Origin: Trichothermofontia sichuanensis B231
GTDB taxonomy: Bacteria > Cyanobacteriota > Cyanobacteriia > B231
DNA length: 64,000 bases
Assembly: GCF_026240635.1 (NCBI RefSeq)
Contig: NZ_CP110848.1
Span: 994,501-1,058,500, forward strand
Direction: 5' to 3'
Below the pieces are notes generated by a model, which made no database searches, had not been told where the DNA came from, and saw only the letters and a program-made list of their open reading frames with translations. The position numbers and the translations under genes are program-made. This document shows positions 1-64,000 of the stretch, in pieces. Every line of letters starts with the position of its first letter. The first letter of the stretch is position 1.

Positions 1-159
1 GCGATCGCGACCCATTTGAGCAATATCTACCGCCAACACTTGGCAGCCTATGTGGGAGCCAGTAATCTAGAAATTCCAGCGGTGCTAACTCTGCCAGCCT
101 TGCCCGAACGCCTGACCCGCCCCGCGCAAAAACGCGAACCAATTCTGGCCAATGCCTGA
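1..159 (+). CDS. C-terminal 52 residues of an unidentified protein (5' cut by window)
   Basis: Frame 1 is open from the first base to a TGA at 157-159 and ends in ...REPILANA. I do not recognise the family from this tail. Stretches such as THLSNIYRQHL would suit the C-terminal helix of a sugar-modifying enzyme, and the next gene is a glycogen-debranching-type glucosidase, but that is only context. The stop codon lies inside the first copy of a 40-bp direct repeat (141-180). Confidence 0.5.
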   Translation, partial: AIATHLSNIYRQHLAAYVGASNLEIPAVLTLPALPERLTRPAQKREPILANA

Positions 160-380
160 GTCTTTGGGCGCGATCGTGAAAAGAGAATTTATAGTCATTG
201 CAATTTAGCCTGAAACAGCACCCTCACCTCCAACCCCTCTCCCAGAGGGGGAGAGGGGAGTGAAAAACTGTATCGTTCTTATATCGTTCTTATTTAGGTA
301 TCGTTCTTATATCGTTCTTATTTAGATTAACCATAAAACTGATTTTGGCCAGTGCCTGAGTCTGTTAGATCGATCGTGAA
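141..380. repeat. 40-bp direct repeat pair (141-180 and 341-380) flanking a MITE
   Basis: Positions 141-180 and 341-380 align without gaps at 32 of 40 bases, sharing TGGCC, TGCCTGAGTCT and CGATCGTGAA. They are spaced exactly 200 bp apart with the MITE-like element (190-335) between them. The left copy contains the end of the upstream reading frame. Confidence 0.7.
190..335 (+). mobile_element. MITE-like element, copy A (internally expanded)
   Basis: The element starts TATAGTCATTGCAATTTAG and ends ATTAACCATA. The left end and the reverse complement of the right end form an imperfect 29-bp terminal inverted repeat, and both termini are TA, as expected for IS630/Tc1-type insertion at TA. The centre is a G+C-rich hairpin, CCCCTCTCCC / GGGGGAGAGGGG. 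Unlike the other three copies (105-107 bp) the right arm is enlarged by a 28-bp tandem duplication (270-297 and 298-325), itself built of TATCGTTCTTA doublets. There is no coding capacity. Confidence 0.8.
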
Positions 381-443
381 GATCGGAAAATCCGAATCTT
401 GTGATCTGAAGTGCTAAAGTGATCCTTCCCTGAGTCAGTGCCT

Positions 444-2846
444 ATGAATAATCCGGCTGCTGCCTTTGATCCGCTAACCCCAACCTCGGCAGAGGAGATG
501 GCTACGTCAAAAGCTGATGCGCCTACCCCTGGCTCATCCTCACCGGCGGCAGCCGCTTCTGCTCCAGATGCCCCGGTACCAGTTCTGGAGTTGGGGGATG
601 GGCGCACGTTTACACCCGCGCCGACCGCATCTGACACGGAATGGCCCTGTACACGGGGACGGCGGCAACAGACGACCCTAACTCTCAAGGACAACGATAT
701 TTTCCTGATCACGGACCCGTTGGGCAATATCACCTGTTTTGACCGTGAGGATGAAGCTCGCCTGGGTCTGTTTTGCCGGGATACGCGTTTTCTCAGTCGG
801 TTGGAGTTGCAATTTGAGCGCCAACCCCTGGTCTTGCTGAGTAGTTCGGCTCAGCGGGGGTTTGCCCTATCGGCCCAGTGTGCGAATCCAGGGACGCCGC
901 AGATTCCACCAGAAACGGTCAGTATCCAGCGGGAGCTGGTCTTGCAGGGAGGGGTGTTGGAGGAGTTGACCCTGACCAATTATGGCCAGCAGCCGGTGAG
1001 CTTTGAACTGAGTTTGACGTTTGATGCCGATTTTGCTGACCTGTTTGAAATTCGCGGCTGGGTACGGCAACGGACCGGCCTACGGATGCGATCGCTGACC
1101 TCATCCCCGCCGTCTCCCCCCTCGGAAAGTACGCCGCCGTCTCCCCTGCCCACTCCCCCCCAGGCATTAGTCCTGGCCTACCGAGGGGTGGATGGCGTGT
1201 TTATGGAATCCCGGATTGCGTTCTATCGCCGTCAGCCCGATCGGCTAGAGGGGTACACGGCAATCTGGCACTTGTGCTTGCCCCCGCACGGCACCGAGGT
1301 GTTGGGCTATCGGCTGCAACCCGTTGTGGACAATCAACCCGCTTCCTCAGTCAGCATCCCCGCCACCCTAACCCAGGCCCTTGCCGCAGAAACGATGGTC
1401 ATGCAGCAGTGGCAGGACTGCACCACCCATTTTCAAACGGACGATCGCCCCTTGCAACAAATCCTCGATCGCGCCACCCAGGATATTTATCTGTTGCAAC
1501 AAACCTTTCCCTTGGGTAAGGCCACGGGTCAGACCGGGCGGGCGCTATCGGCAGGGATCCCTTGGTTTTCTACCCTGTTTGGCCGCGATGCCCTGATTGC
1601 GGCGATGCAAACCCTCATTCTCAATCCTGAGATTGCCCGCCAGACGTTGACCGTGCTGGCAGCCTACCAGGGACAGGCGGTTAACGAATGGCGCGATGAG
1701 GAACCAGGCAAAATTCTGCACGAGTTGCGCCGGGGGGAAATGGCCCGCTGTGGCGAAATTCCCCATGATCCCTACTATGGCACCGTTGATGCCACCCCCC
1801 TGTGGTTGATGCTCTATGCCGACTACTATGCCTGGACCGGCGATCGCGCCTTTGTGGAGCAGTACTGGCCCCAGGCGGAAGCAGCGATGGCCTGGATCGA
1901 TCGCAATTGCGCCGCCTCGGGGGGGTACCTGACCTATGAACGCAAGTCCGCCGGGGGACTGCGGAATCAGGGTTGGAAGGACTCAGAAGACTGTATCGTC
2001 AATGCCAAAGGGGAACTGGCCACGGGGGCGATCGCCCTAGCTGAAGTGCAGGGCTATGTTTATGCCGCCCGGATGCGTCTGAGCCAATTGGCCCAGGTCC
2101 TCCAGAAGCCTGACCTGCGCGATCGTTGGCAACAGGCCGCCCAAACCCTCAAGGCCCAATTTGAGCGCGACTTCTGGCTACCGGAACAGGGCTACTTCGC
2201 CCTAGCTTTAGACGGCAATGGCCAACCGATGGATAGCATTACCTCCAACCCAGGCCAGTGCTTGGGATTAGGGCTATTCAGTCGCGACCAGGCCCAGAGC
2301 GTAGCCGAGCGCCTGCGTGCCCCCGATCTCTTCAATGGCTGGGGAATTCGGACCCTCAGCAGTGCGTCGCCCGCCTACAACCCGATGGGCTATCACCTGG
2401 GTTCGGTTTGGCCCCACGATAGCGGCCTGATTGCCCTGGGCTTGCGCAGCCTGGGGTACACCGAACAGGCCCTCGAAATTGCCCAAGGTCTACTGGACAT
2501 GACCGCTCAACAACCCTACTGCCGTCCTCCCGAACTCTTTTGTGGCTTTGCCCGCACCGCAGATAGTCCCCCTGTGCGATATCCCGTCGCCTGTTCACCC
2601 CAAGCCTGGGCAACCGGCAGTATTTTCCACCTGATTCAGGTCATGGTTAACCTAGTACCGGATGCCCCCAATAACTGTCTGCGGGTGGTTAATCCTACCC
2701 TATTGCCGGGGATACATTACCTATCCCTCCGTAACCTGCGGATTGGGCAGACCTGGTTGGATTTGGAGTTTGAGCAGGCCAATGGGGCAACGGCCTGTCG
2801 GGTTGTGCAAAAACGGGGGAACTTACGGGTAATTATCGAAGCTTAA
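444..2846 (+). CDS. Amylo-alpha-1,6-glucosidase / glycogen-debranching-type glycoside hydrolase
   Basis: The 800-residue protein opens with a low-complexity Ala/Pro/Ser stretch (about 1-65). A beta-rich N-terminal domain of the GDE_N_bis type follows (about 75-300, with the typical FCRDTRFLSRLEL). The C-terminal part is an (alpha/alpha)6-barrel glycosidase (about 340-790). Signatures of the barrel are PWFSTLFGRDALIAAMQT, NQGWKDSEDCI and NPMGYHLGSVWPHDSG, where the acidic catalytic residues are expected. The likely role is alpha-1,6 branch trimming or a related oligosaccharide hydrolysis in the cytoplasm. ATG 444 was preferred over an in-frame GTG at 438; neither has a good ribosome-binding site. 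The gene stands alone and reads toward aspC. Family is sure, exact substrate is not. Confidence 0.9.
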   Translation: MNNPAAAFDPLTPTSAEEMATSKADAPTPGSSSPAAAASAPDAPVPVLELGDGRTFTPAPTASDTEWPCTRGRRQQTTLTLKDNDIFLITDPLGNITCFDREDEARLGLFCRDTRFLSRLELQFERQPLVLLSSSAQRGFALSAQCANPGTPQIPPETVSIQRELVLQGGVLEELTLTNYGQQPVSFELSLTFDADFADLFEIRGWVRQRTGLRMRSLTSSPPSPPSESTPPSPLPTPPQALVLAYRGVDGVFMESRIAFYRRQPDRLEGYTAIWHLCLPPHGTEVLGYRLQPVVDNQPASSVSIPATLTQALAAETMVMQQWQDCTTHFQTDDRPLQQILDRATQDIYLLQQTFPLGKATGQTGRALSAGIPWFSTLFGRDALIAAMQTLILNPEIARQTLTVLAAYQGQAVNEWRDEEPGKILHELRRGEMARCGEIPHDPYYGTVDATPLWLMLYADYYAWTGDRAFVEQYWPQAEAAMAWIDRNCAASGGYLTYERKSAGGLRNQGWKDSEDCIVNAKGELATGAIALAEVQGYVYAARMRLSQLAQVLQKPDLRDRWQQAAQTLKAQFERDFWLPEQGYFALALDGNGQPMDSITSNPGQCLGLGLFSRDQAQSVAERLRAPDLFNGWGIRTLSSASPAYNPMGYHLGSVWPHDSGLIALGLRSLGYTEQALEIAQGLLDMTAQQPYCRPPELFCGFARTADSPPVRYPVACSPQAWATGSIFHLIQVMVNLVPDAPNNCLRVVNPTLLPGIHYLSLRNLRIGQTWLDLEFEQANGATACRVVQKRGNLRVIIEA

Positions 2847-2954
2847 ATCGATTTTCACTTAAATCGATTTTCAGAAAAAAGTTAAATCTTAACAACACAC
2901 AGGGGAATCCTCTGCCACACTAGAAGACCGCAGTCGATCGACAATGGGGTCACT

Positions 2955-4121
2955 ATGAAGCTGGCAGCACGGATTGGCGAAGTCACGCCCTCGGTCACCC
3001 TTGCAGTTTCCGCCAAGGCCAAGGCGATGAAGGCAGAGGGGTTAGATGTCTGTAGTTTCAGTGCCGGGGAACCGGATTTTCCCACCCCTACCCATGTGGT
3101 TGCGGCTGCCAAACAAGCCCTTGATCAGGGAAAGACGCGTTATGGCCCAGCAGCCGGAGAACCAGAGTTGCGAGCCGCGATCGCTCGGAAACTGCAACAG
3201 GATAACCAGTTGCCCTACCAGGCGGAACAGGTTGCTGTCACCTGTGGTGGCAAACAGTCGCTCTATAACTTGATGATGGCGCTGATTTCACCGGGGGATG
3301 AGGTAATTATCCCGGCCCCTTACTGGCTCAGCTATCCAGAAATGGTGAAACTGGCGGGGGGTACCCCGGTAATTGTCACGACTACGGCGGCGACGGATTA
3401 CAAAATTACCGCCGAGCAACTCGCTGCCGCAATTACGCCCCAAACAAAGCTCTTTGTGCTCAATTCCCCTTCCAATCCAACGGGGGTGGTGTATACACCG
3501 GCAGAGATTAAGGCACTGGCAGCCGTGATTGTCGATCGCGATATTCTGGTGGTTGCGGATGAGATTTACGAAAAGATTATTTACGATGGGGCGGAACATT
3601 TGAGTATCGGGTCGTTGGGACCGGAGATTTTTGCCCGCACGATTACAAGCAATGGTTTTGCCAAGGCCTATTCAATGACGGGTTGGCGAGTGGGGTATTT
3701 GGCGGCACCGCTGGAGATTGTAAAGGCGGCGATGACGGTACAGAGCCACAGTACGTCCCATGTGTGTACATTTGCCCAGTTTGGTGCGATCGCGGCCCTT
3801 GAATCTCCTCAGGATTGTGTCGAAGCGATGCGGCAGGCGTTTGCGAAACGGCGCAAGCTGATGTTGGATGCGTTGAATGCGATTCCGGGCCTGAGTTGTC
3901 CGACCCCGGGAGGGGCTTTTTATCTATTCCCGAATGTGGAAAAAACGGGGATGTCGTCGTTGGAGTTTTGTGAGGCGTTGCTAACGGATTACCACGTAGC
4001 GACGGTACCGGGTGCTGCGTTTGGCGCCGATGGGCATATTCGCCTGTCCTATGCGACGGATGAGGCGACGATTCTCAAGGGGATGGAGCGCTTGGAAAAG
4101 TTTGTCAAGTCGCGTTTGTAG
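2955..4121 (+). CDS. aspC: Aspartate aminotransferase (class I, PLP-dependent)
   Basis: A 388-residue fold-type I aminotransferase of the AT-Ib group. Visible signatures are [10 protein letters not shown] near the N-terminus, the NSPSNPTG substrate/PLP loop, the [10 protein letters not shown] aspartate that contacts the pyridine nitrogen, and [17 protein letters not shown], whose Lys carries PLP. A late RLSYA contains the carboxylate-binding Arg. It transfers the amino group between aspartate/glutamate and oxo-acids in the cytoplasm. Enzymes of this subgroup in plants and some bacteria also transaminate prephenate, so that activity is possible. ATG 2955 follows GGGGTC at short distance. It sits 108 bp after the glucosidase with no shared function evident. 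Confidence 0.93.
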
Positions 4122-4203
4122 GATTGAGGGCTGTCATCGCAAGCTGTGCATCCCATGACCGACTTGACTACACCGACATTGACTACTATGGCACCATAGT
4201 GTA

Positions 4204-4235
4204 ATGACACCCTAATGTGATGACACCCTAGTGTC
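4204..4235. repeat. Two tandem 16-bp repeats
   Basis: ATGACACCCTAATGTG (4204-4219) is followed directly by ATGACACCCTAGTGTC (4220-4235). They lie in the 211-bp gap between aspC and the DUF58 gene. CACTAGGGTGTCA-like half symmetry is visible, but I see no defined operator. Confidence 0.7.
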
Positions 4236-4332
4236 AGTCTCCGGTGTCCGAGTCGGTCAATCATACCGGCCATGCCGGCAATGCCGATCTCCTTGCGGCG
4301 TCGTCGGGTAGCTATCGCGGATACTTCTGCCC

Positions 4333-5529
4333 ATGCAATCGATTTGGGACTGGCTCGAACGCCACTGGGTGGCCCCCGCCTATGCAGGCACCGTCCTCCT
4401 GGGTTTAACGATCTTCTTCTTTGGCGCGGCCACCAACACCCTCGCTGGTTGGTTGTATGTGATGAGCGGCGTCAGTTTTGCCCTGTTGGGTATGGCTGCT
4501 GTTCTGCCGGTGCGATCGCTGCGTCAGATCCGCGTCAGCCGTCAGCCGATCGCCCCGATCAGTGCTGGCGATTGCCTGAGTATTGAAATCCTGATCCACA
4601 ATGACAGCGACCAGGTTAAAACCCTGCTCCAGGTTCAGGATCAGCTTCCCTATGTCCTAGGGCCACCTGTGCAAACCGCGATCGAACGCATTGACGCCCA
4701 CAGCACCTACCGCTGGCTCTACTACCAACCCAGCTATCGACGCGGCATCTACCGCTGGCAAACCCTACAACTGCGTACCGCTACCCCGTTGGGTTTGTTC
4801 TGGTGTCGTCGGGAACAGCAAGCCCGCGCTAAGGCGATCGTTTATCCCAAAGTCCTCCCCTTGAGCCACTGCCCCCTCGTGGATGATATCGGCCAGGAAG
4901 ACGGCTCCCAGTTAAACACCGACGCCCGCCTGCAAAATGCCGTCTCTGGCCTCACCCGCTCCCTGCGTCCCTACCGTTGGGGTGATCCGACCCGGTTGAT
5001 CCACTGGCGCACCAGCGCCCGCTATGGCGATCTACGGGTGCGGGAACTGGAAGTGTTTACTGGTGGACAGACCGTTATCATTGGCCTCGACACCCCCATG
5101 ACTTGGCCCGTCCTACCCCCCATCCCCGCCAGTACTAATACTCCCCCAGAGAAAAATGACGCCTTTGAGCAAGCGGTGATTGTCGCCGCCTCCCTCTACT
5201 TTTACGCCAGTCGGCAAAGTTTGCAAGCGAAAATCTGGACGGCGACAACTGGCCTTGTTCAGGGTAATCGTCGCGTCTTGGAAGTCCTGGCAGCCACCAC
5301 TCCCCAGGAAGATCTCAAAGCCGATCCACCCCCACGCCAACCCTTGATCTGGCTCACGTGCAATCCAGCCAGCTTGGCAACCCTCCCTGTTGGCAGTCGT
5401 TGGGTTCTTTGGCAAACCACTGACCAGCCTGCGCCGCCTGCGACTTCCCTGCCAGGTTTAGTCATGCAAACGGAAGCTCCCCTCACGGTGCAACTGCAAT
5501 CCCCCCTCTGGGTGAATCGTATGGGTTAG
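4333..5529 (+). CDS. DUF58 domain-containing membrane protein
   Basis: The 398-residue protein has two N-terminal membrane segments (about 14-34 and 38-62), a beta-rich region and the DUF58 core around residues 200-250. The core is recognised by RPYRWGDPTRLIHWRTSAR followed by LRVRELE, the family hallmark. DUF58 proteins have a von Willebrand A-like fold and usually pair with MoxR AAA ATPases and transglutaminase-like proteins; neither partner is adjacent here. Function is unknown and membrane association is inferred. The gene is monocistronic, with the ATG chosen because it precedes the first membrane helix. Confidence 0.85.
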   Translation: MQSIWDWLERHWVAPAYAGTVLLGLTIFFFGAATNTLAGWLYVMSGVSFALLGMAAVLPVRSLRQIRVSRQPIAPISAGDCLSIEILIHNDSDQVKTLLQVQDQLPYVLGPPVQTAIERIDAHSTYRWLYYQPSYRRGIYRWQTLQLRTATPLGLFWCRREQQARAKAIVYPKVLPLSHCPLVDDIGQEDGSQLNTDARLQNAVSGLTRSLRPYRWGDPTRLIHWRTSARYGDLRVRELEVFTGGQTVIIGLDTPMTWPVLPPIPASTNTPPEKNDAFEQAVIVAASLYFYASRQSLQAKIWTATTGLVQGNRRVLEVLAATTPQEDLKADPPPRQPLIWLTCNPASLATLPVGSRWVLWQTTDQPAPPATSLPGLVMQTEAPLTVQLQSPLWVNRMG

Positions 5530-5572
5530 GAGCGCTGATTGACTGACAAAACTCGGACTGCCCTCACCCCTA

Positions 5573-5597
5573 CCCCTCTCCCAGAGCGGGAGAGGGG
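5573..5597. repeat. G+C-rich hairpin repeat in the 330-bp gap before the ABC gene
   Basis: CCCCTCTCCC (5573-5582), loop AGAGC, GGGAGAGGGG (5588-5597) form a perfect 10-bp stem. The same hairpin is the core of the MITE-like elements and recurs at 51555 and, degenerate, near 37430. Here it lacks the MITE ends. The rest of the gap (5530-5786) holds no reading frame or RNA that I recognise. Its position after the DUF58 gene would suit transcript-end processing, but no T-run follows. Confidence 0.7.
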
Positions 5598-5786
5598 CCT
5601 GCGAGCCAAGTTTTGGGGTTAAAGTCCCTTCACCTCTGGTGGCAGAAGGGATGTAGAAGTGAGGCTAGAGGAGTGAGAAGTGAGGGAAACTGAGCGACTA
5701 TCTCGGTTCTCTTTCCTCTCTATCTCTCTCCTCACCTCAGGGGCAAAGATTGGTCAGTCAACTTAGTCAACCAGGTTAGGAGCGTC

Positions 5787-5864
5787 AAGTTAAATTAAAT
5801 AAATAAATAAATTAAATAAATTAAATAAATTAAATTAAATCAAGATTAAATAAATTAAATCAAG
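5787..5864. repeat. A+T-only tandem repeat touching the ABC gene stop
   Basis: About 78 bp built almost wholly from TTAAATAAA, TAAATTAAA and AAATC units. It runs into the stop codon of the leftward ABC gene (stop at 5860-5862), so it forms its immediate 3' untranslated region. Such slippage-prone tracts are expected to vary in length between strains. Confidence 0.8.
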
Positions 5865-7650
5865 TTAATAATGCTTCTAGCTTTTGTCGATCCCAGAGCG
5901 ATCGGTATAAACCAGGACGATTGTATAACTCAGCATGGGTACCTATTTGTACAATTCGACCGGCATCCATGACGAAAATACGATCGGCCATTGCCGCTGC
6001 TGAGAGTTGGTGGGAAATAAAGATCACTGTTTTGCGTTTGCATTGCATCTGCCCTGGGGAATTGATCCCCATCGACAAGTTGCGCAGGATTGCCGTTGCC
6101 GTTTGATTATCCACACTCGATAGGGCATCATCCAGGATTAAAATCGGCGCGTCTACCAACAAGGCACGAGCCAGGGCCGTCCGCTGGCGCTGCCCCCCAG
6201 AGAGGGTAATCCCCCGTTCGCCGACTAGGGTTTCGTATTGTTTAGGAAAATTCAAAATTTCGGTATGAATTTGAGCTTGCTTCGCTGCATATTCAATTTC
6301 CGGTAGTTCTGCATCCGGTGCACCATAGCCAATGTTGTTTTTCACCGTGGTACTAAACAAAAAACTTTCCTGGGGAACATAGGCGATCGCCCGTCGCAGA
6401 TCCGCTAACCGGAGTTGGGTGATATCATAACCATCCAGGAATAATTGCTCAGGGGCAATGTCTAACAACCGGGGAAAGGCATTGGCCAGTGTTGATTTGC
6501 CAGAGCCAATCGGTCCGACGATCGCGACGGTTTCACCTGGAGCGATTGTAAACGTGAGATCATTGAGGGCTGGCTGTGCGATGCCAGGATAGGTGAAGGT
6601 TAAATGCTGAGCGCGTAACTCTCCTTGTACCTGTTCCAGAGGCAAAGCGATGGCCGTGGGGGCATCGTGAATCTGGGGGTGGATGGTAAAGATAGCTTCA
6701 ATGCGATCGATACTGACTTCACCGCGTTGATAAACCGTAATCGTAAACCCCAAAAGCGCTGTGGGGAAGGCCAGCCGTTCTACATAGAGCAACATCGCCA
6801 CAAAATCCCCCACACTAATTTTGCCAGGCGGGACAAGGGGAGTGGGGCTAATGATAGAAGTCCCCAACCAAAGTAGGAGCAGCAGACTAACACTGGCCAA
6901 CCCTTCTAAGAGAGGAAAGAGGATATTGCGGGTACGGGCAAGGGCTAAATTCGCCTGCAACAGCATCTGGTTCTGTGCCCTAAAGGCTTGCCGTTCGTTC
7001 TCCTCTTGGGCATAGATTTTAATCACGCTAATCCCGCTCACATCTTCCTGAATCAGGGTACTGAGATCGGACAATTTTTCCTGAACCGCCTGTTGTTCAT
7101 CGCGCAATCGCTGGCTGAAGAGTTGCACCAGGACTAACATCACCGGGTAAACCGCGATCGCTAGTAGGGTCAAGCGTCCATCAATCAGCAGCATCAGCGG
7201 TAAGGTCATGCCATAGGCAAAGATAATGTTAGCCAAACTCAGCACCGCAAACCCCAACAGCCGCCGGATATTATCGACATCACTGGTCGCGCGGTTGATC
7301 AGGTCACCAATAGTATTTTGTTGGAAATAGGCAGGTTCCAGCGTCAGTAAATGCTCAAAGATGCGCTGCTTCAGGTCAAACTCCACCTGCCGTCCGACAC
7401 CGAAGATGGCCACCCGCGAGACCATGCGGATGACCCACATCACCGAGGCTAACACCAGGATAATGCCCACATAAAAACCGACGCGGCTAAACCGAAAGTC
7501 GGCCTGCAATTGGTCGATCGCGTCCCGGATCAACAGGGGAATATATACGCCGATCGCGTTGACCACCAATAATGCCCCAATTCCTAGGACAGCACGGGAG
7601 GTATGGGGACGCAGGTATTCAGCGAGTTTGCGCAGACGAGATTGAGGCAT
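5860..7650 (-). CDS. ABC exporter, fused permease and ATPase (MsbA/MdlB type)
   Basis: A 596-residue half-transporter. An N-terminal ABC1-type membrane domain (about 1-320, six helices with coupling-loop TSDVDNIRRLL) is followed by a nucleotide-binding domain with Walker A GPIGSGKST (about 378-386), Q-loop YVPQESF, signature LSGGQRQR (about 480) and Walker B ILILDDALS (about 503), with D-loop SSVDNQT and switch HQLS. It should work as a dimer in the plasma membrane exporting a lipid, peptide or drug; the substrate cannot be read from sequence. ATG 7650 begins MPQSRLRKLAEYLRP, a normal start for this family. Divergent from the histidine kinase at 7911. Confidence 0.92.
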   Translation of the reverse strand: MPQSRLRKLAEYLRPHTSRAVLGIGALLVVNAIGVYIPLLIRDAIDQLQADFRFSRVGFYVGIILVLASVMWVIRMVSRVAIFGVGRQVEFDLKQRIFEHLLTLEPAYFQQNTIGDLINRATSDVDNIRRLLGFAVLSLANIIFAYGMTLPLMLLIDGRLTLLAIAVYPVMLVLVQLFSQRLRDEQQAVQEKLSDLSTLIQEDVSGISVIKIYAQEENERQAFRAQNQMLLQANLALARTRNILFPLLEGLASVSLLLLLWLGTSIISPTPLVPPGKISVGDFVAMLLYVERLAFPTALLGFTITVYQRGEVSIDRIEAIFTIHPQIHDAPTAIALPLEQVQGELRAQHLTFTYPGIAQPALNDLTFTIAPGETVAIVGPIGSGKSTLANAFPRLLDIAPEQLFLDGYDITQLRLADLRRAIAYVPQESFLFSTTVKNNIGYGAPDAELPEIEYAAKQAQIHTEILNFPKQYETLVGERGITLSGGQRQRTALARALLVDAPILILDDALSSVDNQTATAILRNLSMGINSPGQMQCKRKTVIFISHQLSAAAMADRIFVMDAGRIVQIGTHAELYNRPGLYRSLWDRQKLEALLT

Positions 7651-7910
7651 GGAGCAACCATCAGGGCGATCGGGCTTTGCTTTCTCATGCTAAACGAATA
7701 TGCTGGCCGATCGCGGTAAGGTCCCAGCTTGGGCAGCATGGATCCCTAACCCTTACGGAAGATCCGCTAGAAAATTGTTCAGCACTGGTCAGTTTGCCCC
7801 TAGGACTGGTGCAACGTTCACCGTTTTTTCACCTTTGTCACCTAATCTTGTTATGCAAGAACAGCTTGCTCAGTACCAGTCCTGATCCATTTTAGTTGGA
7901 CGATCGCGCA

Positions 7911-9587
7911 ATGAGCAGCCCTACAGTTAAAGAAACGGTTAGACAATTCAACCTGTCAATGGTTCCCAGTAAGCTTGGAGCCATCAGTGTTGATCAGGAC
8001 GTTCATCAGGAGCAGCAGGGGGCTTATTGTACGAGTGATGGCCCGCTGCCCTCTATGGCAAACGGCTTAGGCAGACTATCTGCCCGGGTAGATTTCATGG
8101 CACGGCGGGAAAATCTATGGCTACGCCTTGCGCAACAAATTCGGAATGCGCCTCTAGATGTGGATGCTAGTCTAGGGATGGCCGTGCGGGAGGTGCGACA
8201 GTTATTAGATATTGATCGCTGTCACTTTCTCTGGGGCTGGGCCGCTGCTGCCGATCTCAAGACAGGTGGGGAGTCGGCAGTGTTGGCGGTTACCCATGAA
8301 GATAAGCAAGATCATTTGGCGAGCCTTCTCGGAGATTGTTTACCAGAACACAGGGCCAGTTTATGGCCCTATTTAATTAGTTACGAAGTGATACAGGTTG
8401 AAGATTGGATGCAGACACCAATTGCTGATCCTTCGCTTCAGGCGGTACTGCAAGCGTGGGGAATGAGAGCGCAATTGTTAGTGCCTATAGAAACCCGATC
8501 AGGTCATTTTGGCGCAATTGTCTGTGGTCATAACCAACCCCGTCGTTGGGGGGCAGATGAGTTACGGTTACTCCAGGCAATTACCACCCAACTGGCGATC
8601 GCGATGGATCAGGTGGAACTCCATGCCCAAACGCGGGCCGCAGCAACGGCAGCCCAAACCCAGGCACAACAGTTAGCAGCTACGCTAGCGGATTTACAGC
8701 GAACTCAATTGCAACTCATTCAAAGCGAGAAGATGTCCGGTCTGGGCCATTTAGTCGCTGGTATTGCCCATGAGATTAATAATCCAATTAACTTCATTCA
8801 TGGCAACTTGAGCTACGCTAATAGTTATTTTGAAGCACTGCAACAGCTCATTCGGCAATATCAGCATCACTATTCAGAGCCTGTCCCTGCCCTCAAGGCT
8901 TACATAGAAGAAATCGATCTAGAATTTATATTAGATGATTTTGCTAAGCTGTTGAGTTCGATGCAGATGGGAACAGAACGCATTCGGGAGATTGTGCTGT
9001 CGCTTCGCAATTTTGCTCGATTGGATGAGGCGGCCCTGAAACCGGTGGATCTGCATGAAGGCATTAATAGCACGTTGTTAATTTTGCAAGGACGACTGAA
9101 GCCGAAGGGAGCATGGACAGGGATTCAGGTGCAGAAGCACTTTGGCGATTTGCCGTTGGTGGAGTGTCACGCCAGCCAGATCAATCAAGTTTTTATGAAT
9201 GTCCTCAGTAATGCGATCGATGCGCTGAGCGATCGACCCGATCCTCGCTGGATTACGATTACAACAGCAGTTGGAAAGTCAGCCATTATCCCCGATCGAG
9301 ATGTTGTGACGATTACTATCCAGGATAATGGGTGTGGGATGCCGGAGGCGGTTCGTCAGCGTATTTTTGATCCGTTTTTTACGACAAAGCCGGTGGGTAA
9401 GGGGACGGGGTTGGGATTATCGATCAGCTATCAAATTATTGTGGAAAAACACCAGGGTTGGATTGGCTGTGATTCAACCTTAGGCAAGGGGACAACGTTT
9501 ACAATTGAACTACCGCTCAAACCTGTCCAGGATTATGAAAAAACAGGTAAAGGTGAAACCCAATGCCAAACGACAGCAGGTTGTTGA
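7911..9587 (+). CDS. GAF-domain sensor histidine kinase
   Basis: The 558-residue protein has a variable N-terminus, a GAF domain (about 60-235, [11 protein letters not shown]... [20 protein letters not shown]) and a short coiled coil. The kinase core has H-box GIAHEINNP (about 288, His phosphoacceptor), N-box [10 protein letters not shown] (about 430), G1 DNGCGMP and G2 [11 protein letters not shown]. There is no membrane segment, so it is probably cytoplasmic; GAF domains of this type bind small ligands or a tetrapyrrole, but no conserved bilin Cys stands out. No response regulator is adjacent. ATG 7911 is preferred to an in-frame TTG at 7896. The kinase half closely resembles that of the gene at 37791-40718. 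Its 3' end overlaps the next gene by 53 bp. Confidence 0.92.
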
Positions 9588-9759
9588 GCAGTCGGACGGG
9601 AGCCTGCTGGTTTATCTTAAGTCGCCCCCAGTTGATGGGAAGGCTAATCAGGAGTTGATTCGAGTCCTGGCAGATTATTTTCAGGTAACCAAGTCCCAGG
9701 TCTCAATTCAGCAGGGGATGACATCACGCACAAAATGGGTTGAAATTGATACCCATTGA
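9535..9759 (+). CDS. YggU/DUF167 family protein
   Basis: The 74-residue product [18 protein letters not shown]... has the DUF167 signature: KVKPNAK at the start, then [22 protein letters not shown] and a late SRTKWVEI. Members are small alpha/beta proteins of unknown function. ATG 9535 starts at the family's usual N-terminus (an earlier ATG at 9505 would add ten atypical residues). It begins 53 bp inside the histidine kinase gene in another frame, so the two are translationally close. It also converges with the next, leftward gene, sharing 36 bp at the 3' ends. Confidence 0.85.
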
Positions 9760-10647
9760 GCCAGTGCCCACTAACCCGTTTTCAGGGGTGTTGTAAGGTG
9801 GGCAGTGACGACGATAGTCATCCGATGCGTGTTCTAGCAACCAGCAGTTAAATTGCCCGATCGCGGTTTGCATCTCGTCAAAGAGGGCGGGAATCGCCTG
9901 GGCCAGTTCTAAGACGCGATCGCGCTCAAGTTCAAAGTTATAGCGATGACGCTCAACCTGGCGAAAAGAGCGATAGTCATCTAGGCGTTGGTGCAAGGTT
10001 TCAGGCCACAGGGGAGGGCGATCGCGTCCCCCTGGTTGTGCCATTTGGTTTAATAGCTCTTGATGCCAGTCTTTCCCTTGGGGTAGGGATTCATCCAGGA
10101 CGACGGCAACCCGCTGACAAATTCGTTCGCAACCATTGTAAAAGTCAGAAATATAGCTAGCAAGGGCAGGGGTCAGAGCGATTTCCGGAATGCTCTCTGC
10201 CTGGGAGAGGAGTGCGGTGAGCCGTGCCAGCGTGTGTTCAATCGATGCTATTTCGCCTTCGATGCGCACTTTTAAGGCCAGATAGGGGTTTTGGGGCATG
10301 GGGGTCAGGTTCAGGATACGATCGCGAATATGCGGGAGCACGTTATCCAGATCAACAAGGTCAAGCTTCAACCAGGGGGGTACGACTTTTTCTAAACGTA
10401 GATAAGCATTGCCGAGAGCTTTGCCAGATAGCCCCCGAATCGCAAGATCTAAATCCGATTCATCCGATTCCCAGTGCCACGGGCCATCCCCTCGCAGTGA
10501 GCCAAACAGAATGACTTCACGCGCACCGAATTCCTGTTTGAGGATCTGAATACATTGTTCAGCAGCCGCGATCGCGCTTTGGCGTCTGGCTTCTAGGGAA
10601 GTCGGCGCTTCGGTATCACGAGATAACGTGGTTGAGGGGACGGCCAT
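9724..10647 (-). CDS. Fused nucleotidyltransferase-HepT-like protein (single-chain MNT/HEPN module)
   Basis: The 307-residue product joins two domains. The first (about 12-120) is a minimal nucleotidyltransferase: VILFGSLRG... SDLDLAI gives the GS motif and the DxD metal ligands, with a later KLDLVDLD. The second (about 135-290) is HEPN-like: [23 protein letters not shown], and [16 protein letters not shown], where RQVERH fits the RX4-6H ribonuclease motif. In the known HepT/MntA (type VII) systems the nucleotidyltransferase adds AMP to the HEPN toxin to silence it; here both would sit on one chain. A split version lies at 13427-14289. ATG 10647 was chosen; a GTG at 10671 would add eight residues. 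The C-terminus overlaps the YggU gene. Confidence 0.75.
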
Positions 10648-10697
10648 GACCAAGGTCAAGAGCGAGAACACTATGTCTACGAAATGGTTAAGCTAGT

Positions 10698-11234
10698 TTA
10701 GCCGCACAAATCATCGACTTCCATAAATAGGGGATACGGCCAGAAACCCGTTAGTGAGAGCACTAAATTCTTCAGGTATCCATGATAAGGTGTTGTCAAA
10801 ATTAGCACACCATCAGGCCGCAGACATTGTTTTGCCACTTGTAGCAATTGCCGAGGATAGAACAGATGCTCAATAACTTCGATCGCCAACACAATATCAA
10901 AACTGTTAGAAAGATCAGTTAAGTCTAGGTCATAAATGCTACCCTGTCTAAATCGGCAATTCAAGTAGTTTTGTTGAGCATGGGCAATACCGGAGCTTGA
11001 TTCTTCAATCCCAATTACTTCAAAGCCCTGATTAGCTAGAAAGCTGCTAAAACTACCATTACCACAGCCCAAGTCTAAAATCCTAGGTTTGACCTTATCT
11101 GGAGTTTTTACTGCATTTGGGCATTGACAGATCGTTTCTTCAATTAGGTTTAAAACTGGTTTAGCCACATATTGATGATGATGACCAGCCTGGGGAGTAC
11201 GATAGGTATATTCGTGACTGCCAAAGGTTTCCAT
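10698..11234 (-). CDS. Class I SAM-dependent methyltransferase, C-terminally truncated
   Basis: A 178-residue product with motif I ILDLGCGNGSF (about 50-60), the acidic loop VIGIEESSSG, SFDIVLAIEVIEHLFYP and LRPDGVLILTTPYHGYLKNL. Related proteins continue for some 50-60 residues after that point with a conserved DGGHIKFF-like segment; here the chain jumps to GFWPYPLFMEVDDLCG and stops. The SAM-binding half is complete but the substrate half is missing, probably by internal deletion. It is the leftmost leftward gene of the polysaccharide island and borders the fused nucleotidyltransferase/HEPN gene (50 bp). The protein may be inactive. ATG 11234 preferred over a TTG 9 bases upstream. Confidence 0.7.
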   Translation of the reverse strand: METFGSHEYTYRTPQAGHHHQYVAKPVLNLIEETICQCPNAVKTPDKVKPRILDLGCGNGSFSSFLANQGFEVIGIEESSSGIAHAQQNYLNCRFRQGSIYDLDLTDLSNSFDIVLAIEVIEHLFYPRQLLQVAKQCLRPDGVLILTTPYHGYLKNLVLSLTGFWPYPLFMEVDDLCG

Positions 11235-11282
11235 GAACGACAATAATCAGTATTGTAAAAGATATAAAAATAATAGGCTCTT

Positions 11283-11327
11283 CTGAGTTTATGGTGGGGG
11301 CGCTACGCGCCCCCACCATAAACTCAG
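11283..11327. repeat. Perfect 21-bp hairpin (intergenic palindrome)
   Basis: The left arm 11283-11303 starts CTGAGTTTATGGTGG. The right arm 11307-11327 is its exact reverse complement, with a 3-base TAC loop. No T-run follows on either strand, so it is not a textbook terminator, though such a stem would strongly affect a read-through transcript. A decayed relative with the same GAGTTTATA / TATAAACTC ends lies at 17671-17721. Confidence 0.85.
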
Positions 11328-11430
11328 CATTTGCGATCGTTTATTTGTAGCTGCTGATACTGCTTACCCCAAAATCCCAGAAGAACCAAATAATATTTTT
11401 GCTTACTCAATTGTATCAAATAACTAAGCC

Positions 11431-12201
11431 TCACTCTGACTGATTTTCTAACTCAATCAAGCGAAGGACAAGAAGGAGTTCAGCCAGAAGGCGTTGGCAG
11501 GCATAATACCACCCCCGCCAGCCGTCGAGGATACCGCCTTTGAGAATGAGGCAGTAAAAAAAGACGATGAAGGGGGCTGGTACCTTCAGTTTACGCAATT
11601 TGTCACCCCAGCTAAGTTGCTGGAACGGGGTTTGGGATAGTTTGTGGGCTTCGAGGATCAGATAACGATCCTGTGCCCATAGCCAACGGCTCAGGGGTTT
11701 ACGATCATCGTGGTAGATGCAGCTTTTTAGGATGTGAGTCTGTCCCTGAAGCTGTAGTAGCTGGGTATGCCCATCATCAATGTAAGTGCCTTTCTCTTTG
11801 AGAAAAAGAGCTAGTCTGGGAGGTAGGATTGTGCCTCGCAGGGGTTTACCAAAAACGCAGTATTGGAAGTGAACAAAGTACCCACAAATTTGGTTGCTCG
11901 GAATAAGGCGCTCTAATTCAGGTATGAAGCTATCACTCAGCACATAGTCTGCATCAAGGGAGAGAACCCAGGGGGTATGCACTTGCTCAAGGCCATAATT
12001 CCATTGTTGAGCATGGGTATCAAAGGAACGCTGATAAAGCTTAACCTGGGGATAGGTCGCGGCGATCTCTAGGGTACGATCGGTGCTAAAGCTGTCAATA
12101 ATAACGATTTGGGTCGCCCAAGTTAGTTTTTGCAGGGTACGATCGAGATTGGGAGCCTCGTTGTAGGTCAGGATGAGTGGGGTAATCTCACTTAGCTGCA
12201 T
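11431..12201 (-). CDS. Glycosyltransferase family 2 (WaaE/KdtX-like)
   Basis: The 256-residue GT-A enzyme opens with the GT2 start (ITPLILTYNEAPNLDRTL), then VIIDSFSTDRT and the metal-binding LSLDADYVLS (DAD, about 87-89). KLKVPAPFIVFFYCLILKGGILDGWRGW near the C-terminus is typical of the WaaE/KdtX subgroup, which adds glucose to lipopolysaccharide cores. It probably transfers a hexose to a lipid-linked or core oligosaccharide at the inner face of the plasma membrane. It is part of the leftward polysaccharide set. The 180-bp gap to the next gene contains the perfect hairpin. Confidence 0.88.
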   Translation of the reverse strand: MQLSEITPLILTYNEAPNLDRTLQKLTWATQIVIIDSFSTDRTLEIAATYPQVKLYQRSFDTHAQQWNYGLEQVHTPWVLSLDADYVLSDSFIPELERLIPSNQICGYFVHFQYCVFGKPLRGTILPPRLALFLKEKGTYIDDGHTQLLQLQGQTHILKSCIYHDDRKPLSRWLWAQDRYLILEAHKLSQTPFQQLSWGDKLRKLKVPAPFIVFFYCLILKGGILDGWRGWYYACQRLLAELLLVLRLIELENQSE

Positions 12202-12207
12202 GAATCC

Positions 12208-12396
12208 TTACTCAGTCGGTTCAATCCCCAGAGAACGTAGTTGGGCAGCGAGGCGATCTGCTCGTTTTTGGGCTTGTTCTGCCTGTTGTTGGGCAGCCTC
12301 AGAATCCAACAGGACAAGGTTACCATCCGGATCATAAAACCGCAGCCAGAGGGCTGATTCGCGGAGGTGCAGCAAACACCACCGGACATCCTCTCG
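12208..12396 (-). pseudogene. Uma2-like C-terminal fragment
   Basis: On the minus strand an open frame reads ...DVRWCLLHLRES, ALWLRFYDPDGN and LAAQLRSLGIEPTE, then TAA at 12208-12210. The WLRFYDPDGN strand and an Ala/Gln-rich coiled coil ending LRSLGI are typical C-termini of cyanobacterial Uma2 (DUF820) proteins. The N-terminal nuclease domain is absent: at about 12396-12400 the sequence switches to a rightward Rpn-family fragment. It has no start codon of its own. Confidence 0.6.
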
Positions 12397-12400
12397 CCCG

Positions 12401-12685
12401 CTGAGAGCATCGAGATCGTGACTACAATTGTGGTGTACCAGTTCACGACCCTAAGCCGTGCGGAGGTTGAAGCTATGCTGGGATTAACGGGAACTACCTT
12501 GGAAGAAACCCGCGTTTACCGTGACGCGGTTACAACAAGGTTTACAGCAAGGTCGCCAGGAGGGACAGCAGGAGGTACTCGCAGTGACGGTGCTCTTGTT
12601 GCTTCAGGCAGGGCTGATGATCGAGCAAATTGCTCAACAGAGGGGGATTGATCCGGCGGTCATTCAGCAAGTCGGCAACGACTGA
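12401..12685 (+). pseudogene. Rpn-family (DUF2887-type) C-terminal fragment with frameshift
   Basis: The frame starting at the junction reads SIEIVTTIVVYQFTTLSRAE and LGLTGTTLEETRVYRDAV. This matches ETIMVYKFSRLSRQEIQQ and LGFTETDLKQTRFYQD in the intact gene at 32651-33523. Near 12525 the family tail shifts frame, continuing as a Gln/Gly-rich LQQGLQQGRQEG and then IEQIAQQRGIDPAVIQQ to a TGA at 12683-12685. The N-terminal PD-(D/E)XK nuclease half is missing. It is a non-functional remnant. Confidence 0.75.
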
Positions 12686-12789
12686 TCGAAGATGATGAGA
12701 GAAAAAAATTTGAGGCTGTGAGCGTTGGCGCTTAACCTTGCCCCAAGTGACCTCTACAAAGCGATCGTGTTCTAAAGCTGTCTGAGGTG

Positions 12790-13241
12790 ATGAGTATGCA
12801 GCCGTTGGTGCACATCCCTGTTGCTTTTAAAGTTTCCCAGGCGCAATTTGAGGCGTTAGCGCGGGCGAATCGGGACGTGGCGATGGAGCGATCGGCGACA
12901 GGGGAGTTACAAGTGATGCCACCCACAGGGGGAACGACTGGCAAGCGCAATGCGGGGATTATTGCAGCGCTCTGGAACTGGAATCACGCGTCTGGTTTGG
13001 GGGAAGTGTTTGCTTCCTCGACAGTGTTTCATTTGCCCAATGGGGCCGATCGCGCGCCTGATGCGGCGTGGATAGCGTTGGCCCGGTGGCAGGCGTTGAC
13101 GCCGGAGGAGCAGGAGGGATTTCCGCCGATCTGTCCGGAATTTTGTGGCAGCCCGTGGAGGTGATCACGGCTCCGCAAGTGCTTTCTGGTGAGACGGTTC
13201 TGCCAGGATTTACGTTTAAGTGCGATCGTATTTTTAACTAG
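12790..13241 (+). pseudogene. Uma2 family endonuclease, internally deleted
   Basis: The start is a proper Uma2 N-terminus: VSQAQFEALARANRD, then SATGELQVMPPTGGTTGKRN and ADRAPDAAWIALARW with the catalytic-type Asp. The chain is open to 13164 but loses the family frame near 13140 after ICPEF. The conserved C-terminal end (APQVLSGETVLPGFTFKCDRIFN) is found directly downstream in another frame, stopping at 13239-13241. About 50 residues of the core, including the second acidic motif, are deleted. Uma2 proteins are PD-(D/E)XK-fold proteins of unknown role, very numerous in cyanobacteria. GAGG precedes the ATG. The same deletion joint is present in the fragment at 14372-14592. Confidence 0.8.
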
Positions 13242-13377
13242 GCCCCAGTTAGGAAGAAAATTGATAGGGAACGAGTTGTTTATTGAGAATAGCGGTTTCA
13301 ACCTTAATTAACTGGGTGGCAATCCGATCCCAAGTATAGTTTGCTAGGATAAATTGGTGGGCGCGATCGCCCATTGC
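13045..13377. repeat. Direct duplication, copy 1 (left of HepT/MNT module)
   Basis: This stretch is repeated at 14392-14727. From about 13049 to 13300 the copies differ at only a handful of bases. The last part, which corresponds to the C-terminal codons of a glycosyltransferase, is noticeably more diverged, and similarity stops sharply after GCGCGATCGCCCATTGCT. Weak similarity can be followed left to about 13016. Confidence 0.9.
13249..13377 (-). pseudogene. C-terminal fragment of a GT4 glycosyltransferase
   Basis: On the minus strand this encodes ...HQFILANYTWDRIATQLIK and the end PYQFSS followed by TAA (13249-13251). It corresponds to the last 40 or so residues of the intact glycosyltransferase at 14599-15789. 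It has no start or N-terminal part and exists as the right half of duplication copy 1. Confidence 0.8.
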
Positions 13378-13426
13378 TATGGAGTTTATCGATTCTTCGT
13401 CTTAGGTGCATTGATCTTTATAATGT

Positions 13427-13918
13427 CTAATCACTAGCAGTTTTTTCTAAAAGATCAGAAAAATCTAATAAATCTTGGCTGACTAGCTGCATCGTTGGCT
13501 GCAAATGTTTTATTAAAATTTCTATCTGTTCAGGATCTAGTGTAAATGTATAAATGTTGCGGACAACATGGCGAAATCCTCGATAGCGATCGAGTTGCTC
13601 ACGAGTGACAGCTCGCAAAATTGGAGGACGAACTCCTGGTATTTCACTAGCTAGCTGTTGCAATATAGCTTGATGCCAATTAGAACCAGAAGGTCTGGTC
13701 TGATCAATCCCATCAACAATAATTTCTAATAAGCGCTCAATTCCAGAATAAAAGCTGTGTAAGTTAAGTGCTGTTGCGTCAATGTAATAGTTGAGATTAC
13801 TAGTTGAACTTCCCGCAGTACCTTCTTGCCAGATACTCAACGATCGCTCAACCACAACAGCTATATCTTGTAATTCTCGTCTAATCCTGCCTGCAATCGC
13901 TAAATATTGAGATTTCAT
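13427..13918 (-). CDS. HepT-like HEPN toxin (split module)
   Basis: The 163-residue all-helical protein matches the C-terminal half of the fused gene at 9724-10647: LHSFYSGIERLLEIIVDGID, GSNWHQAILQQLA and DRYRGFRHVVRNIYTF. At the position aligned with the RQVERH histidine of the fused protein it has Asn (RHVVRN), although a His lies four residues earlier, so ribonuclease competence is uncertain. ATG 13918 overlaps the stop of the upstream nucleotidyltransferase gene (ATGA), giving a two-gene operon, antitoxin first. HepT toxins of known type VII systems cleave RNA ends and are silenced by AMPylation. The operon is the only content between the two copies of a 335-bp duplication. Confidence 0.8.
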   Translation of the reverse strand: MKSQYLAIAGRIRRELQDIAVVVERSLSIWQEGTAGSSTSNLNYYIDATALNLHSFYSGIERLLEIIVDGIDQTRPSGSNWHQAILQQLASEIPGVRPPILRAVTREQLDRYRGFRHVVRNIYTFTLDPEQIEILIKHLQPTMQLVSQDLLDFSDLLEKTASD

Positions 13919-14289
13919 AGCACTCTTCCTGTGCGCAAAACGGTTTCCCGTAAGGAAGATGGACACTTATCTAACTGAATTAGGTCGATTTTAAACTCCG
14001 GACAAATATCCTGAAGAGATGCGACCGCTACGAGATAGTCTTCTGCCGGTAGTTGGGTAATTGCTAAATCGATATCAGATTGGAGGGTAAAGGTTGGCTG
14101 GTGTAAAAGCGAACCAAATAACCAAACTTGGTCAAGGTTGAATTTTTCCTTGAGGATGGCAGCTGCCTGTTGTGCGGTGATCAATGCTGTTTGCCAACGC
14201 ACTATACGAGCAGACACTTGCTGCGCTTCTCGCCGAAGCATAGTTTTTCGATACCGCGCTAACTCAGTTTGCTGATAGATAGTATGCAT
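13915..14289 (-). CDS. MNT-type nucleotidyltransferase antitoxin (MntA-like)
   Basis: The 124-residue protein has the minimal nucleotidyltransferase signature VWLFGSLLHQ... SDIDLAI (GS and DxD) and a third acidic strand KIDLIQLD. In MntA/HepT systems this enzyme AMPylates a Tyr on the HEPN toxin. ATG 14289 gives the usual short helix before the catalytic strand; earlier in-frame starts up to 14355 and a later ATG are possible. The stop overlaps the HepT start by 4 bp. Both catalytic motifs look intact. Confidence 0.8.
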   Translation of the reverse strand: MHTIYQQTELARYRKTMLRREAQQVSARIVRWQTALITAQQAAAILKEKFNLDQVWLFGSLLHQPTFTLQSDIDLAITQLPAEDYLVAVASLQDICPEFKIDLIQLDKCPSSLRETVLRTGRVL

Positions 14290-14371
14290 TATGGTTACTG
14301 TTTGACCTTGCTCTTGCTTGAGAATATGGCCCTCCCGATTATAAGAGTACCGCAAAAATCCAAATCTATCG

Positions 14372-14592
14372 ACGCTGTTTTGCTTACCGAATAGGACCGA
14401 TCGCGCGCCGGATGTGGCGTGGGTAGCGTTGGCCCGGTGGCAGGCGTTGACGCCGGAGGAGCAGGAGAGATTTCCGCCGATCTGTCCGGATTTTGTGGCA
14501 GCCCGTGGAGGTGATCACGGCTCCGCAAGTGCTTTCTGGTGAGACGGTTCTGCCAGGATTTACGTTTAAGTGCGATCGTATTTTTAACTAGG
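14372..14592 (+). pseudogene. Second Uma2 fragment (within duplication copy 2)
   Basis: The plus strand reads LSTLFCLPNRTDRAPDVAWV and ALARWQALTPEEQERFPPIC, then loses the frame at the same GATTTTGTGGCAGCCCGTGG joint as the fragment at 12790-13241. It ends with the same VLSGETVLPGFTFKCDRIFN tail at 14590-14592. Because the joint is shared, the deletion happened before the duplication. It has no start codon. Confidence 0.75.
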
Positions 14593-14727
14593 CCCCAATT
14601 AGGAAGAAAATTGATAGGGAATGGGTTGTTTATTGAGAATCGCAGTGTATACCTCAATGAGTTGGGTGGCAATTCGATCCCAGGTATAATTTGCCAGGAT
14701 AAATTGACGGGCGCGATCGCCCATTGC
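14392..14727. repeat. Direct duplication, copy 2 (right of HepT/MNT module)
   Basis: Partner of 13045-13377. The right half of this copy is the 3' end of the intact glycosyltransferase gene, so copy 2 looks like the original locus. Copy 1 looks like the duplicated or introduced part. The interval between the copies (about 13378-14391) carries only the HepT/MNT operon. Confidence 0.9.
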
Positions 14728-15789
14728 TTTAGCAGTTGGTAAGTCAGCTAAGCACCTGAGCATAGCTTGGGCAAGGGCATCCGCAGCGATGGGGACAACG
14801 TGGGCAGCTTGGGCATTGGCGGCTTCGGGGAAGTTGCAGCCGGTGGTGATAATGCAGGGAAGGCCAGTGGCCATTGCTTCGAGGACGGACATGCTGAAGC
14901 CTTCGGAGTAGGAGGGAGCAATATAAAGGGTGGCGGCAGCGAGGGCGGCGGCTTTGAGGGAACCGCTGAGGAGGCCGGTGAAGGTGACGGCGTGGGCACA
15001 GTGGGCGGTTTGAAAGTATTGCTGGGCCGTGGGGAGGAAGCCGATATTGTCGGGACCGGCAATAATCAGGTGGGTGTGGGGATAGTAGGCTTGGACTTGG
15101 GCAAAGGCGGGGGCGAGGAGGTCTAAACCTTTTTTGGGGTCGATGCGACCGAGGAAGAGGATAAGGGTTTTGCCCTGGGCATGGGGGAAGTGTTGGTAGA
15201 ACAGGTTGGGGTCAGCGGGTGGAGGAAGGTCGGCGGGAGAGAGGCCGTTGGGAAGGGTGACGATCGGGGGCTTTAGGTTTAGATCTTTGAGGTTGATAGC
15301 TTCGGGACTAGCGAGGGCATGGAGAGCGCTGGCGCGGTTGAGGGCAGGACGTTCGAGGAGGTGGTAGTAAAGGCGTTTTTTGGTGGTTTTGTAGGCTAAG
15401 GCCCAAGGTTCTAACATGCCTCTAGGAGCAACAATGTAGGGAATGTGATGACGGTGGGAGTGTTTGTAGAAAGGGAGGTTGGTGAGGGAGAAGACGGCGT
15501 TGATGTGGACAGCATGGTAATCGGGCAGATGCTGGGCTAGCCAGGTGGCAAGGGGATAGCTCCATTTGTAGTCACCCCAGATGTGGGTGGGGAAGTATTG
15601 CAGGCGATAGTTGGTTGCTTCTATCCAAGTCTGGCAGGGAACATCCAGGGTGTTGCTGCCGTTAGCGTTGGTGGTGATCAAGTCTACGGCGATGCCTTGG
15701 CGACCAAGGGCTTGGGCAAGGGCACAGACGCTTTGAGAGGGGCCACCATAAAGAGTAGCGATCGCAGGAATGGTAACTAAAAGTCTCAC
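14599..15789 (-). CDS. Glycosyltransferase family 4
   Basis: The 396-residue GT-B enzyme has an N-terminal acceptor domain (PAIATLYGGPSQSVCALAQAL, the glycine-rich start) and a C-terminal nucleotide-sugar domain with ILFLGRIDPKKGLDLL and the EX7E segment PSYSEGFSMSVLEAMATGLP. It adds a sugar to a growing lipid-linked polysaccharide unit on the cytoplasmic face. GTG 15789 was chosen because AGAG lies just upstream and family members start RLLVTIP; a GTG at 15810 is also open. Its 3' end is duplicated at 13249-13377. Base composition is closer to the G+C-richer flanks than to the core of the island. Confidence 0.88.
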   Translation of the reverse strand: MRLLVTIPAIATLYGGPSQSVCALAQALGRQGIAVDLITTNANGSNTLDVPCQTWIEATNYRLQYFPTHIWGDYKWSYPLATWLAQHLPDYHAVHINAVFSLTNLPFYKHSHRHHIPYIVAPRGMLEPWALAYKTTKKRLYYHLLERPALNRASALHALASPEAINLKDLNLKPPIVTLPNGLSPADLPPPADPNLFYQHFPHAQGKTLILFLGRIDPKKGLDLLAPAFAQVQAYYPHTHLIIAGPDNIGFLPTAQQYFQTAHCAHAVTFTGLLSGSLKAAALAAATLYIAPSYSEGFSMSVLEAMATGLPCIITTGCNFPEAANAQAAHVVPIAADALAQAMLRCLADLPTAKAMGDRARQFILANYTWDRIATQLIEVYTAILNKQPIPYQFSS

Positions 15790-15814
15790 TATCTCTATTT
15801 GGTTGTACACCAGG

Positions 15815-17620
15815 TCAGGAGAAAAATAGATCCAGCCAAGCTTCCAAAACGACTAAACTCCAATATCGATACCACGGTTTGAGTGAAACATTAGGAATAT
15901 GTGGAATTGGAGTAAGATCATTTTTCCAGTCATGTTCTAGCCACTGCTCAAATGGAAAAGTGAAAGCTTTTTTAGGACGTTTTGTAACCCAAGCAGGTAG
16001 CTCCGGTATAGCCTGAATTAAAAGTTGTTTTTTTAGTGATAGACGTAAATTACTGGGAATTTTAATAAGTGTACTCAACAAAACGCTATCAACAAAGGGA
16101 ACACGTAATTCTAGTCCCCAAGCCATACTCATTACATCACTGTCTCTAAGAAGCTGATTACGCATATAACAACTCATTTCTATCCAACTAATTTCATCTA
16201 GAAGAGTTGGTAGCTGAGTTGGTAGCTTAGGTAGCAAAACAGAATTATTGGGTATTTTAAACAATAACTGATCAGATAAATAATGCTGTAGTAAAAGGCA
16301 GGCTTCTGAATGAGAAAAAATTCCTCGTTGTAGCTGATAAGCATTAGCAGCAGATGTTGTAGGGTTACACAAGAAGTCATATATTCTGCGTTGTTTAGAC
16401 GTCTTACCCCAGTATTGAAAATATTTTCTTATAGTAAACGAAAGAGGTTTTATCGTATTTAGTAATCTTTTAAAATATATAAACTTTGGAATAAGCTGGA
16501 AGGAGGGATATCCAGCAAATAACTCATCTCCACCTAAACCAGAAAGAACAACTTTAGTACCAGATTCGTGGGCTAATTGGGAAACACAGAAGATGTTGAA
16601 ACCATCAATTGTTGGTTGATCAATACTGGCTAAAAACTTAGGAATAAGGGAGTATGCTTGAGAAGCTGTGATCTTATATTGAGTGTGTTCAGTAGAAAAG
16701 TAACTTGCAAGCTTTTGGGCTATCTTGCCTTCATTATAAGCAGTTTCATTGAAAGCAATAGAATAAGTTTTAAGTTTACCTGTGTTTATTTGTCGTGCGA
16801 GAGCAACAATTGAACTAGAATCAATACCTCCACTTAAAAATACACCAACAGGAACATCACTAACAAGGTGATGCTGAATCGAATCGAGCAATGCTTCTCG
16901 TACTGTACTAATCGCCTCAGAAATGGCAAAGGGGTGGGGTGTAAAGTTAGGTTGCCAATACTGATATTTTTGCACTTAACCAGCTTGCCAATAAAGCCAG
17001 TGGCCTGCTTCAAGGATTGAGATATTTTCAACCAGGGTGCTAGGTTCAGGTATGGAACCAGTAGTTAAGTATCCGTATAGACCATCAAGACTTAACTGCT
17101 TACTTGGTAATCCTGTGGCAAGAATAGCACGGATTTCAGAGGCAAAGAGAAGGGTTGAGCTAGATCGCCAGTAATAAAGAGGTTTAATACCCAAAGGGTC
17201 ACGAGCGAGGAAACAAGTCTGCTCTTTTTCATCCCAGATAGCAAAGGCAAACATCCCACGCAGGGCATGGATACAGTCACGGCCCTGCTTTTGGTAAAGC
17301 TTAAGAATAACTTCAGTATCTGTCTTGGATTGGAATCTCTCTCCTTGGAATTCCAACTGTGATCGCAGTGCTTTAAAGTTGTAAATTTCACCATTAAAAG
17401 TAATCCAATAGCGCCCGTCTGGTGTTGACATGGGCTGATGGCCAGATGTAGTCGTATCAAGGATAGCAAGTCGGGTGTGGATCAGGCAGGTACTCTGATC
17501 TGAACAGATGTAAATCCCATCATCATCTGGTCCTCGATGTTTCAGTATTTTTTTAATTCTATCGGATAAAACATTTAAGTTTGAGTCTCTTGTACTTAGA
17601 ATACCTGCAATTCCACACAT
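15815..17620 (-). pseudogene. asnB: Asparagine synthase (glutamine-hydrolysing), split by an in-frame stop
   Basis: The N-terminal half (16976-17620, 214 residues) is a class II glutaminase domain: MCGIAGILS with Cys2 as nucleophile, KHRGPDDDG, FNGEIYN, and ARDPLGIKPLYY. The C-terminal half (15815-16975) is the ATP-pyrophosphatase domain with PP-loop FLSGGIDSSS, SGLGGDELFAGY and RVPFVDS. Both halves are in one frame, separated only by a TAA at 16976-16978 in the linker, directly followed by GTG. All active-site motifs remain. It either makes two polypeptides by re-initiation or is a recent pseudogene. Enzymes of this type in polysaccharide clusters amidate sugar acids or amino-sugar decorations. 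Confidence 0.88.
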
Positions 17621-17670
17621 AATTACTTGATAGGATACAGTATAGGAACCAATAAACGATCTGAAATGTT

Positions 17671-17721
17671 GAGTTTATAGTGGGAGCACTATGCACGCTA
17701 TACACCTCTATATATAAACTC
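17671..17721. repeat. Decayed inverted repeat, relative of the 11283 hairpin
   Basis: GAGTTTATAGTGGGAGC on the left and ATATAAACTC on the right share their ends with the perfect hairpin at 11283-11327, but the stem is broken by substitutions. It lies between the asparagine synthetase and the next leftward glycosyltransferase. Confidence 0.6.
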
Positions 17722-17734
17722 GGGAGAGCTGATT

Positions 17735-18949
17735 TTATTTATCGTCTCTATCAGTTAAGCAAAATCGACTAAGGATAAACAAAAAAGATTGATTCAGATA
17801 GTTTGCTCTCTTGCTAGGTAAGTCTAAAGCCATTTCTATTGCTTTTTGAAGGCTATCGGCGAAGGTCTGGGGTGTCCACTGGGCAATGATCTCCTGGCTG
17901 GCTTTGCCCATTGCAATTAGATCGTAGCCTCCAAAGGAAATTTTCAACATGAGTTCTGCCAGTTGCTTGGGGCTATAGGGGTTAAAAGTATAGCCATTAT
18001 AACTGTTCTGTACAAGGTCAGGGGCACAGCCGCAACGATCCGAGACAATAACGGGCAAGCCTGCAGCCATTGCTTCGTTGACAACCAGGCCCCATTGTTC
18101 GGTAGTGCTGGCATGGATAAAACAGTTGGCAAGTCCATAGTAGGCGGGAAGGTCGTCGTATTGTTTGAAGCCGGGGAGGTGTATCCAGGAGGTTAGATTT
18201 AGCTGTTCAATTTGGCGACACAGTTGGGCTTTGAGGGGACCATCGCCAAGGAGGACGAGGGACCAAGCATGGGTTCCAGCTTGAGTGCGGTATTGGGCAT
18301 ATGCTTGGAGGAGGCGATCGAGGTTTTTCTTGGGGATAAAGCGGGCAGAGGCAAGGAAGAAGTGCTCAGGAAGTCCTAGTTGTTGCCGCAGGACTGAAGC
18401 TGATTGGCGAGCTTGGGCAGCACCGTTAGTGAAGTGATCATTGTCAACAACGTCGTAGCCCAAGAAAAGGCGATCAGGTGGAATACCAAGTTTAATTAAA
18501 TAATCTCGCTGGGGTTGACCGCCGACTAAAGCTGTTGAGATGTTGCGTAGAATTCTGCGTTTGGGAATTTCTTTCCAAAATCGCCGTACCTCATCTTGTT
18601 CTGTACTTTCAGACATCAAAATAGCAGGTACACGATTCCTTAGGCACCAAGCTAGGGCCATTAGGGCAATAGAATTACTCCAGCCAGCAATAGCAACAGC
18701 TTCAGGGCGATTATTTTCTAAGCAACTCTCTAGGACAGATTGCTGGATATAACTAGGCTGATCTTGGTAGGCTCGATCTTTGAAAAGCGTTATTTTTTGA
18801 AGCGAAGTATTTACTAATATAGGCTGCCAAGCATAGGTTAGATCGACATTGGAGTATTCAATAGCTAATGTATTTAACTTTTGAGATGTAGCAATCAAAC
18901 GAGCATGATGATAAGGGCCAATTCGAGCAAAGAGAACTGCACATTTCAT
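17735..18949 (-). CDS. Glycosyltransferase family 4
   Basis: The 404-residue GT-B protein starts MKCAVLFARIGPYHHARL. The donor domain has FLASARFIPKKNLDRLLQAY, LVLLGDGPL and HASTTEQWGLVVNEAMAAGLPVIVSD, the EX7E-type motif that holds the nucleotide-sugar. The N-terminal half has an unusual AVAIAGWSNSIALMAL strand seen in some cyanobacterial EPS enzymes. It is a member of the leftward polysaccharide operon, 12 bp after the upstream gene's stop. The sugar and acceptor are unknown. Confidence 0.9.
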   Translation of the reverse strand: MKCAVLFARIGPYHHARLIATSQKLNTLAIEYSNVDLTYAWQPILVNTSLQKITLFKDRAYQDQPSYIQQSVLESCLENNRPEAVAIAGWSNSIALMALAWCLRNRVPAILMSESTEQDEVRRFWKEIPKRRILRNISTALVGGQPQRDYLIKLGIPPDRLFLGYDVVDNDHFTNGAAQARQSASVLRQQLGLPEHFFLASARFIPKKNLDRLLQAYAQYRTQAGTHAWSLVLLGDGPLKAQLCRQIEQLNLTSWIHLPGFKQYDDLPAYYGLANCFIHASTTEQWGLVVNEAMAAGLPVIVSDRCGCAPDLVQNSYNGYTFNPYSPKQLAELMLKISFGGYDLIAMGKASQEIIAQWTPQTFADSLQKAIEMALDLPSKRANYLNQSFLFILSRFCLTDRDDK

Positions 18950-18961
18950 AATTTTTAATAC

Positions 18962-20104
18962 TTAAGATTTAAGGATGTTTCTATTAGCAATCCAATCTCG
19001 GTAATGTGTGGCCAAGATTTCTGCATTTGTTTCCCAATTATGGTGTTTAGTAACTATTTTGAGTGCTGTCTCCCGTTTTTTTTGTAAAGCTTGCTCAGAG
19101 TCAATTAATTCAGTAATTGTTTTAGCCATCATTTTGATATCTCTATTCGGAATCACCCAACCAGTTTCAAGAGTCAGTAATTCCTTAACTCCACCTTCAC
19201 AGGCAAAACCTACAACTGGCAAACCACAGGCCATTGCTTCAGCAACGACTAGACCAAAAGATTCATAGTTAGAAGTAAGACAAAATATAGTCATGGCATA
19301 GTAAGCTAAGGCTGGTCTATCTAAGAAACCGGTGAAGATAAGGCGATCGCTAATTTTGAGATTTTGAGCTAGAGTCTTGAGTATTACAGCATCTGGACCG
19401 TCTCCAACAACTAAACCCCATATATTTGAAGGCAGGAAGTGAAGTAGTTTTAAAAAATCATCAGTACCTTTTGTATGACAATGAAGGCGTCCAACAAAGC
19501 CAATAACTGGTTTATCTAGAGGTAAACCTAATTGTCGTCTGGCGTTTATTTGCTGCTCTAAGGTAGCTGGATAAAATTGTTTAAAATCAACCCCGTTATA
19601 AATGACATAGGTACGCTCAGGAGCATAGGAATAATGGCAAATATAGCTTTGACGAGTGTCTTCAGTAACAGCTAGCAGGTAATCAGTAGACTGCTGCTGT
19701 AGCCATGCAGCTATAGAAGCCTTGAACCGAGTGAGGGATTTTGCCGTTGCTGTAATATGGGCATGAACAACCTTAACAATATCAGGATGATAGAGGGTTA
19801 AAAGTTGGGGCCAGAGCAGGTGATCGTGATGATGGATAATCTGTGGGCGAAAGATACGCACAAATTGAAGAAAGCGATTAAACTTTATAACATCCTGCGA
19901 GTCTCGTAAGTCTAAATAATGAGCACGATCGCCCAGCTCTTTTTGGAAAGTTCCGGGTGGCCCATATAGGAAGAGGCAATGGGCATCAATGTTATAATTT
20001 GGTAACCGTTTAACATACTCAACAGCCACCCTAACAGCACCACCTGTTGCGGGATCATCCCGTTGACAAATATGCAATACTTTCAAGGGTTTGGAGTCAA
20101 CCAC
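18962..20104 (-). CDS. Glycosyltransferase family 4
   Basis: A 380-residue GT-B enzyme: KVLHICQRDDPATGGAVRVA at the N-terminus (glycine-rich acceptor loop), VIYNGVDFKQFYP at the domain hinge, VIGFVGRLHCHTKGTDDFL, and SNYESFGLVVAEAMACGLPVVG in the donor site. It starts with GTG 20104, which lies 22 bp inside the end of the upstream glycosyltransferase gene, indicating translational coupling. Part of the polysaccharide set, presumably acting at the cytoplasmic membrane face. Confidence 0.9.
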   Translation of the reverse strand: MVDSKPLKVLHICQRDDPATGGAVRVAVEYVKRLPNYNIDAHCLFLYGPPGTFQKELGDRAHYLDLRDSQDVIKFNRFLQFVRIFRPQIIHHHDHLLWPQLLTLYHPDIVKVVHAHITATAKSLTRFKASIAAWLQQQSTDYLLAVTEDTRQSYICHYSYAPERTYVIYNGVDFKQFYPATLEQQINARRQLGLPLDKPVIGFVGRLHCHTKGTDDFLKLLHFLPSNIWGLVVGDGPDAVILKTLAQNLKISDRLIFTGFLDRPALAYYAMTIFCLTSNYESFGLVVAEAMACGLPVVGFACEGGVKELLTLETGWVIPNRDIKMMAKTITELIDSEQALQKKRETALKIVTKHHNWETNAEILATHYRDWIANRNILKS

Positions 20105-21255
20105 TGTCGTTCAAGCAATAGGGTATAGAGTTTTCGGGCTTGCTGGTCCCAGGTATGTCTTTTAGCAATAGCTAACCGCTCGGAAGCCTGCCAACCTGGA
20201 TTAATAAGTGCCTGTTGCAGCTTATGAGCAAAATCGCTAGGATTACTAGCTAGGTATAAGACTGATGCCCAGAGATTAACTTCAGGGACAACATTATTGG
20301 CGACTATCGGTCTAGAGGTACCCATGTAATCCCATAATTTAGTGGGACAGGCATTACGATTAAAGTTGCAGTCAGAATAACACATGAAGAGAACGTCAAA
20401 GGCCTGTAAATACTCCCCCAGTTGAGCGTGAGGAACATAACCCAAATAGTGAACATTGGCTAGTTGATAGGCTGTTTCTACGCTTTGCCACCATTCAACA
20501 GAGCCATCTGCTGGACGAGGCAATGTACCTCCTAGTACAAAGGTGACATGGGGAAGTGCTTGGGCAACCTGAATAAAATAAGTGAAGTCAAATCGATATC
20601 CCAGGGTGCCTATGTAGCCAGCAATCGGTCGAGGGCAGTTTTGGATGGTGACAGGAAGAGATTTAGGCTCTATGAGAACCTCATTCACCATAAAATTAGG
20701 GGAGCAGCCATGTGGCAGATGAACAATTCTAGCGGCCTGCTGGGGACAAGTTTGTCTGAGATACTGTGCTCGCTGGGCTGCGACGCATAGGGTTAAGTCG
20801 GCTTGGACAACGGCCTGATATTCAATTTTTGAGGTCAATGTTTCTCGCCCCGGCCAATAATCCCGGTAATCATCAATATTGTAGTAAATTGATTTGCCAT
20901 TCAGAGTTTTAATCAGTGTATAGTAGTAAGGATAACTAAACACAAAAATCAAGGAATCATTTGTTTGAAAATGCTTAATTAGAGCGGCAAATAAACGAGC
21001 CGTTAGGGGCCAGTAGTAGAAAAGCCAGCCTGGTGGACAGCAAATACGCTGTTTGTAAATATGATCAGCCACTGGTTGGGGAGCAAGATCAATAAAATAA
21101 GCTCCATAAAGCTTTTTGAAAGCTCGAAAATCACTTGGATATAGTAATAATACGTCTGCAAATTCGCTACAGGCAGAGAATAATTGTTCTGTCCAATAAA
21201 AATTAGCATCTAAAATAGCTAATTTAAACCTCTTGTTAGATTTCATGTTAAGCAT
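20083..21255 (-). CDS. Glycosyltransferase (GT-B, family 1/4-like)
   Basis: The 390-residue protein lacks the classical glycine-rich opening. It carries YYNIDDYRDYWPGRE, then GYIGTLGYRFDFTYF and CPTKLWDYMGTSRPIVANN, motifs of the group that includes UDP-galactopyranose-type and teichuronic acid transferases. The donor-site glutamate is replaced by the KLWDYM...P arrangement typical of this group. It overlaps the next gene by 22 bp and follows the methyltransferase by 3 bp, so it is tightly operonic. Confidence 0.82.
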   Translation of the reverse strand: MLNMKSNKRFKLAILDANFYWTEQLFSACSEFADVLLLYPSDFRAFKKLYGAYFIDLAPQPVADHIYKQRICCPPGWLFYYWPLTARLFAALIKHFQTNDSLIFVFSYPYYYTLIKTLNGKSIYYNIDDYRDYWPGRETLTSKIEYQAVVQADLTLCVAAQRAQYLRQTCPQQAARIVHLPHGCSPNFMVNEVLIEPKSLPVTIQNCPRPIAGYIGTLGYRFDFTYFIQVAQALPHVTFVLGGTLPRPADGSVEWWQSVETAYQLANVHYLGYVPHAQLGEYLQAFDVLFMCYSDCNFNRNACPTKLWDYMGTSRPIVANNVVPEVNLWASVLYLASNPSDFAHKLQQALINPGWQASERLAIAKRHTWDQQARKLYTLLLERQWLTPNP

Positions 21256-21258
21256 CAG

Positions 21259-21930
21259 TTACTGCAAAGGTTTCTGTGCTCTAACGCAAAGCCGATTACC
21301 TCGTAGGGGAAATAATTTCTGTAACCAAGTGCGTAAGTATGGAATTTTACTTAAGCTTTCTAAGCCTGAAGAACTAGCCATTAAGATCTCGTAAAATCCA
21401 GCTTTTCTCAAGGCTAGTTCCATTCGTTTCGGCGCTAAATAGCGAACATGGCCAAACTGACTCGCTCCAGAATCAACCCACATATACTGATCAGCTTGCA
21501 CCCAATAACGCAAATTGGCAAAGGATACTAAATTTGGAGTTGTTAGCAGTAGATGTCCACCAGGCTTTAGTACCCGATAACATTGATTTAAGAAAAGGTC
21601 CGTGTCTAAAACATGCTCGATAACTTCGCCCGCTAGGACGATGTCAAAATATAGGTCTGGTACAGGCCAATATTCAGCTATATCTACAGAGATAAAATTA
21701 AAAGATGCTGGTAAAGAGGGATGGTGTTGAAAATCTAAGCCCCACTTTTCAGTAGAAGTAGGTAACAAGTTTGAAAATCCACCATTCGCACAACCAATAT
21801 CTAGAGAACGTGAGGGAATGGGAATGTCCTTAAGCCATTTACCTAACAGTTTCGCTCTGTCTTGATCAAAGTCTGGTGCTTGATTAGCAGATGCATATAG
21901 ATTATGATTTTCCTGGTAAATATTGATCAT
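21259..21930 (-). CDS. Class I SAM-dependent methyltransferase
   Basis: The 223-residue enzyme has motif I SLDIGCANGGF, an acidic second strand GLDFQHHP, YFDIVLAGEVIEHVLD and LKPGGHLLLTTPN, and a C-terminal segment QFGHVRYLAPKRMELALRKAGF common to cyanobacterial EPS-locus methyltransferases. It likely O-methylates a sugar. The start ATG overlaps the stop of the FkbM-type gene upstream by 4 bp (ATGA). Confidence 0.88.
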   Translation of the reverse strand: MINIYQENHNLYASANQAPDFDQDRAKLLGKWLKDIPIPSRSLDIGCANGGFSNLLPTSTEKWGLDFQHHPSLPASFNFISVDIAEYWPVPDLYFDIVLAGEVIEHVLDTDLFLNQCYRVLKPGGHLLLTTPNLVSFANLRYWVQADQYMWVDSGASQFGHVRYLAPKRMELALRKAGFYEILMASSSGLESLSKIPYLRTWLQKLFPLRGNRLCVRAQKPLQ

Positions 21931-22787
21931 AGCGGAGGATTAGGAGATATATATTCTGGAGATAGAGGTTCTTTACAAAGGAGACATTCTGTTTTATAGT
22001 CAAAACTCAAAAGATTAGCTTGGTGCCAATTTTTACCATCCCAAACTAACTGATGTAGATTAAAATTTTTAGAGAAATCATCAATAAAACTTGATAGTCG
22101 GCTATTTCGACATTCTAACATAGTATAATCTATTGATCGTGTGTTAAATAGGGCTTGAGCACCTGATAAAACATCTTTCTCGTGACCTTCTGTATCCACC
22201 TTTAAGAAATGAATATGATCTACCTTGTTCTCTTCAGCCCAATCATCTAGAGTAACAAGATTCACTGTTATCTGACCTTCAACCTTATCCAAATTTTGCT
22301 CAGGTTCAATTGTGTGATACGTGCTAAATCTATGAAGATTAAGAACCGCTTTCCCTTGCCTTGAACTAACTGCATAGGGATAAGCCTTGCAATTAAAACC
22401 GAGCACTGCAAGCCGGTGGCAGTTGTCATATAAGTATTTGAAGTTTTTAGGTTCAGGTTCAAAGGCGAAAATTCTACCCGACTCACCAACACGATCAGCT
22501 GCGTAAGCCGTAAAATACCCAATATTTGCACCCACATCAACAACTGTATCACCCGCCTTGCAAAGATATGTAATAGCGACACTAATATGTTTTTCATGCG
22601 ATTTAATCAGATACCTAAATAAATGTGGATCGGGTGGGATTAAAATCTCAGCTTTTTCTCCAAAAGAGATCCGACGATTAACCGGGAAAAAAGCTGCATC
22701 TAACTTGGCTAGAGTATGCTCACCTCTAGAGGAAGTAAGACTCAGGAGCATCTTGTAAAAAGTAGCTAAAAAGACATGAGGGTACAT
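21927..22787 (-). CDS. FkbM family methyltransferase
   Basis: The 286-residue protein has the FkbM core: VVDVGANIGYFTAYAADRVG (motif I), IFAFEPEPKNFKYL, VNLVTLDDW and HFLKVDTEGHEKDVLSGA, where the Asp-Thr-Glu-Gly is the family hallmark. FkbM proteins O-methylate sugars or macrolides. Two adjacent methyltransferases suggest a doubly methylated glycan. The start has an ATG after an A+T-rich gap of 227 bp, so this may be the first gene of a sub-operon (22787 to 17735). Confidence 0.88.
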   Translation of the reverse strand: MYPHVFLATFYKMLLSLTSSRGEHTLAKLDAAFFPVNRRISFGEKAEILIPPDPHLFRYLIKSHEKHISVAITYLCKAGDTVVDVGANIGYFTAYAADRVGESGRIFAFEPEPKNFKYLYDNCHRLAVLGFNCKAYPYAVSSRQGKAVLNLHRFSTYHTIEPEQNLDKVEGQITVNLVTLDDWAEENKVDHIHFLKVDTEGHEKDVLSGAQALFNTRSIDYTMLECRNSRLSSFIDDFSKNFNLHQLVWDGKNWHQANLLSFDYKTECLLCKEPLSPEYISPNPPL

Positions 22788-23014
22788 AATAAAAGTCTGT
22801 GTCCTTGTAATTAAAAGAGTTCGTATTGGAGTTCGTATTGAGCAAACTTAATAACTCTTTTATAGGTAGGATATATTTTGAAAAGTAGCTCTAAATCCAT
22901 TAGTTTACCCTTAGCTGTAAAAAATAATCTTATAGAATGATATTTTGAAAACTTTTTTATGAGAAAAAGATCTGCTTTCATGATTTTTAAATTCTCATTT
23001 CTAAATATTCTAAA

Positions 23015-24220
23015 TTAAACGGCAATCAAAGTTGAAATCAATCTTTGTGTATAATTATCCATATCATATTCTTTAGCTCGTTGTTTAGCACTTTTAGACA
23101 TTCGTGTACGTAATTCTCGATTTTCAATAAGCTCTTCAATACGAGTTGCTAATATATCCGGATCTTTGACAGGTACAATAAACCCATCAATCCCATCCCG
23201 AACAACTGAACCTGACGAGGTTGTGGTAATTACAGGTAGACCACTGGCTAAGGCTTCATAGGTAACCTCCGCAGATCCTTCTGCAAGACTTGGTAGCACA
23301 AAAATATCTGCTTGGGTATATTCAGATTGAATTTCGCTTCGGGATATTCGTCCTAAAAAAGTTAAACATTGCGTAATTGGATGAGAATGGACAAGCTCAG
23401 AAACATTACCTGCAACTCTAAACTCATAGCCACGTTGAGCAAGCTTCTGTGCTGCTTGTCCCAAAATATGAATCCCTTTCCTTAGCTCTGCTGTGCCTAC
23501 AAACAAGACTCGACCCTTAATAGGTTTATTCTCAAGCTTAAACCAATCATCATTGACAGCATACGGAACAGTGCGACATTGAGAGGACTCTACGCCAAAC
23601 TCTTTTAAACCCTGTTCAACAAAGCTAGAAGGAACTATAAAGATATCCGTAAGTTGGCAAACTTTCTGAAAATACTGATAATTCTTTTCAATAATCTCAT
23701 CGGGTAACTTAGGCTCTAGTTCTGGAAATCGATCGCGCTCTGACTGAACAATTCTATCAGTTGCGGGCGATATGTAGATTTCAGTAATTACTTTAAGCCC
23801 ATTCTGCTTAGCATACTCTAGAAACGGAGTACCTTCACCAAACATTGAAAAAATATGCGTTGCTCCACCTAAGCCTTTATTAATTGCTGCTTGTCCAAAA
23901 GCTTGATTAAAAAGAGACAAAGCATGATGTTGCTTAAGGGGATTATTAGCAGCCAGTTTTTTCGCAATTAAATATCGAAGCGCTATCCAGTCACAGGTTT
24001 CTACCTTGCCTGCTAAGTGATGGGGTACTTTCCGCTCCAATAGTCGCCTTATACCGTTATGTCTCAAAAACTTTGGACAATAACGCTCTAACCACTGACC
24101 AATACCATCATCAGCACATAAATCAGTATATAGAACTTCTAACATGTCAGCTTTGGCTAAAATGCTAGGTACAGCATAATTTCGTCTAGCGCCAGTTTGA
24201 ATAACAATAAAGCGGTTCAT
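23015..24220 (-). CDS. Glycosyltransferase family 4
   Basis: The 401-residue enzyme opens MNRFIVIQTGARRNYAVP. Further motifs are DIFIVPSSFVEQGL and VLFVGTAELRKGIHIL, and in the donor site VLPSLAEGSAEVTYEALASGLPVIT. The long N-terminal half with a segment FSMFGEGTPFLEYAKQNG resembles cyanobacterial transferases of unknown sugar specificity. Downstream (22788-23014) is an A+T-rich spacer with a 10-bp direct repeat of TTCGTATTG type and no reading frame. Confidence 0.9.
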   Translation of the reverse strand: MNRFIVIQTGARRNYAVPSILAKADMLEVLYTDLCADDGIGQWLERYCPKFLRHNGIRRLLERKVPHHLAGKVETCDWIALRYLIAKKLAANNPLKQHHALSLFNQAFGQAAINKGLGGATHIFSMFGEGTPFLEYAKQNGLKVITEIYISPATDRIVQSERDRFPELEPKLPDEIIEKNYQYFQKVCQLTDIFIVPSSFVEQGLKEFGVESSQCRTVPYAVNDDWFKLENKPIKGRVLFVGTAELRKGIHILGQAAQKLAQRGYEFRVAGNVSELVHSHPITQCLTFLGRISRSEIQSEYTQADIFVLPSLAEGSAEVTYEALASGLPVITTTSSGSVVRDGIDGFIVPVKDPDILATRIEELIENRELRTRMSKSAKQRAKEYDMDNYTQRLISTLIAV

Positions 24221-24228
24221 TGAATTTT

Positions 24229-25367
24229 TTATGTAAAAATACGAGAGAATACCTCTTCAGCCTGATGTTCATAGGCTAGTTCAGTAGTTGCTAAAGTTGT
24301 TAACCGTAACCTTGTTTCATCAAGCTCAGCATCAGATAATTTCCCAAGATGATGAATCGCTTTTGCGATCGCTTGGGGATTGTAGGGGTTAGCAACGGCC
24401 CCCAAATTATATTTCAACACTAATAGCTCTAGCCCCGGAAAATCCGAGGCTACCACTGGTATGCCACAACGCAGGTATTCAGTTAGTCTACCTGGTGCTT
24501 GATAAAAATGCCCAATTCCATTGTTTGGATATAGCAAAATACCAATATCACAAGCAGCGTATAGTTTTAGTAATTCTGCGTAAGGAAGAGAATCTAGAAA
24601 GAGGACGCGATCGTGTATACCCAATTGGGCTAAATGTTCTTTACAAGCTAATTGACTAGTTGAACCCACAGGCATGTAGTTGAAAACTAGAGCATAGTTG
24701 CTAGGAAGTTGACAAAATGCTTGCACTAGCTCTGGAGACATACGATCTTGACGGTAAGCACCACCCGCAACAATCAAGCGAGGTTGTTCGATGTCCCCTA
24801 ATCCAGCTTGCTCTAACAGCGATCGACGGTAAACTTGATCCCGTGCTGGTACTGGCCACCAACTTGGCAAAGCTGTCCGAATCACCTCAGGCATTTGTTT
24901 AAGCTTATAGCTACTAGCCATAAACCGTGCACGATTAGGCTCATTACAGATTACCCAGTCAGCATGTTTAGAAAAATAGCGTTCACACCACTCATAAAAC
25001 CAGTGTTGACCAGGCCCCAAATAATCTTGAGTATGATAGATCAAACGACTCTTACCCTTAACCTAAGGTAGCCAGAGCACAAAAGGAGTATGTTGTGCTC
25101 CTTGAATATAAAAAAAATCTGGTTTTTTTTGCCAAAAAACGCAAAATATCTGACCTAGGAATTGTAATGCCGATAATAACGTTTTTTTGGGAAAAGTAGG
25201 TAATTAATAGATTGATAATACTTTAAGTATTCAGGAATCTTATGGTTTCCCCACGCTATAAAAATAACAGATATAGATACATTATTGCGGGTAAGCTGCA
25301 AAACAGACATTGCTTGATGTGGCGCACTTTGATCTGCTAAAGGGTAGCTAATATAAATAATATTCAT
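24229..25367 (-). pseudogene. Glycosyltransferase family 4, broken by frameshift and stop
   Basis: The gene starts MNIIYISYPLADQSAPHQA at 25367 and is open to 25155. The family frame then resumes one base off after a run of seven T (25182-25188 on the plus strand), giving TLLSALQFLGQIF... DFFYIQGAQHTPFVLWLP. A TAG (25063-25065) follows, probably from TGG. The rest (24229-25062) is open: YHTQDYLGPGQHW, GAYRQDRMS, and GHFYQAPGRLTEYLRCGIPVVASD in the donor site. The chain is complete if both lesions are ignored. A 271-residue fragment could be translated from a TTG at 25044 but would lack the acceptor domain. Confidence 0.85.
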
Positions 25368-25373
25368 TTATGT

Positions 25374-26735
25374 CTACTCTTTATTTTCTAGTTTTTCTTC
25401 TAAGTGAGCTGTGTGATTGTCTATGTTATGGGCATATGCAAAAGAACAATACTCTAGCCATAAACTCTGCTTGTGTAAACACCAGTTAAATGACCAAATC
25501 ATAATTGCAATAACAGGAAGCTTTAATACTAAACCTGCTAGCAAACCAGCATAGGGTAGCGATGCTGGTAAAGTTATAAAGAAACTCAGGAAAATGATTG
25601 CTCTTCCATCAAAATAAAAAACTGCGGCATCATGTATTCGACGAAAAAAATAACCGACATAAAAGCATAGGATACACCCAAAAAATGAAAATTCACCAAA
25701 TAGCTCCATAAAAGCCGTTTTTGCTGTATAAGGAGCAACTTGAATACCATAAACTGACGAAACCCAATCTTGACTTATTCCTTGGCCAATAAAAAGTGAG
25801 TTTTTAAATTCTCGTCCAATCAAGCCGCCTGGAATGTAGTTTTGAATTAAGCTATTATAAACTACATTAATACCTAAACCGTATCTATTAGTCACATAAT
25901 AAGCTCCCGTTACAATCATCCCATCAATCACTTCCAAAACCTTACTATCTTTACCTTGAAACATATCGGCAACAATTTCTGTTAATGGCTTCTCTCCAAT
26001 AACAGCAAGATATCTGCCCTCCTTAAATTCTCCTCGCCAGTAAGGAAAAGCATAAACAACTACAAATGATGCTGCTAACGCAAGAATAACAATCCATCTA
26101 GGTAATCTAAACCTTGGTTTATAAATGAGTAAAGGCAGTAAATAAACAAAGGGTAAAACTAATGTCGCAGATCGACGTCCGTACTCAGTGATTGCAAGTA
26201 GTGGAAATATGGAAAAAGTTAGCGCCCATATCAACCGATATAATTTTCTTGATTGAAAATATGAAATTAATATCAGACTGATTCCTGGCAATATCAGGCC
26301 GGCTAAGCTAATCCAATAGACTGGCCAACCACGCCACTCGCGAATTTCACCTAATAGTCGAACTTGAATTGCGCCAAATGTGCCTGCCAGTGCTATAAAT
26401 AAGCCTAAGTAAAAAATGTGAAAATCATTAATGATCCAGCGGTGCTGAGGTAAATATGATTGTCTTTGTATCCATCTTGCCCCTCTAGCATAGCCCCAGT
26501 ACAGCGCTATGGTACAGAGTACTACCATGATAGAAAATATCCTAAAAGCTTCGTCAGGGACTCGCCAGTAGTGATAAGTCGCAACATAATACTGGGGACA
26601 AATAATTATAGCCATACCTACGGCATAAAGAAAAGGAGCCTCAATCAGTCGTCGTGTATTAACTAATCCCCAAATCAAACCTCCAATCGTTAAAGCACAG
26701 ATGAGAAAAAACCAAAGTTCTCTTTCTAATAACAT
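25374..26735 (-). CDS. Wzy-like polysaccharide polymerase (multi-pass membrane protein)
   Basis: The 453-residue protein has about ten hydrophobic helices and a central extracytoplasmic loop (about 250-340) with VYNSLIQNYIPGGLIGREFK. The pattern of two large loops between helices is that of O-antigen/EPS polymerases, which share little sequence. It probably joins repeat units on the periplasmic side. ATG 26735 was chosen since it starts just before the first helix; an upstream frame to 26777 adds 14 polar residues. It follows a methyltransferase remnant and precedes a broken glycosyltransferase by 6 bp. Confidence 0.75.
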   Translation of the reverse strand: MLLERELWFFLICALTIGGLIWGLVNTRRLIEAPFLYAVGMAIIICPQYYVATYHYWRVPDEAFRIFSIMVVLCTIALYWGYARGARWIQRQSYLPQHRWIINDFHIFYLGLFIALAGTFGAIQVRLLGEIREWRGWPVYWISLAGLILPGISLILISYFQSRKLYRLIWALTFSIFPLLAITEYGRRSATLVLPFVYLLPLLIYKPRFRLPRWIVILALAASFVVVYAFPYWRGEFKEGRYLAVIGEKPLTEIVADMFQGKDSKVLEVIDGMIVTGAYYVTNRYGLGINVVYNSLIQNYIPGGLIGREFKNSLFIGQGISQDWVSSVYGIQVAPYTAKTAFMELFGEFSFFGCILCFYVGYFFRRIHDAAVFYFDGRAIIFLSFFITLPASLPYAGLLAGLVLKLPVIAIMIWSFNWCLHKQSLWLEYCSFAYAHNIDNHTAHLEEKLENKE

Positions 26736-26746
26736 ACCTGTAGTTC

Positions 26747-27080
26747 CTATTGTCCCTGCTTTTTCGCAATTGCCCAAATTACAGGTGACCAGTAATCTGG
26801 AGAAGACAAACCTATTAACTTAAATCTTATTTTCTCTAGTTTCCTGGTTATTAACGCAGTTAACCTCCATATCTTATGAGTTATAGAAACCGGAGCAGGC
26901 CAAGGATCGCGAAAAGCGACAATCCGCATATCATGACAAAAAAACACTTGTGATAAGCTTGCTGGAGAAAAACACGTCTCATGAGTAATATCTACAAACC
27001 TTGCTGGCTCTTAGTTGCTCTAGGTCGCTAATGTGATGCCACTCTGCTTGTTTGCTGTAGAAAATTCGATATGGATTCAT
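26747..27080 (-). pseudogene. Methyltransferase remnant (core deleted)
   Basis: An N-terminal piece MNPYRIFYSKQAEWHHISD starts at ATG 27080, with GAGAAA just upstream. It runs 33 codons and stops. Overlapping it in another frame is a typical C-terminus of an EPS-locus SAM methyltransferase: RFVDITHETCFSPASLSQVF, FRDPWPAPVSI, and DYWSPVIWAIAKKQGQ ending at 26747. The SAM-binding core is absent. Confidence 0.7.
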
Positions 27081-27113
27081 AATTTTTCTCATAGAGAATT
27101 TCTATTTTTATTT

Positions 27114-28127
27114 TTAGAGATTTAAATAAAGTGTTTTCAGATAGGCTTTAGCCACATACTCAGGAGTAGACTTAATAAGATGTTCATTAGCTTCTTGTTT
27201 TAGCCTCCTTTGTAGATCAGGATCGTTTCTAATAGTTAGCATTAATTCAGCTAAAGCTTGAGGGTTACCGCTTTCAAAGAGTAAGCCACATTTTCCCACA
27301 GCTTCTGGTAAACCACCAACATTAGATGCAAGAACAATACAACCACAGGCAATAAGTTCTAAGGCAACAATTCCAAAAGGTTCAGCCCCAATTGAGGGTA
27401 TAACACCAAACTTATGCCTTCTAAGCATAGCTCTTAAACTTTCTCCAACCAAAGGCCCTGTAAAATCAATTAAAAAATTAATATTTAAAGTAGTCGATAA
27501 TTCTTTCAATGACTCCACACTATCTCCATCACCAATAACGGTGCCTTGACTATGAATACCTTTATCATTGAGAATAGCAATAGCTTTTAAGAATATATCT
27601 ACACCCTTTTGGGGTATTAGCCGACCTACAAAAACCCACTCCCTATCTTTTTGGGCTAGGTCAGGCTGATCTGTTCTGAAGAGTGAACTATCAAATGGGT
27701 TAGAAATTCCAATACAGTTAAAGCCAACTTCCTTAGCTAGGTACTGACTACAAGCCACATTGATAGCTCTTGAGGTTAGTTGTCTCTGTAACCATCCCTG
27801 AGGAACACCTGCCTGGTGAGAGATCAATAGTTGTTTGTTCAATAAGAAAGCTGGCCATCCACTCCGTACCGAAGGACCAATCATTAGGATAGCTTCCGCC
27901 CATAAGTATTGACAAAGTAAAGAAAATATCCCTATCTGCCTATAGACAGTAAAACCATTGCTTTTAACATTAAACTCTGAATTTGAGTTAGGTGTATTTG
28001 TTACCAGTTTCACTAAGTAGCCTAGATCAGCCAAGGCTTGCGAAAGAAGGTGCGCTACAACTGGTACCCCTCCTATTATAGGATAGTACTGATGAGAAAT
28101 AATTAATATCTTAGTGAAACTTTTCAT
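27114..28127 (-). CDS. Glycosyltransferase family 4
   Basis: A 337-residue GT-B enzyme: ILIISHQYYPIIGGVPVVAH (acceptor glycine loop), WVFVGRLIPQKGVDIFLKA, TVIGDGDSVESL and PSIGAEPFGIVALELIACGCIVLAS (EX7E). It is shorter than its neighbours because the first domain is compact (SHQAGVPQGWLQRQL). It lies in the leftward polysaccharide run between a methyltransferase remnant and a GT2 gene. Confidence 0.9.
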   Translation of the reverse strand: MKSFTKILIISHQYYPIIGGVPVVAHLLSQALADLGYLVKLVTNTPNSNSEFNVKSNGFTVYRQIGIFSLLCQYLWAEAILMIGPSVRSGWPAFLLNKQLLISHQAGVPQGWLQRQLTSRAINVACSQYLAKEVGFNCIGISNPFDSSLFRTDQPDLAQKDREWVFVGRLIPQKGVDIFLKAIAILNDKGIHSQGTVIGDGDSVESLKELSTTLNINFLIDFTGPLVGESLRAMLRRHKFGVIPSIGAEPFGIVALELIACGCIVLASNVGGLPEAVGKCGLLFESGNPQALAELMLTIRNDPDLQRRLKQEANEHLIKSTPEYVAKAYLKTLYLNL

Positions 28128-28221
28128 ACTCTTTCAGATTTTATTTCTTTGAGAATTTCAGTAGATTGATTCGGTAGATTGATAAGTTGGTTCAGTTGAC
28201 GTAGGCTTTTTCTAGCCTTGA

Positions 28222-29106
28222 TTAAGGCTGACCATAATGTTGACTTAAAAAGTCATAGATGCCCTTAAATTTGGCTAAGGCAACTTCTTTAGATATCATC
28301 AGAAAAATACTCATTCGTAGTGTATTAATTAACATTAGAACAGTACGAATTAATGCTTTATAAGTTCCTCCATGTATCAAGGCCAATAGTAATGTATTAC
28401 GCGCTAGTAAATAGCTTTGTATAGGCTTAGATGTCCATGAACCGGGATTTGTAATCACTGCACCCCATACAATAGCTGTATCCCAGCCATACGAACGTGC
28501 TCGAAGAGAAATATCGTATTCATCCCCATAGGCAAAATATCTTTCATCAAAAAGCCCAATCATTTGAATACAGCTTTTACGAAAAAGAGAGAGCGTTGCA
28601 TGGGCAAAGTCAACTGGTTCAACAAATCCTCGCTCTCTGGGATCTGTCGGTATCATAAAAGGTCCACGTATCGGAGAATATTTAGGTAGTGTAGGATAAC
28701 CATATTCTGGACAGGCAATACCAACATTGGGATTAGCATCCATACCTTGCAACAAGAGTTGAAGACAACCCTGATGAAGGAGGGTATCATGGGCGCTAAT
28801 GAAGCAATACTCAGAGCTTGAGTTTTCTAGCCATCGCTTAAGCAGGATATTGAAGGCTCCCCCCCATCCTTTATTTTCTGGCAAAGAAACAAGATTAATA
28901 TTAGGAGGTAAGTTCGACTGTAAATATTGAAAATTGTCCAAGCTTGAATTGTTATCAATGATTGTTATTTCAATGATTTCTTCTCCTTGTTGCAAGAAGG
29001 ATTCAACTGTCTTGAGACATTCATGAGGACGATTCCAATGGAGAATAAATACAGGAATTTTGGTGATTTCATCTGGATTTAATAGCAATGCAAATAACCT
29101 CCTCAC
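28222..29106 (-). CDS. Glycosyltransferase family 2 (rhamnosyltransferase-like)
   Basis: A 294-residue GT-A enzyme: KIPVFILHWNRPHECLKTV, ITIIDNNSS, ENKGWGGAFNILLKRW, and FISAHDTLLHQGC. In the last of these His-Asp replaces the usual DxD, as in some GT2 members. FDERYFAYGDEYDISLRAR near residue 190 is the acid/base region. A hydrophobic C-terminal helix suggests membrane contact. It starts with GTG 29106 inside the end of the upstream methyltransferase (38-bp overlap). Confidence 0.87.
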   Translation of the reverse strand: MRRLFALLLNPDEITKIPVFILHWNRPHECLKTVESFLQQGEEIIEITIIDNNSSLDNFQYLQSNLPPNINLVSLPENKGWGGAFNILLKRWLENSSSEYCFISAHDTLLHQGCLQLLLQGMDANPNVGIACPEYGYPTLPKYSPIRGPFMIPTDPRERGFVEPVDFAHATLSLFRKSCIQMIGLFDERYFAYGDEYDISLRARSYGWDTAIVWGAVITNPGSWTSKPIQSYLLARNTLLLALIHGGTYKALIRTVLMLINTLRMSIFLMISKEVALAKFKGIYDFLSQHYGQP

Positions 29107-30118
29107 CAGAATATGGAAATAGCCAAGGAAGCTTGGAGAAAAGCAATGCTGGAAATTTAAGATAAAAATTACTTTTGTATTGCCCTACTTTACTGTACTT
29201 TTGAATGCTTAAGCTTTCTTGATATACCCAAAAGGCAATTTGCATAGTTGTACGTATAGAAACTTTCGCATCTATATTAGCTGTATTAAAGATAAACCGT
29301 AGTCCTTTAGGGCTAGGTAAAACGAGATGACGTGGGGAATCAGCAGCATACCAATTATTCTTAAATAATCGCTCTAAAATACCAACAGGATTTGGTGAAA
29401 TGCTAACTAGCACGCCTTTCGGTCTTAATGCTTCTATTAATCTAAGAAGTGTTGATTTTGGATTAGGAAGATGTTCCAAAACATGATGCAAGACAATCGC
29501 ATCATAATTTTCAGGTTCTAAATGAGCATTTTCTACACTACCCTGCTTTACATTCAATCCAATCATTTTTGAAGCTTGAGCTGCATAAGGATCAGGTTCT
29601 ATCCCTTCAACCTGCCAACCCAGTTCTTGCATTAACCACAAGAAGCTACCATTACCTGAACCAACTTCGAGTAGTTTTGGTGTACCTGCAGGCTTATGTA
29701 AAAAACGAACTGCATAGCCTGCCTGTCCAGATTGACCTGGAATTTTCCCTAGAACTTTACCTATGCGAGTCGCAAGTTTGTTGCTAGCTCTTTGAGTTAA
29801 GCCTTGGTATCCAAAGGCACTTTCCAGTATCCCTAACTTAACGGCAAATTTAAATTTTGCCCATTGTCCAGAAGGCTCTTGCAAAGGATAACTAGGCTGA
29901 CCATGTGTGAAATGGTAGTTCTCTGGATATAGCAATGGAATTGCTTCATCGATAGGACGTGGATTAAGCCATAGCGATTGACAATGCTGACATCGATAAA
30001 ATGTCCATGTACCAGGTAATCCACAGATATAATCACGACACCCCGTTAACTCTTGATTTCCTGTTGCGCTGCAAATTGGGCAGTATTCAATGTTTTTACT
30101 TTTTATTGCTTGAATCAT
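29069..30118 (-). CDS. Class I SAM-dependent methyltransferase with N-terminal zinc-binding motif
   Basis: The 349-residue protein begins with four cysteines (EYCPICSATGN and YRCQHCQSLWLNPRP), a zinc ribbon usual in EPS/O-antigen C-methyltransferase-like proteins. The SAM domain follows: LLEVGSGNGSFLW, VEGIEPDPYAA, YDAIVLHHVLEHLPNP and LRPKGVLVSISPNP. It probably modifies a nucleotide sugar or glycan. The 86-bp gap to its right holds only the end of a methyltransferase pseudogene. Confidence 0.88.
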   Translation of the reverse strand: MIQAIKSKNIEYCPICSATGNQELTGCRDYICGLPGTWTFYRCQHCQSLWLNPRPIDEAIPLLYPENYHFTHGQPSYPLQEPSGQWAKFKFAVKLGILESAFGYQGLTQRASNKLATRIGKVLGKIPGQSGQAGYAVRFLHKPAGTPKLLEVGSGNGSFLWLMQELGWQVEGIEPDPYAAQASKMIGLNVKQGSVENAHLEPENYDAIVLHHVLEHLPNPKSTLLRLIEALRPKGVLVSISPNPVGILERLFKNNWYAADSPRHLVLPSPKGLRFIFNTANIDAKVSIRTTMQIAFWVYQESLSIQKYSKVGQYKSNFYLKFPALLFSKLPWLFPYSGEEVICIAIKSR

Positions 30119-30204
30119 AGACTTTAACCTTTATGTTTGTTAAGGAGAGAGAATCTTAAGATTTTTTAGATGTATCAAGATACTCTTAAATTGTTCCAAA
30201 AGAT

Positions 30205-30832
30205 CTAACAAAACTTCTTTATTAGAAGACACATGGTATCTCCAGAAAGAACTTTGGGCAAAAACAAACTGAGTATTTTAGAACAAAATTTATTGATGGG
30301 TCGAGATACTAAAGAACCTTTTTCTGGATAGCCCCACTGTTTATAAATGCTAAGAGAATATCGTGGCAACACTCTTTCTAGCGCAGTTATCAAGACAGGA
30401 TAAATATGTGTTGGACAGGATAAATATGTGTTGAGTCACCTTTACTATCAAAAGACTTTAAGTTTCCAGTGATAAGAAATCGTAGCCTGCAATCAACTGA
30501 GTGGATATTTGGTGTAGTTAACAAACAAAAAATATCCATCTTCCTCTAGGTGATCAGCAACAAATCGAAATAAATGACCTGGGTTTTCTAAATGTTCAAT
30601 CACCTCGATCGCAGTAATTAAACCAAATTTTTTATCCTTAAAAGGATCTTGCTTGGATTCATCAAGATTAAATTGTGCTATATTAATATCTTTGAACTGA
30701 AGCTGCTCAAGGTTGCTATCTAGGCCATAAAGATTGCTAAATCCTAGATCTGATAAACGCTTTAACCATGCACCAGTACCACAACCAATATCAAGAATCT
30801 TTAACGATTCTGCTAATTGTTCTAATTTTCAA
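30205..30832 (-). pseudogene. Class I SAM methyltransferase, broken
   Basis: The minus strand reads LKILDIGCGTGAWLKRLSDL, ITAIEVIEHLENPGHLF and DHLEEDGYFLFV. It then changes frame near an A6 run (about 30520-30535) to LTTPNIHSVDCRLRFLITG... THIYPV. A perfect 20-bp tandem duplication (30394-30433) shifts it again to LITALERVLPRYSLSIYKQWG, GYPEKGSLVSRP and a stop at 30205-30207. The first 60 or so residues before motif I are missing, with a TGA in their place. It cannot make a functional enzyme. Confidence 0.85.
30394..30433. repeat. 20-bp perfect tandem duplication
   Basis: GACAGGATAAATATGTGTTG occurs twice in a row (30394-30413, 30414-30433). Because 20 is not a multiple of three, it breaks the methyltransferase frame on the minus strand. 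Removing one copy restores THIYPVLITALERV, the expected family sequence. Confidence 0.95.
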
Positions 30833-30849
30833 GTCGATATCTACATTAT

Positions 30850-32649
30850 TTATGAACGGGTCGCTAGCTGTTGGAAACTTGCTGATCGCGCCAGCAACTC
30901 CTCATAGGTTCCCTGGGCTACCACCCGTCCCTGCTCAAACTCAATAATCAGATCACAATCTCGGACCGTACTCAAGCGATGGGCAATCAAAATCATCGTT
31001 AAATCCCCGCCTAACTGATTGATCGCATCCATCACTGACTGCTCCGTCGCATTATCCAGCGCACTGGTTGCCTCATCAAACACCAAAACGGATGCCTGCC
31101 GATATAATGCCCGGGCAATGCCAACCCGTTGCCGTTGCCCACCACTCAACCGAATTCCTCGCTCCCCCAAGCCAGCCCAATATCCCTCTGGTAACCCTTC
31201 AATAAATGCTGCAATCTGGGCCTGCGCTGCTGCTCGTTTGACCCGTGCAAGATCAATCTCTCCCTTCGGTACTCCCAGTGCAATATTCTCGGCGATCGTT
31301 GTATCTGCTAAATAAATCTGCTGCGGCACATGGGCGATCGTTTGCTGCCAAGCCCGACAATACTCCCCCCGTAAAGGCATTCCATCTACCAACACCTCTC
31401 CCTGTGTTGGTGTCAGTAACCCCATTAATAGATCTACCGTGGTGCTCTTACCACTGCCCGTCGTCCCCACTAGTCCGACTCGCATTCCCTTCGCAATCTT
31501 GAACGACACATCCGTTAGCACCCACGGGCCATTTTCGCCATAACGAAAACTGACTCCGACAAACGCGATCGCTGAGTGCCACTCTAACGCTGGCGGTGCA
31601 GGCTGTAACCAGGTAGCTGGGACTGGTTGCTCCAACAAATCCAACACATCCTCCGTTGATTGCTGGTTACCTCGAATCGAGGCCCAAGCATTAAAGAGCT
31701 GTTGAAAAGCTGGTAACAACCGCTGCGCCCCTACAGCTAACGTGCCCACAATCGGCAGTGCTGCTGCGCCACTACTCGACCCTTGACTCAGGCCATAAGC
31801 GATCGCCGCAATTATAACTATCCCCACCGACTCCAGCACATAGCGTGGACTAGATGCAATCAGAATATTGCTCGTATTGGCCCTTCGGAAAGACCAATCG
31901 GCTTGTTGGTACAGTTGGCAGTAAAACGGTTGACTATTACTCAATAAAACATCACGAATGCTCCCCAAACCCTCTTGAAGTGCCTTAATCCGAAGGGTTT
32001 GGGTTTTGCTCATCAAACGGCTATTGTGCGTTAACCGGTGGTGCGTGATGTAAATCAATAGCCTATACAACCCCCCAAACCCTAAAAACGCTGTCAATGC
32101 TACAAGTGGTGCGATCGCAATTAACGCCAACATAATTGCTCCTGCCGTCACGATCGCACTTGCCAGGGTCAGTACTTGGGTTAGTGCGCCTGTCAGCTTT
32201 TCTATCTTGTCAACGGCACTAATAATTTCACTCGTATTCCGAGCCAAATGCACTTGGTAGGGCTGATATAACGTCCGATGATACACGGCCACTGCCAACT
32301 CATGGCCCACCCGTTGCACATAGCTGTAGTTACACCACAGCACCCAGAGTTTCATCGCCCCTGCCCCCAGTGCCATCAACGCAAACACCACCGTCAACGG
32401 CAACACCAACTGTCCACTCGTTGTGATCCCCAAAATCGCCGCCAATCGCACCGCTACCGGATACTCAAACACCTGCTCCGGAGCTACAATCACCCCCAAA
32501 AACGGCAACACCGCCCCCAGCGTTAACGCCTCCGCCAGTCCACTCCCCAACATCAACACCGCCAGCCCCGGCAACTGCCACCGCCGCCGGCGACTCAAAT
32601 GCCGCCAAATTCGCCCTAGAACCGACCAGGTACTTGCAGAGGTTGCCAC
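30850..32649 (-). CDS. ABC transporter, fused permease and ATPase (possible glycan flippase)
   Basis: The 599-residue half-transporter has a six-helix ABC1-type membrane domain (about 20-330) and a nucleotide-binding domain with Walker A GTTGSGKST (about 396), Q-loop HVPQQIYL, signature LSGGQRQR (about 501), Walker B VLVFDEATS (about 518) and switch HRLS. It is of the PglK/HetA-like type. Since the locus has a Wzy-like polymerase but no Wzx in the window, it may flip lipid-linked oligosaccharide; this is inference from context. G+C content is that of the flanks, not of the island core. Confidence 0.88.
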   Translation of the reverse strand: MATSASTWSVLGRIWRHLSRRRRWQLPGLAVLMLGSGLAEALTLGAVLPFLGVIVAPEQVFEYPVAVRLAAILGITTSGQLVLPLTVVFALMALGAGAMKLWVLWCNYSYVQRVGHELAVAVYHRTLYQPYQVHLARNTSEIISAVDKIEKLTGALTQVLTLASAIVTAGAIMLALIAIAPLVALTAFLGFGGLYRLLIYITHHRLTHNSRLMSKTQTLRIKALQEGLGSIRDVLLSNSQPFYCQLYQQADWSFRRANTSNILIASSPRYVLESVGIVIIAAIAYGLSQGSSSGAAALPIVGTLAVGAQRLLPAFQQLFNAWASIRGNQQSTEDVLDLLEQPVPATWLQPAPPALEWHSAIAFVGVSFRYGENGPWVLTDVSFKIAKGMRVGLVGTTGSGKSTTVDLLMGLLTPTQGEVLVDGMPLRGEYCRAWQQTIAHVPQQIYLADTTIAENIALGVPKGEIDLARVKRAAAQAQIAAFIEGLPEGYWAGLGERGIRLSGGQRQRVGIARALYRQASVLVFDEATSALDNATEQSVMDAINQLGGDLTMILIAHRLSTVRDCDLIIEFEQGRVVAQGTYEELLARSASFQQLATRS

Positions 32650-32650
32650 C

Positions 32651-33523
32651 TTACTCAGCCCGCTCCAACCAGGCCATCAAATCCGCCACACTCGTAAAGT
32701 CCAACAACGCCTCCGCCAACGCCTCCAACTGCTCTATCGGTAACTGACGGATGCGGGTTTGGCTATCCATTTCAAGGCTCCCAAACCGTCGGATTAATTG
32801 CCTCAGGACGATCGCGGCTTCTCCTTCCTGGCGACCCTCCTGGCGACCTTCCTGTTCTCCCTCGGCAAAGACATCCTGATAAAACCGCGTTTGCTTTAAG
32901 TCCGTTTCCGTGAATCCCAACATCTGCTGAATCTCCTGACGACTCAACCGGCTGAACTTATAGACCATGATAGTCTCTACCAAATCCAGCAGTTGCGCCT
33001 GCTCCTGAGCGTTCTTCACCTCGGTGCGGGTCTTGGCTACCCACGCTTGGGCCGCGCTCACGGCCTGCACCTCTGGCGTCACAATCAGTCGGAGCAACCC
33101 CAGCGTTAACGGTAATTCCCCCAACGCCCCCAACTCATCGAGATAAATCCGTTGTACTTGGGGACTGTTGAGCAACGGCTCAAAGTGGTACGTCTCCCCG
33201 ATATCCACCGCCCGACTTGGGTATAGCACCACTATCTTCCACGGGTTGACCGGCTGATACTGGCGCACATACAATGCCACCTCACTCACCAGACGGCTGT
33301 AGAAACTTCTCTCCCCCTGAAACTGCACCTCCAAAAACACGATCGGCGACACCCTATCCCCCGCCGGGGGCGCAAACACCCCATCCAGCCGAAACGCCGT
33401 CTGCTTCAACTCCACCGACTGAAAGCGATAGGCACTCGCCGAGGCAGGCATCTCCCCGATTAACTCAAATAGGAGGCTGGGCCGACTCTGGAACAGCCGA
33501 TAGAACAAACTATCCGTCTTCAA
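32651..33523 (-). CDS. Rpn family recombination-promoting nuclease-like protein (DUF2887/DUF4351)
   Basis: A 290-residue protein starting MKTDSLFYRLFQSRPSLLFE, the usual opening of cyanobacterial Rpn/DUF2887 proteins. A PD-(D/E)XK-type core is visible: LDGVFAPP supplies Asp, FLEVQFQ supplies Glu and Gln. A helical part ETIMVYKFSRLSRQEIQQML follows, then a Glu/Gly-rich linker and the C-terminal DUF4351 segment. Rpn nucleases nick DNA in E. coli; the role of these cyanobacterial relatives is unsettled. Its stop lies 1 bp before the ABC gene start. A broken relative is at 12401-12685. Confidence 0.85.
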   Translation of the reverse strand: MKTDSLFYRLFQSRPSLLFELIGEMPASASAYRFQSVELKQTAFRLDGVFAPPAGDRVSPIVFLEVQFQGERSFYSRLVSEVALYVRQYQPVNPWKIVVLYPSRAVDIGETYHFEPLLNSPQVQRIYLDELGALGELPLTLGLLRLIVTPEVQAVSAAQAWVAKTRTEVKNAQEQAQLLDLVETIMVYKFSRLSRQEIQQMLGFTETDLKQTRFYQDVFAEGEQEGRQEGRQEGEAAIVLRQLIRRFGSLEMDSQTRIRQLPIEQLEALAEALLDFTSVADLMAWLERAE

Positions 33524-33536
33524 GACTCACCCCACT

Positions 33537-33965
33537 TCAGCCAATGATCCGAAAATCTTTGATCCCCTGATAGGACATTTGACGAGCTTGACGGCGCGTA
33601 AACTCGCCCACTGAGGGATTACCACTGGGATGGATCACCCCCTGGGCCTGTTGCCAGAGATCCCGTCGTGCCAGCCTAACCTCATAGTGTCGATCGCCCT
33701 GTCGATGAACGTGATACCACTGCGTCTCGCCACACTGATCACACCAAAATGCCTCCAGCCACTCCTCACTGATCGGGACAGCCGTCCGAGTCGCAATCAG
33801 GAGTAATGATGCCCGCCGCCCAATTCCCCGCGCCTGTAACTGTCCGGGCTGATCAGCATAGAGGGGATACTTTTGGCTGACACTCTCTAGATAACAGCCA
33901 TGCGTGGGACAGTAAATTGCCCGCCGCTTAGAACGTTTCCGATTTCGGTCACACCTTCTCCCCAC
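33537..33965 (-). CDS. Conserved cyanobacterial protein with CxxxxC/CxxC motifs
   Basis: A 142-residue basic protein (pI clearly high, with RNRKRSKRR near the start). It has cysteine pairs YCPTHGC (19, 24) and FWCDQCGE (about 74, 77) that could bind zinc, and a middle hydrophobic strand RRASLLLIATR. I do not recognise a named family; similar arrangements occur as conserved hypothetical proteins in cyanobacteria. The start is GTG 33965. It precedes the Rpn gene by 13 bp and may be co-transcribed with it. Confidence 0.65.
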   Translation of the reverse strand: MGRRCDRNRKRSKRRAIYCPTHGCYLESVSQKYPLYADQPGQLQARGIGRRASLLLIATRTAVPISEEWLEAFWCDQCGETQWYHVHRQGDRHYEVRLARRDLWQQAQGVIHPSGNPSVGEFTRRQARQMSYQGIKDFRIIG

Positions 33966-34308
33966 TTCGGCCTCCTCTCACGGGACTCTCTCACGGTACG
34001 TTGACTCAGCGAGTAGAAGGCTACGGGGGAGGGACTGAGATCTCTAGGACCATCAAAGCCCAACTCCTCAAGTGCATGAGATTATAGATTTTTTTTAGGT
34101 TGCCTGACTGGGTACCTGGCCGCCCGTCAGGGGCCAGTATTCAGGTTCGTGTTCAGTTTAGCGGAGATGAGATGAGTTCGCTAGTTTGCCCTGTCTCCTT
34201 GACTGTTGATTAGAGCTAGCAATGATTGAGGCACACCCTCCACCTTCCCTTCTTTCATCTCGAAAGCTCCTCCATCAGGATTACTCGCCTTTACGATGCG
34301 GATAGCGT
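33966..34308. other. Intergenic, 343 bp, no feature recognised
   Basis: Between the cysteine-motif protein and the priA stop I see no reading frame of note, RNA gene or repeat. TTTTTTTAGG at about 34089 is the only homopolymer tract. Confidence 0.5.
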
Positions 34309-36900
34309 TCAGAGCAGATTCAGGGGATCGACATCGATCGTCAGGCTGACATTGGCCGGACAGTGCTGACGCAGATCGGACAATGGTAGAGGAAAATGAG
34401 GCACCCCTTCACGGCTCAGCTTCAGCAGAATCTGCCAACGGTATCGTCGGGCTACCCGCATCACCTGGGCTGGGGCTGGTCCCAATATATCATAACCAGC
34501 TTGATGGCGATCGGCAGGGGTTAGCAAGTGCGCCAGGGTCTCAGCCGTGGTTTGGACGGCTGCTAAGTCAGGACTACTCAGGCGCAAGAGGATTAACTGT
34601 CCCTGGGGCGGGTAATGCAGTTGGGCACGCTGCTGCAGTTCCGTTTCCAGAAAGTCGGTAAACGTGTGTTGCTGAACCGATCGCACCACTGGATGCAAAG
34701 GTGTATAGGTCTGCAACAAAACTCGACCTAGCTCGTCCCCCCGTCCGGCCCGCCCCGCCACCTGGGTCAGGGTTTGCATGGCTCGCTCACTGGCCCGAAA
34801 GTCCGACAAGTACAGCAAACCATCGGCGGCAACCACGCCCACCAGGGTCACCTGGGGCAAATCAATCCCTTTGGTCAGCATCTGGGTCCCAATCAGCAGA
34901 TCGGCTCCGCCCGTGGCAAATTGGGTTAATAGGGTCCGGTGAGCACCCTTTGTCCGGGTCGTATCACTGTCAAACCGCAGGGCACGGAGACCCGGAAACA
35001 GGCTGGCGAGTTCCTGCATCACCCGTTGGGTGCCGCTGCCAAAGTGCTTGAGGTAGGGCGACCCACAGGTGGGACATTGGGGCGGCTGCGATCGCGTGTA
35101 GTTGCAATAGTGACAGCGGAGCAATGGCTGGGCATGGGCATGGGGATGGTGATAGGCCAGGGACACATCACAGTTGGGACAGTCAATCACTGTGCCACAA
35201 CTGCGGCAGGAGACAAAGGTGCTATGCCCCCGACGGTGAATAAATAAAATCCCTTGTTGCTTCTGGTCCTGCAGGGTCTGGAGGGCAGATTGGAGGGCGC
35301 GGCTAAAGATCGAGCGATTCCCCGCTGCCAACTCCTGGCGCATGTCGATCACCTCGATCGCGGGCATGGGACGGGCCTGAATCCGTTCCGGTAGCGAGAG
35401 GTAATGGCAGGGCACCTCAGTCGTGGCAGACTGCACAGCCCACCAGGTTTCCAGTGAGGGCGTAGCCGACCCCAGCAGCAACGGACAGTTTTCTAACTGC
35501 GATCGCCATTGGGCCACCGTGCGCGCATGGTAGCAGGGCGCAGGGGCATCCTGTTTGAAACTACTATCGTGTTCCTCATCAAGGATGATCAGACCCAAGT
35601 GGGACAGGGGGAGAAACACCGCCGATCGCGTCCCAATCACCACCTGCGGCCTCCCACCGAGCAGTTGCCGCCAAGTGTCATACCGTTCCCCGGCGGATAG
35701 GGCACTGTGATAGACACAAACCTGACGGCCAAACCGCGCCTGGAAGCGATCGGTCAGCTGGGGCGTCAGGCCAATTTCCGGTACCAGGACCAGTGCCGAC
35801 TTCCCCTGGGCTAACAGCGGCGCGATCGCCTGTAAATATACCTCCGTTTTCCCCGACCCTGTCACCCCATGCAGTAACACCTGGGCATTGCCCTGGAGAC
35901 CGGCAAGCGTGGCAACTGCCGCCGCTTGGGCTGGCGTGAGGGTTTGGGGAGAATCCCTGGCCACAGCCTGGGACGCAGTCCGGAGCACTTCCCGCTGCTG
36001 CAAGACCACGTAGCCCTTAGCAGCTAGGGCTTTGACCACGGAACTTTGGACGCCACACAGTTGCAGCAACTCCCGCAGCCACAGTTCCCCCCCCCGGCGG
36101 CGTAATTCCGTCAATACCTGTTCCTGCTTGGGGGTCACGTCAAGTTCCCCACTGGGATCGGCAACCAGCGTCACCACTGGCTGCATCTTGGGACGGGTAT
36201 GGTGGGGCGGTTCGATGTAACTCTCTACCCACCCCCGCGCCAACAGTTCGCGAAGCGCGCGATCGGCCCCCCGAACCTGGCGGCGTAGGTGTTGCCAACT
36301 GTAATCATGAGTTTTGGCCACCTGTAACTGGTGGAGTAACTGGGTCGCAGCGGGACTGAGGGAGAGGCTGCCTGCGAGCATGGCAGCCAAGGACGCCGAG
36401 CCAGCAGGGGGCGATTCTCCGGGGGAGACGGGGCGCGATCGCATCGTCTGGGCCGACAATTGGCTGACTTCCGGGGCAAGGCGAATCCGTCGCTGGGCAC
36501 GTCCCAGTAATCCCGGTGGTAGGGCGGTCCGAATAACCTGGATCAAGGGTGTGTAGTAATAGTCCGCTACCCGTTGCAGGAGTTCCCAGTAGGTAGGCGC
36601 AAAAAAGCCCTGAGCCACTACCTCGGTAATCGGACGGATCTGGTCGGGACTGAGATCGGGCGGTGGGGTCGTCAGTAACCGCACCGCGATCGCACCTACC
36701 TGTTGATGGCCAAAGGGCACACTCAGAATGTCTCCTGGCTGGACAGTGAGATCCGGCGGCAGGGCATAGGTAAACAGCCCACTCGTTCCGGGGCAATCCA
36801 CCAGGGCTTCCACCCACCAGGCATCCGGCTGTCCAGTAGCAACGGCATCGGGCGTTCTGGGTTCGGCCAGCCCATCGGGCCGGGAATGCAGTTGAACCAT
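34309..36900 (-). CDS. priA: Primosomal protein N' (replication restart helicase PriA)
   Basis: The 863-residue protein has the N-terminal DNA-binding domain (VEALVDCPGTSGLFTYALP, GDILSVPFGHQQVGAI). A superfamily 2 helicase follows, with Walker A GVTGSGKTEVY (about 345), DEEH box ILDEEHDSSFK and motif GSATPSLET. Next comes the zinc region with eight cysteines (CRSCGT, CPNCDVS, CHYCNY, CPTCGS, about 570-615), then GTQMLTKGIDLPQVTLVG and QVAGRAGRG. It reloads the replisome at stalled forks. ATG 36900 was chosen over a GTG six bases upstream. About 120 residues longer than E. coli PriA because of an insert around 130-300, common in cyanobacteria. Confidence 0.95.
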   Translation of the reverse strand: MVQLHSRPDGLAEPRTPDAVATGQPDAWWVEALVDCPGTSGLFTYALPPDLTVQPGDILSVPFGHQQVGAIAVRLLTTPPPDLSPDQIRPITEVVAQGFFAPTYWELLQRVADYYYTPLIQVIRTALPPGLLGRAQRRIRLAPEVSQLSAQTMRSRPVSPGESPPAGSASLAAMLAGSLSLSPAATQLLHQLQVAKTHDYSWQHLRRQVRGADRALRELLARGWVESYIEPPHHTRPKMQPVVTLVADPSGELDVTPKQEQVLTELRRRGGELWLRELLQLCGVQSSVVKALAAKGYVVLQQREVLRTASQAVARDSPQTLTPAQAAAVATLAGLQGNAQVLLHGVTGSGKTEVYLQAIAPLLAQGKSALVLVPEIGLTPQLTDRFQARFGRQVCVYHSALSAGERYDTWRQLLGGRPQVVIGTRSAVFLPLSHLGLIILDEEHDSSFKQDAPAPCYHARTVAQWRSQLENCPLLLGSATPSLETWWAVQSATTEVPCHYLSLPERIQARPMPAIEVIDMRQELAAGNRSIFSRALQSALQTLQDQKQQGILFIHRRGHSTFVSCRSCGTVIDCPNCDVSLAYHHPHAHAQPLLRCHYCNYTRSQPPQCPTCGSPYLKHFGSGTQRVMQELASLFPGLRALRFDSDTTRTKGAHRTLLTQFATGGADLLIGTQMLTKGIDLPQVTLVGVVAADGLLYLSDFRASERAMQTLTQVAGRAGRGDELGRVLLQTYTPLHPVVRSVQQHTFTDFLETELQQRAQLHYPPQGQLILLRLSSPDLAAVQTTAETLAHLLTPADRHQAGYDILGPAPAQVMRVARRYRWQILLKLSREGVPHFPLPLSDLRQHCPANVSLTIDVDPLNLL

Positions 36901-37611
36901 AACCACCCCTACCCCAATACTGTCAACGCTCTACCTAAAACCAACCTTACCAAGCGCGTTACCCCGCGATCGTACCCCCCACCCTCACACCAGCACAGGC
37001 TAAACGCATCAATCACCAAAATAGTTAAAATGTACTATAAATTAACTGTGGCTATCCGTCAACCAGGTGAGGTTGGCATCGAGCTGCCTGCAAGCTAACC
37101 CACCGACTTTGCAGGGTTACCCTGCGTTAATAACCTCGATCAAGGTTGACAATAGACTGGGGCAGCCAGCATTGTGTTTAGCGACGTTAGCCGTCACGAC
37201 TTGAGGTGTTGCTAGTTAAAGCTAGCCAGGCAGAGCAAGACAGGCTGAGCAAGGCGCTACTGACCACACCCTGTATCAGTTTTTTGTATCAGTTTTTCTA
37301 GAGGTTCAGCCGTGGATATTCCGTATTTATGCATTTATTTTATGTATTTACAGCCTTTACCTTAATCATAAAGTACGGTTTTAGAGGGGTAGGATGGGGG
37401 CAGCCGGCGGGTGCGGCGCTCACCCTAACCGTTTCCCAGCACCGGAGAGGGATTGAGGGTGAGGGTTTGCTTCGCCCCACTTGGGAGAAGGGGGTGGGGG
37501 ATGAGGGCTGCCGGTCGGATCGAGATCCAAACCTTAATTGTGTACTGAGTTAATTAGGTAAAGACTATACTCGTCTTGGGCGTGGATATGTCGATATTTA
37601 ATCTTGAATAA
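36901..37611. other. 711-bp intergenic region with small repeats
   Basis: No convincing gene. Visible are a 15-bp palindrome GCAGGGTTACCCTGC (37111-37125), a direct repeat TGTATCAGTTTTT (about 37272-37301), and at about 37420-37505 a degenerate member of the CCCTCACCC...GGGTGAGGG hairpin family. The A+T-rich stretch TAAAATGTACTATAAATTAA (from about 37026) could hold a promoter; direction is not clear. Confidence 0.5.
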
Positions 37612-37683
37612 CTGGGGCGCTAGGATTCGAACCTAGGAATGGCGGGACCAAAACCCGCTGCCTTACCGCTTGGCTACGCCCCA
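37612..37683 (-). tRNA. trnQ: tRNA-Gln (anticodon UUG)
   Basis: On the minus strand a 72-nt cloverleaf folds. The acceptor TGGGGCG pairs with CGCCCCA, with discriminator G. The D arm is GCC/GGC. The anticodon stem GCGGG/CCCGC closes the loop TTTTGGT (anticodon TTG), and the T arm is CTAGG-TTCGAAT-CCTAG. No CCA is encoded. U-A as first acceptor pair and G73 are normal for Gln tRNAs. Confidence 0.97.
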
Positions 37684-37790
37684 TCGCGTCAGATACCGAT
37701 TTAGTGTAGCAGACTTGTCTCCCCTTTTTCCATACTGATTAAAAAATTTGCCAGCACCAGCGCTTACCAGCACCGGGGGCAGCGATCGCT

Positions 37791-40718
37791 CTAGACCATA
37801 ACAGGTGTTAAGGCCAGGGGAATACGCACCCAGAACGTGGCACCTTGCCCTGGCTCCGATTCACACACGAGGCTGCCCCGGTGACGTTCCACCACAATTT
37901 GATAGCTAATCGAAAGCCCTAGGCCTGTGCCCTGCCCGACGGGTTTCGTTGTGAAGAAGGGGTCAAAGAGGCGTTGCTGCACCTCTGGCGAGATGCCCGG
38001 ACCATTATCCTGGATGCAAATGGTTGCAAAGACCTGATTGTCCAAAGTTTGAACCATTGTCTGGATCATAATCACCGGATCGTCCTGCTCGCTGAGAGCG
38101 TCGATCGCATTACTGAGGATGTTCATAAACACCTGGTTCATCGGTCCGGCGTAGCATTCTACCAGGGGTAGTTGACCGTAGTGCTTCTCAACACGAATGC
38201 CCGGACGTTTACCCACAGCCTTTAGGCGGCTTTGCAAAATCAGCAGGGTATTTTCGATGCCTTCGTGAATATCCACCGGCTTCAACTCGGCCTCATCCAG
38301 ACGCGAGAAGTTACGCAGGGAGAGGACAATTTGACGAATGCGATCGGTGCCTACCTTCATCGAGTTCAACAAGTTGGGCAAATCTTCGGCAATAAACGCT
38401 AGGTCAATGGCCTCCGCCAACTCACGGACCTCCGGCACAGCTTCAGGATAGTGGCGCTGGTAGCATTGAAGCAGATCAAGCAGATCGTGGGTGTAGTTAG
38501 TGGCATGGTTAAGGTTGCCACTGATAAAGCTCACCGGATTATTGATTTCGTGAGCAATTCCAGCCACCATTTGCCCCAAACTCGACATCTTTTCACTCTG
38601 AATCAGCTGCGCTTGGGTTTGCTTGAGGTTGCGCAGGGCTTCACTCAACTGGCGGGCTTGAGCCTCGGCAGCAAAGGCAGAGGCACGGCTTTTGGCAAAT
38701 AATTCCGCTTGGTCGATCGCTAGGGCTAACTGATCCCGCACCGCCTGGAGGAGGGCTACCTCACTACTGGTCCAGGGACGGGGTTCATCACACTGAGTAC
38801 ACACGATCGCCCCCAACTGGCCAGCACAGGTTGCCAAGGGGACCACCAATTGGGCTGTCACCGCTAGATTGGAGAGGAGAATTTGGCACTCAGCGGTAGC
38901 TGGGGATAATTGGGTAACGTCATCAAGCCGCAGGGTTTCCAGCCGCTCCAACTTTTCGATCAACCCGGTGCGCGGTCCTACCGGACAGTCTCCCAAGGAG
39001 GTGGGCAAGTCCGCATCGCGGGCTTCGTGAGTAATTGCCAGGAGGGGGGGCTGACTTTGGGGCCAGTACCAGACAAAATGGCAGCACTTAATCTGCAACA
39101 ATCCCCGAATCTCTTGCACCGCCGTCTTGAGGATTGTATCCAACTCCAGCGAGTTATGAATTTGGCGGGCTAAGCGGAACAGGAGCGCTTCCCGACGGCT
39201 GAGCAGTTCCTCCCGTGCCCAAGCGCGATCGATAGCCACAGCCACGTCATTGGCCACCCAATCCAGGATCGCGAAGGCGGCATCCGTGAGGGGTTGTCGC
39301 CGGAAGACGGCCATAACCCCAACTAGGCGCTCCTCAACCACCAGGGGATACCCCGCAAAGGCAATCACCCGCTCCTGTTTGACCCAATCGGCCTTGGCCA
39401 CGCAGAGATCATTGAGCACTGTATTGGTCAAATAGGGCTGACGAGTATGGGCAATAAAGCCCACCATCGAAATCCCAGGGGCAATCAGGGCGGGAAAGTC
39501 ATCTGTTGGGGTATGGTCTCCCACCACGGCTTGTTGCTCTAGCAAATTGCTCTCTGGGTTCCAGGTCCAAAGGTAGGCAAATGAGTCAGGCAGGTGAGTG
39601 ACGATCGCGCCCAAACAAGCCTGGAGACTATCCGTCAAATTTCCCCCGTGGGCCAAGGCCAGACTCACTTCTGCCCCTAGGGCGGACAGGGCTGTGCGCT
39701 CCGTGAGTGCGGCTTCAGCTTGTTTGACGCTAGTGATATCCCGCAAAAATACGGCCATGCCTTCACCGTCGGGATAGATGCGTATTTCTAACCAGATTCC
39801 CAGCGGCGGGTAGAACATCTCAAACTGCACCGCCCGCTGTTCACCACAGGCCCGCTGAGCTTCCGCCGCAAACGGCGTCACGCGAAGATCCGGTAAGCTA
39901 TCCCAGATCGGCTGTCCAATGAGTTCCTCCCGGGTTTTAAAAAACAGGTGCTCCGCCCGTGGGTTTAGATCGATAAACCGCCCTTGCGCATCCAGAGCCA
40001 GATAGCCTTCAGTCATGCGTTCCAAAAGCTGACGATAAACCAGGGGGAAGCCAGACGCGCCAGTGGCGTTACCGGCGCCGACGGGTGGGGCAACGGCAGC
40101 TAAAGAGACGGGCCGCAGCGGTTCAGCCAGTGGCTTAAGGGGAGAAGCGTCCGGAGCGAGGGCTGGGCAATTCCCTTGGGCAGACGCCGTAGAAGGCCGC
40201 TGTGACAAGGTCGCACGCCCTAGGTGAAGCGCTATCTGTCGGGCAAGTGCCAGTAACGCATGGCTTTGGGCTGCCTGCAATCGGCGTGGAGACAGATCCA
40301 TAACACCCAGGCAGCCGATCGCAGCGTCCCGGTGCCATTGACCACTGGCGGTGCGGCCCCAACGCAAGGGGAAGCCAGCATAGAAGCGCAGTTGGGGTTC
40401 CTGCGTCACTAGGGGGTTGTGGGTAAACCGGGAATCACGACGCAGATCCGGCACCATCAACAGTTCAGTAGCTGCCAGCGTCTGTTCGCAAAAGGGGAGA
40501 TGGTAAGGCGCAAGGGTGATACCTGGGCCAATAGCGGCCTGAATCCAGTGCTGATCATCCACCCACAGACTGATAAACGCGATCGGCGTTTGGCCAATAA
40601 AAGCTGCTAACCGGACCCAGTCATCCAACCAAGCTGATTCCAGTTCCGTCTCAAGACAGGGATACGCGGGCGCACGCGCTGACCATTCCGTTTGCTTCTC
40701 TGGTAGGGGCGCTGACAT
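37791..40718 (-). CDS. Multi-GAF/PAS sensor histidine kinase
   Basis: About 975 residues. The order is an N-terminal GAF (about 30-175), a low-complexity linker, PAS (about 226-333, [20 protein letters not shown]), GAF (about 350-495) and GAF (about 510-690, [13 protein letters not shown]). A coiled coil then leads to the kinase core with H-box GIAHEINNP (about 723), N-box [11 protein letters not shown]1 DNGPGIS and G2 [11 protein letters not shown]. No membrane helix. The last GAF plus kinase parallel the gene at 7911-9587 closely. ATG 40718 ([15 protein letters not shown]) is preferred; the frame is open to 40937 but the extra 73 residues are Pro-rich and unlike a domain. No response regulator is adjacent. 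Confidence 0.9.
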
Positions 40719-41068
40719 TGTGGGACGTATGTGGGATGTAATGACGGCTGTCAGTAGATCAGTACCTTGAGCTATGTCTCTTTTCAGGACCACAAAGGGG
40801 ATAACGGGATGATGCCCCAAATGCGTACCTAGCGGTAAGGGCCTAGAGGTCAGGGGAAACGCTGACCATGTCCAGAGCGGACGCAGGGAGACAGAGGGAG
40901 GAGGATGAAAACTGCCGGTTGCTAAACTGGGAGGCACCTAGGCCAAGCACTGCTCAGCGTCCCTCTGCTCCGCAACACCAGGTAAGCAGGCCCACTTCCA
41001 AGGGTAACGATTAAAATGAGGGTGCCCCTAAATCTGCCTAAATTTTAAGTTATCTCTCGGTTATCTCT
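40719..41068. other. 350-bp divergent intergenic region (kinase / def)
   Basis: The leftward kinase frame runs open through most of this stretch without domain similarity. The promoters for both the kinase and the def gene should lie here; TTAAAATGAG and TAAATTTTAAG near 41010-41050 are A+T-rich candidates for def. No repeat or RNA seen. Confidence 0.4.
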
Positions 41069-41608
41069 ATGAGTGATTGTCCAGCCATCGCCCAACTGGG
41101 AAATCCGATCCTCCGCACGGAAGCTGAACCGGTTCATGATCTGCGCGATGCACGGGTACAAGCCCTGATTGATCAACTGTTAGCTACGGTGCAACAAGCT
41201 AATGGCGTCGGGTTAGCCGCAACCCAAATCTCGCAACCCTACCGCGTCTTGGTTATTGCCTCCCATCCCAGCCCTCGCTATCCTGATGCCCCACAGATGG
41301 CCCCGATCGCCCTGATCAATCCTCGGCTCGTGGCTCACTCGGAGGAAATGGTGACGGATTGGGAAGGCTGCCTGAGTGTGCCCGGTATTCGGGGACGGGT
41401 GCCGCGCTATCAAGCTGTCACTGTGGAATATACCGATCGCGAGGGCAAGTTACAACATCAGGAATTTACGGGGTTTATAGCCCGGATTTTCCAGCATGAG
41501 TATGACCATCTACACGGTCTGGTGTTCCTCGATCGCGTCGAAGACACCCATCAGTTGATGACTGAACCGGAATACCAACGTCAAGTCTTGAGCCATTGTC
41601 CCACCTGA
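41069..41608 (+). CDS. def: Peptide deformylase
   Basis: A 179-residue metalloenzyme that removes the formyl group from nascent N-terminal Met. All three family motifs are present: GVGLAATQ, EGCLSVPG (metal-binding Cys) and QHEYDHLHG (HEXXH-type metal ligands and catalytic Glu). Length is normal. It starts a run of rightward genes (def, radical SAM, Nudix-like). Confidence 0.96.
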   Translation: MSDCPAIAQLGNPILRTEAEPVHDLRDARVQALIDQLLATVQQANGVGLAATQISQPYRVLVIASHPSPRYPDAPQMAPIALINPRLVAHSEEMVTDWEGCLSVPGIRGRVPRYQAVTVEYTDREGKLQHQEFTGFIARIFQHEYDHLHGLVFLDRVEDTHQLMTEPEYQRQVLSHCPT

Positions 41609-41687
41609 GGGGGCGCTGGGGTCCCGGTTGATCCTGGGTGTGCAGCCTCAGCACAGGTCACTCGTTTTTCCTTAATCCAGACTGGCG

Positions 41688-42521
41688 ATGTCTAACGTTC
41701 TTTCAGCTTTTTGCGCCGTTTATGGCCCCGTCAAATCCTGGCGATTTGGCCAGTCCCTCGGCATTGACCCGATCGGGCCGGTGTCTACCTGTTCGTTTAA
41801 CTGTGTCTATTGTCAGTTAGGTGAGATCCAGCAAAAAATCAGCGATCGTCGCCTGTTTGTCCCCACAGCCCAGGTTGAGCAGGATCTCAAACCCTTTGCC
41901 CCGTGGGCAGTGGATATCATTACCCTTAGTGGTAGCGGCGAACCCACCCTGGCCCTGAACCTGGGGGAAATTCTGACACTGGTTAAAACAATGACCCGCA
42001 AACCAACGGCGGTATTGACGAATGGTACGACGTTGACCGACCCCCAGGCGCGGTCGGAGTTGGCGATCGCCGATCGGGTAGCCGTCAAACTGGATGCCGT
42101 CACCCCCGACCAACTGCGTCGCGTCGATCGGGCTGTACCGGACATTACCTGGGCCAACCTCTGGCAGGGAATTAACCAATTTCGGCGTGAGTATACCGGC
42201 TTTCTGGCCGTCCAGACCATGCTGCTAACCCCCTGGTCACCCACCGAGCAAGACACCTATATTCAATTACTGCAAGAGCTACAGCCAGACGAAGTACAAC
42301 TGAATGTACCCACCCGTCCCAAACCCCTGACCTATCAACTGGAGGCACGGGGTAACCACGAACCAGAGGGCTGTCCCTACCCGGTTCAAGTCCTAAAGCA
42401 GGTCCAACCGCAGGTGCTGGTGGCCCTGGCCGATCGCATTCAGGCTGCAACCGCCATCCCGGTGCGGATGCCACCCCATCTCGCCGAACACTGGCAAAAT
42501 GCTAACACCGATGATGTCTGA
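41688..42521 (+). CDS. Radical SAM protein, COG0731 family
   Basis: The 277-residue enzyme has the iron-sulfur motif STCSFNCVYCQLG (CX3CX2C), then LSGSGEPTLALNLGE (SAM-binding GGE-like strand) and VLTNGTTLTD. COG0731 proteins are related to the Tyw1 wybutosine enzyme but in bacteria without that pathway their reaction is unknown. About 80 bp after def. The 3' end overlaps the Nudix-like gene by 8 bp (ATGTCTGA). Confidence 0.85.
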   Translation: MSNVLSAFCAVYGPVKSWRFGQSLGIDPIGPVSTCSFNCVYCQLGEIQQKISDRRLFVPTAQVEQDLKPFAPWAVDIITLSGSGEPTLALNLGEILTLVKTMTRKPTAVLTNGTTLTDPQARSELAIADRVAVKLDAVTPDQLRRVDRAVPDITWANLWQGINQFRREYTGFLAVQTMLLTPWSPTEQDTYIQLLQELQPDEVQLNVPTRPKPLTYQLEARGNHEPEGCPYPVQVLKQVQPQVLVALADRIQAATAIPVRMPPHLAEHWQNANTDDV

Positions 42522-43071
42522 CCCAGCTCCCCGGCCAGTATGGGAACGGCGCGATCGTTTTTTTGAACTCCAATCCCCGTGGCTCACCCTAATCGGGGAA
42601 CATTGGCGCGACGATCGGCACCAATGGCTGGAATATTGGCGCGTAGAAAAGGCTGACTCTGCGATCGTGCTGCCCCTGTGCCAGGACCAATTGCTGCTCC
42701 CACCCCCCAGCTATCGTCCCGGTCTGGGCCAATGCACCCTCGACTTTCCCGGTGGCCGCGTTCCCGCTGGACAATCTCCCGCTGCCGTGATTCCAGCCAT
42801 TTTGCAGCGAGAATTGCAGATTCCCCCCGACAGCATCCAACAGCTTGTGCCTCTCAACACAACGGGTTGGGCCGTAAACAGTTCCTTCTCTAACCAACGC
42901 CTCTATGGGTTTGTCGCCCACCTAGATGCCACCCTCCTCACCGCCGAATCGGCTCCTAATTGGCACCGATATACGACAACGCCAGCCGGTATTCGTGACC
43001 TGCTAGCGGTTCTGACCTGTTTACAGTGCCGCGCCCTGCTGCTGGAATGGTGGTTGGGCCATTCGCTCTAG
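42514..43071 (+). CDS. Nudix-fold protein with a degenerate Nudix box
   Basis: The 185-residue protein has a Nudix-like core: EYWRVEKADSAIVLPL, LDFPGGRVPAGQSPAAVIPA, AILQRELQIPPDSI, then LYGFVAHLDA. The Nudix consensus GX5EX7REUXEEXGU is only partly kept: the first Glu is Gln (GQS) and REUXEE reads RELQIP, so the metal-binding glutamates are missing. Phosphohydrolase activity is therefore doubtful. ATG 42514 overlaps the radical SAM stop; ATG 42499 would also be in frame. Confidence 0.7.
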   Translation: MSDPAPRPVWERRDRFFELQSPWLTLIGEHWRDDRHQWLEYWRVEKADSAIVLPLCQDQLLLPPPSYRPGLGQCTLDFPGGRVPAGQSPAAVIPAILQRELQIPPDSIQQLVPLNTTGWAVNSSFSNQRLYGFVAHLDATLLTAESAPNWHRYTTTPAGIRDLLAVLTCLQCRALLLEWWLGHSL

Positions 43072-43127
43072 CCTTAAGGGGCATTAGGGAACCTTCCAGC
43101 TACGGCTCAGTCTGCACCGACATCCGA

Positions 43128-44120
43128 CTAGAACTGGCGCAGGAAGCGCAAATCATTCGTATAGAACCGCCGAACATCATCAATTTGATGGAGGACCATC
43201 GCAAACCGTTCAATGCCTAACCCCGCCGCAAAGCCGGTATAGACTTCCGGATCATAGCCCACAGCCTTGAGCACATTTGGGTCCACCATGCCGCAACCCA
43301 TGACCTCTAGCCATTGGCCCTGCCATTGCACATCGACTTCGGCAGAGGGTTCCGTGAACGGGAAATAGCTGGCCCGGAAGCGCACGGGTAAATCTTCGCC
43401 AAACACAGACTCCAGAAAGACCCGTAGCGTCCCGCGTAGATCAGTGAAGGTTAGGCCCTCATCCACCGCCAGAATCTCCAACTGGTGGAAGGTGGCCGCA
43501 TGGGTGGCATCCACAGTATCCCGCCGAAAAACCCGACCGGGGGCCACGATCCGGATCGGCGGCTCATTGTCAGCCATATAGCGGATCTGTACCGAAGAGG
43601 TATGGGTGCGCAGGAGGTGACCATCGGGCAGGTAAAAGGTGTCCTGCATATCACGCGCCGGGTGGTCAGCCGGGGTATTCAGGGCCTCAAAGTTGTAGTA
43701 GTCGGTTTCGATTTCAGGGCCATCAGCGACGGTATAGCCCATGCCGACCAGGATATCGATCATACGATCGGTCATGGCCGTGAGCGGATGGGTGCGCCCC
43801 AGGGGCCGATAAACTCCTGGCATAGTGACATCCAGGGTTTCTGCCTCTAGTTGGGCCTGAATTTGGGCTGCCTGCAAAGCCGTCCGCCGCTCCTCTAGGG
43901 CGGTTTGCAGGCAGGTTTTGACCTCATTTGCAAGGGCGCCAATGCGGGGACGTTCCGTTGCATCGAGCTTGCCCATACCGCCAAGGATTTGGGAGAGTTC
44001 GCCCTTTTTCCCCAGGTATTTGACGCGCAATTGTTCCAGTTCCTCCAGGGTATCGGTAGCGGCGATCGCAGCTTGACCGTCCTGTTGGAGGGTTTGTAGT
44101 TGCGTCTCAAGGGTACTCAT
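43128..44120 (-). CDS. pheS: Phenylalanine-tRNA ligase alpha subunit
   Basis: The 330-residue subunit has an N-terminal coiled coil (1-90, [19 protein letters not shown]) and the class II catalytic core. [49 protein letters not shown] and [21 protein letters not shown] mark motif 2; [14 protein letters not shown] and [12 protein letters not shown] mark motif 3. The start [11 protein letters not shown] (ATG 44120) was chosen; the open frame upstream is unrelated. The beta subunit gene is not adjacent in this window. Confidence 0.97.
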
Positions 44121-44157
44121 AGGGGGAAGTTGTACAGAATCAGGGATGTCTCCCAGT

Positions 44158-44889
44158 CTAGGGCATTTCTGGCCTTCCCAGCGGTTGAGCATTCCCTGGT
44201 TGATAGCTACAGGTGACCCGACCGCCCCCCCGAAATTGGGCCAAATAGGTCTGACTGACCGGATCATCCGAGGGAATGAGCCAATCAATGCCAATGCCAT
44301 TGCGCCCCTGGTCTTGACCGGAACTGTGTACATAGCGATCGCCCCCTAGATACAAGCCCACATGGGTGATTTTGGCTGGGGTTCCAAAAAACACTAAATC
44401 CCCGGCTTGTAAATCTGGACGGGCTACGGGGGTACAAAACGCTGCCTGCTGATAGGCATCCCTGGGTAACCAAATGCCACTGGCGGCGAACGCAGCCTGT
44501 ATTAATCCAGAGCAATCGTAATTAGGGGCGACCGTCCCTCCCCATAAATAGGTATTCGGCACCCCCATTGCCGCTTGGGTAAAGGCAATTACGTCCGGTA
44601 GACAAGCCCGAATCTCGGCAGCCGTCCAATATCTGGCCTGATAGCCTTGGGGAGCCACCGCTAGCTGGGCGCGATCGGCCACAGCTAACCAGGCTGGGTA
44701 CTCATCCTCACACAGGCGAATGGGTAGGGCTTGGCGGGTCTCTGTCCCTGGTGAGGGGTCAAGGAGCATGAGATAGCGTCCGGGAGCAGCTTGGGTGGCT
44801 AAACGGCAACAGTCGGGACTGTCGTAGAGATTGATCGTACTCAGGGTTTGATAGGTGAGGTTGGACGAGAGGCGCAGCGGTAGTGACAT
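44158..44889 (-). CDS. NlpC/P60 (C40) cell-wall hydrolase
   Basis: The 243-residue protein has an N-terminal SH3-like part (about 15-90) and a C-terminal NlpC/P60 domain: [18 protein letters not shown] with the nucleophile Cys, [28 protein letters not shown] with the catalytic His, followed by a third polar residue region. Such enzymes cut gamma-D-glutamyl-diamino-acid bonds in peptidoglycan peptides. No clear signal peptide is present, suggesting recycling or non-classical export. Upstream of pheS, 37 bp apart, same strand. Confidence 0.9.
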
Positions 44890-44995
44890 GGGTGGGGCCG
44901 TAAGGAGAATGGCGACGGCAGGTATAAACGTATAATCGATCTTGCCCCAAGACCTTGCCCCAAGCGTTCCGTTGCGAGTGAGGCATAGGCGTTCT

Positions 44996-45037
44996 GTTTA
45001 TAGAGTTTCGTTTATAGAGTTTGGATTTTAGAGTTTG
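44996..45037 (+). repeat. Three tandem 14-bp repeats just before the HAD gene start
   Basis: GTTTATAGAGTTTC (44996-45009), GTTTATAGAGTTTG (45010-45023) and GATTTTAGAGTTTG (45024-45037) end three bases before ATG 45041. Each unit holds a GAG that could act as weak ribosome-binding site, and a TATAGAGT that resembles a -10 element. Confidence 0.85.
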
Positions 45038-45040
45038 CCA

Positions 45041-45814
45041 ATGGCGCAACTGCAAGCACTGATTTTTGATGTGGATGGGACGCTGGCCGAAACGGAGCGG
45101 GATGGCCATCGGCGGGCATTTAATCAGGCGTTTGCGGAAGCGGGCTTAGATTGGGAGTGGTCGATCGATCTCTATGGCCAATTACTAGAAGTCGCAGGGG
45201 GAAAGGAGCGGATTCAGTTTTTCCTCGATCGCTATCGTCCAGCCCAGATTCCTCCGGGCGATCGCAGTACCTGGATTGCGGAATTACATGCAGCGAAAAC
45301 ACGCCATTACCGATCGCTCCTCCAGGCAGGGGGGATTCCGCCGCGTCCTGGGGTTTGCCGTCTACTGCAAGCTGCCCGCGCACAGGGGGTGCGCCTAGCG
45401 ATCGCCACCACCAGTGCCCCGGATAATGCGATCGCCCTCCTGCAAACCACCTTGGGACCAGACAGTCCTAACTGGTTTGAGGTGATCGCGGCTGGGGATA
45501 TCGTAGCAGCCAAAAAACCCGCCCCAGATGTTTATGAATACGTTTTACAAGCATTGGATTTACCCCCTGAGGTCTGTGTCGCCATCGAAGATTCCCAGCC
45601 AGGTTTAGCAGCCGCTACTGGGGCACAGCTGGCGACCGTCATCACCTGTAACGACTACACCCGCCACCAGGATTTCCGCCGTGCTCACCTGGTTCTCGAT
45701 CATCTGGGTGATCCCGATCGTCCCTTTCAGGTTCTCCAAGGATCCGTTAACCCAACCGTTCCCTATTTCACGATCGACTTAGCGGCGCAATTGCTTAGCG
45801 GTGCAATCGATTAA
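45041..45814 (+). CDS. HAD-superfamily phosphatase, CbbY-like
   Basis: The 257-residue protein has HAD motif I LIFDVDGTLAETE (nucleophile Asp), motif II LAIATTSAPDNA, motif III Lys in AAKKPAPDVYEY and motif IV AIEDSQPGLAAATGA. The C1 helical cap (20-95) is of beta-phosphoglucomutase/CbbY type; CbbY removes phosphate from xylulose-1,5-bisphosphate, an inhibitor of Rubisco, and that role is plausible here. ATG 45041 is preferred to a TTG at 45035. Convergent with thiL, sharing 4 bp. Confidence 0.88.
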   Translation: MAQLQALIFDVDGTLAETERDGHRRAFNQAFAEAGLDWEWSIDLYGQLLEVAGGKERIQFFLDRYRPAQIPPGDRSTWIAELHAAKTRHYRSLLQAGGIPPRPGVCRLLQAARAQGVRLAIATTSAPDNAIALLQTTLGPDSPNWFEVIAAGDIVAAKKPAPDVYEYVLQALDLPPEVCVAIEDSQPGLAAATGAQLATVITCNDYTRHQDFRRAHLVLDHLGDPDRPFQVLQGSVNPTVPYFTIDLAAQLLSGAID

Positions 45815-46809
45815 AAATGCTGAAAGCCTTGGGCTAAACTCAAGGGTTTTTTCTCTCGCCCATCTACCAGGAACACCCCTGGTTCGCTGGTCACCTCCCC
45901 CACGATCGCGGCATCTCCTCCCAACCGTTGCACCAACTCTTCAGCCGCCGCCAGCGGCAAACATAGCACTAACTCGAAATCTTCTCCGCCGTATAAGACC
46001 CACGTGATTGCCTGTTCAGGGGACACGATCGCTGTCGCTTCTGGGGGAATTCGCAACCGTTCCCGTTCAACCTTGGCCCCTACCCCACTGGCCCGACAGA
46101 TCTGAATGATCGCATCTGCTAACCCATCACTGGTGTCCATTGCAGCAATATCCGATCGACACCGAGTGTGGGCAATCGCCTGCCATAATGGCTCAATTAC
46201 ATCCAGGCGCGGCACGGGATATTGGTGGGCACGCCGCCAGCGATCGGCCTCAGCCGAACTCACCGTTCCCCTTAAACTCGGCTCCTGGAGAATAGCCAAC
46301 CCCAATCGTGACGCCCCATGCAACCCCGTTACGACGATCGCATCCCCCTTCTGGGCTGCCGATCGCCGCAGGACCCGGTCGGGGTCAACCTGCCCTAGGG
46401 CCGTAATCGCGATCGAGCGCACCGGCGACTGACTGAGGTCACCCCCCAAGATAGCCCCACCAGAAGCTTGTAGGCAGGCGGTCATCCCCCGATAGAAGTG
46501 TTCAACCCAGGCAAGCGGTACCTCACCGGGCATCGCTAGGGCGATCGTCATCCCCAGGGGAGTCGCCCCCATCGCCGCCAGGTCAGACAAGTTCGCGGCT
46601 ACGGCTCGCCAGCCCACGGCATCCGGCGGGGTCGTGCGATCGCTAAAATGCACCCCTTCCACCAACACATCCGTCGTCACCACCAGCGATCGGGTCCCTA
46701 AACCTGCGAGAACGGCTGCGTCATCCCCTACGACCCCCGGCGGACAAAAGTGGAACAGCAATGGCAGGAGACCCTGCTCACCCACATCACGCACACACAG
46801 CTCAGGCAT
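45811..46809 (-). CDS. thiL: Thiamine-monophosphate kinase
   Basis: The 332-residue enzyme has GDDAAVL (metal-binding Asp), TTDVLVEGVHF, RAVAANLSDLAAMGATPLG, LGGDLSQSP and late DTSDGLADA and YGGEDFELVL, the standard ThiL signatures. It phosphorylates thiamine phosphate to thiamine diphosphate with ATP. Length normal. It is 8 bp downstream of the large membrane protein gene on the same strand. Another thiamine gene, thiG, is 11 kb away. Confidence 0.95.
   Translation of the reverse strand: MPELCVRDVGEQGLLPLLFHFCPPGVVGDDAAVLAGLGTRSLVVTTDVLVEGVHFSDRTTPPDAVGWRAVAANLSDLAAMGATPLGMTIALAMPGEVPLAWVEHFYRGMTACLQASGGAILGGDLSQSPVRSIAITALGQVDPDRVLRRSAAQKGDAIVVTGLHGASRLGLAILQEPSLRGTVSSAEADRWRRAHQYPVPRLDVIEPLWQAIAHTRCRSDIAAMDTSDGLADAIIQICRASGVGAKVERERLRIPPEATAIVSPEQAITWVLYGGEDFELVLCLPLAAAEELVQRLGGDAAIVGEVTSEPGVFLVDGREKKPLSLAQGFQHF
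45826..45852 (+). terminator. Intrinsic terminator of the HAD gene, inside the thiL 3' end
   Basis: CCTTGGG-CTAAA-CTCAAGG (one G-U pair) is followed by GTTTTTT. It lies 12 bp after the HAD stop and is encoded within the last codons of the opposite-strand thiL. Confidence 0.65.
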
Positions 46810-46817
46810 AGCAGGAC

Positions 46818-48518
46818 CTAGCCATTAGGGGTATGGTTCACCAGCAAACTGCCCGTACTGTCGTAGACCAGCACGGGAATACCCGCATTCTGACTGATGG
46901 ATTGCAGGGTGAAGTCAAGCGCTTGCCATTGATTGAGAATCTCCACCCGGACTAGCTCCGATTGCAACCGCTCTGCCGTATGGAGCGTAGCCTCATAGTC
47001 GGGGGTCAAGGTAACAGTAATCGCAGTCGCACTCACGCTATAGGTACAGCGGCGCGGTTGCCCCCCACAGGCTTGCTCCAAGTCATTCCGAAGATTTTGC
47101 AAATTGTTAAAAGCTACCCAATTGGACTGGGCCGATCGCATCGCTTGATCATAGGTGGACATCAAGCTCTGGACCTGGGCCGCCAGCAGCGTATCGGGGG
47201 GAATCTCTTGTAACAGGGCACGGGCCGCTTGCCAATCATTGATCGCCTTAGACCACAGATTTTGACGCTCATGGGCCTTGGCCTGCTCTGCCAACCGCAC
47301 CGCTTTCCGATAGGTGGCGGCGGCGCTCTCTTCCTGGGTGATGCGAGCGCGGACCGTATTGAGTTTACCCTGGTAATAGAGCAGCCGGTCCGTGGCCATC
47401 CCATGGGCTATCGTCCCACTGGGGATCAGTTGCAGGGGACGGATAGCACTCTCCCACAGAGTCGCCAACTCCTGCCAGTCAGCCAGGGTGCTAGCGTAGG
47501 CTTGTCGGGATTCCGCTGCCGCCGCCGCCCTTTGGGCAGTCGCCAGATGCCGATCGCTTTCCTGCTCCTGTCGAATGCGTTGGGCGATCGCGTTGAGGTT
47601 AACCTGGTATTCCACCCGCTTGTGTTCCGCCAAAGGAGCCAGCTCGCTCGTCTGGGGAACTTTTGCCAGAGAGGCGATCGCCGCCTGCCAGAGAGCATGG
47701 ATTGCCTTCCATTCGGCTACCGGATGGGGGGGATTTTGGCTCCGTTGAGCAGCGGCAGTGGCCTTATCCTGAGCCGCAATGATCAGGTCTAGAGTCTTGA
47801 GTTGGGCGCGATATTCCGGTAACAAGCGGTTTGCAGTCTGCGCCGCCTCAGACCACCGGGGGACTTCACCTAGGGCATCGATCGCCCGGAGAAGTTGCTG
47901 GCGGGCCTGGACAAGATCCGCTGGCGTCAGGCCATAGATATCCGCATTAACCTGGGTAATCGCCTGTGCCTGCAAGCGTTCTGCCAACTCTAGGGGCTGA
48001 CAACTCCTGAGCGCGCACGGACGGGTAAACAGGAATAAACTGCCCCCAAAGGACACCACACACACCAGCCCGATCGCCATCAAAACCGGCCATCCTCTCC
48101 AGCCTTGCGATTCCGGTTCTGGTTCTTCAGCGTACAGCCCGAGCGGTTCCCCCGTCTCGGCTTCCTGCTGATAAGCAGTCAAATCGGTAAGAGGCTGATC
48201 TTCTACCGAGGCCACAACCAGCAACGCCCGACTCGACGCAGACCAATCGGCCTCCTGCCCATCGATATTGGCAGCCCTTTCCCCGATCTCACGCTCCGTT
48301 CCCTGGTCGATCATGACGACCTCATCCATAACCAAGGTCTCAGGCAGATCCCTAACCGAGGTCTCAGGTAGGGTTTCCCGTTCCTCCGGCTTCGCTACCG
48401 CCGCTGCCAAATCCGCCGTCGAAGAGCCTGGAGCCGTTGAGGCTCCCGTTGCGTGTTCGTGCCGCACTTCCCCTGAAGCCTCGTCGGGAAGGGGTGCTAC
48501 CGGGTTGTCTTCCAGCAT
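46818..48518 (-). CDS. Large one-pass membrane protein with helical repeats, function unknown
   Basis: The 566-residue protein has an acidic, low-complexity N-terminal third, one membrane helix (about 144-166, VLMAIGLVCVVSFGGSLFLF) and a long helical part. In that part, units such as DWQELATLWESAIRPLQLIP, EWKAIHALWQAAIASLAKVP and DWQAARALLQEIPPDT recur at roughly 70-90-residue spacing. The repeats (a Trp, an Ala/Leu helix, then IP or VP) resemble cyanobacterial proteins of unknown function. The C-terminal 80 residues form a small mixed domain. I cannot name a family. Confidence 0.7.
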   Translation of the reverse strand: MLEDNPVAPLPDEASGEVRHEHATGASTAPGSSTADLAAAVAKPEERETLPETSVRDLPETLVMDEVVMIDQGTEREIGERAANIDGQEADWSASSRALLVVASVEDQPLTDLTAYQQEAETGEPLGLYAEEPEPESQGWRGWPVLMAIGLVCVVSFGGSLFLFTRPCALRSCQPLELAERLQAQAITQVNADIYGLTPADLVQARQQLLRAIDALGEVPRWSEAAQTANRLLPEYRAQLKTLDLIIAAQDKATAAAQRSQNPPHPVAEWKAIHALWQAAIASLAKVPQTSELAPLAEHKRVEYQVNLNAIAQRIRQEQESDRHLATAQRAAAAAESRQAYASTLADWQELATLWESAIRPLQLIPSGTIAHGMATDRLLYYQGKLNTVRARITQEESAAATYRKAVRLAEQAKAHERQNLWSKAINDWQAARALLQEIPPDTLLAAQVQSLMSTYDQAMRSAQSNWVAFNNLQNLRNDLEQACGGQPRRCTYSVSATAITVTLTPDYEATLHTAERLQSELVRVEILNQWQALDFTLQSISQNAGIPVLVYDSTGSLLVNHTPNG

Positions 48519-48641
48519 AGGTCCTACCGTTTACACGCTAATACACCAAAGTACGCCTGTCGGGAATCGCAGGTTTGCGATCGGGACAACCGTTCAACAG
48601 CGTACTGGAAGTTTCTCAGAATTGCATCTGGCGATCGGGCC

Positions 48642-48684
48642 TTAACCCGTCAGGTGTTAACCCATCAGGTGTTAACCCATCAGG
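48642..48684. repeat. 15-bp tandem repeat, nearly three units
   Basis: TTAACCCGTCAGGTG (48642-48656), TTAACCCATCAGGTG (48657-48671) and TTAACCCATCAGGT (48672-48685). It lies in the 420-bp gap between the large membrane protein and furA. An overlapping short frame would encode NPSGV repeats but is not a convincing gene. Confidence 0.85.
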
Positions 48685-48735
48685 TAACGACACGATGGCC
48701 AAGAGAGGAAGCCACTTATTGGCGTTTTTGCATAC

Positions 48736-48904
48736 TATTCTCAATAAGGCAAGTTTCTTGCAAATCAGCTTAAACTTGGTTATATTCTCAATAAGAAACC
48801 AGGCTTGACAATCAGTAGCTCAGCTCCGGGGCAAGCACCGGTTTTGATACAGGCATTGGTTGTGGGACAAACGTCACCTAACCCGAGTTGTCGTCATTGA
48901 GAAT
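48736..48904 (+). promoter_or_regulatory. Candidate Fur boxes upstream of furA (three ATTCTCAAT motifs)
   Basis: TATTCTCAATAAG occurs at 48736-48748 and 48783-48795. Its core in reverse, ATTGAGAAT, occurs at 48896-48904, about 35 bp before the furA start. Cyanobacterial FurA sites are A+T-rich and often contain ATTCTCAAT; FurA in Anabaena is known to bind its own promoter. The assignment here rests on motif and position only. Confidence 0.55.
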
Positions 48905-48938
48905 TATTGAAAATTAGCAATAAGTCAAATTGATTATG

Positions 48939-49394
48939 ATGACCTACTATACGGCGGCCTCGCTGAAAGCTGAACTCAACGAACGGGGATGGCGCTTAAC
49001 CCCGCAACGGGAGACAATTCTGAAAATTTTTCAAGATCTTCCCAAGGGTAACCACCTCAGTGCCGAAGATCTGTATAACCTTCTACATGAAAAGGGGGAG
49101 GGTATCAGTCTTTCGACCATTTATCGTACCCTTAAGCTCATGGCCCGGATGGGGATTTTACGAGAGTTAGAGTTAGCCGAAGGGCATAAACACTACGAAC
49201 TCAACCAGCCCTATCCCCACCATCATCACCACTTAATCTGTGTCCGCTGCAATAAAACGATCGAATTCAAAAGCGATCAGGTGCTCAAAATTGGCACTAA
49301 AACCTCGCAAAAAGAGGGCTACCACCTCTTGGACTGCCAACTCACCATTCATGCGATTTGTCCCGCTTGTCAGCGATCGCTGTTGCCCATTTAA
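48939..49394 (+). CDS. furA: Ferric uptake regulator, FurA type
   Basis: The 151-residue protein is strikingly like cyanobacterial FurA: SLKAELNERGWRLTPQRETI (winged helix), GISLSTIYRTLKLMARMGIL (recognition helix), HKHYELNQPYPHHHHHLICV (metal site), CVRCN and CPACQ cysteine pairs. It represses iron-uptake and related genes when iron is sufficient. ATG 48939 gives MTYYTAASLKAELN, matching the family start; ATG 48936 and TTG 48930 lie just before. It is the only gene on its strand here and probably autoregulated. Confidence 0.95.
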   Translation: MTYYTAASLKAELNERGWRLTPQRETILKIFQDLPKGNHLSAEDLYNLLHEKGEGISLSTIYRTLKLMARMGILRELELAEGHKHYELNQPYPHHHHHLICVRCNKTIEFKSDQVLKIGTKTSQKEGYHLLDCQLTIHAICPACQRSLLPI

Positions 49395-49405
49395 TGCCGC
49401 CCATT

Positions 49406-49512
49406 TATAGTCATTGCAATTTAGGCTGAAACAGCCCCCTCACCCCCAGCCCTTCTCCCAGAGCGGGAGAGGGGAGTGAAAAACTCTATTGTTCTTATTT
49501 GGATTGACCATA
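49406..49512 (+). mobile_element. MITE-like element, copy B
   Basis: A 107-bp element, TATAGTCATTGCAATTTAGG ... TGGATTGACCATA, with 29-bp imperfect inverted ends and central hairpin CCCTTCTCCC/GGGAGAGGGG. It lies 12 bp after the furA stop. Same orientation as copies A and C. Confidence 0.85.
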
Positions 49513-49577
49513 ATGATGGCGGTTGGATTGGGGTTGCGTGCCGGTTCCCTGCTGTTCCTGCCCCGCTCGGACGGGAG

Positions 49578-50504
49578 TCACTCTTCAAGCCGATAGCCCA
49601 ACTCAGCCAGTTGTGCCTGGGACTGTCGCCATTTGGGTTGTACTTTGACAAACAGTTCTAGATAGACCTTGCCATCCACCAATTTCTGAATTTGTTCCCG
49701 GGCGGCGGAACCAATTGCCTTCAACATTTGGCCCCCTTTACCAATCAAGATCCCTTTCTGGGACGATCGCTCAACCCGCACGGTTGCCAAAATTCGGGTA
49801 ATTTGGGCATCTTCTTCGACGCGATCGATCGTCACGGCGACGGAGTGGGGAACTTCCTCGCGGGTAAGCTGCAAAATTTGTTCCCGGATTAACTCGCCCA
49901 TAATAAAGTGCTCTGGCTGGTCGGTGATTAAGTCGGGCGGGTAGTAGTAGGGACCCGGTTCGAGGTGTTCAATTAACTGAGCTTGCAGATCGCTCAGACC
50001 TGCCCCCGTTAGGGCCGAGAACTTCAGAAGGGGCCACGCATACGGAGCCACCAGGGTTACATAGCTCGCATCTAGGTCCTTGGCCTCTGCCGGTTGAGCG
50101 TCGCACTTATTCAACCCCAGCAGGATGGGCGCCTGGGTCTGGCGAGATAAAAATTCAGCAATATAGCGATCGCCCCCGCCCGCAGGGACCGAGGCATCCA
50201 CGACAAACAACACCACATCCACCAATCCCACCGTCCTCTGGGCATTTTTCACCAGCACTTCCCCCAGGGGGTGGTGGGGTTTGTGAATACCGGGTGTATC
50301 GACAAAAATCAGTTGGGCGGTGGGGGTGGTCAAAATCCCCCGCAGGCGATTGCGCGTGGTTTGGGCCACCGGTGAGGTGATGGCAATCTTTTGCCCCACC
50401 AGATGATTCATCAAGGTCGATTTCCCCACATTGGGCCGCCCCACGATCGCAATAAAACCGGAACGAAACCCTGCTGGGGGAGTAGGAATGACAAAACTAT
50501 CCAA
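49578..50504 (-). CDS. era: GTPase Era
   Basis: The 308-residue protein has GTPase motifs GRPNVGKST (G1), TT in QTTRN (G2), DTPG (G3) and NKCD (G4), followed by a C-terminal KH domain with GILIGKGGQMLKAIG. Era binds 16S rRNA 3' end and is needed for 30S assembly. The start is TTG 50504; no ATG is available before the G1 motif. The next leftward gene upstream is 15 bp away. Confidence 0.95.
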   Translation of the reverse strand: MDSFVIPTPPAGFRSGFIAIVGRPNVGKSTLMNHLVGQKIAITSPVAQTTRNRLRGILTTPTAQLIFVDTPGIHKPHHPLGEVLVKNAQRTVGLVDVVLFVVDASVPAGGGDRYIAEFLSRQTQAPILLGLNKCDAQPAEAKDLDASYVTLVAPYAWPLLKFSALTGAGLSDLQAQLIEHLEPGPYYYPPDLITDQPEHFIMGELIREQILQLTREEVPHSVAVTIDRVEEDAQITRILATVRVERSSQKGILIGKGGQMLKAIGSAAREQIQKLVDGKVYLELFVKVQPKWRQSQAQLAELGYRLEE

Positions 50505-50519
50505 AATCGCGTTCAGTCT

Positions 50520-50897
50520 CTATAGGGACGGCTCAGAGGATTCCGGCAATACCGGCATCGGTTGGACTTGGGGTGTCCCCAAGCGCTCCCGTTGTCGCTT
50601 ACGGAATTCAGCAGCAGCAGCATCTAAATTCTGCTGTTGTTCCTGGCTGAAGGCATCCATGTCCAGGTTACCCAACCGCGATCGGTGGATGATGTCAAAC
50701 ACACTTAATCCATTACCTGATCTGGCAAAGCCCCCCGATCGCTGCTCCGCTGTGGGCCGGAAATCACTCAGGGGATTCGTATTCTCCTGTGCCCAGCCCG
50801 CCTGAGCCACCACCAAGGGAGCCAGTCCCAAGCTGAGGCAAACCCACCGTAATGTTTGGGGCCAGATAGGGGCTATTGAGGGTGCATTCGGTGCCAT
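50520..50897 (-). CDS. Small exported protein of unknown function
   Basis: A 125-residue protein with a signal-peptide-like N-terminus (RWVCLSLGLAPLVVAQAGWAQ, cleavage likely after AQAGWA). The mature part has DFRPTAEQRSG, LSVFDIIHRSRLGNLDMDAF and an A/Q/R-rich helix, with a Pro-rich tail. Similar short exported proteins with a NLDMDAF-like motif occur in cyanobacteria, but I know no function. ATG 50897 is preferred to an upstream GTG. Probably co-transcribed with era (15 bp). Confidence 0.65.
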   Translation of the reverse strand: MAPNAPSIAPIWPQTLRWVCLSLGLAPLVVAQAGWAQENTNPLSDFRPTAEQRSGGFARSGNGLSVFDIIHRSRLGNLDMDAFSQEQQQNLDAAAAEFRKRQRERLGTPQVQPMPVLPESSEPSL

Positions 50898-51092
50898 GAC
50901 TGCCTCTCCGGTATTACCAACCAAATTGGGGTGACGTAACCAGGGTCGCCAAGGTTCCCTTGAAAGCCACGTCCGATCGCTATCTCTGATCGTTTCTGAA
51001 TCGTTATCTATCGCTATCTATTATTTACATCGCTATCTATTATTTACGATGATGACGATGATGACGATGACGATTGACTCCTCTCACCCCTG

Positions 51093-51443
51093 CTAGCGGG
51101 ACCGAGGCCGCTGCCGCGATCGTTGCCGACCGAGGGCCAGCCGAGTCAGTTGTTCCCGCTGTTTCCAAATGGTCAGGCTGAGACTGAGGATACCCAGCAA
51201 CCGACGCAGTTGCTGAAGTTGGCCATCTAAGCGCTGCAATTGGTTGCGCAGGCTATGGGTTCCCCGTTCGCCAATCATAATGTAGCGCGGTGCCGGTGAC
51301 AGGACCCGGTGGGTTTGGCGTTCAACCGCACTCAAGACACTAGCGGCTCTGGCCAAGGTCAGGCGCAATTGCCACAGTTTCCAGGCAATAAAGAGGCAAA
51401 CGAACGAAACCACGAGGTTGAAACCCAGAATAAAGGTGATCAT
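51093..51443 (-). CDS. Small membrane protein, conserved, function unknown
   Basis: A 116-residue protein with one N-terminal membrane helix (3-25, FILGFNLVVSFVCLFIAWKLW), a coiled-coil part with HRVLSPAPRYI and QLQRLDGQLQQLRRLLGIL, and a very basic tail (RQRSRQRPRSR). It looks like a small cyanobacterial inner-membrane protein. No family name recognised. Confidence 0.6.
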   Translation of the reverse strand: MITFILGFNLVVSFVCLFIAWKLWQLRLTLARAASVLSAVERQTHRVLSPAPRYIMIGERGTHSLRNQLQRLDGQLQQLRRLLGILSLSLTIWKQREQLTRLALGRQRSRQRPRSR

Positions 51444-51530
51444 GCGCGTCCTGTCAAGGGAAACACCAGGTATGCCCTAGGTGGGGAACGTGTGGTGTAG
51501 GGGGACGGGTTCGGATGCATCTCACTGGTG

Positions 51531-51626
51531 TGACCCTCACCCTCAATCCCTCTCCCAGAGCGGGAGGGGGACTTGACAATCCAACTTCTCCTTGCCCCTT
51601 TCGGCAGCAGCGGTTGGGGGATGAGG
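51531..51626. repeat. CCCTCACCC...GGGATGAGGG hairpin-type repeat
   Basis: Begins CCCTCACCCTCAATCC, contains CCCTCTCCCAGAGCGGGAGGG as local hairpin, and ends TTGGGGGATGAGGGC. The outer ends pair as well. It is the stand-alone form of the hairpin found inside the MITE-like elements; see also 5573 and 37420. Confidence 0.65.
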
Positions 51627-51728
51627 GCCGTCTGTTGCTCAACTGGGATGCTCCCAATAGGTTCAAGGTTAGGGTATCATGCCCAGGCATCCGGCGGCTG
51701 GTTGTTCACGATAACGCCTGAACCTGCT

Positions 51729-51760
51729 AATAAAAAGCCCCTGACAGGTGGTCAGGAGCT
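51729..51760 (-). terminator. Intrinsic terminator, leftward
   Basis: On the minus strand AGCTCCTGAC-CACCT-GTCAGGGGCT is followed by TTTTATTAG. The stem has one mismatch in ten pairs. The only leftward gene it can serve is the sterol-desaturase-family gene, whose stop is about 260 bp upstream beyond MITE copy C. Confidence 0.6.
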
Positions 51761-51867
51761 GGTAATCAGGGTGCATCTACCACTCCCTTATTCCAACGGC
51801 AGAGCATCTATCCGGATGATTTGCGGCAGAGGCGTCGGTTAACGATCGGCAGGGGGCATTCACAATT

Positions 51868-51973
51868 TATAGGCATTGCCATTTAGGCTGAAACAACACC
51901 CTCACCCCCAGCCCCTCTCCCAGAGCGGGAGAGGCGAGTGAAAACTGTATCGTTCTTATTTGGATTGATCATA
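51868..51973 (+). mobile_element. MITE-like element, copy C
   Basis: A 106-bp element starting TATAGGCATTGCCATTTAGG and ending TGGATTGATCATA, with the central hairpin CCCCTCTCCC/GGGAGAGGCG. It lies in the 499-bp gap after the sterol-desaturase-family gene, which otherwise holds only the terminator and hairpin repeat listed here. Confidence 0.85.
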
Positions 51974-52017
51974 GTGCAGCATTTTAGTGCAACATTCAAA
52001 ATTCAACCCTTAGCCCG

Positions 52018-52518
52018 TTACCACCACCGCAATTGCAGATAGCCGCGATCGGGTTGGCTGGTTTCTGCTGCCGTTGGCCAAGGCATCGGTTTATAGGTGC
52101 CGAAGATATGATCCCACCAATCGACGCCCAAGCCAAAGTTGTGCTCCCACAGGCCATATTTATGGTGCACATAGTGGACAGGCATCTTCATCCAAAAGCA
52201 CTTGGTCGGGTTCTCGTGCTGGAGTTGGTGGGCATAGGCCGAGAAGGCAGCGTATACCAAGGCACCTAGAAACCAGCCCATCCCGGCGGCGATCGACACC
52301 AGGAAGGGAAGACACATGGCAATGAAGCTCCCGCGCACATAGTCCCAAAATTCCCACAACACCCCCTGCCCCTCGTTCCGACGGTGGTGGTCGCGATGGC
52401 GGGCACCGATCCGCTCCGAAGCGTGCATGAGGCGATGTATCCAGTACTCGACCAAGCTGGAAAAAATCAAGGCGGCAATAAACCAAATGAGAAGGGTGGG
52501 TATCTGGGCCATGAGCAT
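52018..52518 (-). CDS. Fatty acid hydroxylase / sterol desaturase family protein
   Basis: The 166-residue integral membrane protein has the diiron histidine motifs HRLMH, HRDHH, HQLQH and HYVHH, plus NFGLGVDWWDHIFGTY near the C-terminus. Such enzymes insert a hydroxyl or double bond into lipids or carotenoids. It is short, near the size of CrtZ-like hydroxylases, but the substrate cannot be told. ATG 52518 is preceded by GGAGAG at proper distance, so it was preferred over upstream TTG and downstream ATG. Confidence 0.85.
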   Translation of the reverse strand: MLMAQIPTLLIWFIAALIFSSLVEYWIHRLMHASERIGARHRDHHRRNEGQGVLWEFWDYVRGSFIAMCLPFLVSIAAGMGWFLGALVYAAFSAYAHQLQHENPTKCFWMKMPVHYVHHKYGLWEHNFGLGVDWWDHIFGTYKPMPWPTAAETSQPDRGYLQLRWW

Positions 52519-52827
52519 GTGGGTCTCTCCCAAAACATAGGCAGGATTTCAAGCCCTATTGTGCCACCAGTCCCCATGTTTACGCCCTGGCCGGGTGCCT
52601 TGGTGCCTCGGAAGTAACCAGCGCCGGTGGATAGCCGCAGCCACTGGGTAGAGTTGGCAGACAAGCAAACCCTGCACGACACGCTAAAAATTTGCTTGAC
52701 AGTTATCCCGTCCATTGCTGAGAATGGAAAGCTGGACATTAATGGCACGGACCAGGTAAGCAACGCTGGTTAGGCAATTTCCAAGCTAGTCAGCGACCTG
52801 TACGGCAACGTTTTGGAGTGACTTCAG
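52519..52827. other. 309-bp gap containing the rplU leader
   Basis: The region from about 52640 to 52827 is the leader of the ribosomal protein operon. TTGACA at about 52697 followed about 25 bp later by GAGAATGG suggests a promoter, and the TTGGAGTGACTTCAG just before the ATG gives the ribosome-binding site. I see no named riboregulator fold with confidence. Confidence 0.4.
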
Positions 52828-53232
52828 ATGGCCTACGCAATTATTGAAACGGGTGGGAAACAGCTACGGGTCGAACCAGGCCGCTTCTACGATGTTGATC
52901 GCCTTGCGGTGGATGAGGATGCCACAGTGACGATCGATCGCGTTCTGCTCGTGCAGCATGACGGGGAAGTGACGATCGGTCAACCCACCGTCAGCACGGC
53001 TACGGTCGAGGCTAAGGTGATTGGCCATCGGCGTGGACGCAAGATTATTGTGTATAAGATGCGTCCTAAAAAGAAAACCCGCAAAAAGCAAGGTCATCGT
53101 CAAGAACTGACCCGCCTGCTGATCCAAGCGATTCATCTCAATGGGACGGTCCTGGCAGCGGCGGATGCGCCAGCCGCTACTGACGAGGAAGCAGCCACCC
53201 CTGTTGAAGTCACCGTTGAAACACAGGCGTAG
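52828..53232 (+). CDS. rplU: 50S ribosomal protein bL21
   Basis: 134 residues. [18 protein letters not shown] and the [20 protein letters not shown] and GHRQ region are diagnostic; bL21 binds 23S rRNA. The C-terminal 40 residues are an Ala/Glu-rich extension ([17 protein letters not shown]) absent from most bacteria but usual in cyanobacteria. First gene of a bL21-bL27-TPR cluster. Confidence 0.97.
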
Positions 53233-53382
53233 CTTGAGGATTACTGAGGCTGATGATTGCCAACTGCCTGTCAGGTAGAGGCAAGGGGCGGAAGTTTGCC
53301 AAAGTACAAGCTGTACAAACAAGAAGCTGGCAAGCGGTTTAAGCGTTGGTTAGCAAACGTTGGTTAGTAGAGGAAAACAGAA

Positions 53383-53652
53383 ATGGCTCATAAGAAAGGA
53401 ACTGGCAGTACCCGTAACGGTCGTGACTCCAATGCCCAGCGGCTAGGCGTCAAGCGTTATGGTGGCGAAACCGTCCGGGCGGGCAATATCCTGGTTCGGC
53501 AGCGAGGTACGAAGTTTCACCCTGGGAATAACGTCGGACGGGGGAATGATGACACCCTGTTTGCCCTCATAGACGGTGTGGTGACCTTCGAGCGCAAGGG
53601 CAAAAACCGTAAGCGGGTAAGCGTTTACCCCGTCGCTGCCGCATCTGCCTAA
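53383..53652 (+). CDS. rpmA: 50S ribosomal protein bL27
   Basis: 89 residues: [46 protein letters not shown]. The N-terminal tail reaches the peptidyl transferase centre. GAGG lies just upstream of the ATG. It is 150 bp after rplU and 6 bp before the TPR gene. Confidence 0.97.
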
Positions 53653-53658
53653 AAAACA

Positions 53659-54186
53659 ATGGGTGATCTTTTACCAACCGCGTATCTGGGCCTGCTAGTT
53701 GCCCTGCTGGCAGGTACCAGTTGGTTTGTCTTTCGGCAAATTTTGCGTACCCGCAAAATTGAAAGTAATCTTGCTGCCCTACGTTCTAAGCTGTCCCAGG
53801 ATTGGGGGAGTGCGCAGGAATATTACGAGTTGGGCAGCATCTATCTGTCTAAAAAACTATACAGTCAGGCGATCGCTCAATTTCAGAAGGCTCTCAAGGT
53901 TGGCCAAATAACACCAGAAGAAGAGTCGCGCATTTATAACGCCCTAGGTTTTGCCTACTTTTCCCAGGAACAATACGACCTGGCAATTCGGCAATACAAA
54001 GAAGCCTTAAAGCGCAATCCTCAGTATGTGGTGGCTTTTAACAACCTGGCCAATGCTTACGAGAAAAAACAGTTGTTGGCCCAAGCCCTCGAAGCCTATG
54101 AACAGGCGTTAAGCTGCGATCCAAGTAATGCCATTGCCAAACGACGGGCGGAATCTCTCCGTCGGCGGGTACTCCCTTCCACCTAG
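53659..54186 (+). CDS. ycf37: TPR protein, Ycf37-like (photosystem I assembly)
   Basis: The 175-residue protein has an N-terminal membrane helix (7-26, AYLGLLVALLAGTSWFVF) and three TPR units: QEYYELGSIYLSKKLYSQA, SRIYNALGFAYFSQEQYDLA and VVAFNNLANAYEKKQLLAQA. Size and layout match Ycf37 of Synechocystis and the plant Pyg7, which help photosystem I assembly at the thylakoid. It starts 6 bp after rpmA, so probably in its operon. The TPR family is large, hence moderate certainty on the name. Confidence 0.7.
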   Translation: MGDLLPTAYLGLLVALLAGTSWFVFRQILRTRKIESNLAALRSKLSQDWGSAQEYYELGSIYLSKKLYSQAIAQFQKALKVGQITPEEESRIYNALGFAYFSQEQYDLAIRQYKEALKRNPQYVVAFNNLANAYEKKQLLAQALEAYEQALSCDPSNAIAKRRAESLRRRVLPST

Positions 54187-54462
54187 CGCTAAGGGTGGCC
54201 TATTACCTCGCTGCTAGCTAGCACAAGATCCAACATTCTCTGAAAGGGCTAGACTGTCGATTACACTACTGCAATTTCTAAACATTCAGCAGCATAGCCA
54301 CTTTGCTCTCCTAGGCGAATGAAGGATTTAATCGTATTTTGAAGTTGCATGATACCTCCTTAGAAAATACTGGTCGATTAATACCATTGTCTCTTCATCT
54401 ACGGCTCTTCTGGTTTCTTGGAGGAAATTATCCGTTATCTTGGTGGAAATTATCCGTTAAAG

Positions 54463-55023
54463 TTATCTATGCAAAGGAAAGTCTTGATCACATATCCAGC
54501 GGTGTTGGGTGTGGGAGAGAAGGGTCAGGTGAGTGGCCTGGAATTCTGCTTGGAAGGGCCGATCGCGGTATTCTGACCAGGCTCGGTGGAAGTGGGAACG
54601 CTGGAGATCGCGGAAGGCGACGGTGAGGTGGGGACGATAGGGCCGTTGGGATTCCCTGGGATCGCGAAGGTTTAAAGTTTGGTCTAAAGCCGTGAGCAGG
54701 TCCTGACGGATAAGGTTCAGGGCTGGACTGGGCAACACATCGATATAGATAACACGAGGGGGAAATGCCCCATAGCCCTGAAGTTGCAAGGGAAAGACCG
54801 ATCGCGTTTGGGCAAAATTTTGCAGCAGGGTTTTGACCTCGGCGATCGTTGCTAAGGGCCATCGGAACGGCGGATAGAGGGTAATGTGGGGCGGTGACTT
54901 GAGGGCGGCCCGACTCTGGTAGCGATCGCAAAAGTCCTGTTTAATCTGGGTAATTTGCTCTTGCAAGTCAGGTGGTGGCAATAGGGCGATAAACCAAAGC
55001 GATTGGGCAGGAAGGTTAGACAT
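54463..55023 (-). CDS. 2'-5' RNA ligase / cyclic phosphodiesterase family protein (2H superfamily)
   Basis: The 186-residue protein has both HxT motifs of the 2H fold: KSPPHITLYPPFRW (about 42-46) and YRPHLTVAFRD (about 130-134). Members hydrolyse 2',3'-cyclic phosphates or ligate tRNA halves in vitro; the in vivo role is open. Preceded by WFIALLPPPDLQEQI, a typical family start. It converges with the TPR gene across a 276-bp gap with no other feature. Confidence 0.85.
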   Translation of the reverse strand: MSNLPAQSLWFIALLPPPDLQEQITQIKQDFCDRYQSRAALKSPPHITLYPPFRWPLATIAEVKTLLQNFAQTRSVFPLQLQGYGAFPPRVIYIDVLPSPALNLIRQDLLTALDQTLNLRDPRESQRPYRPHLTVAFRDLQRSHFHRAWSEYRDRPFQAEFQATHLTLLSHTQHRWICDQDFPLHR

Positions 55024-55230
55024 GTGAGCAGTGTGATCAATCAGAGAAGGCTAATTTAGATTAAGACTAGCTCAGCCGCACTAACAGGATTAATTTCGAC
55101 AGGGTTAACTAGGGATCGTCAATGCCGCAGTATTCACTGAGCCGGATCAGCCGCTTAGGAACCTAGGGGCGTCTGGTATCCTGATCCCATCTGAATTCAC
55201 TTTGATCCCCTCAAACAGACGCCAAATCCA

Positions 55231-57270
55231 ATGTCGATCGTCCTGATGGCTCACCCCACGCAACACAAAGCTCTCGTCGATTGGGTGCAGCAACACGCCC
55301 CAATCCTCTCGCGCTATCCCCTGGTGACCCAGGCCCCGATCGCCGACCTCCTCAACCGAACCCCTACCCTGCCCGTTGAACCTACCCTGCCCACCCAGCC
55401 CACCCACGCCATTACCCACGCGATCGCCCAGGCGATCACCGACGGCAGCCTGATGGCGGTGATCTGCTTCATCGACCCGGTCCAAGCCGATCCCGCGTTA
55501 CCAGATATCCAAACCCTATCCGCCCTGTGCAGTGAATACAACCTGCCCCTCGCCTTTAACCGCGCCACCGCAACGGCCATCCTCAATACCTTTGTTCAGT
55601 TGCGTGTGGCCCATCTAATCTTCAATCCAGTAGCGGGCCAACGAGACCCGACCGAAGACTTGCTGATCATTCGCCAGACCCTCTCCCCCTTAATGCATTT
55701 GTCGATCCACTTCACCACCCCTGAAATCGATGCCGATGTGCTGGCCCGACAGGCGATCGCGGCTCAGCCCGACTTAATCATTGCATCCGGGGGGGACGGG
55801 ACGGTTTCTGCGGTTGCGGATGTGCTGCTGGGGACGGGCCTTCCCCTCGGAATTATCCCCAGGGGAACGGCCAATGCGTTCTCGGTTGCGTTGGGGATTC
55901 CCACCACACCCAAAGCGGCCTGTGATCTGATTCTGGCGGGTACGCAGCGGGTGGTTGATGTGGCCCGGTGCGACGATCGCTTGATGATTCTCCTGACGGG
56001 GATCGGCTTTGAGGCCGAAGCGGTAGACAAAGCCGATCGCGAACTCAAAGATCAGTGGGGTGCCCTCGCGTATCTCATGGCCGGTTGGCAACAGTTGGGT
56101 GAACAACGTCTATTTCAGACCCGGTTGGACGTAGAGAATCGCAGCTATCAGTTTCGCGCCGGGGCCATTACGATCGCCAATGCGGCTCCCCCCACCTCCG
56201 TCCTCGCCCAGGGTGTGGGACAGGTGATTTTTGATGATGGTCTGCTAGATGTCACGGTCTTAACCGGTCAACGAGAACCCCGTCCGACCATTCTTCATAA
56301 GTTGCGCGCGGCCAAATCCCTACTGGCGATCTATGGCGCTGCCCTCGCAAGTACGCAAATCAACGACTCCCGCATTTATCACCTGCGCACGCGTCGCCTC
56401 ATGATTACTACCACTCCCCCCCAAAAGGTGGTCGTTGATGGCGAAGTGGTGGGGACGACCCCCATCGCGATCGAATGTCTACCGAGCAGCCTCACGGTTA
56501 TCGCCCCCCCGCAGCTCCAACCTTCCCCCCTGGAAAAGGTCGCCACCTTCTGGGTACGACGGGTTTCCCCCAGCCTCACGACCTTAATTGCCGCGATCGG
56601 GGGAACAGGGTTGATCAGTTGTTTCCTGGTCCTGTGGGTTCTGGGTCGCCTAGCCACCGGCACGTTCTGGCGACAGACGGTGGCCGATTTTGATCGCAAT
56701 ACCCTCTTGGCGATTCATACCTGGGCCAACCCCAGCCTGGATCGGATGATGGTTGCCCTCACCCATCTGGGCAACGCCGAAGTCGTAGTCCCCACGGCGG
56801 TGCTGGTGCTGGGTATCCTCTGGGGACGGCAAGAACAGCGCCAGGTCTGGACCAGCTTAACGGCATTCCTGGGCGCAATGGTCATGAATATGGGCCTCAA
56901 ACCCCTGTTTGCGCGATCGCGTCCTGACCTCTGGCCCACCCTGATTACAGAAACCAGCTATAGCTTTCCCAGTGGTCATGCCCTGGGTTCAACGGTTCTC
57001 TATGGCATGATTGCCTACCTGTTGGGGCGTCACTTCCCGAAATACCGAGGTTGGTTCTATGGGGGGGCGATCGGGCTGGTGGCCTTAATCAGCTTCAGTC
57101 GGTTATACTTAGGAGTCCATTGGCCGTCAGATGTGATCACCGGAATCAGCATTGGCTTCCTCTGGTTAATGGTGGGGGTCATTATGTCGCGATTGCAGGA
57201 CTTACGGGAACTGCGTTCCCGGAGTGGTGCTGCTGAAGCATCGGCAGAATCGGTGCAATCAGCCACTTAA
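55231..57270 (+). CDS. Three-domain fusion: methylglyoxal-synthase-like, diacylglycerol kinase, PAP2 phosphatase
   Basis: The 679-residue protein begins with an MGS-like domain (1-125, IVLMAHPTQHKALVDWVQQH and ICFIDPVQADPALPDIQTL). A DAGK/LCB5-type lipid kinase (130-430) follows, with IIASGGDGTVSAVADVL and PRGTANAFSVALG. Last is a membrane-embedded PAP2 phosphatase (450-655) with complete motifs KPLFARSRP, SFPSGH and SRLYLGVHWPSD, and five to six helices. A kinase and a phosphatase acting on the same lipid headgroup class are thus joined. In the MGS part the GGDQQ segment with the catalytic Asp of E. coli MgsA, and its PHDPD His, are not conserved, so it may be regulatory. Confidence 0.88.
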   Translation: MSIVLMAHPTQHKALVDWVQQHAPILSRYPLVTQAPIADLLNRTPTLPVEPTLPTQPTHAITHAIAQAITDGSLMAVICFIDPVQADPALPDIQTLSALCSEYNLPLAFNRATATAILNTFVQLRVAHLIFNPVAGQRDPTEDLLIIRQTLSPLMHLSIHFTTPEIDADVLARQAIAAQPDLIIASGGDGTVSAVADVLLGTGLPLGIIPRGTANAFSVALGIPTTPKAACDLILAGTQRVVDVARCDDRLMILLTGIGFEAEAVDKADRELKDQWGALAYLMAGWQQLGEQRLFQTRLDVENRSYQFRAGAITIANAAPPTSVLAQGVGQVIFDDGLLDVTVLTGQREPRPTILHKLRAAKSLLAIYGAALASTQINDSRIYHLRTRRLMITTTPPQKVVVDGEVVGTTPIAIECLPSSLTVIAPPQLQPSPLEKVATFWVRRVSPSLTTLIAAIGGTGLISCFLVLWVLGRLATGTFWRQTVADFDRNTLLAIHTWANPSLDRMMVALTHLGNAEVVVPTAVLVLGILWGRQEQRQVWTSLTAFLGAMVMNMGLKPLFARSRPDLWPTLITETSYSFPSGHALGSTVLYGMIAYLLGRHFPKYRGWFYGGAIGLVALISFSRLYLGVHWPSDVITGISIGFLWLMVGVIMSRLQDLRELRSRSGAAEASAESVQSAT

Positions 57271-57304
57271 GCAGGCGGCATAATGGGAACGCAGGTGGCG
57301 TGTC

Positions 57305-58183
57305 ATGGCCACCGCCACAGCACGATATAGGTTCATGGGAATGCAAACGCTAAACACAATTGATCCACAACTGACCGAGCCACAGCCAACTGCCGATCTG
57401 TTGACGATCGCGGGGCGCACGTTCCGCTCCCGCCTGATCACGGGGACGGGCAAATACCGCAACTTTACCGAAATGCAGGCCAGCATCGACGCGAGTGGCT
57501 GCGAAATGGTCACCGTGGCCGTGCGACGAGTTCAAACCAACGCGCCGGGGCATGAGGGCCTAGCCGAGGCGATCGACTGGCAGAAGATTTGGATGCTCCC
57601 CAATACCGCGGGTTGCCAGACCGCTGAGGAGGCGATTCGGGTCGCGCGGTTAGGCCGTGAAATGGCCAAACTCCTCGGTCAAGAGGACAACAACTTCGTC
57701 AAGCTAGAGGTCATCCCCGATCCGCGCTATCTGCTGCCCGATCCGATCGGCACCCTGGAAGCGGCAGAGCAACTGGTGAAGGAGGGGTTTGCGGTACTGC
57801 CCTATATCAATGCCGATCCCCTGTTGGCCAAGCGGCTAGAGGAAGTCGGGTGTGTCACGGTGATGCCTTTGGGGTCCCCGATCGGATCGGGGCAAGGGCT
57901 GAAAAATGCCGCCAATATCCAGATTATTGTGGAGAATGCCCAGGTGCCTGTGGTTGTCGATGCGGGGATTGGGGTTCCCAGCGAAGCCGCCCAGGCGATG
58001 GAATTGGGTGCTGCTGCCCTATTGATCAACACCGCGATCGCCCAGGCTCAACACCCTGTCCAAATGGCTGCGGCTATGAAACTGGCTACCGAAGCCGGAC
58101 GACTGGCTTACCGGGCCGGACGGATTCCCATCAAAGCCTATGCGAGCGCCAGTTCCCCCCTAACTGGCATTGTCGGCGCTTAA
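57305..58183 (+). CDS. thiG: Thiazole synthase
   Basis: The 292-residue protein has [61 protein letters not shown] and [10 protein letters not shown]; the Lys of KLEVI forms the Schiff base with deoxyxylulose phosphate. It makes the thiazole ring of thiamine together with ThiS. The true start may be ATG 57335 or 57341 rather than 57305. It is 34 bp after the fusion gene. An amino-acid-oxidase-type gene lies downstream on the other strand. Confidence 0.95.
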
Positions 58184-58231
58184 GCCTTCGCTTGTCGGAG
58201 AGGGAGCTTGCCTGCCATGCCGGTCTGCCAG

Positions 58232-58336
58232 TATGGTCAATCCAAATAAGAACGATACAGTTTTTTCCCCCTCTCCCAGAGCGGGAGGGGGACTGGGGGT
58301 GAGGGGGCTGTTTCAGCCTAAATTGCAATGACTATA
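58232..58336 (-). mobile_element. MITE-like element, copy D (inverted)
   Basis: The 105-bp element runs in reverse relative to the others: TATGGTCAATCCAAATAAG at left and TTGCAATGACTATA at right. It lies in the gap between thiG and the convergent oxidase gene, 5 bp from the oxidase stop. Confidence 0.85.
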
Positions 58337-58341
58337 ACTAC

Positions 58342-59559
58342 TCAGCTCAACAGCCGATCGGGGGTCATTTGGGGTAACCAGGGATCGGGTGTGCCTGCAA
58401 TCTGACGGGCATAGCGTTGGGCTAACGTGGGCAGGACGACTAAGGGGGTACTGAACCCCGAAAACAGGTGCAGCCCTTCGACGCCAGGGACTGGACCAAT
58501 CAGGGGCAGGCGATCGCGGCTAAAAGCGACCAGACAATGGTGCCACGTACCCGGTACCCCCCCTAGGGCCGGCAACACCTGTTCCACAGCCTGCCGAATG
58601 GCGGCTTCACTGGCCGCAGCCGCCACCATCGCCACCGGGTGACTCAGGGCACGGCTCAACTGACCAATGCGGATTGTGCCATCCTGGAAGGGTACTGCCC
58701 CGGCATCCAAGACCGGTGGGGCCAGTTCTTGATCGGGGTTTTCCCAAGCCGCCGCGCGATCGGGGGCGGTTGCTGCCATTTCCAGGGCGGGGCGCTGCAA
58801 CGGTGCCGTCATTACCATCGTCCGTAGGGACACCCCAGCAGGGGGTAATTCCACCATTTCCGCGTGGGTAAAGTAGATCGGCATCGGAAAACCGAATTGT
58901 TTAAGCAACTGCCGACTCCAACCCCCCGCACAAATTACCACATTGGCCCCGTACCAAGCCCCCGCAGAAGTCATGACCCCAGTGACCTGCGCTGATCGCT
59001 GCACGAGTGCCTGAACGGTCGCGATCGCGACCTGCCCCCCCTGACGCCCCATCGCCTGTAAATAGGCATCTGTGAGGCGATCGGGGGCAATCTGGCCTTG
59101 GGTCACGACGAACGCACCGCTGATCGCCGCAGGATTAAGCAACGGCTCCAGGTCACAGGCTTCGGTCCGACTAAGCCACTGGGGTGGCTGGGCCACCGTT
59201 TGGAAATCAGCAGCCACCGCAGCGGCATCTGCATCCGTCGCGATCGGCATCACCAGCGGTATTTCCCGGAACTGGGTATCGGCCTCTAGTTCCTCAGACA
59301 GCCTGCGATGGCGAGCCATCCCAGTTTCACACAGATCACGCGTCAGGGGCGAAGTCCCCGCCCAATTGGCCAGTCCCCCATAGCTATAGCGAGTCGCATT
59401 CGCGGGCGTCGGTGATCGCTCCACCACCAACACCGAACAGCCCACCTGGGTTAACTCATACCCCAAGGCTGCCCCCGTAATACCACCCCCAACGATAATC
59501 CAGTCATACAACGATCGGGCCTGGGGAGGCAGGGTTTGGAGCCTAGGGGTTAGGGTCAT
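58342..59559 (-). CDS. FAD-dependent oxidoreductase, DAO family (possible glycine oxidase ThiO)
   Basis: The 405-residue flavoprotein has the FAD-binding DWIIVGGGITGAALGYEL (GxGxxG), VLVVERS, then GQIAPDRLTDAYLQAMGRQG and VVICAGGWSRQLL, and a C-terminal AFSRDRLPLIGPVPGVEGL. DAO-family enzymes oxidise amines or amino acids, releasing H2O2. In cyanobacteria ThiO supplies dehydroglycine for ThiG, and thiG is the neighbour here, convergent, but other DAO enzymes look similar. No signal peptide. Confidence 0.8.
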   Translation of the reverse strand: MTLTPRLQTLPPQARSLYDWIIVGGGITGAALGYELTQVGCSVLVVERSPTPANATRYSYGGLANWAGTSPLTRDLCETGMARHRRLSEELEADTQFREIPLVMPIATDADAAAVAADFQTVAQPPQWLSRTEACDLEPLLNPAAISGAFVVTQGQIAPDRLTDAYLQAMGRQGGQVAIATVQALVQRSAQVTGVMTSAGAWYGANVVICAGGWSRQLLKQFGFPMPIYFTHAEMVELPPAGVSLRTMVMTAPLQRPALEMAATAPDRAAAWENPDQELAPPVLDAGAVPFQDGTIRIGQLSRALSHPVAMVAAAASEAAIRQAVEQVLPALGGVPGTWHHCLVAFSRDRLPLIGPVPGVEGLHLFSGFSTPLVVLPTLAQRYARQIAGTPDPWLPQMTPDRLLS

Positions 59560-59614
59560 AGGGAACCGTAGCTGGAATAGAAATTTTGACTTTTAACTTT
59601 TAACTTTTGCATAA

Positions 59615-60856
59615 TTAAGGCGTTAGCGAAGCCGGGAAAGGGGCTGGACGCACAGTAATTGTGAGGGTTTTAGAACCACGGGCAATCGTCAGGGGTAACG
59701 GTTTACCCACTCCCGCTGCCTCCACAGCCTGCTGGACAGCCTGAGCATGGGTGATCACTTGGTTCTGGATATGGGTAATCACATCCCCACTGCGCAGACC
59801 CGCACTGGCTGCGGGCGTATTGGGTAAAACCCCCACGATCAACACGCCGCGATCGCGTTCCACCTGTAGCCCACTATTGGGATCTCGGTTGATTTCCTGG
59901 CGGATTTCTGGCGTCAGCGTCACCATTTGGATACCCAGAAAAGGATGCTCTACCTTACCAGTAGCAATTAACTGATCCGCAATGCGCTTAGCCGTGTTGA
60001 TCGGAATCGCAAAGCCCAAGCCCTGCGCTCGCCCAATGATGGCAGTATTGATGCCAATCACTTCCCCCCGCGCATTCACCAGCGGCCCCCCAGAATTACC
60101 TGGATTGATCGCCGCATCAGTCTGGACAAATCCTACCCGCTTATCGGTAACACCGATCTCCTGACTCGTCCGGCCTGTAGCGCTGATAATCCCCGCTGTG
60201 ACCGTGCTGTCCAAACCCAGGGGATTCCCGATCGCGATCGCCCACTCACCCGGTTTCAACTTATCTGAGTCCCCCAGAACCACCGTCGGTAGATTCGTTG
60301 CCTCAATCTGGACGACCGCCACATCCGTCACCGGATCAGTACCCAAAACCCGCCCTTCAAAACTTCGCCCGTCCTTGAGCATCACCTGCACCAAGTTAGC
60401 CTGATCAATGACATGGGCATTCGTCAAAATCAGGCCATCGGCACGGATAATGAACCCCGACCCCATCCCCCGTTCGATGCGCTCCTGGGGTACCCGCGAG
60501 CGGAAAAATTCACGGAAGAAGGGATCATTAAAGGCTTCCGGCAATTGGTTGGCGATCGTGCGGGAGGCATTGATCCGCACCACCGCTGGACTGACCTGTT
60601 CTGCCGCCACAGCAATAAAGTTATCCCCCGCATCCGTGGGTTCGGGTGCACGTCCTAAGGGGGTCGGCGGGGCAGCACTGGCCGAGGGGGAAGCACTGAC
60701 CGGCGGCGAAGAGGCAGATTGTTGGGCAATGCGATCGCCTAGGAAGGCTAATCCAGCTCCCAGCAGGAGCAGCGCAAGACAGATCAGCCACTGGACACCC
60801 GAGAAGGAACCAGACGGTTCTCCGGTGGAAGCGCTACGTGGACGGTCGGATTTCAT
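59615..60856 (-). CDS. HtrA-family serine protease (HhoA/HhoB/HtrA)
   Basis: The 413-residue protein has an N-terminal membrane anchor (about 21-41) and a Pro/Ser/Ala-rich linker. The trypsin-like domain has triad His in LTNAHVID (about 149), Asp in TDVAVV (about 175) and Ser in NPGNSGGPL (about 254). A single PDZ domain follows (about 300-400, [17 protein letters not shown]). It degrades damaged proteins in the periplasm or thylakoid lumen under light or heat stress. Cyanobacteria carry three paralogues (HtrA, HhoA, HhoB), not separable by eye. Confidence 0.92.
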
Positions 60857-61337
60857 GGAGCCATGCTAATGTCAAGAGCTAATCGTGACCCAATCCCGTG
60901 AATTCGTGCACCGAATCCTCTAGATTGAAGTAGATTCAAGCACATGGACCCGCTATCATGAGCTAACCTCATGAGTCAATCAGGAAAGTTGTCAACCCAG
61001 CGGATAGAGAGGCATGAGTGCGACAAACGGGTGACTCCCCTGCCCATCCCTATGCTACTGTGCCATGCTGGGGATAGGTAGACTTCCCAGCCAGATCGTC
61101 CAGAAAGGCGATTGTCCCGTGCAAAGACGGCTCGAACGCTGACTGGGCGGGGACTGGATTAGGAAGCCCTCACCCTCAGCTAGGGGTTTGCAAGGGGGCC
61201 TGCTGGTGTCCCAAGTAATAACAGCTTATGCGACATGCCTGCCCCAGTTGCTAGGGGAAGCAGGTCGTAGTTTACTTATTAATCTTACTGACCGGCTCTG
61301 ATCGGCTCGATGTGCGACTGGCGCAGTGGAGGATAGT
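60857..61337. other. 481-bp gap between htrA and dnaA
   Basis: The region should hold the divergent promoters of the protease and dnaA. I found no cluster of TTATCCACA-type DnaA boxes, so I do not call an origin. A short CCCTCACCCTCAGC (about 61160) is a half of the hairpin repeat family. A Shine-Dalgarno GGAGG at 61328-61332 fixes the dnaA start. Confidence 0.5.
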
Positions 61338-62747
61338 GTGGATCAATCCCTCGATACCCTCTGGAATCAGGTGTTAGAACGGCTACAGTTACAACTGAGT
61401 CGTCCGACGTTTGAAACCTGGATTAAAAGTTCAAGTGCTGAGTGGATCGAGGAGCATTGTCTGCTGATCCGCACACCGAATCCGTTTGCGCGTAACTGGT
61501 TGCAGAAGTATTACCTGAAAACGATCGGGACAGCGGTTGAAGAGGTTCTGGGCCACCCCGTTGAGCTTCAGATCACCAGTATTCAGGGGGATGAGGCAGC
61601 GATCATGGAGGATGTGGCTGCCCTCTGGAGTGTACCGGTAGAACCGGCGGATCTACCGACCCCCACAGGTAATCCGTCCGGTACAACGCTGGCCACCCCC
61701 CCGAGCGGACGGCCCTCGGAGTTAAACCCCAAATATGTATTTTCCCGCTTTGTGGTCGGTCCCAATAATCGCATGGCCCATGCAGCAGCCCTAGCCGTGG
61801 CAGAATCCCCCGGTCGGGAGTTTAATCCCCTGTTTCTGTGTGGTGGCGTTGGACTCGGCAAAACCCACCTGATGCAGGCGATCGGTCACTATCGCCTCGA
61901 AATTGACGCCAATGCACGGATTTTCTATGTGTCCACTGAGCAGTTTACCAACGACCTGATCGCTGCTATTCGGAAGGACAGTATGCAGAGCTTCCGCGAG
62001 CATTATCGAGCTGCTGATGTGTTACTGGTCGATGACATCCAGTTTATTGAGGGCAAGGAATACACCCAGGAGGAATTCTTCCACACCTTTAACACCTTGC
62101 ATGAAGCGGGTAAACAGGTCGTCCTCGCCTCCGATCGCCCGCCCAATCAAATCCCGCGTCTGCAAGCCCGCCTGTGTTCCCGGTTTTCAATGGGCCTGAT
62201 TGCTGATATCCAGTTACCCGATCTGGAGACCCGCATGGCGATTCTCCAGAAAAAAGCCGAATACGAAAAAATCCGCCTGCCTCGCGACATTATCGAATAC
62301 ATTGCCTCCACCTGTACCTCCAATATCCGGGAATTGGAGGGGGCACTGATTCGGGTAGTGGCCTATATTTCAATCTCCGGGCTACCCATGACGGTGGAAA
62401 ATATCGCACCGGTTCTGAACCCCCCCGATCGCCAAGTGGAAGCCTCGCCGGAAGCGGTGATGGCCGCCGTAGCCCATGTGTTTGAAATCAGCATTGATGA
62501 CCTCAAGGGCAGTTCTCGGCGACGGGAGATCAGTTTGGCCCGCCAGGTAGGGATGTACCTGATGCGACAGCATACGGACCTGAGTTTGCCCAAAATCGGG
62601 GAGGAGTTCGGTGGCAAGGACCACACAACCGTGCTCTATAGCTGCGAAAAGATTGCCCAATTGAAGGACAAAGATCCCGCGATCGCCCAAATGCTGCGCG
62701 AAGTCAGTGAACGGATTCAACTGACCAGTCACAAGGATGCAGTCTAG
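61338..62747 (+). CDS. dnaA: Chromosomal replication initiator DnaA
   Basis: The 469-residue protein has domain I (1-85, [21 protein letters not shown]), a short Pro-rich domain II (about 100-130), AAA+ domain III with Walker [15 protein letters not shown] (about 170) and Walker [10 protein letters not shown]. Domain IV carries [20 protein letters not shown] and [11 protein letters not shown], the DnaA signature that binds DnaA boxes. GTG 61338 was chosen because GGAGG is centred seven bases upstream; an in-frame GTG at 61326 precedes it. In many cyanobacteria DnaA is dispensable, and no origin is evident next to the gene. Confidence 0.96.
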
Positions 62748-62796
62748 TTTGACTTCACCTAGCACGCGGCTGTTCCCCACCGCCAGCCGGCTGCAC

Positions 62797-62836
62797 CGGT
62801 AAAGATTTGTATCTATACTAAGGGAAACCTTTACCG
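62797..62836 (+). promoter_or_regulatory. Inverted repeat around a TATACT element upstream of the high-light-inducible gene
   Basis: CGGTAAAG (62797-62804) and CTTTACCG (62829-62836) are perfect 8-bp inverted halves, 24 bp apart. They flank TATACT (62814-62819), a good -10 hexamer about 40 bp before the ATG. A regulator binding the halves would block or assist this promoter. It does not match the HLR1 (RpaB) consensus closely. Confidence 0.45.
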
Positions 62837-62859
62837 ATTCCCCCGTTTGGAAGTGTACG

Positions 62860-63030
62860 ATGACTCAGCCCAAACCGACAGTTACCCCCAAGCTGCCCAC
62901 CCCCAAGTTTGGCTTTAACGACTACGCCGAACGGATGAATGGACGGGCCGCTATGATTGGTTTCGTGCTCGCCCTCGCGATCGAGTACCTAACAGGACAG
63001 GGTGTCCTGAACTGGTTAGGATTGCTCTAA
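62860..63030 (+). CDS. High-light-inducible protein (Hli/Scp family)
   Basis: A 56-residue one-helix protein: a polar N-terminus ([19 protein letters not shown]), then [20 protein letters not shown] with the chlorophyll-binding ExxNGRxAMxGF motif, and a C-terminal [16 protein letters not shown]. These thylakoid proteins bind chlorophyll and carotenoid during photosystem II repair and dissipate excess energy under stress. It lies 112 bp after dnaA. It is too short to be listed by default ORF cut-offs but the motif is unmistakable. Confidence 0.95.
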
Positions 63031-63187
63031 CCCTAGGTGTAATCGCTCGTATCCTCGCGGCGGCTGCCAGCGCTCCCCTTGCCTCTGGGCCAATTACCTA
63101 TATTCTGTAAGGAGCACAACCTTGAGTCACCCCGATCTAGGGGAAACTCCTTAGAATCGATGTAGGGAGACAGCACGACGTGATTGC

Positions 63188-63481
63188 ATGATTACTGCAC
63201 TGCCGCGAATTCTTAAATCAACCTATCGGCGTGAGCCACTCTTTAGCATCCTGCTGACGATCGGGGCCGTGGATGCTGCCCTCGGGGGGCTTGAAGGCGA
63301 AGGATCACTGTTGGCCTTTGGAGTCGGTACGGTAGCAGTAGCAACAGCCCTGCGCGGGTGGTGGGTGGCCCGATCGCGATCACTACCCCCCGATCCGGTT
63401 TCCCAACTGTTGCTCCCCCCCCATTCCTCCCAACCCCAGTTGCCCATGCTCAGTATGCGGAAACCAAGGCCACGTCGTTAG
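63188..63481 (+). CDS. Small conserved membrane-associated protein, unknown
   Basis: A 97-residue protein: MITALPRILKSTYRREPLFS, then two weakly hydrophobic segments (FSILLTIGAVDAALGG and LLAFGVGTVAVATALRGWW) and a Pro/Arg-rich tail. The first 60 residues resemble small cyanobacterial proteins of unknown function that start with a RxPLFSxxxTxGAVDAxxGG block. The tail may be strain-specific. Confidence 0.6.
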   Translation: MITALPRILKSTYRREPLFSILLTIGAVDAALGGLEGEGSLLAFGVGTVAVATALRGWWVARSRSLPPDPVSQLLLPPHSSQPQLPMLSMRKPRPRR

Positions 63482-63574
63482 TCGGGTTGCCGAGTGACAA
63501 TGGGAGGTGCTCCGGTCTTCACCTGGCTTTGCATCCTTAACGAGCACGAGGCTTAACCAGCACGAGGGGGTACG

Positions 63575-64000
63575 CTAGGGTTTGAGGGTACTGGTCAAAT
63601 ACGGCATGGGGTCCTGCGCTACCCAGCCCGGTGCTAGATTACGGCGGACCTCAAACAGGAGCACTGGGGCCTGCCCAGTACCCAGCGGGCTACCCACAAC
63701 GCCGATCGGCTCCCCCGCCTGGACCGACTGCCCCACCCTGACGCTGATCGTCCCCAGGGAGGCATAGCGAGTTTGCAATCCTCGGGCATGGTTAATCACT
63801 ACCAACTGGCCATACCCTGCCTGTTCCCCGGCAAAGGCAACCGTACCTGCCCCCGCCGCCAATACCGGGGTGAGGGGAACTGCTTGCAACTGTACCCCAC
63901 TTTGAAACTGGGGAGTGCCCGTTCCTGACGATGACTGCCAACCGTAGGGGGTTACGACAGTCGCAGCGTTGGGAAGGGGATAGTGCGTGAGGACTTCAAA
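63575..64000 (-). CDS. LytM/M23-domain protein, C-terminal part, active site degenerate (5' cut by window)
   Basis: The minus-strand frame is open to the window edge. It reads VTPYGWQ, FQSGVQLQAVPLTPVLAAGA, GTVAFAGEQAGYGQLVVINH, TRYASLG, and VGQSVQAGEPIGVVG, the lasso-shaped M23 fold. The zinc ligands are changed: HxGxD reads QSGVQ and the YAHL His reads YASL. So it is probably not a peptidase but an EnvC/NlpD-like activator or wall-binding domain. It ends at 63575 (TCAAA on the plus strand). Confidence 0.8.
   Translation of the reverse strand, partial: FEVLTHYPLPNAATVVTPYGWQSSSGTGTPQFQSGVQLQAVPLTPVLAAGAGTVAFAGEQAGYGQLVVINHARGLQTRYASLGTISVRVGQSVQAGEPIGVVGSPLGTGQAPVLLFEVRRNLAPGWVAQDPMPYLTSTLKP

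Follow-up and report, generated by a model that had tools for sequence, protein, structure and literature searches.

What does a cyanobacterium gain from a single protein that combines a methylglyoxal synthase (MGS)-like fold, a lipid kinase and a PAP2 phosphatase, and which of the three parts can still be expected to work? Such a protein is encoded in the window, by which we mean the whole 64,000-nucleotide stretch of Trichothermofontia sichuanensis B231 DNA analysed here. A sequence-only reading had placed MGS, DAGK and PAP2 motifs in one chain, and this was borne out by a single unbroken open reading frame that holds all of them and starts with an ATG at 55231. The preceding stop is at 55192, and the interval holds no alternative start in frame. 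A frame error or a pair of separate genes was ruled out, because seven homologues from other genomes also carry all three parts in one frame, and the PAP2 part is thus not a separately encoded protein. The gene is organised as follows:

55231..57270, + strand: whole gene, 679 amino acids; MGS-like part, lipid kinase and PAP2 module in a single frame, as in the seven homologues
55231..55596, + strand: MGS fold lacking the MgsA catalytic site, residues 1–122 (phmmer, fold match, lost residues)
55603..56514, + strand: predicted YegS/DgkB-type lipid kinase (DAGK_cat and YegS_C), site complete, residues 125–428
55789..55803, + strand: GGDGT nucleotide-binding motif, residues 187–191
56524..57210, + strand: linker and predicted six-helix PAP2 module, residues 432–660 (Pfam, six hydrophobic helices, low-confidence model helices)
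56899..56925, + strand: PAP2 motif 1, KX6RP, residues 557–565 (K557, R564, P565)
56968..56979, + strand: PAP2 motif 2, PSGH, residues 580–583
57097..57132, + strand: PAP2 motif 3, SRX5HX3D, residues 623–634 (S623, R624, H630, D634)

An AlphaFold2 model built on 39 sequences had a pLDDT of about 90 in the MGS part, about 90 in the kinase and 40–80 in the PAP2 part, and the nearest solved chains were Bacillus anthracis lipid kinases, B. subtilis YodM/PgpB, and the Thermus and E. coli MGS.

For the kinase, Pfam DAGK_cat matched residues 127–247 (3.4e-29; 101 bits, cut-off 23.6) and YegS_C matched residues 258–424 (2.1e-12; 47.5 bits, cut-off 27), and the PRK00861 lipid kinase model reached 422 bits, over its cut-off of 293. 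This part of the predicted model resembles 3t5p (Foldseek TM 0.84). The GGDGT motif together with D243, E261, D336, D340, D403 and E405 is invariant in all eight three-domain proteins. Judged by these residues, the window protein has a complete kinase site, and kinase activity looks like the constant function of the three-domain architecture.

The N-terminal part is recognisably an MGS fold: the NCBIfam MGSA model matched residues 2–137 (74 bits, E 9e-21, under the equivalog cut-off of 146.9 bits), residues 1–122 matched solved MGS chains by phmmer (E 8e-14), and the N terminus of the predicted model resembles the MGS 2xw6 (Foldseek TM 0.85 on the chain, rmsd 2.0). Nine site positions of E. 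coli MgsA (H19, D20, K23, T45, T48, G66, D71, H98 and D101) were compared, using a reference sequence that agrees with the PDB chain, and the window protein keeps two of them, those corresponding to H19 and D101. Missing are D71, which is the catalytic Asp of GGDQQ, and His98, as the sequence-only reading had said. The site is lost in all eight three-domain proteins, with the loss in the two Xenococcus proteins read off the alignment used for the PAP2 residues.

Pfam PAP2 matched residues 540–652 of the window protein (7.3e-23), and NCBIfam models of undecaprenyl-diphosphatases also matched this part (SepP at 1e-13, YbjG-type at 6e-8), with all PAP2 matches of this NCBIfam search far under their cut-offs. 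The 11 catalytic motif positions (K557, R564 and P565; P580, S581, G582 and H583; S623, R624, H630 and D634) are all kept. In the seven other three-domain proteins the site is broken, in differing ways: the motif residues read KRP/FNES/SSHD in Xenococcus MO_188.B8, IRP/LSNN/SRQD in Xenococcus PCC 7305, FRQ/ASRN/SRQD in G011 and G059, and KRP/PSGQ/SRND in the trio G042, G067 and G090 of genus g5. The PSGQ change alone need not kill a PAP2 enzyme, since PgpB retains 27% of its C55-PP activity without the C2 histidine (PMC7413402); the g5 trio is missing the C3 histidine as well. Among free-standing PAP2 homologues, the site was intact in 30 of 30 examined, one having RL for RP. By its residues, then, the window protein alone among the three-domain proteins found has a complete PAP2 site, and it is the one member of the set with a phosphatase that still seems fit for catalysis.

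Six helices were predicted from hydropathy and charge; the kinase and the C terminus would both be cytosolic (N-in/C-in), a placement that for the kinase also follows from its use of ATP. The loops that carry KX6RP/PSGH and the C3 histidine are predicted on the non-cytosolic side, a placement that rests on hydropathy and charge, the model of the PAP2 part being of low confidence, and that agrees with published PAP2 enzymes (including PMC7413402). With the two sites on opposite predicted faces, a switch acting within the same leaflet is unlikely.

A relative at E below 1e-60 was present in 233 of 390 genomes of the class, in many cases as an MGS-kinase protein of about 425–460 amino acids, and PAP2 was attached in only six of the 390. 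Two more three-part carriers, Xenococcus sp. PCC 7305 and Xenococcus sp. MO_188.B8, came from a scan of named genomes; a match in Halomicronema sp. CCY15110 was counted as G059, to which it appears identical in identity and frame length, and 293 further genomes of the Xenococcus order held no three-part case beyond these two. The total is eight genomes in four lineages. The two-domain MGS-kinase protein is thus common in cyanobacteria, and partly studied already, and the PAP2 addition is a rare variant. The window protein is about 50% identical to the other three-domain proteins, and no close relative of it was found in the genomes searched.

Both Xenococcus genomes, G011 and G059 also encode a separate two-domain MGS-kinase paralogue, whose MGS site is complete in G011 and G059, retains eight of nine residues in Xenococcus PCC 7305 and is lost in MO_188.B8. 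Across 87 two-domain loci, some of them from genomes counted twice through two collections, all nine MgsA residues were present in 45 and four or fewer in 21, which points to repeated decay of the MGS site. Loci such as L010–L027 and L061–L112 show this repeated loss with the kinase retained. Flanking genes were considered as an operon clue and proved uninformative, the neighbours differing between the lineages examined: prolyl oligopeptidase and a methyltransferase, SAICAR synthetase, a PLP enzyme or NadA elsewhere, ThiG and a LigT-like gene in the window. Separate lipid-kinase and PAP2 genes lie adjacent and convergent at L108:5944-7651 and on G002:C146, G026:C115 and G051:C1. Kinase-PAP2 pairing in cyanobacteria may recur without fusion.

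In a tree with 30 free-standing PAP2s, the fused PAP2 parts formed one side of a branch with support of 100/99. The kinase tree grouped the window protein, the Xenococcus proteins and those of G011 and G059 at 95–99 SH-aLRT and placed the g5 trio elsewhere on a long branch; a single clade was not rejected (AU p 0.28). The simplest reading of these trees is a single fusion, followed by spread and loss; two separate fusions would also be compatible with them. Plasmids of Aulosira, Nostoc and Brasilonema (H10–H12, H14) carry free-standing PAP2 genes whose products are about 50% identical to the fused module. It is possible that such plasmid PAP2 proteins were the source for the fusion. A match on an Acaryochloris plasmid that reached into the kinase tail was rejected as a fusion, the PAP2 gene there being preceded by short separate genes according to the annotation. 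On the Mesorhizobium plasmid H2, a DedA-PAP2 fusion gene adjoins a diacylglycerol kinase gene.

NG86 dN/dS in close three-domain pairs was 0.15–0.53 for the MGS part, 0.03–0.10 for the kinase and 0.05–0.23 for PAP2, the PAP2 figures coming from pairs among the relatives of the window protein. Pairs of intact free-standing PAP2s gave 0.06–0.25, so the dead modules are as constrained as working ones; by this measure, the dead PAP2 modules of the relatives are still under purifying selection. The MGS-to-kinase dN/dS ratio was 2.5–7.7 in three-domain pairs, which are few and in some cases share sequences; 15 two-domain pairs whose MGS is complete or nearly so had a median of 1.2. The MGS part is therefore relaxed yet constrained (below 1), and its probable use is in folding or assembly, not in binding a particular ligand. 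The earlier suggestion of a triose-phosphate sensor is not supported, for dN/dS is more relaxed in the MGS part than in the rest of the protein, its pocket residues are gone and vary between lineages, and only 13 of its 122 positions are invariant among the eight proteins. Most likely, the MGS part of the window protein is a remnant or scaffold without catalysis and not such a sensor.

In the host genome (4.44 Mb, one contig), the window protein is the sole PAP2 and the sole YegS-type kinase. A weak DAGK_cat match that might have been a second lipid kinase is an NAD kinase. No other MGS gene was found in this genome, where the search brought up just two frames, the size of carB and purH, and there is no second two-domain MGS-kinase copy. 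BacA and a DgkA-type kinase are also encoded, and with these present, the sole PAP2 and YegS-type kinase of the genome would probably handle glycerolipid rather than carrier-lipid phosphates. Elsewhere in the window, the gap at 60857–61325 upstream of dnaA (61326, GTG start) has no TTWT(C/A)CACA DnaA box and so does not look like a replication origin. Five genomes (G059, G042, G067, G090 and Xenococcus PCC 7305) have no PAP2 besides the dead fused one, and three of genus g5 (G004, G028 and G078) have no PAP2 gene at all, as is also the case for Synechococcus elongatus among the controls. PAP2 activity is therefore dispensable in these cyanobacteria, and the phosphatidate phosphatase of G004, G028 and G078 must be another kind of enzyme.

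We consider it an even chance that the protein described here is a lipid kinase anchored in the membrane, with an opposite-face phosphatase active in this lineage only, and with the MGS part as remnant or scaffold. The PAP2 module would build a YegS/DgkB-type lipid kinase into the membrane; the cytosolic kinase would phosphorylate diacylglycerol or a similar lipid alcohol of the inner leaflet, and the PAP2 site, facing the periplasm or the thylakoid lumen, would take the phosphate off a lipid phosphate in the other leaflet. The two sites would thus treat lipid phosphates on two faces rather than act as an in-place switch. The MGS-like part would be a leftover of an ancestral MGS-kinase fusion, with at most a role in folding or assembly, and sister lineages would have lost PAP2 catalysis and kept the module. 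This retention despite lost catalysis suggests that in every member the module probably serves to anchor the kinase in the membrane or to dock it to lipid.

That the PAP2 part is a mere membrane anchor in the window protein too, its phosphatase disused or on the way to loss, is what the broken sites of all seven relatives would lead one to expect, as would the genomes in which there is no other PAP2 or none whatever; retention of every motif position at about 50% identity to the other proteins is improbable without selection, and we regard this explanation as unlikely. The sequence-only reading had proposed a self-contained switch, in which the kinase and PAP2 would act on the diacylglycerol/phosphatidic acid pair and the MGS-like part would sense a metabolite that tips the balance. 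Its premise of two complete catalytic sites in one chain stands for the window protein, and diacylglycerol can cross the membrane, so that one pool could in principle be shared. The sites nevertheless face opposite sides in the predicted topology, the phosphatase site is lost in every three-domain relative, and the MGS pocket has decayed under relaxed selection, which together leave the switch unsupported as the function of this architecture and improbable, though conceivable, for the window protein with its two complete sites.

Supply of carrier lipid would suit the two-faced topology: the kinase would act on undecaprenol inside and PAP2 on undecaprenyl pyrophosphate outside, both yielding undecaprenyl phosphate, and the matches to the SepP and YbjG-type models point the same way. 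Those matches are sub-threshold, and the host already has BacA and the DgkA-type kinase for these steps, so we hold carrier-lipid supply to be improbable. A bolder conception would see a lipid kinase between two regulating or positioning pseudoenzymes, a dead MGS and a dead PAP2, among which the window protein would have remained bifunctional and would act on both faces of one membrane; the relatives' pseudo-phosphatase would bind, without cutting, a lipid phosphate of the outer face and report to the kinase inside. We regard it as quite unlikely. The preferred reading of an anchored kinase with an opposite-face phosphatase leaves an unexpected pattern in view, in which the lipid kinase is conserved and the enzymes on both its sides have repeatedly been lost. 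These proteins form a natural series, in which a lipid kinase is fused to two enzymes that are losing catalysis and one of them, PAP2, is still under selection; the series makes it testable whether a pseudo-phosphatase anchors or controls a lipid kinase across the membrane.

A search for the MGS-DAGK-PAP2 combination found no paper in the literature collection consulted. The closest known protein is the two-domain Synechocystis Sll0036 (PMC11897720), which shares the MGS-then-kinase order; the window protein is about 50% identical to two-domain loci over 425 residues. The two-domain proteins have no PAP2 and, unlike the window protein, many have an MGS site that is still complete. Methylglyoxal falls when sll0036 is knocked out, and the second domain was read as an inactive NAD-kinase motif without an ATP site (PMC11897720), whereas the two-domain family, compared here as a family rather than through Sll0036 itself, has a lipid kinase in which GGDGT is near-invariant. 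A search with the published primer showed sll0036 to be absent from the 390 genomes. The family comparison suggests a lipid kinase in Sll0036, the cyanobacterial ‘methylglyoxal synthase’, and in its kin as well, a part that the only knock-out study found had set aside.

Free-standing cyanobacterial PAP2 proteins (about 230–250 amino acids), the closest of which are 44–54% identical to the fused module including the linker before the first helix, differ in being unfused and in having kept the catalytic site in all 30 examined. Lipid kinase-phosphatase fusions are known from Streptomyces as ‘bifunctional phosphatase PAP2/diacylglycerol kinase’ (PMC12016549). Another is PRK12361 of gamma-proteobacteria, whose kinase part matches the window protein at E 7e-74; the equivalog reached 249 bits against a cut-off of 505, on the kinase part only. 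Neither fusion has an MGS part, and they also differ in build: in the actinobacterial fusions PAP2 presumably precedes the kinase, and the phosphatase of PRK12361 is presumably of another fold than PAP2, in line with one annotation among the plasmid hits that reads ‘dual specificity protein phosphatase’. S. aureus DgkB, the B. anthracis BmrU-type kinase and E. coli YegS share the kinase fold and motifs with the kinase part of the window protein, but they are soluble single-domain proteins, unlike the membrane-fused protein described here.
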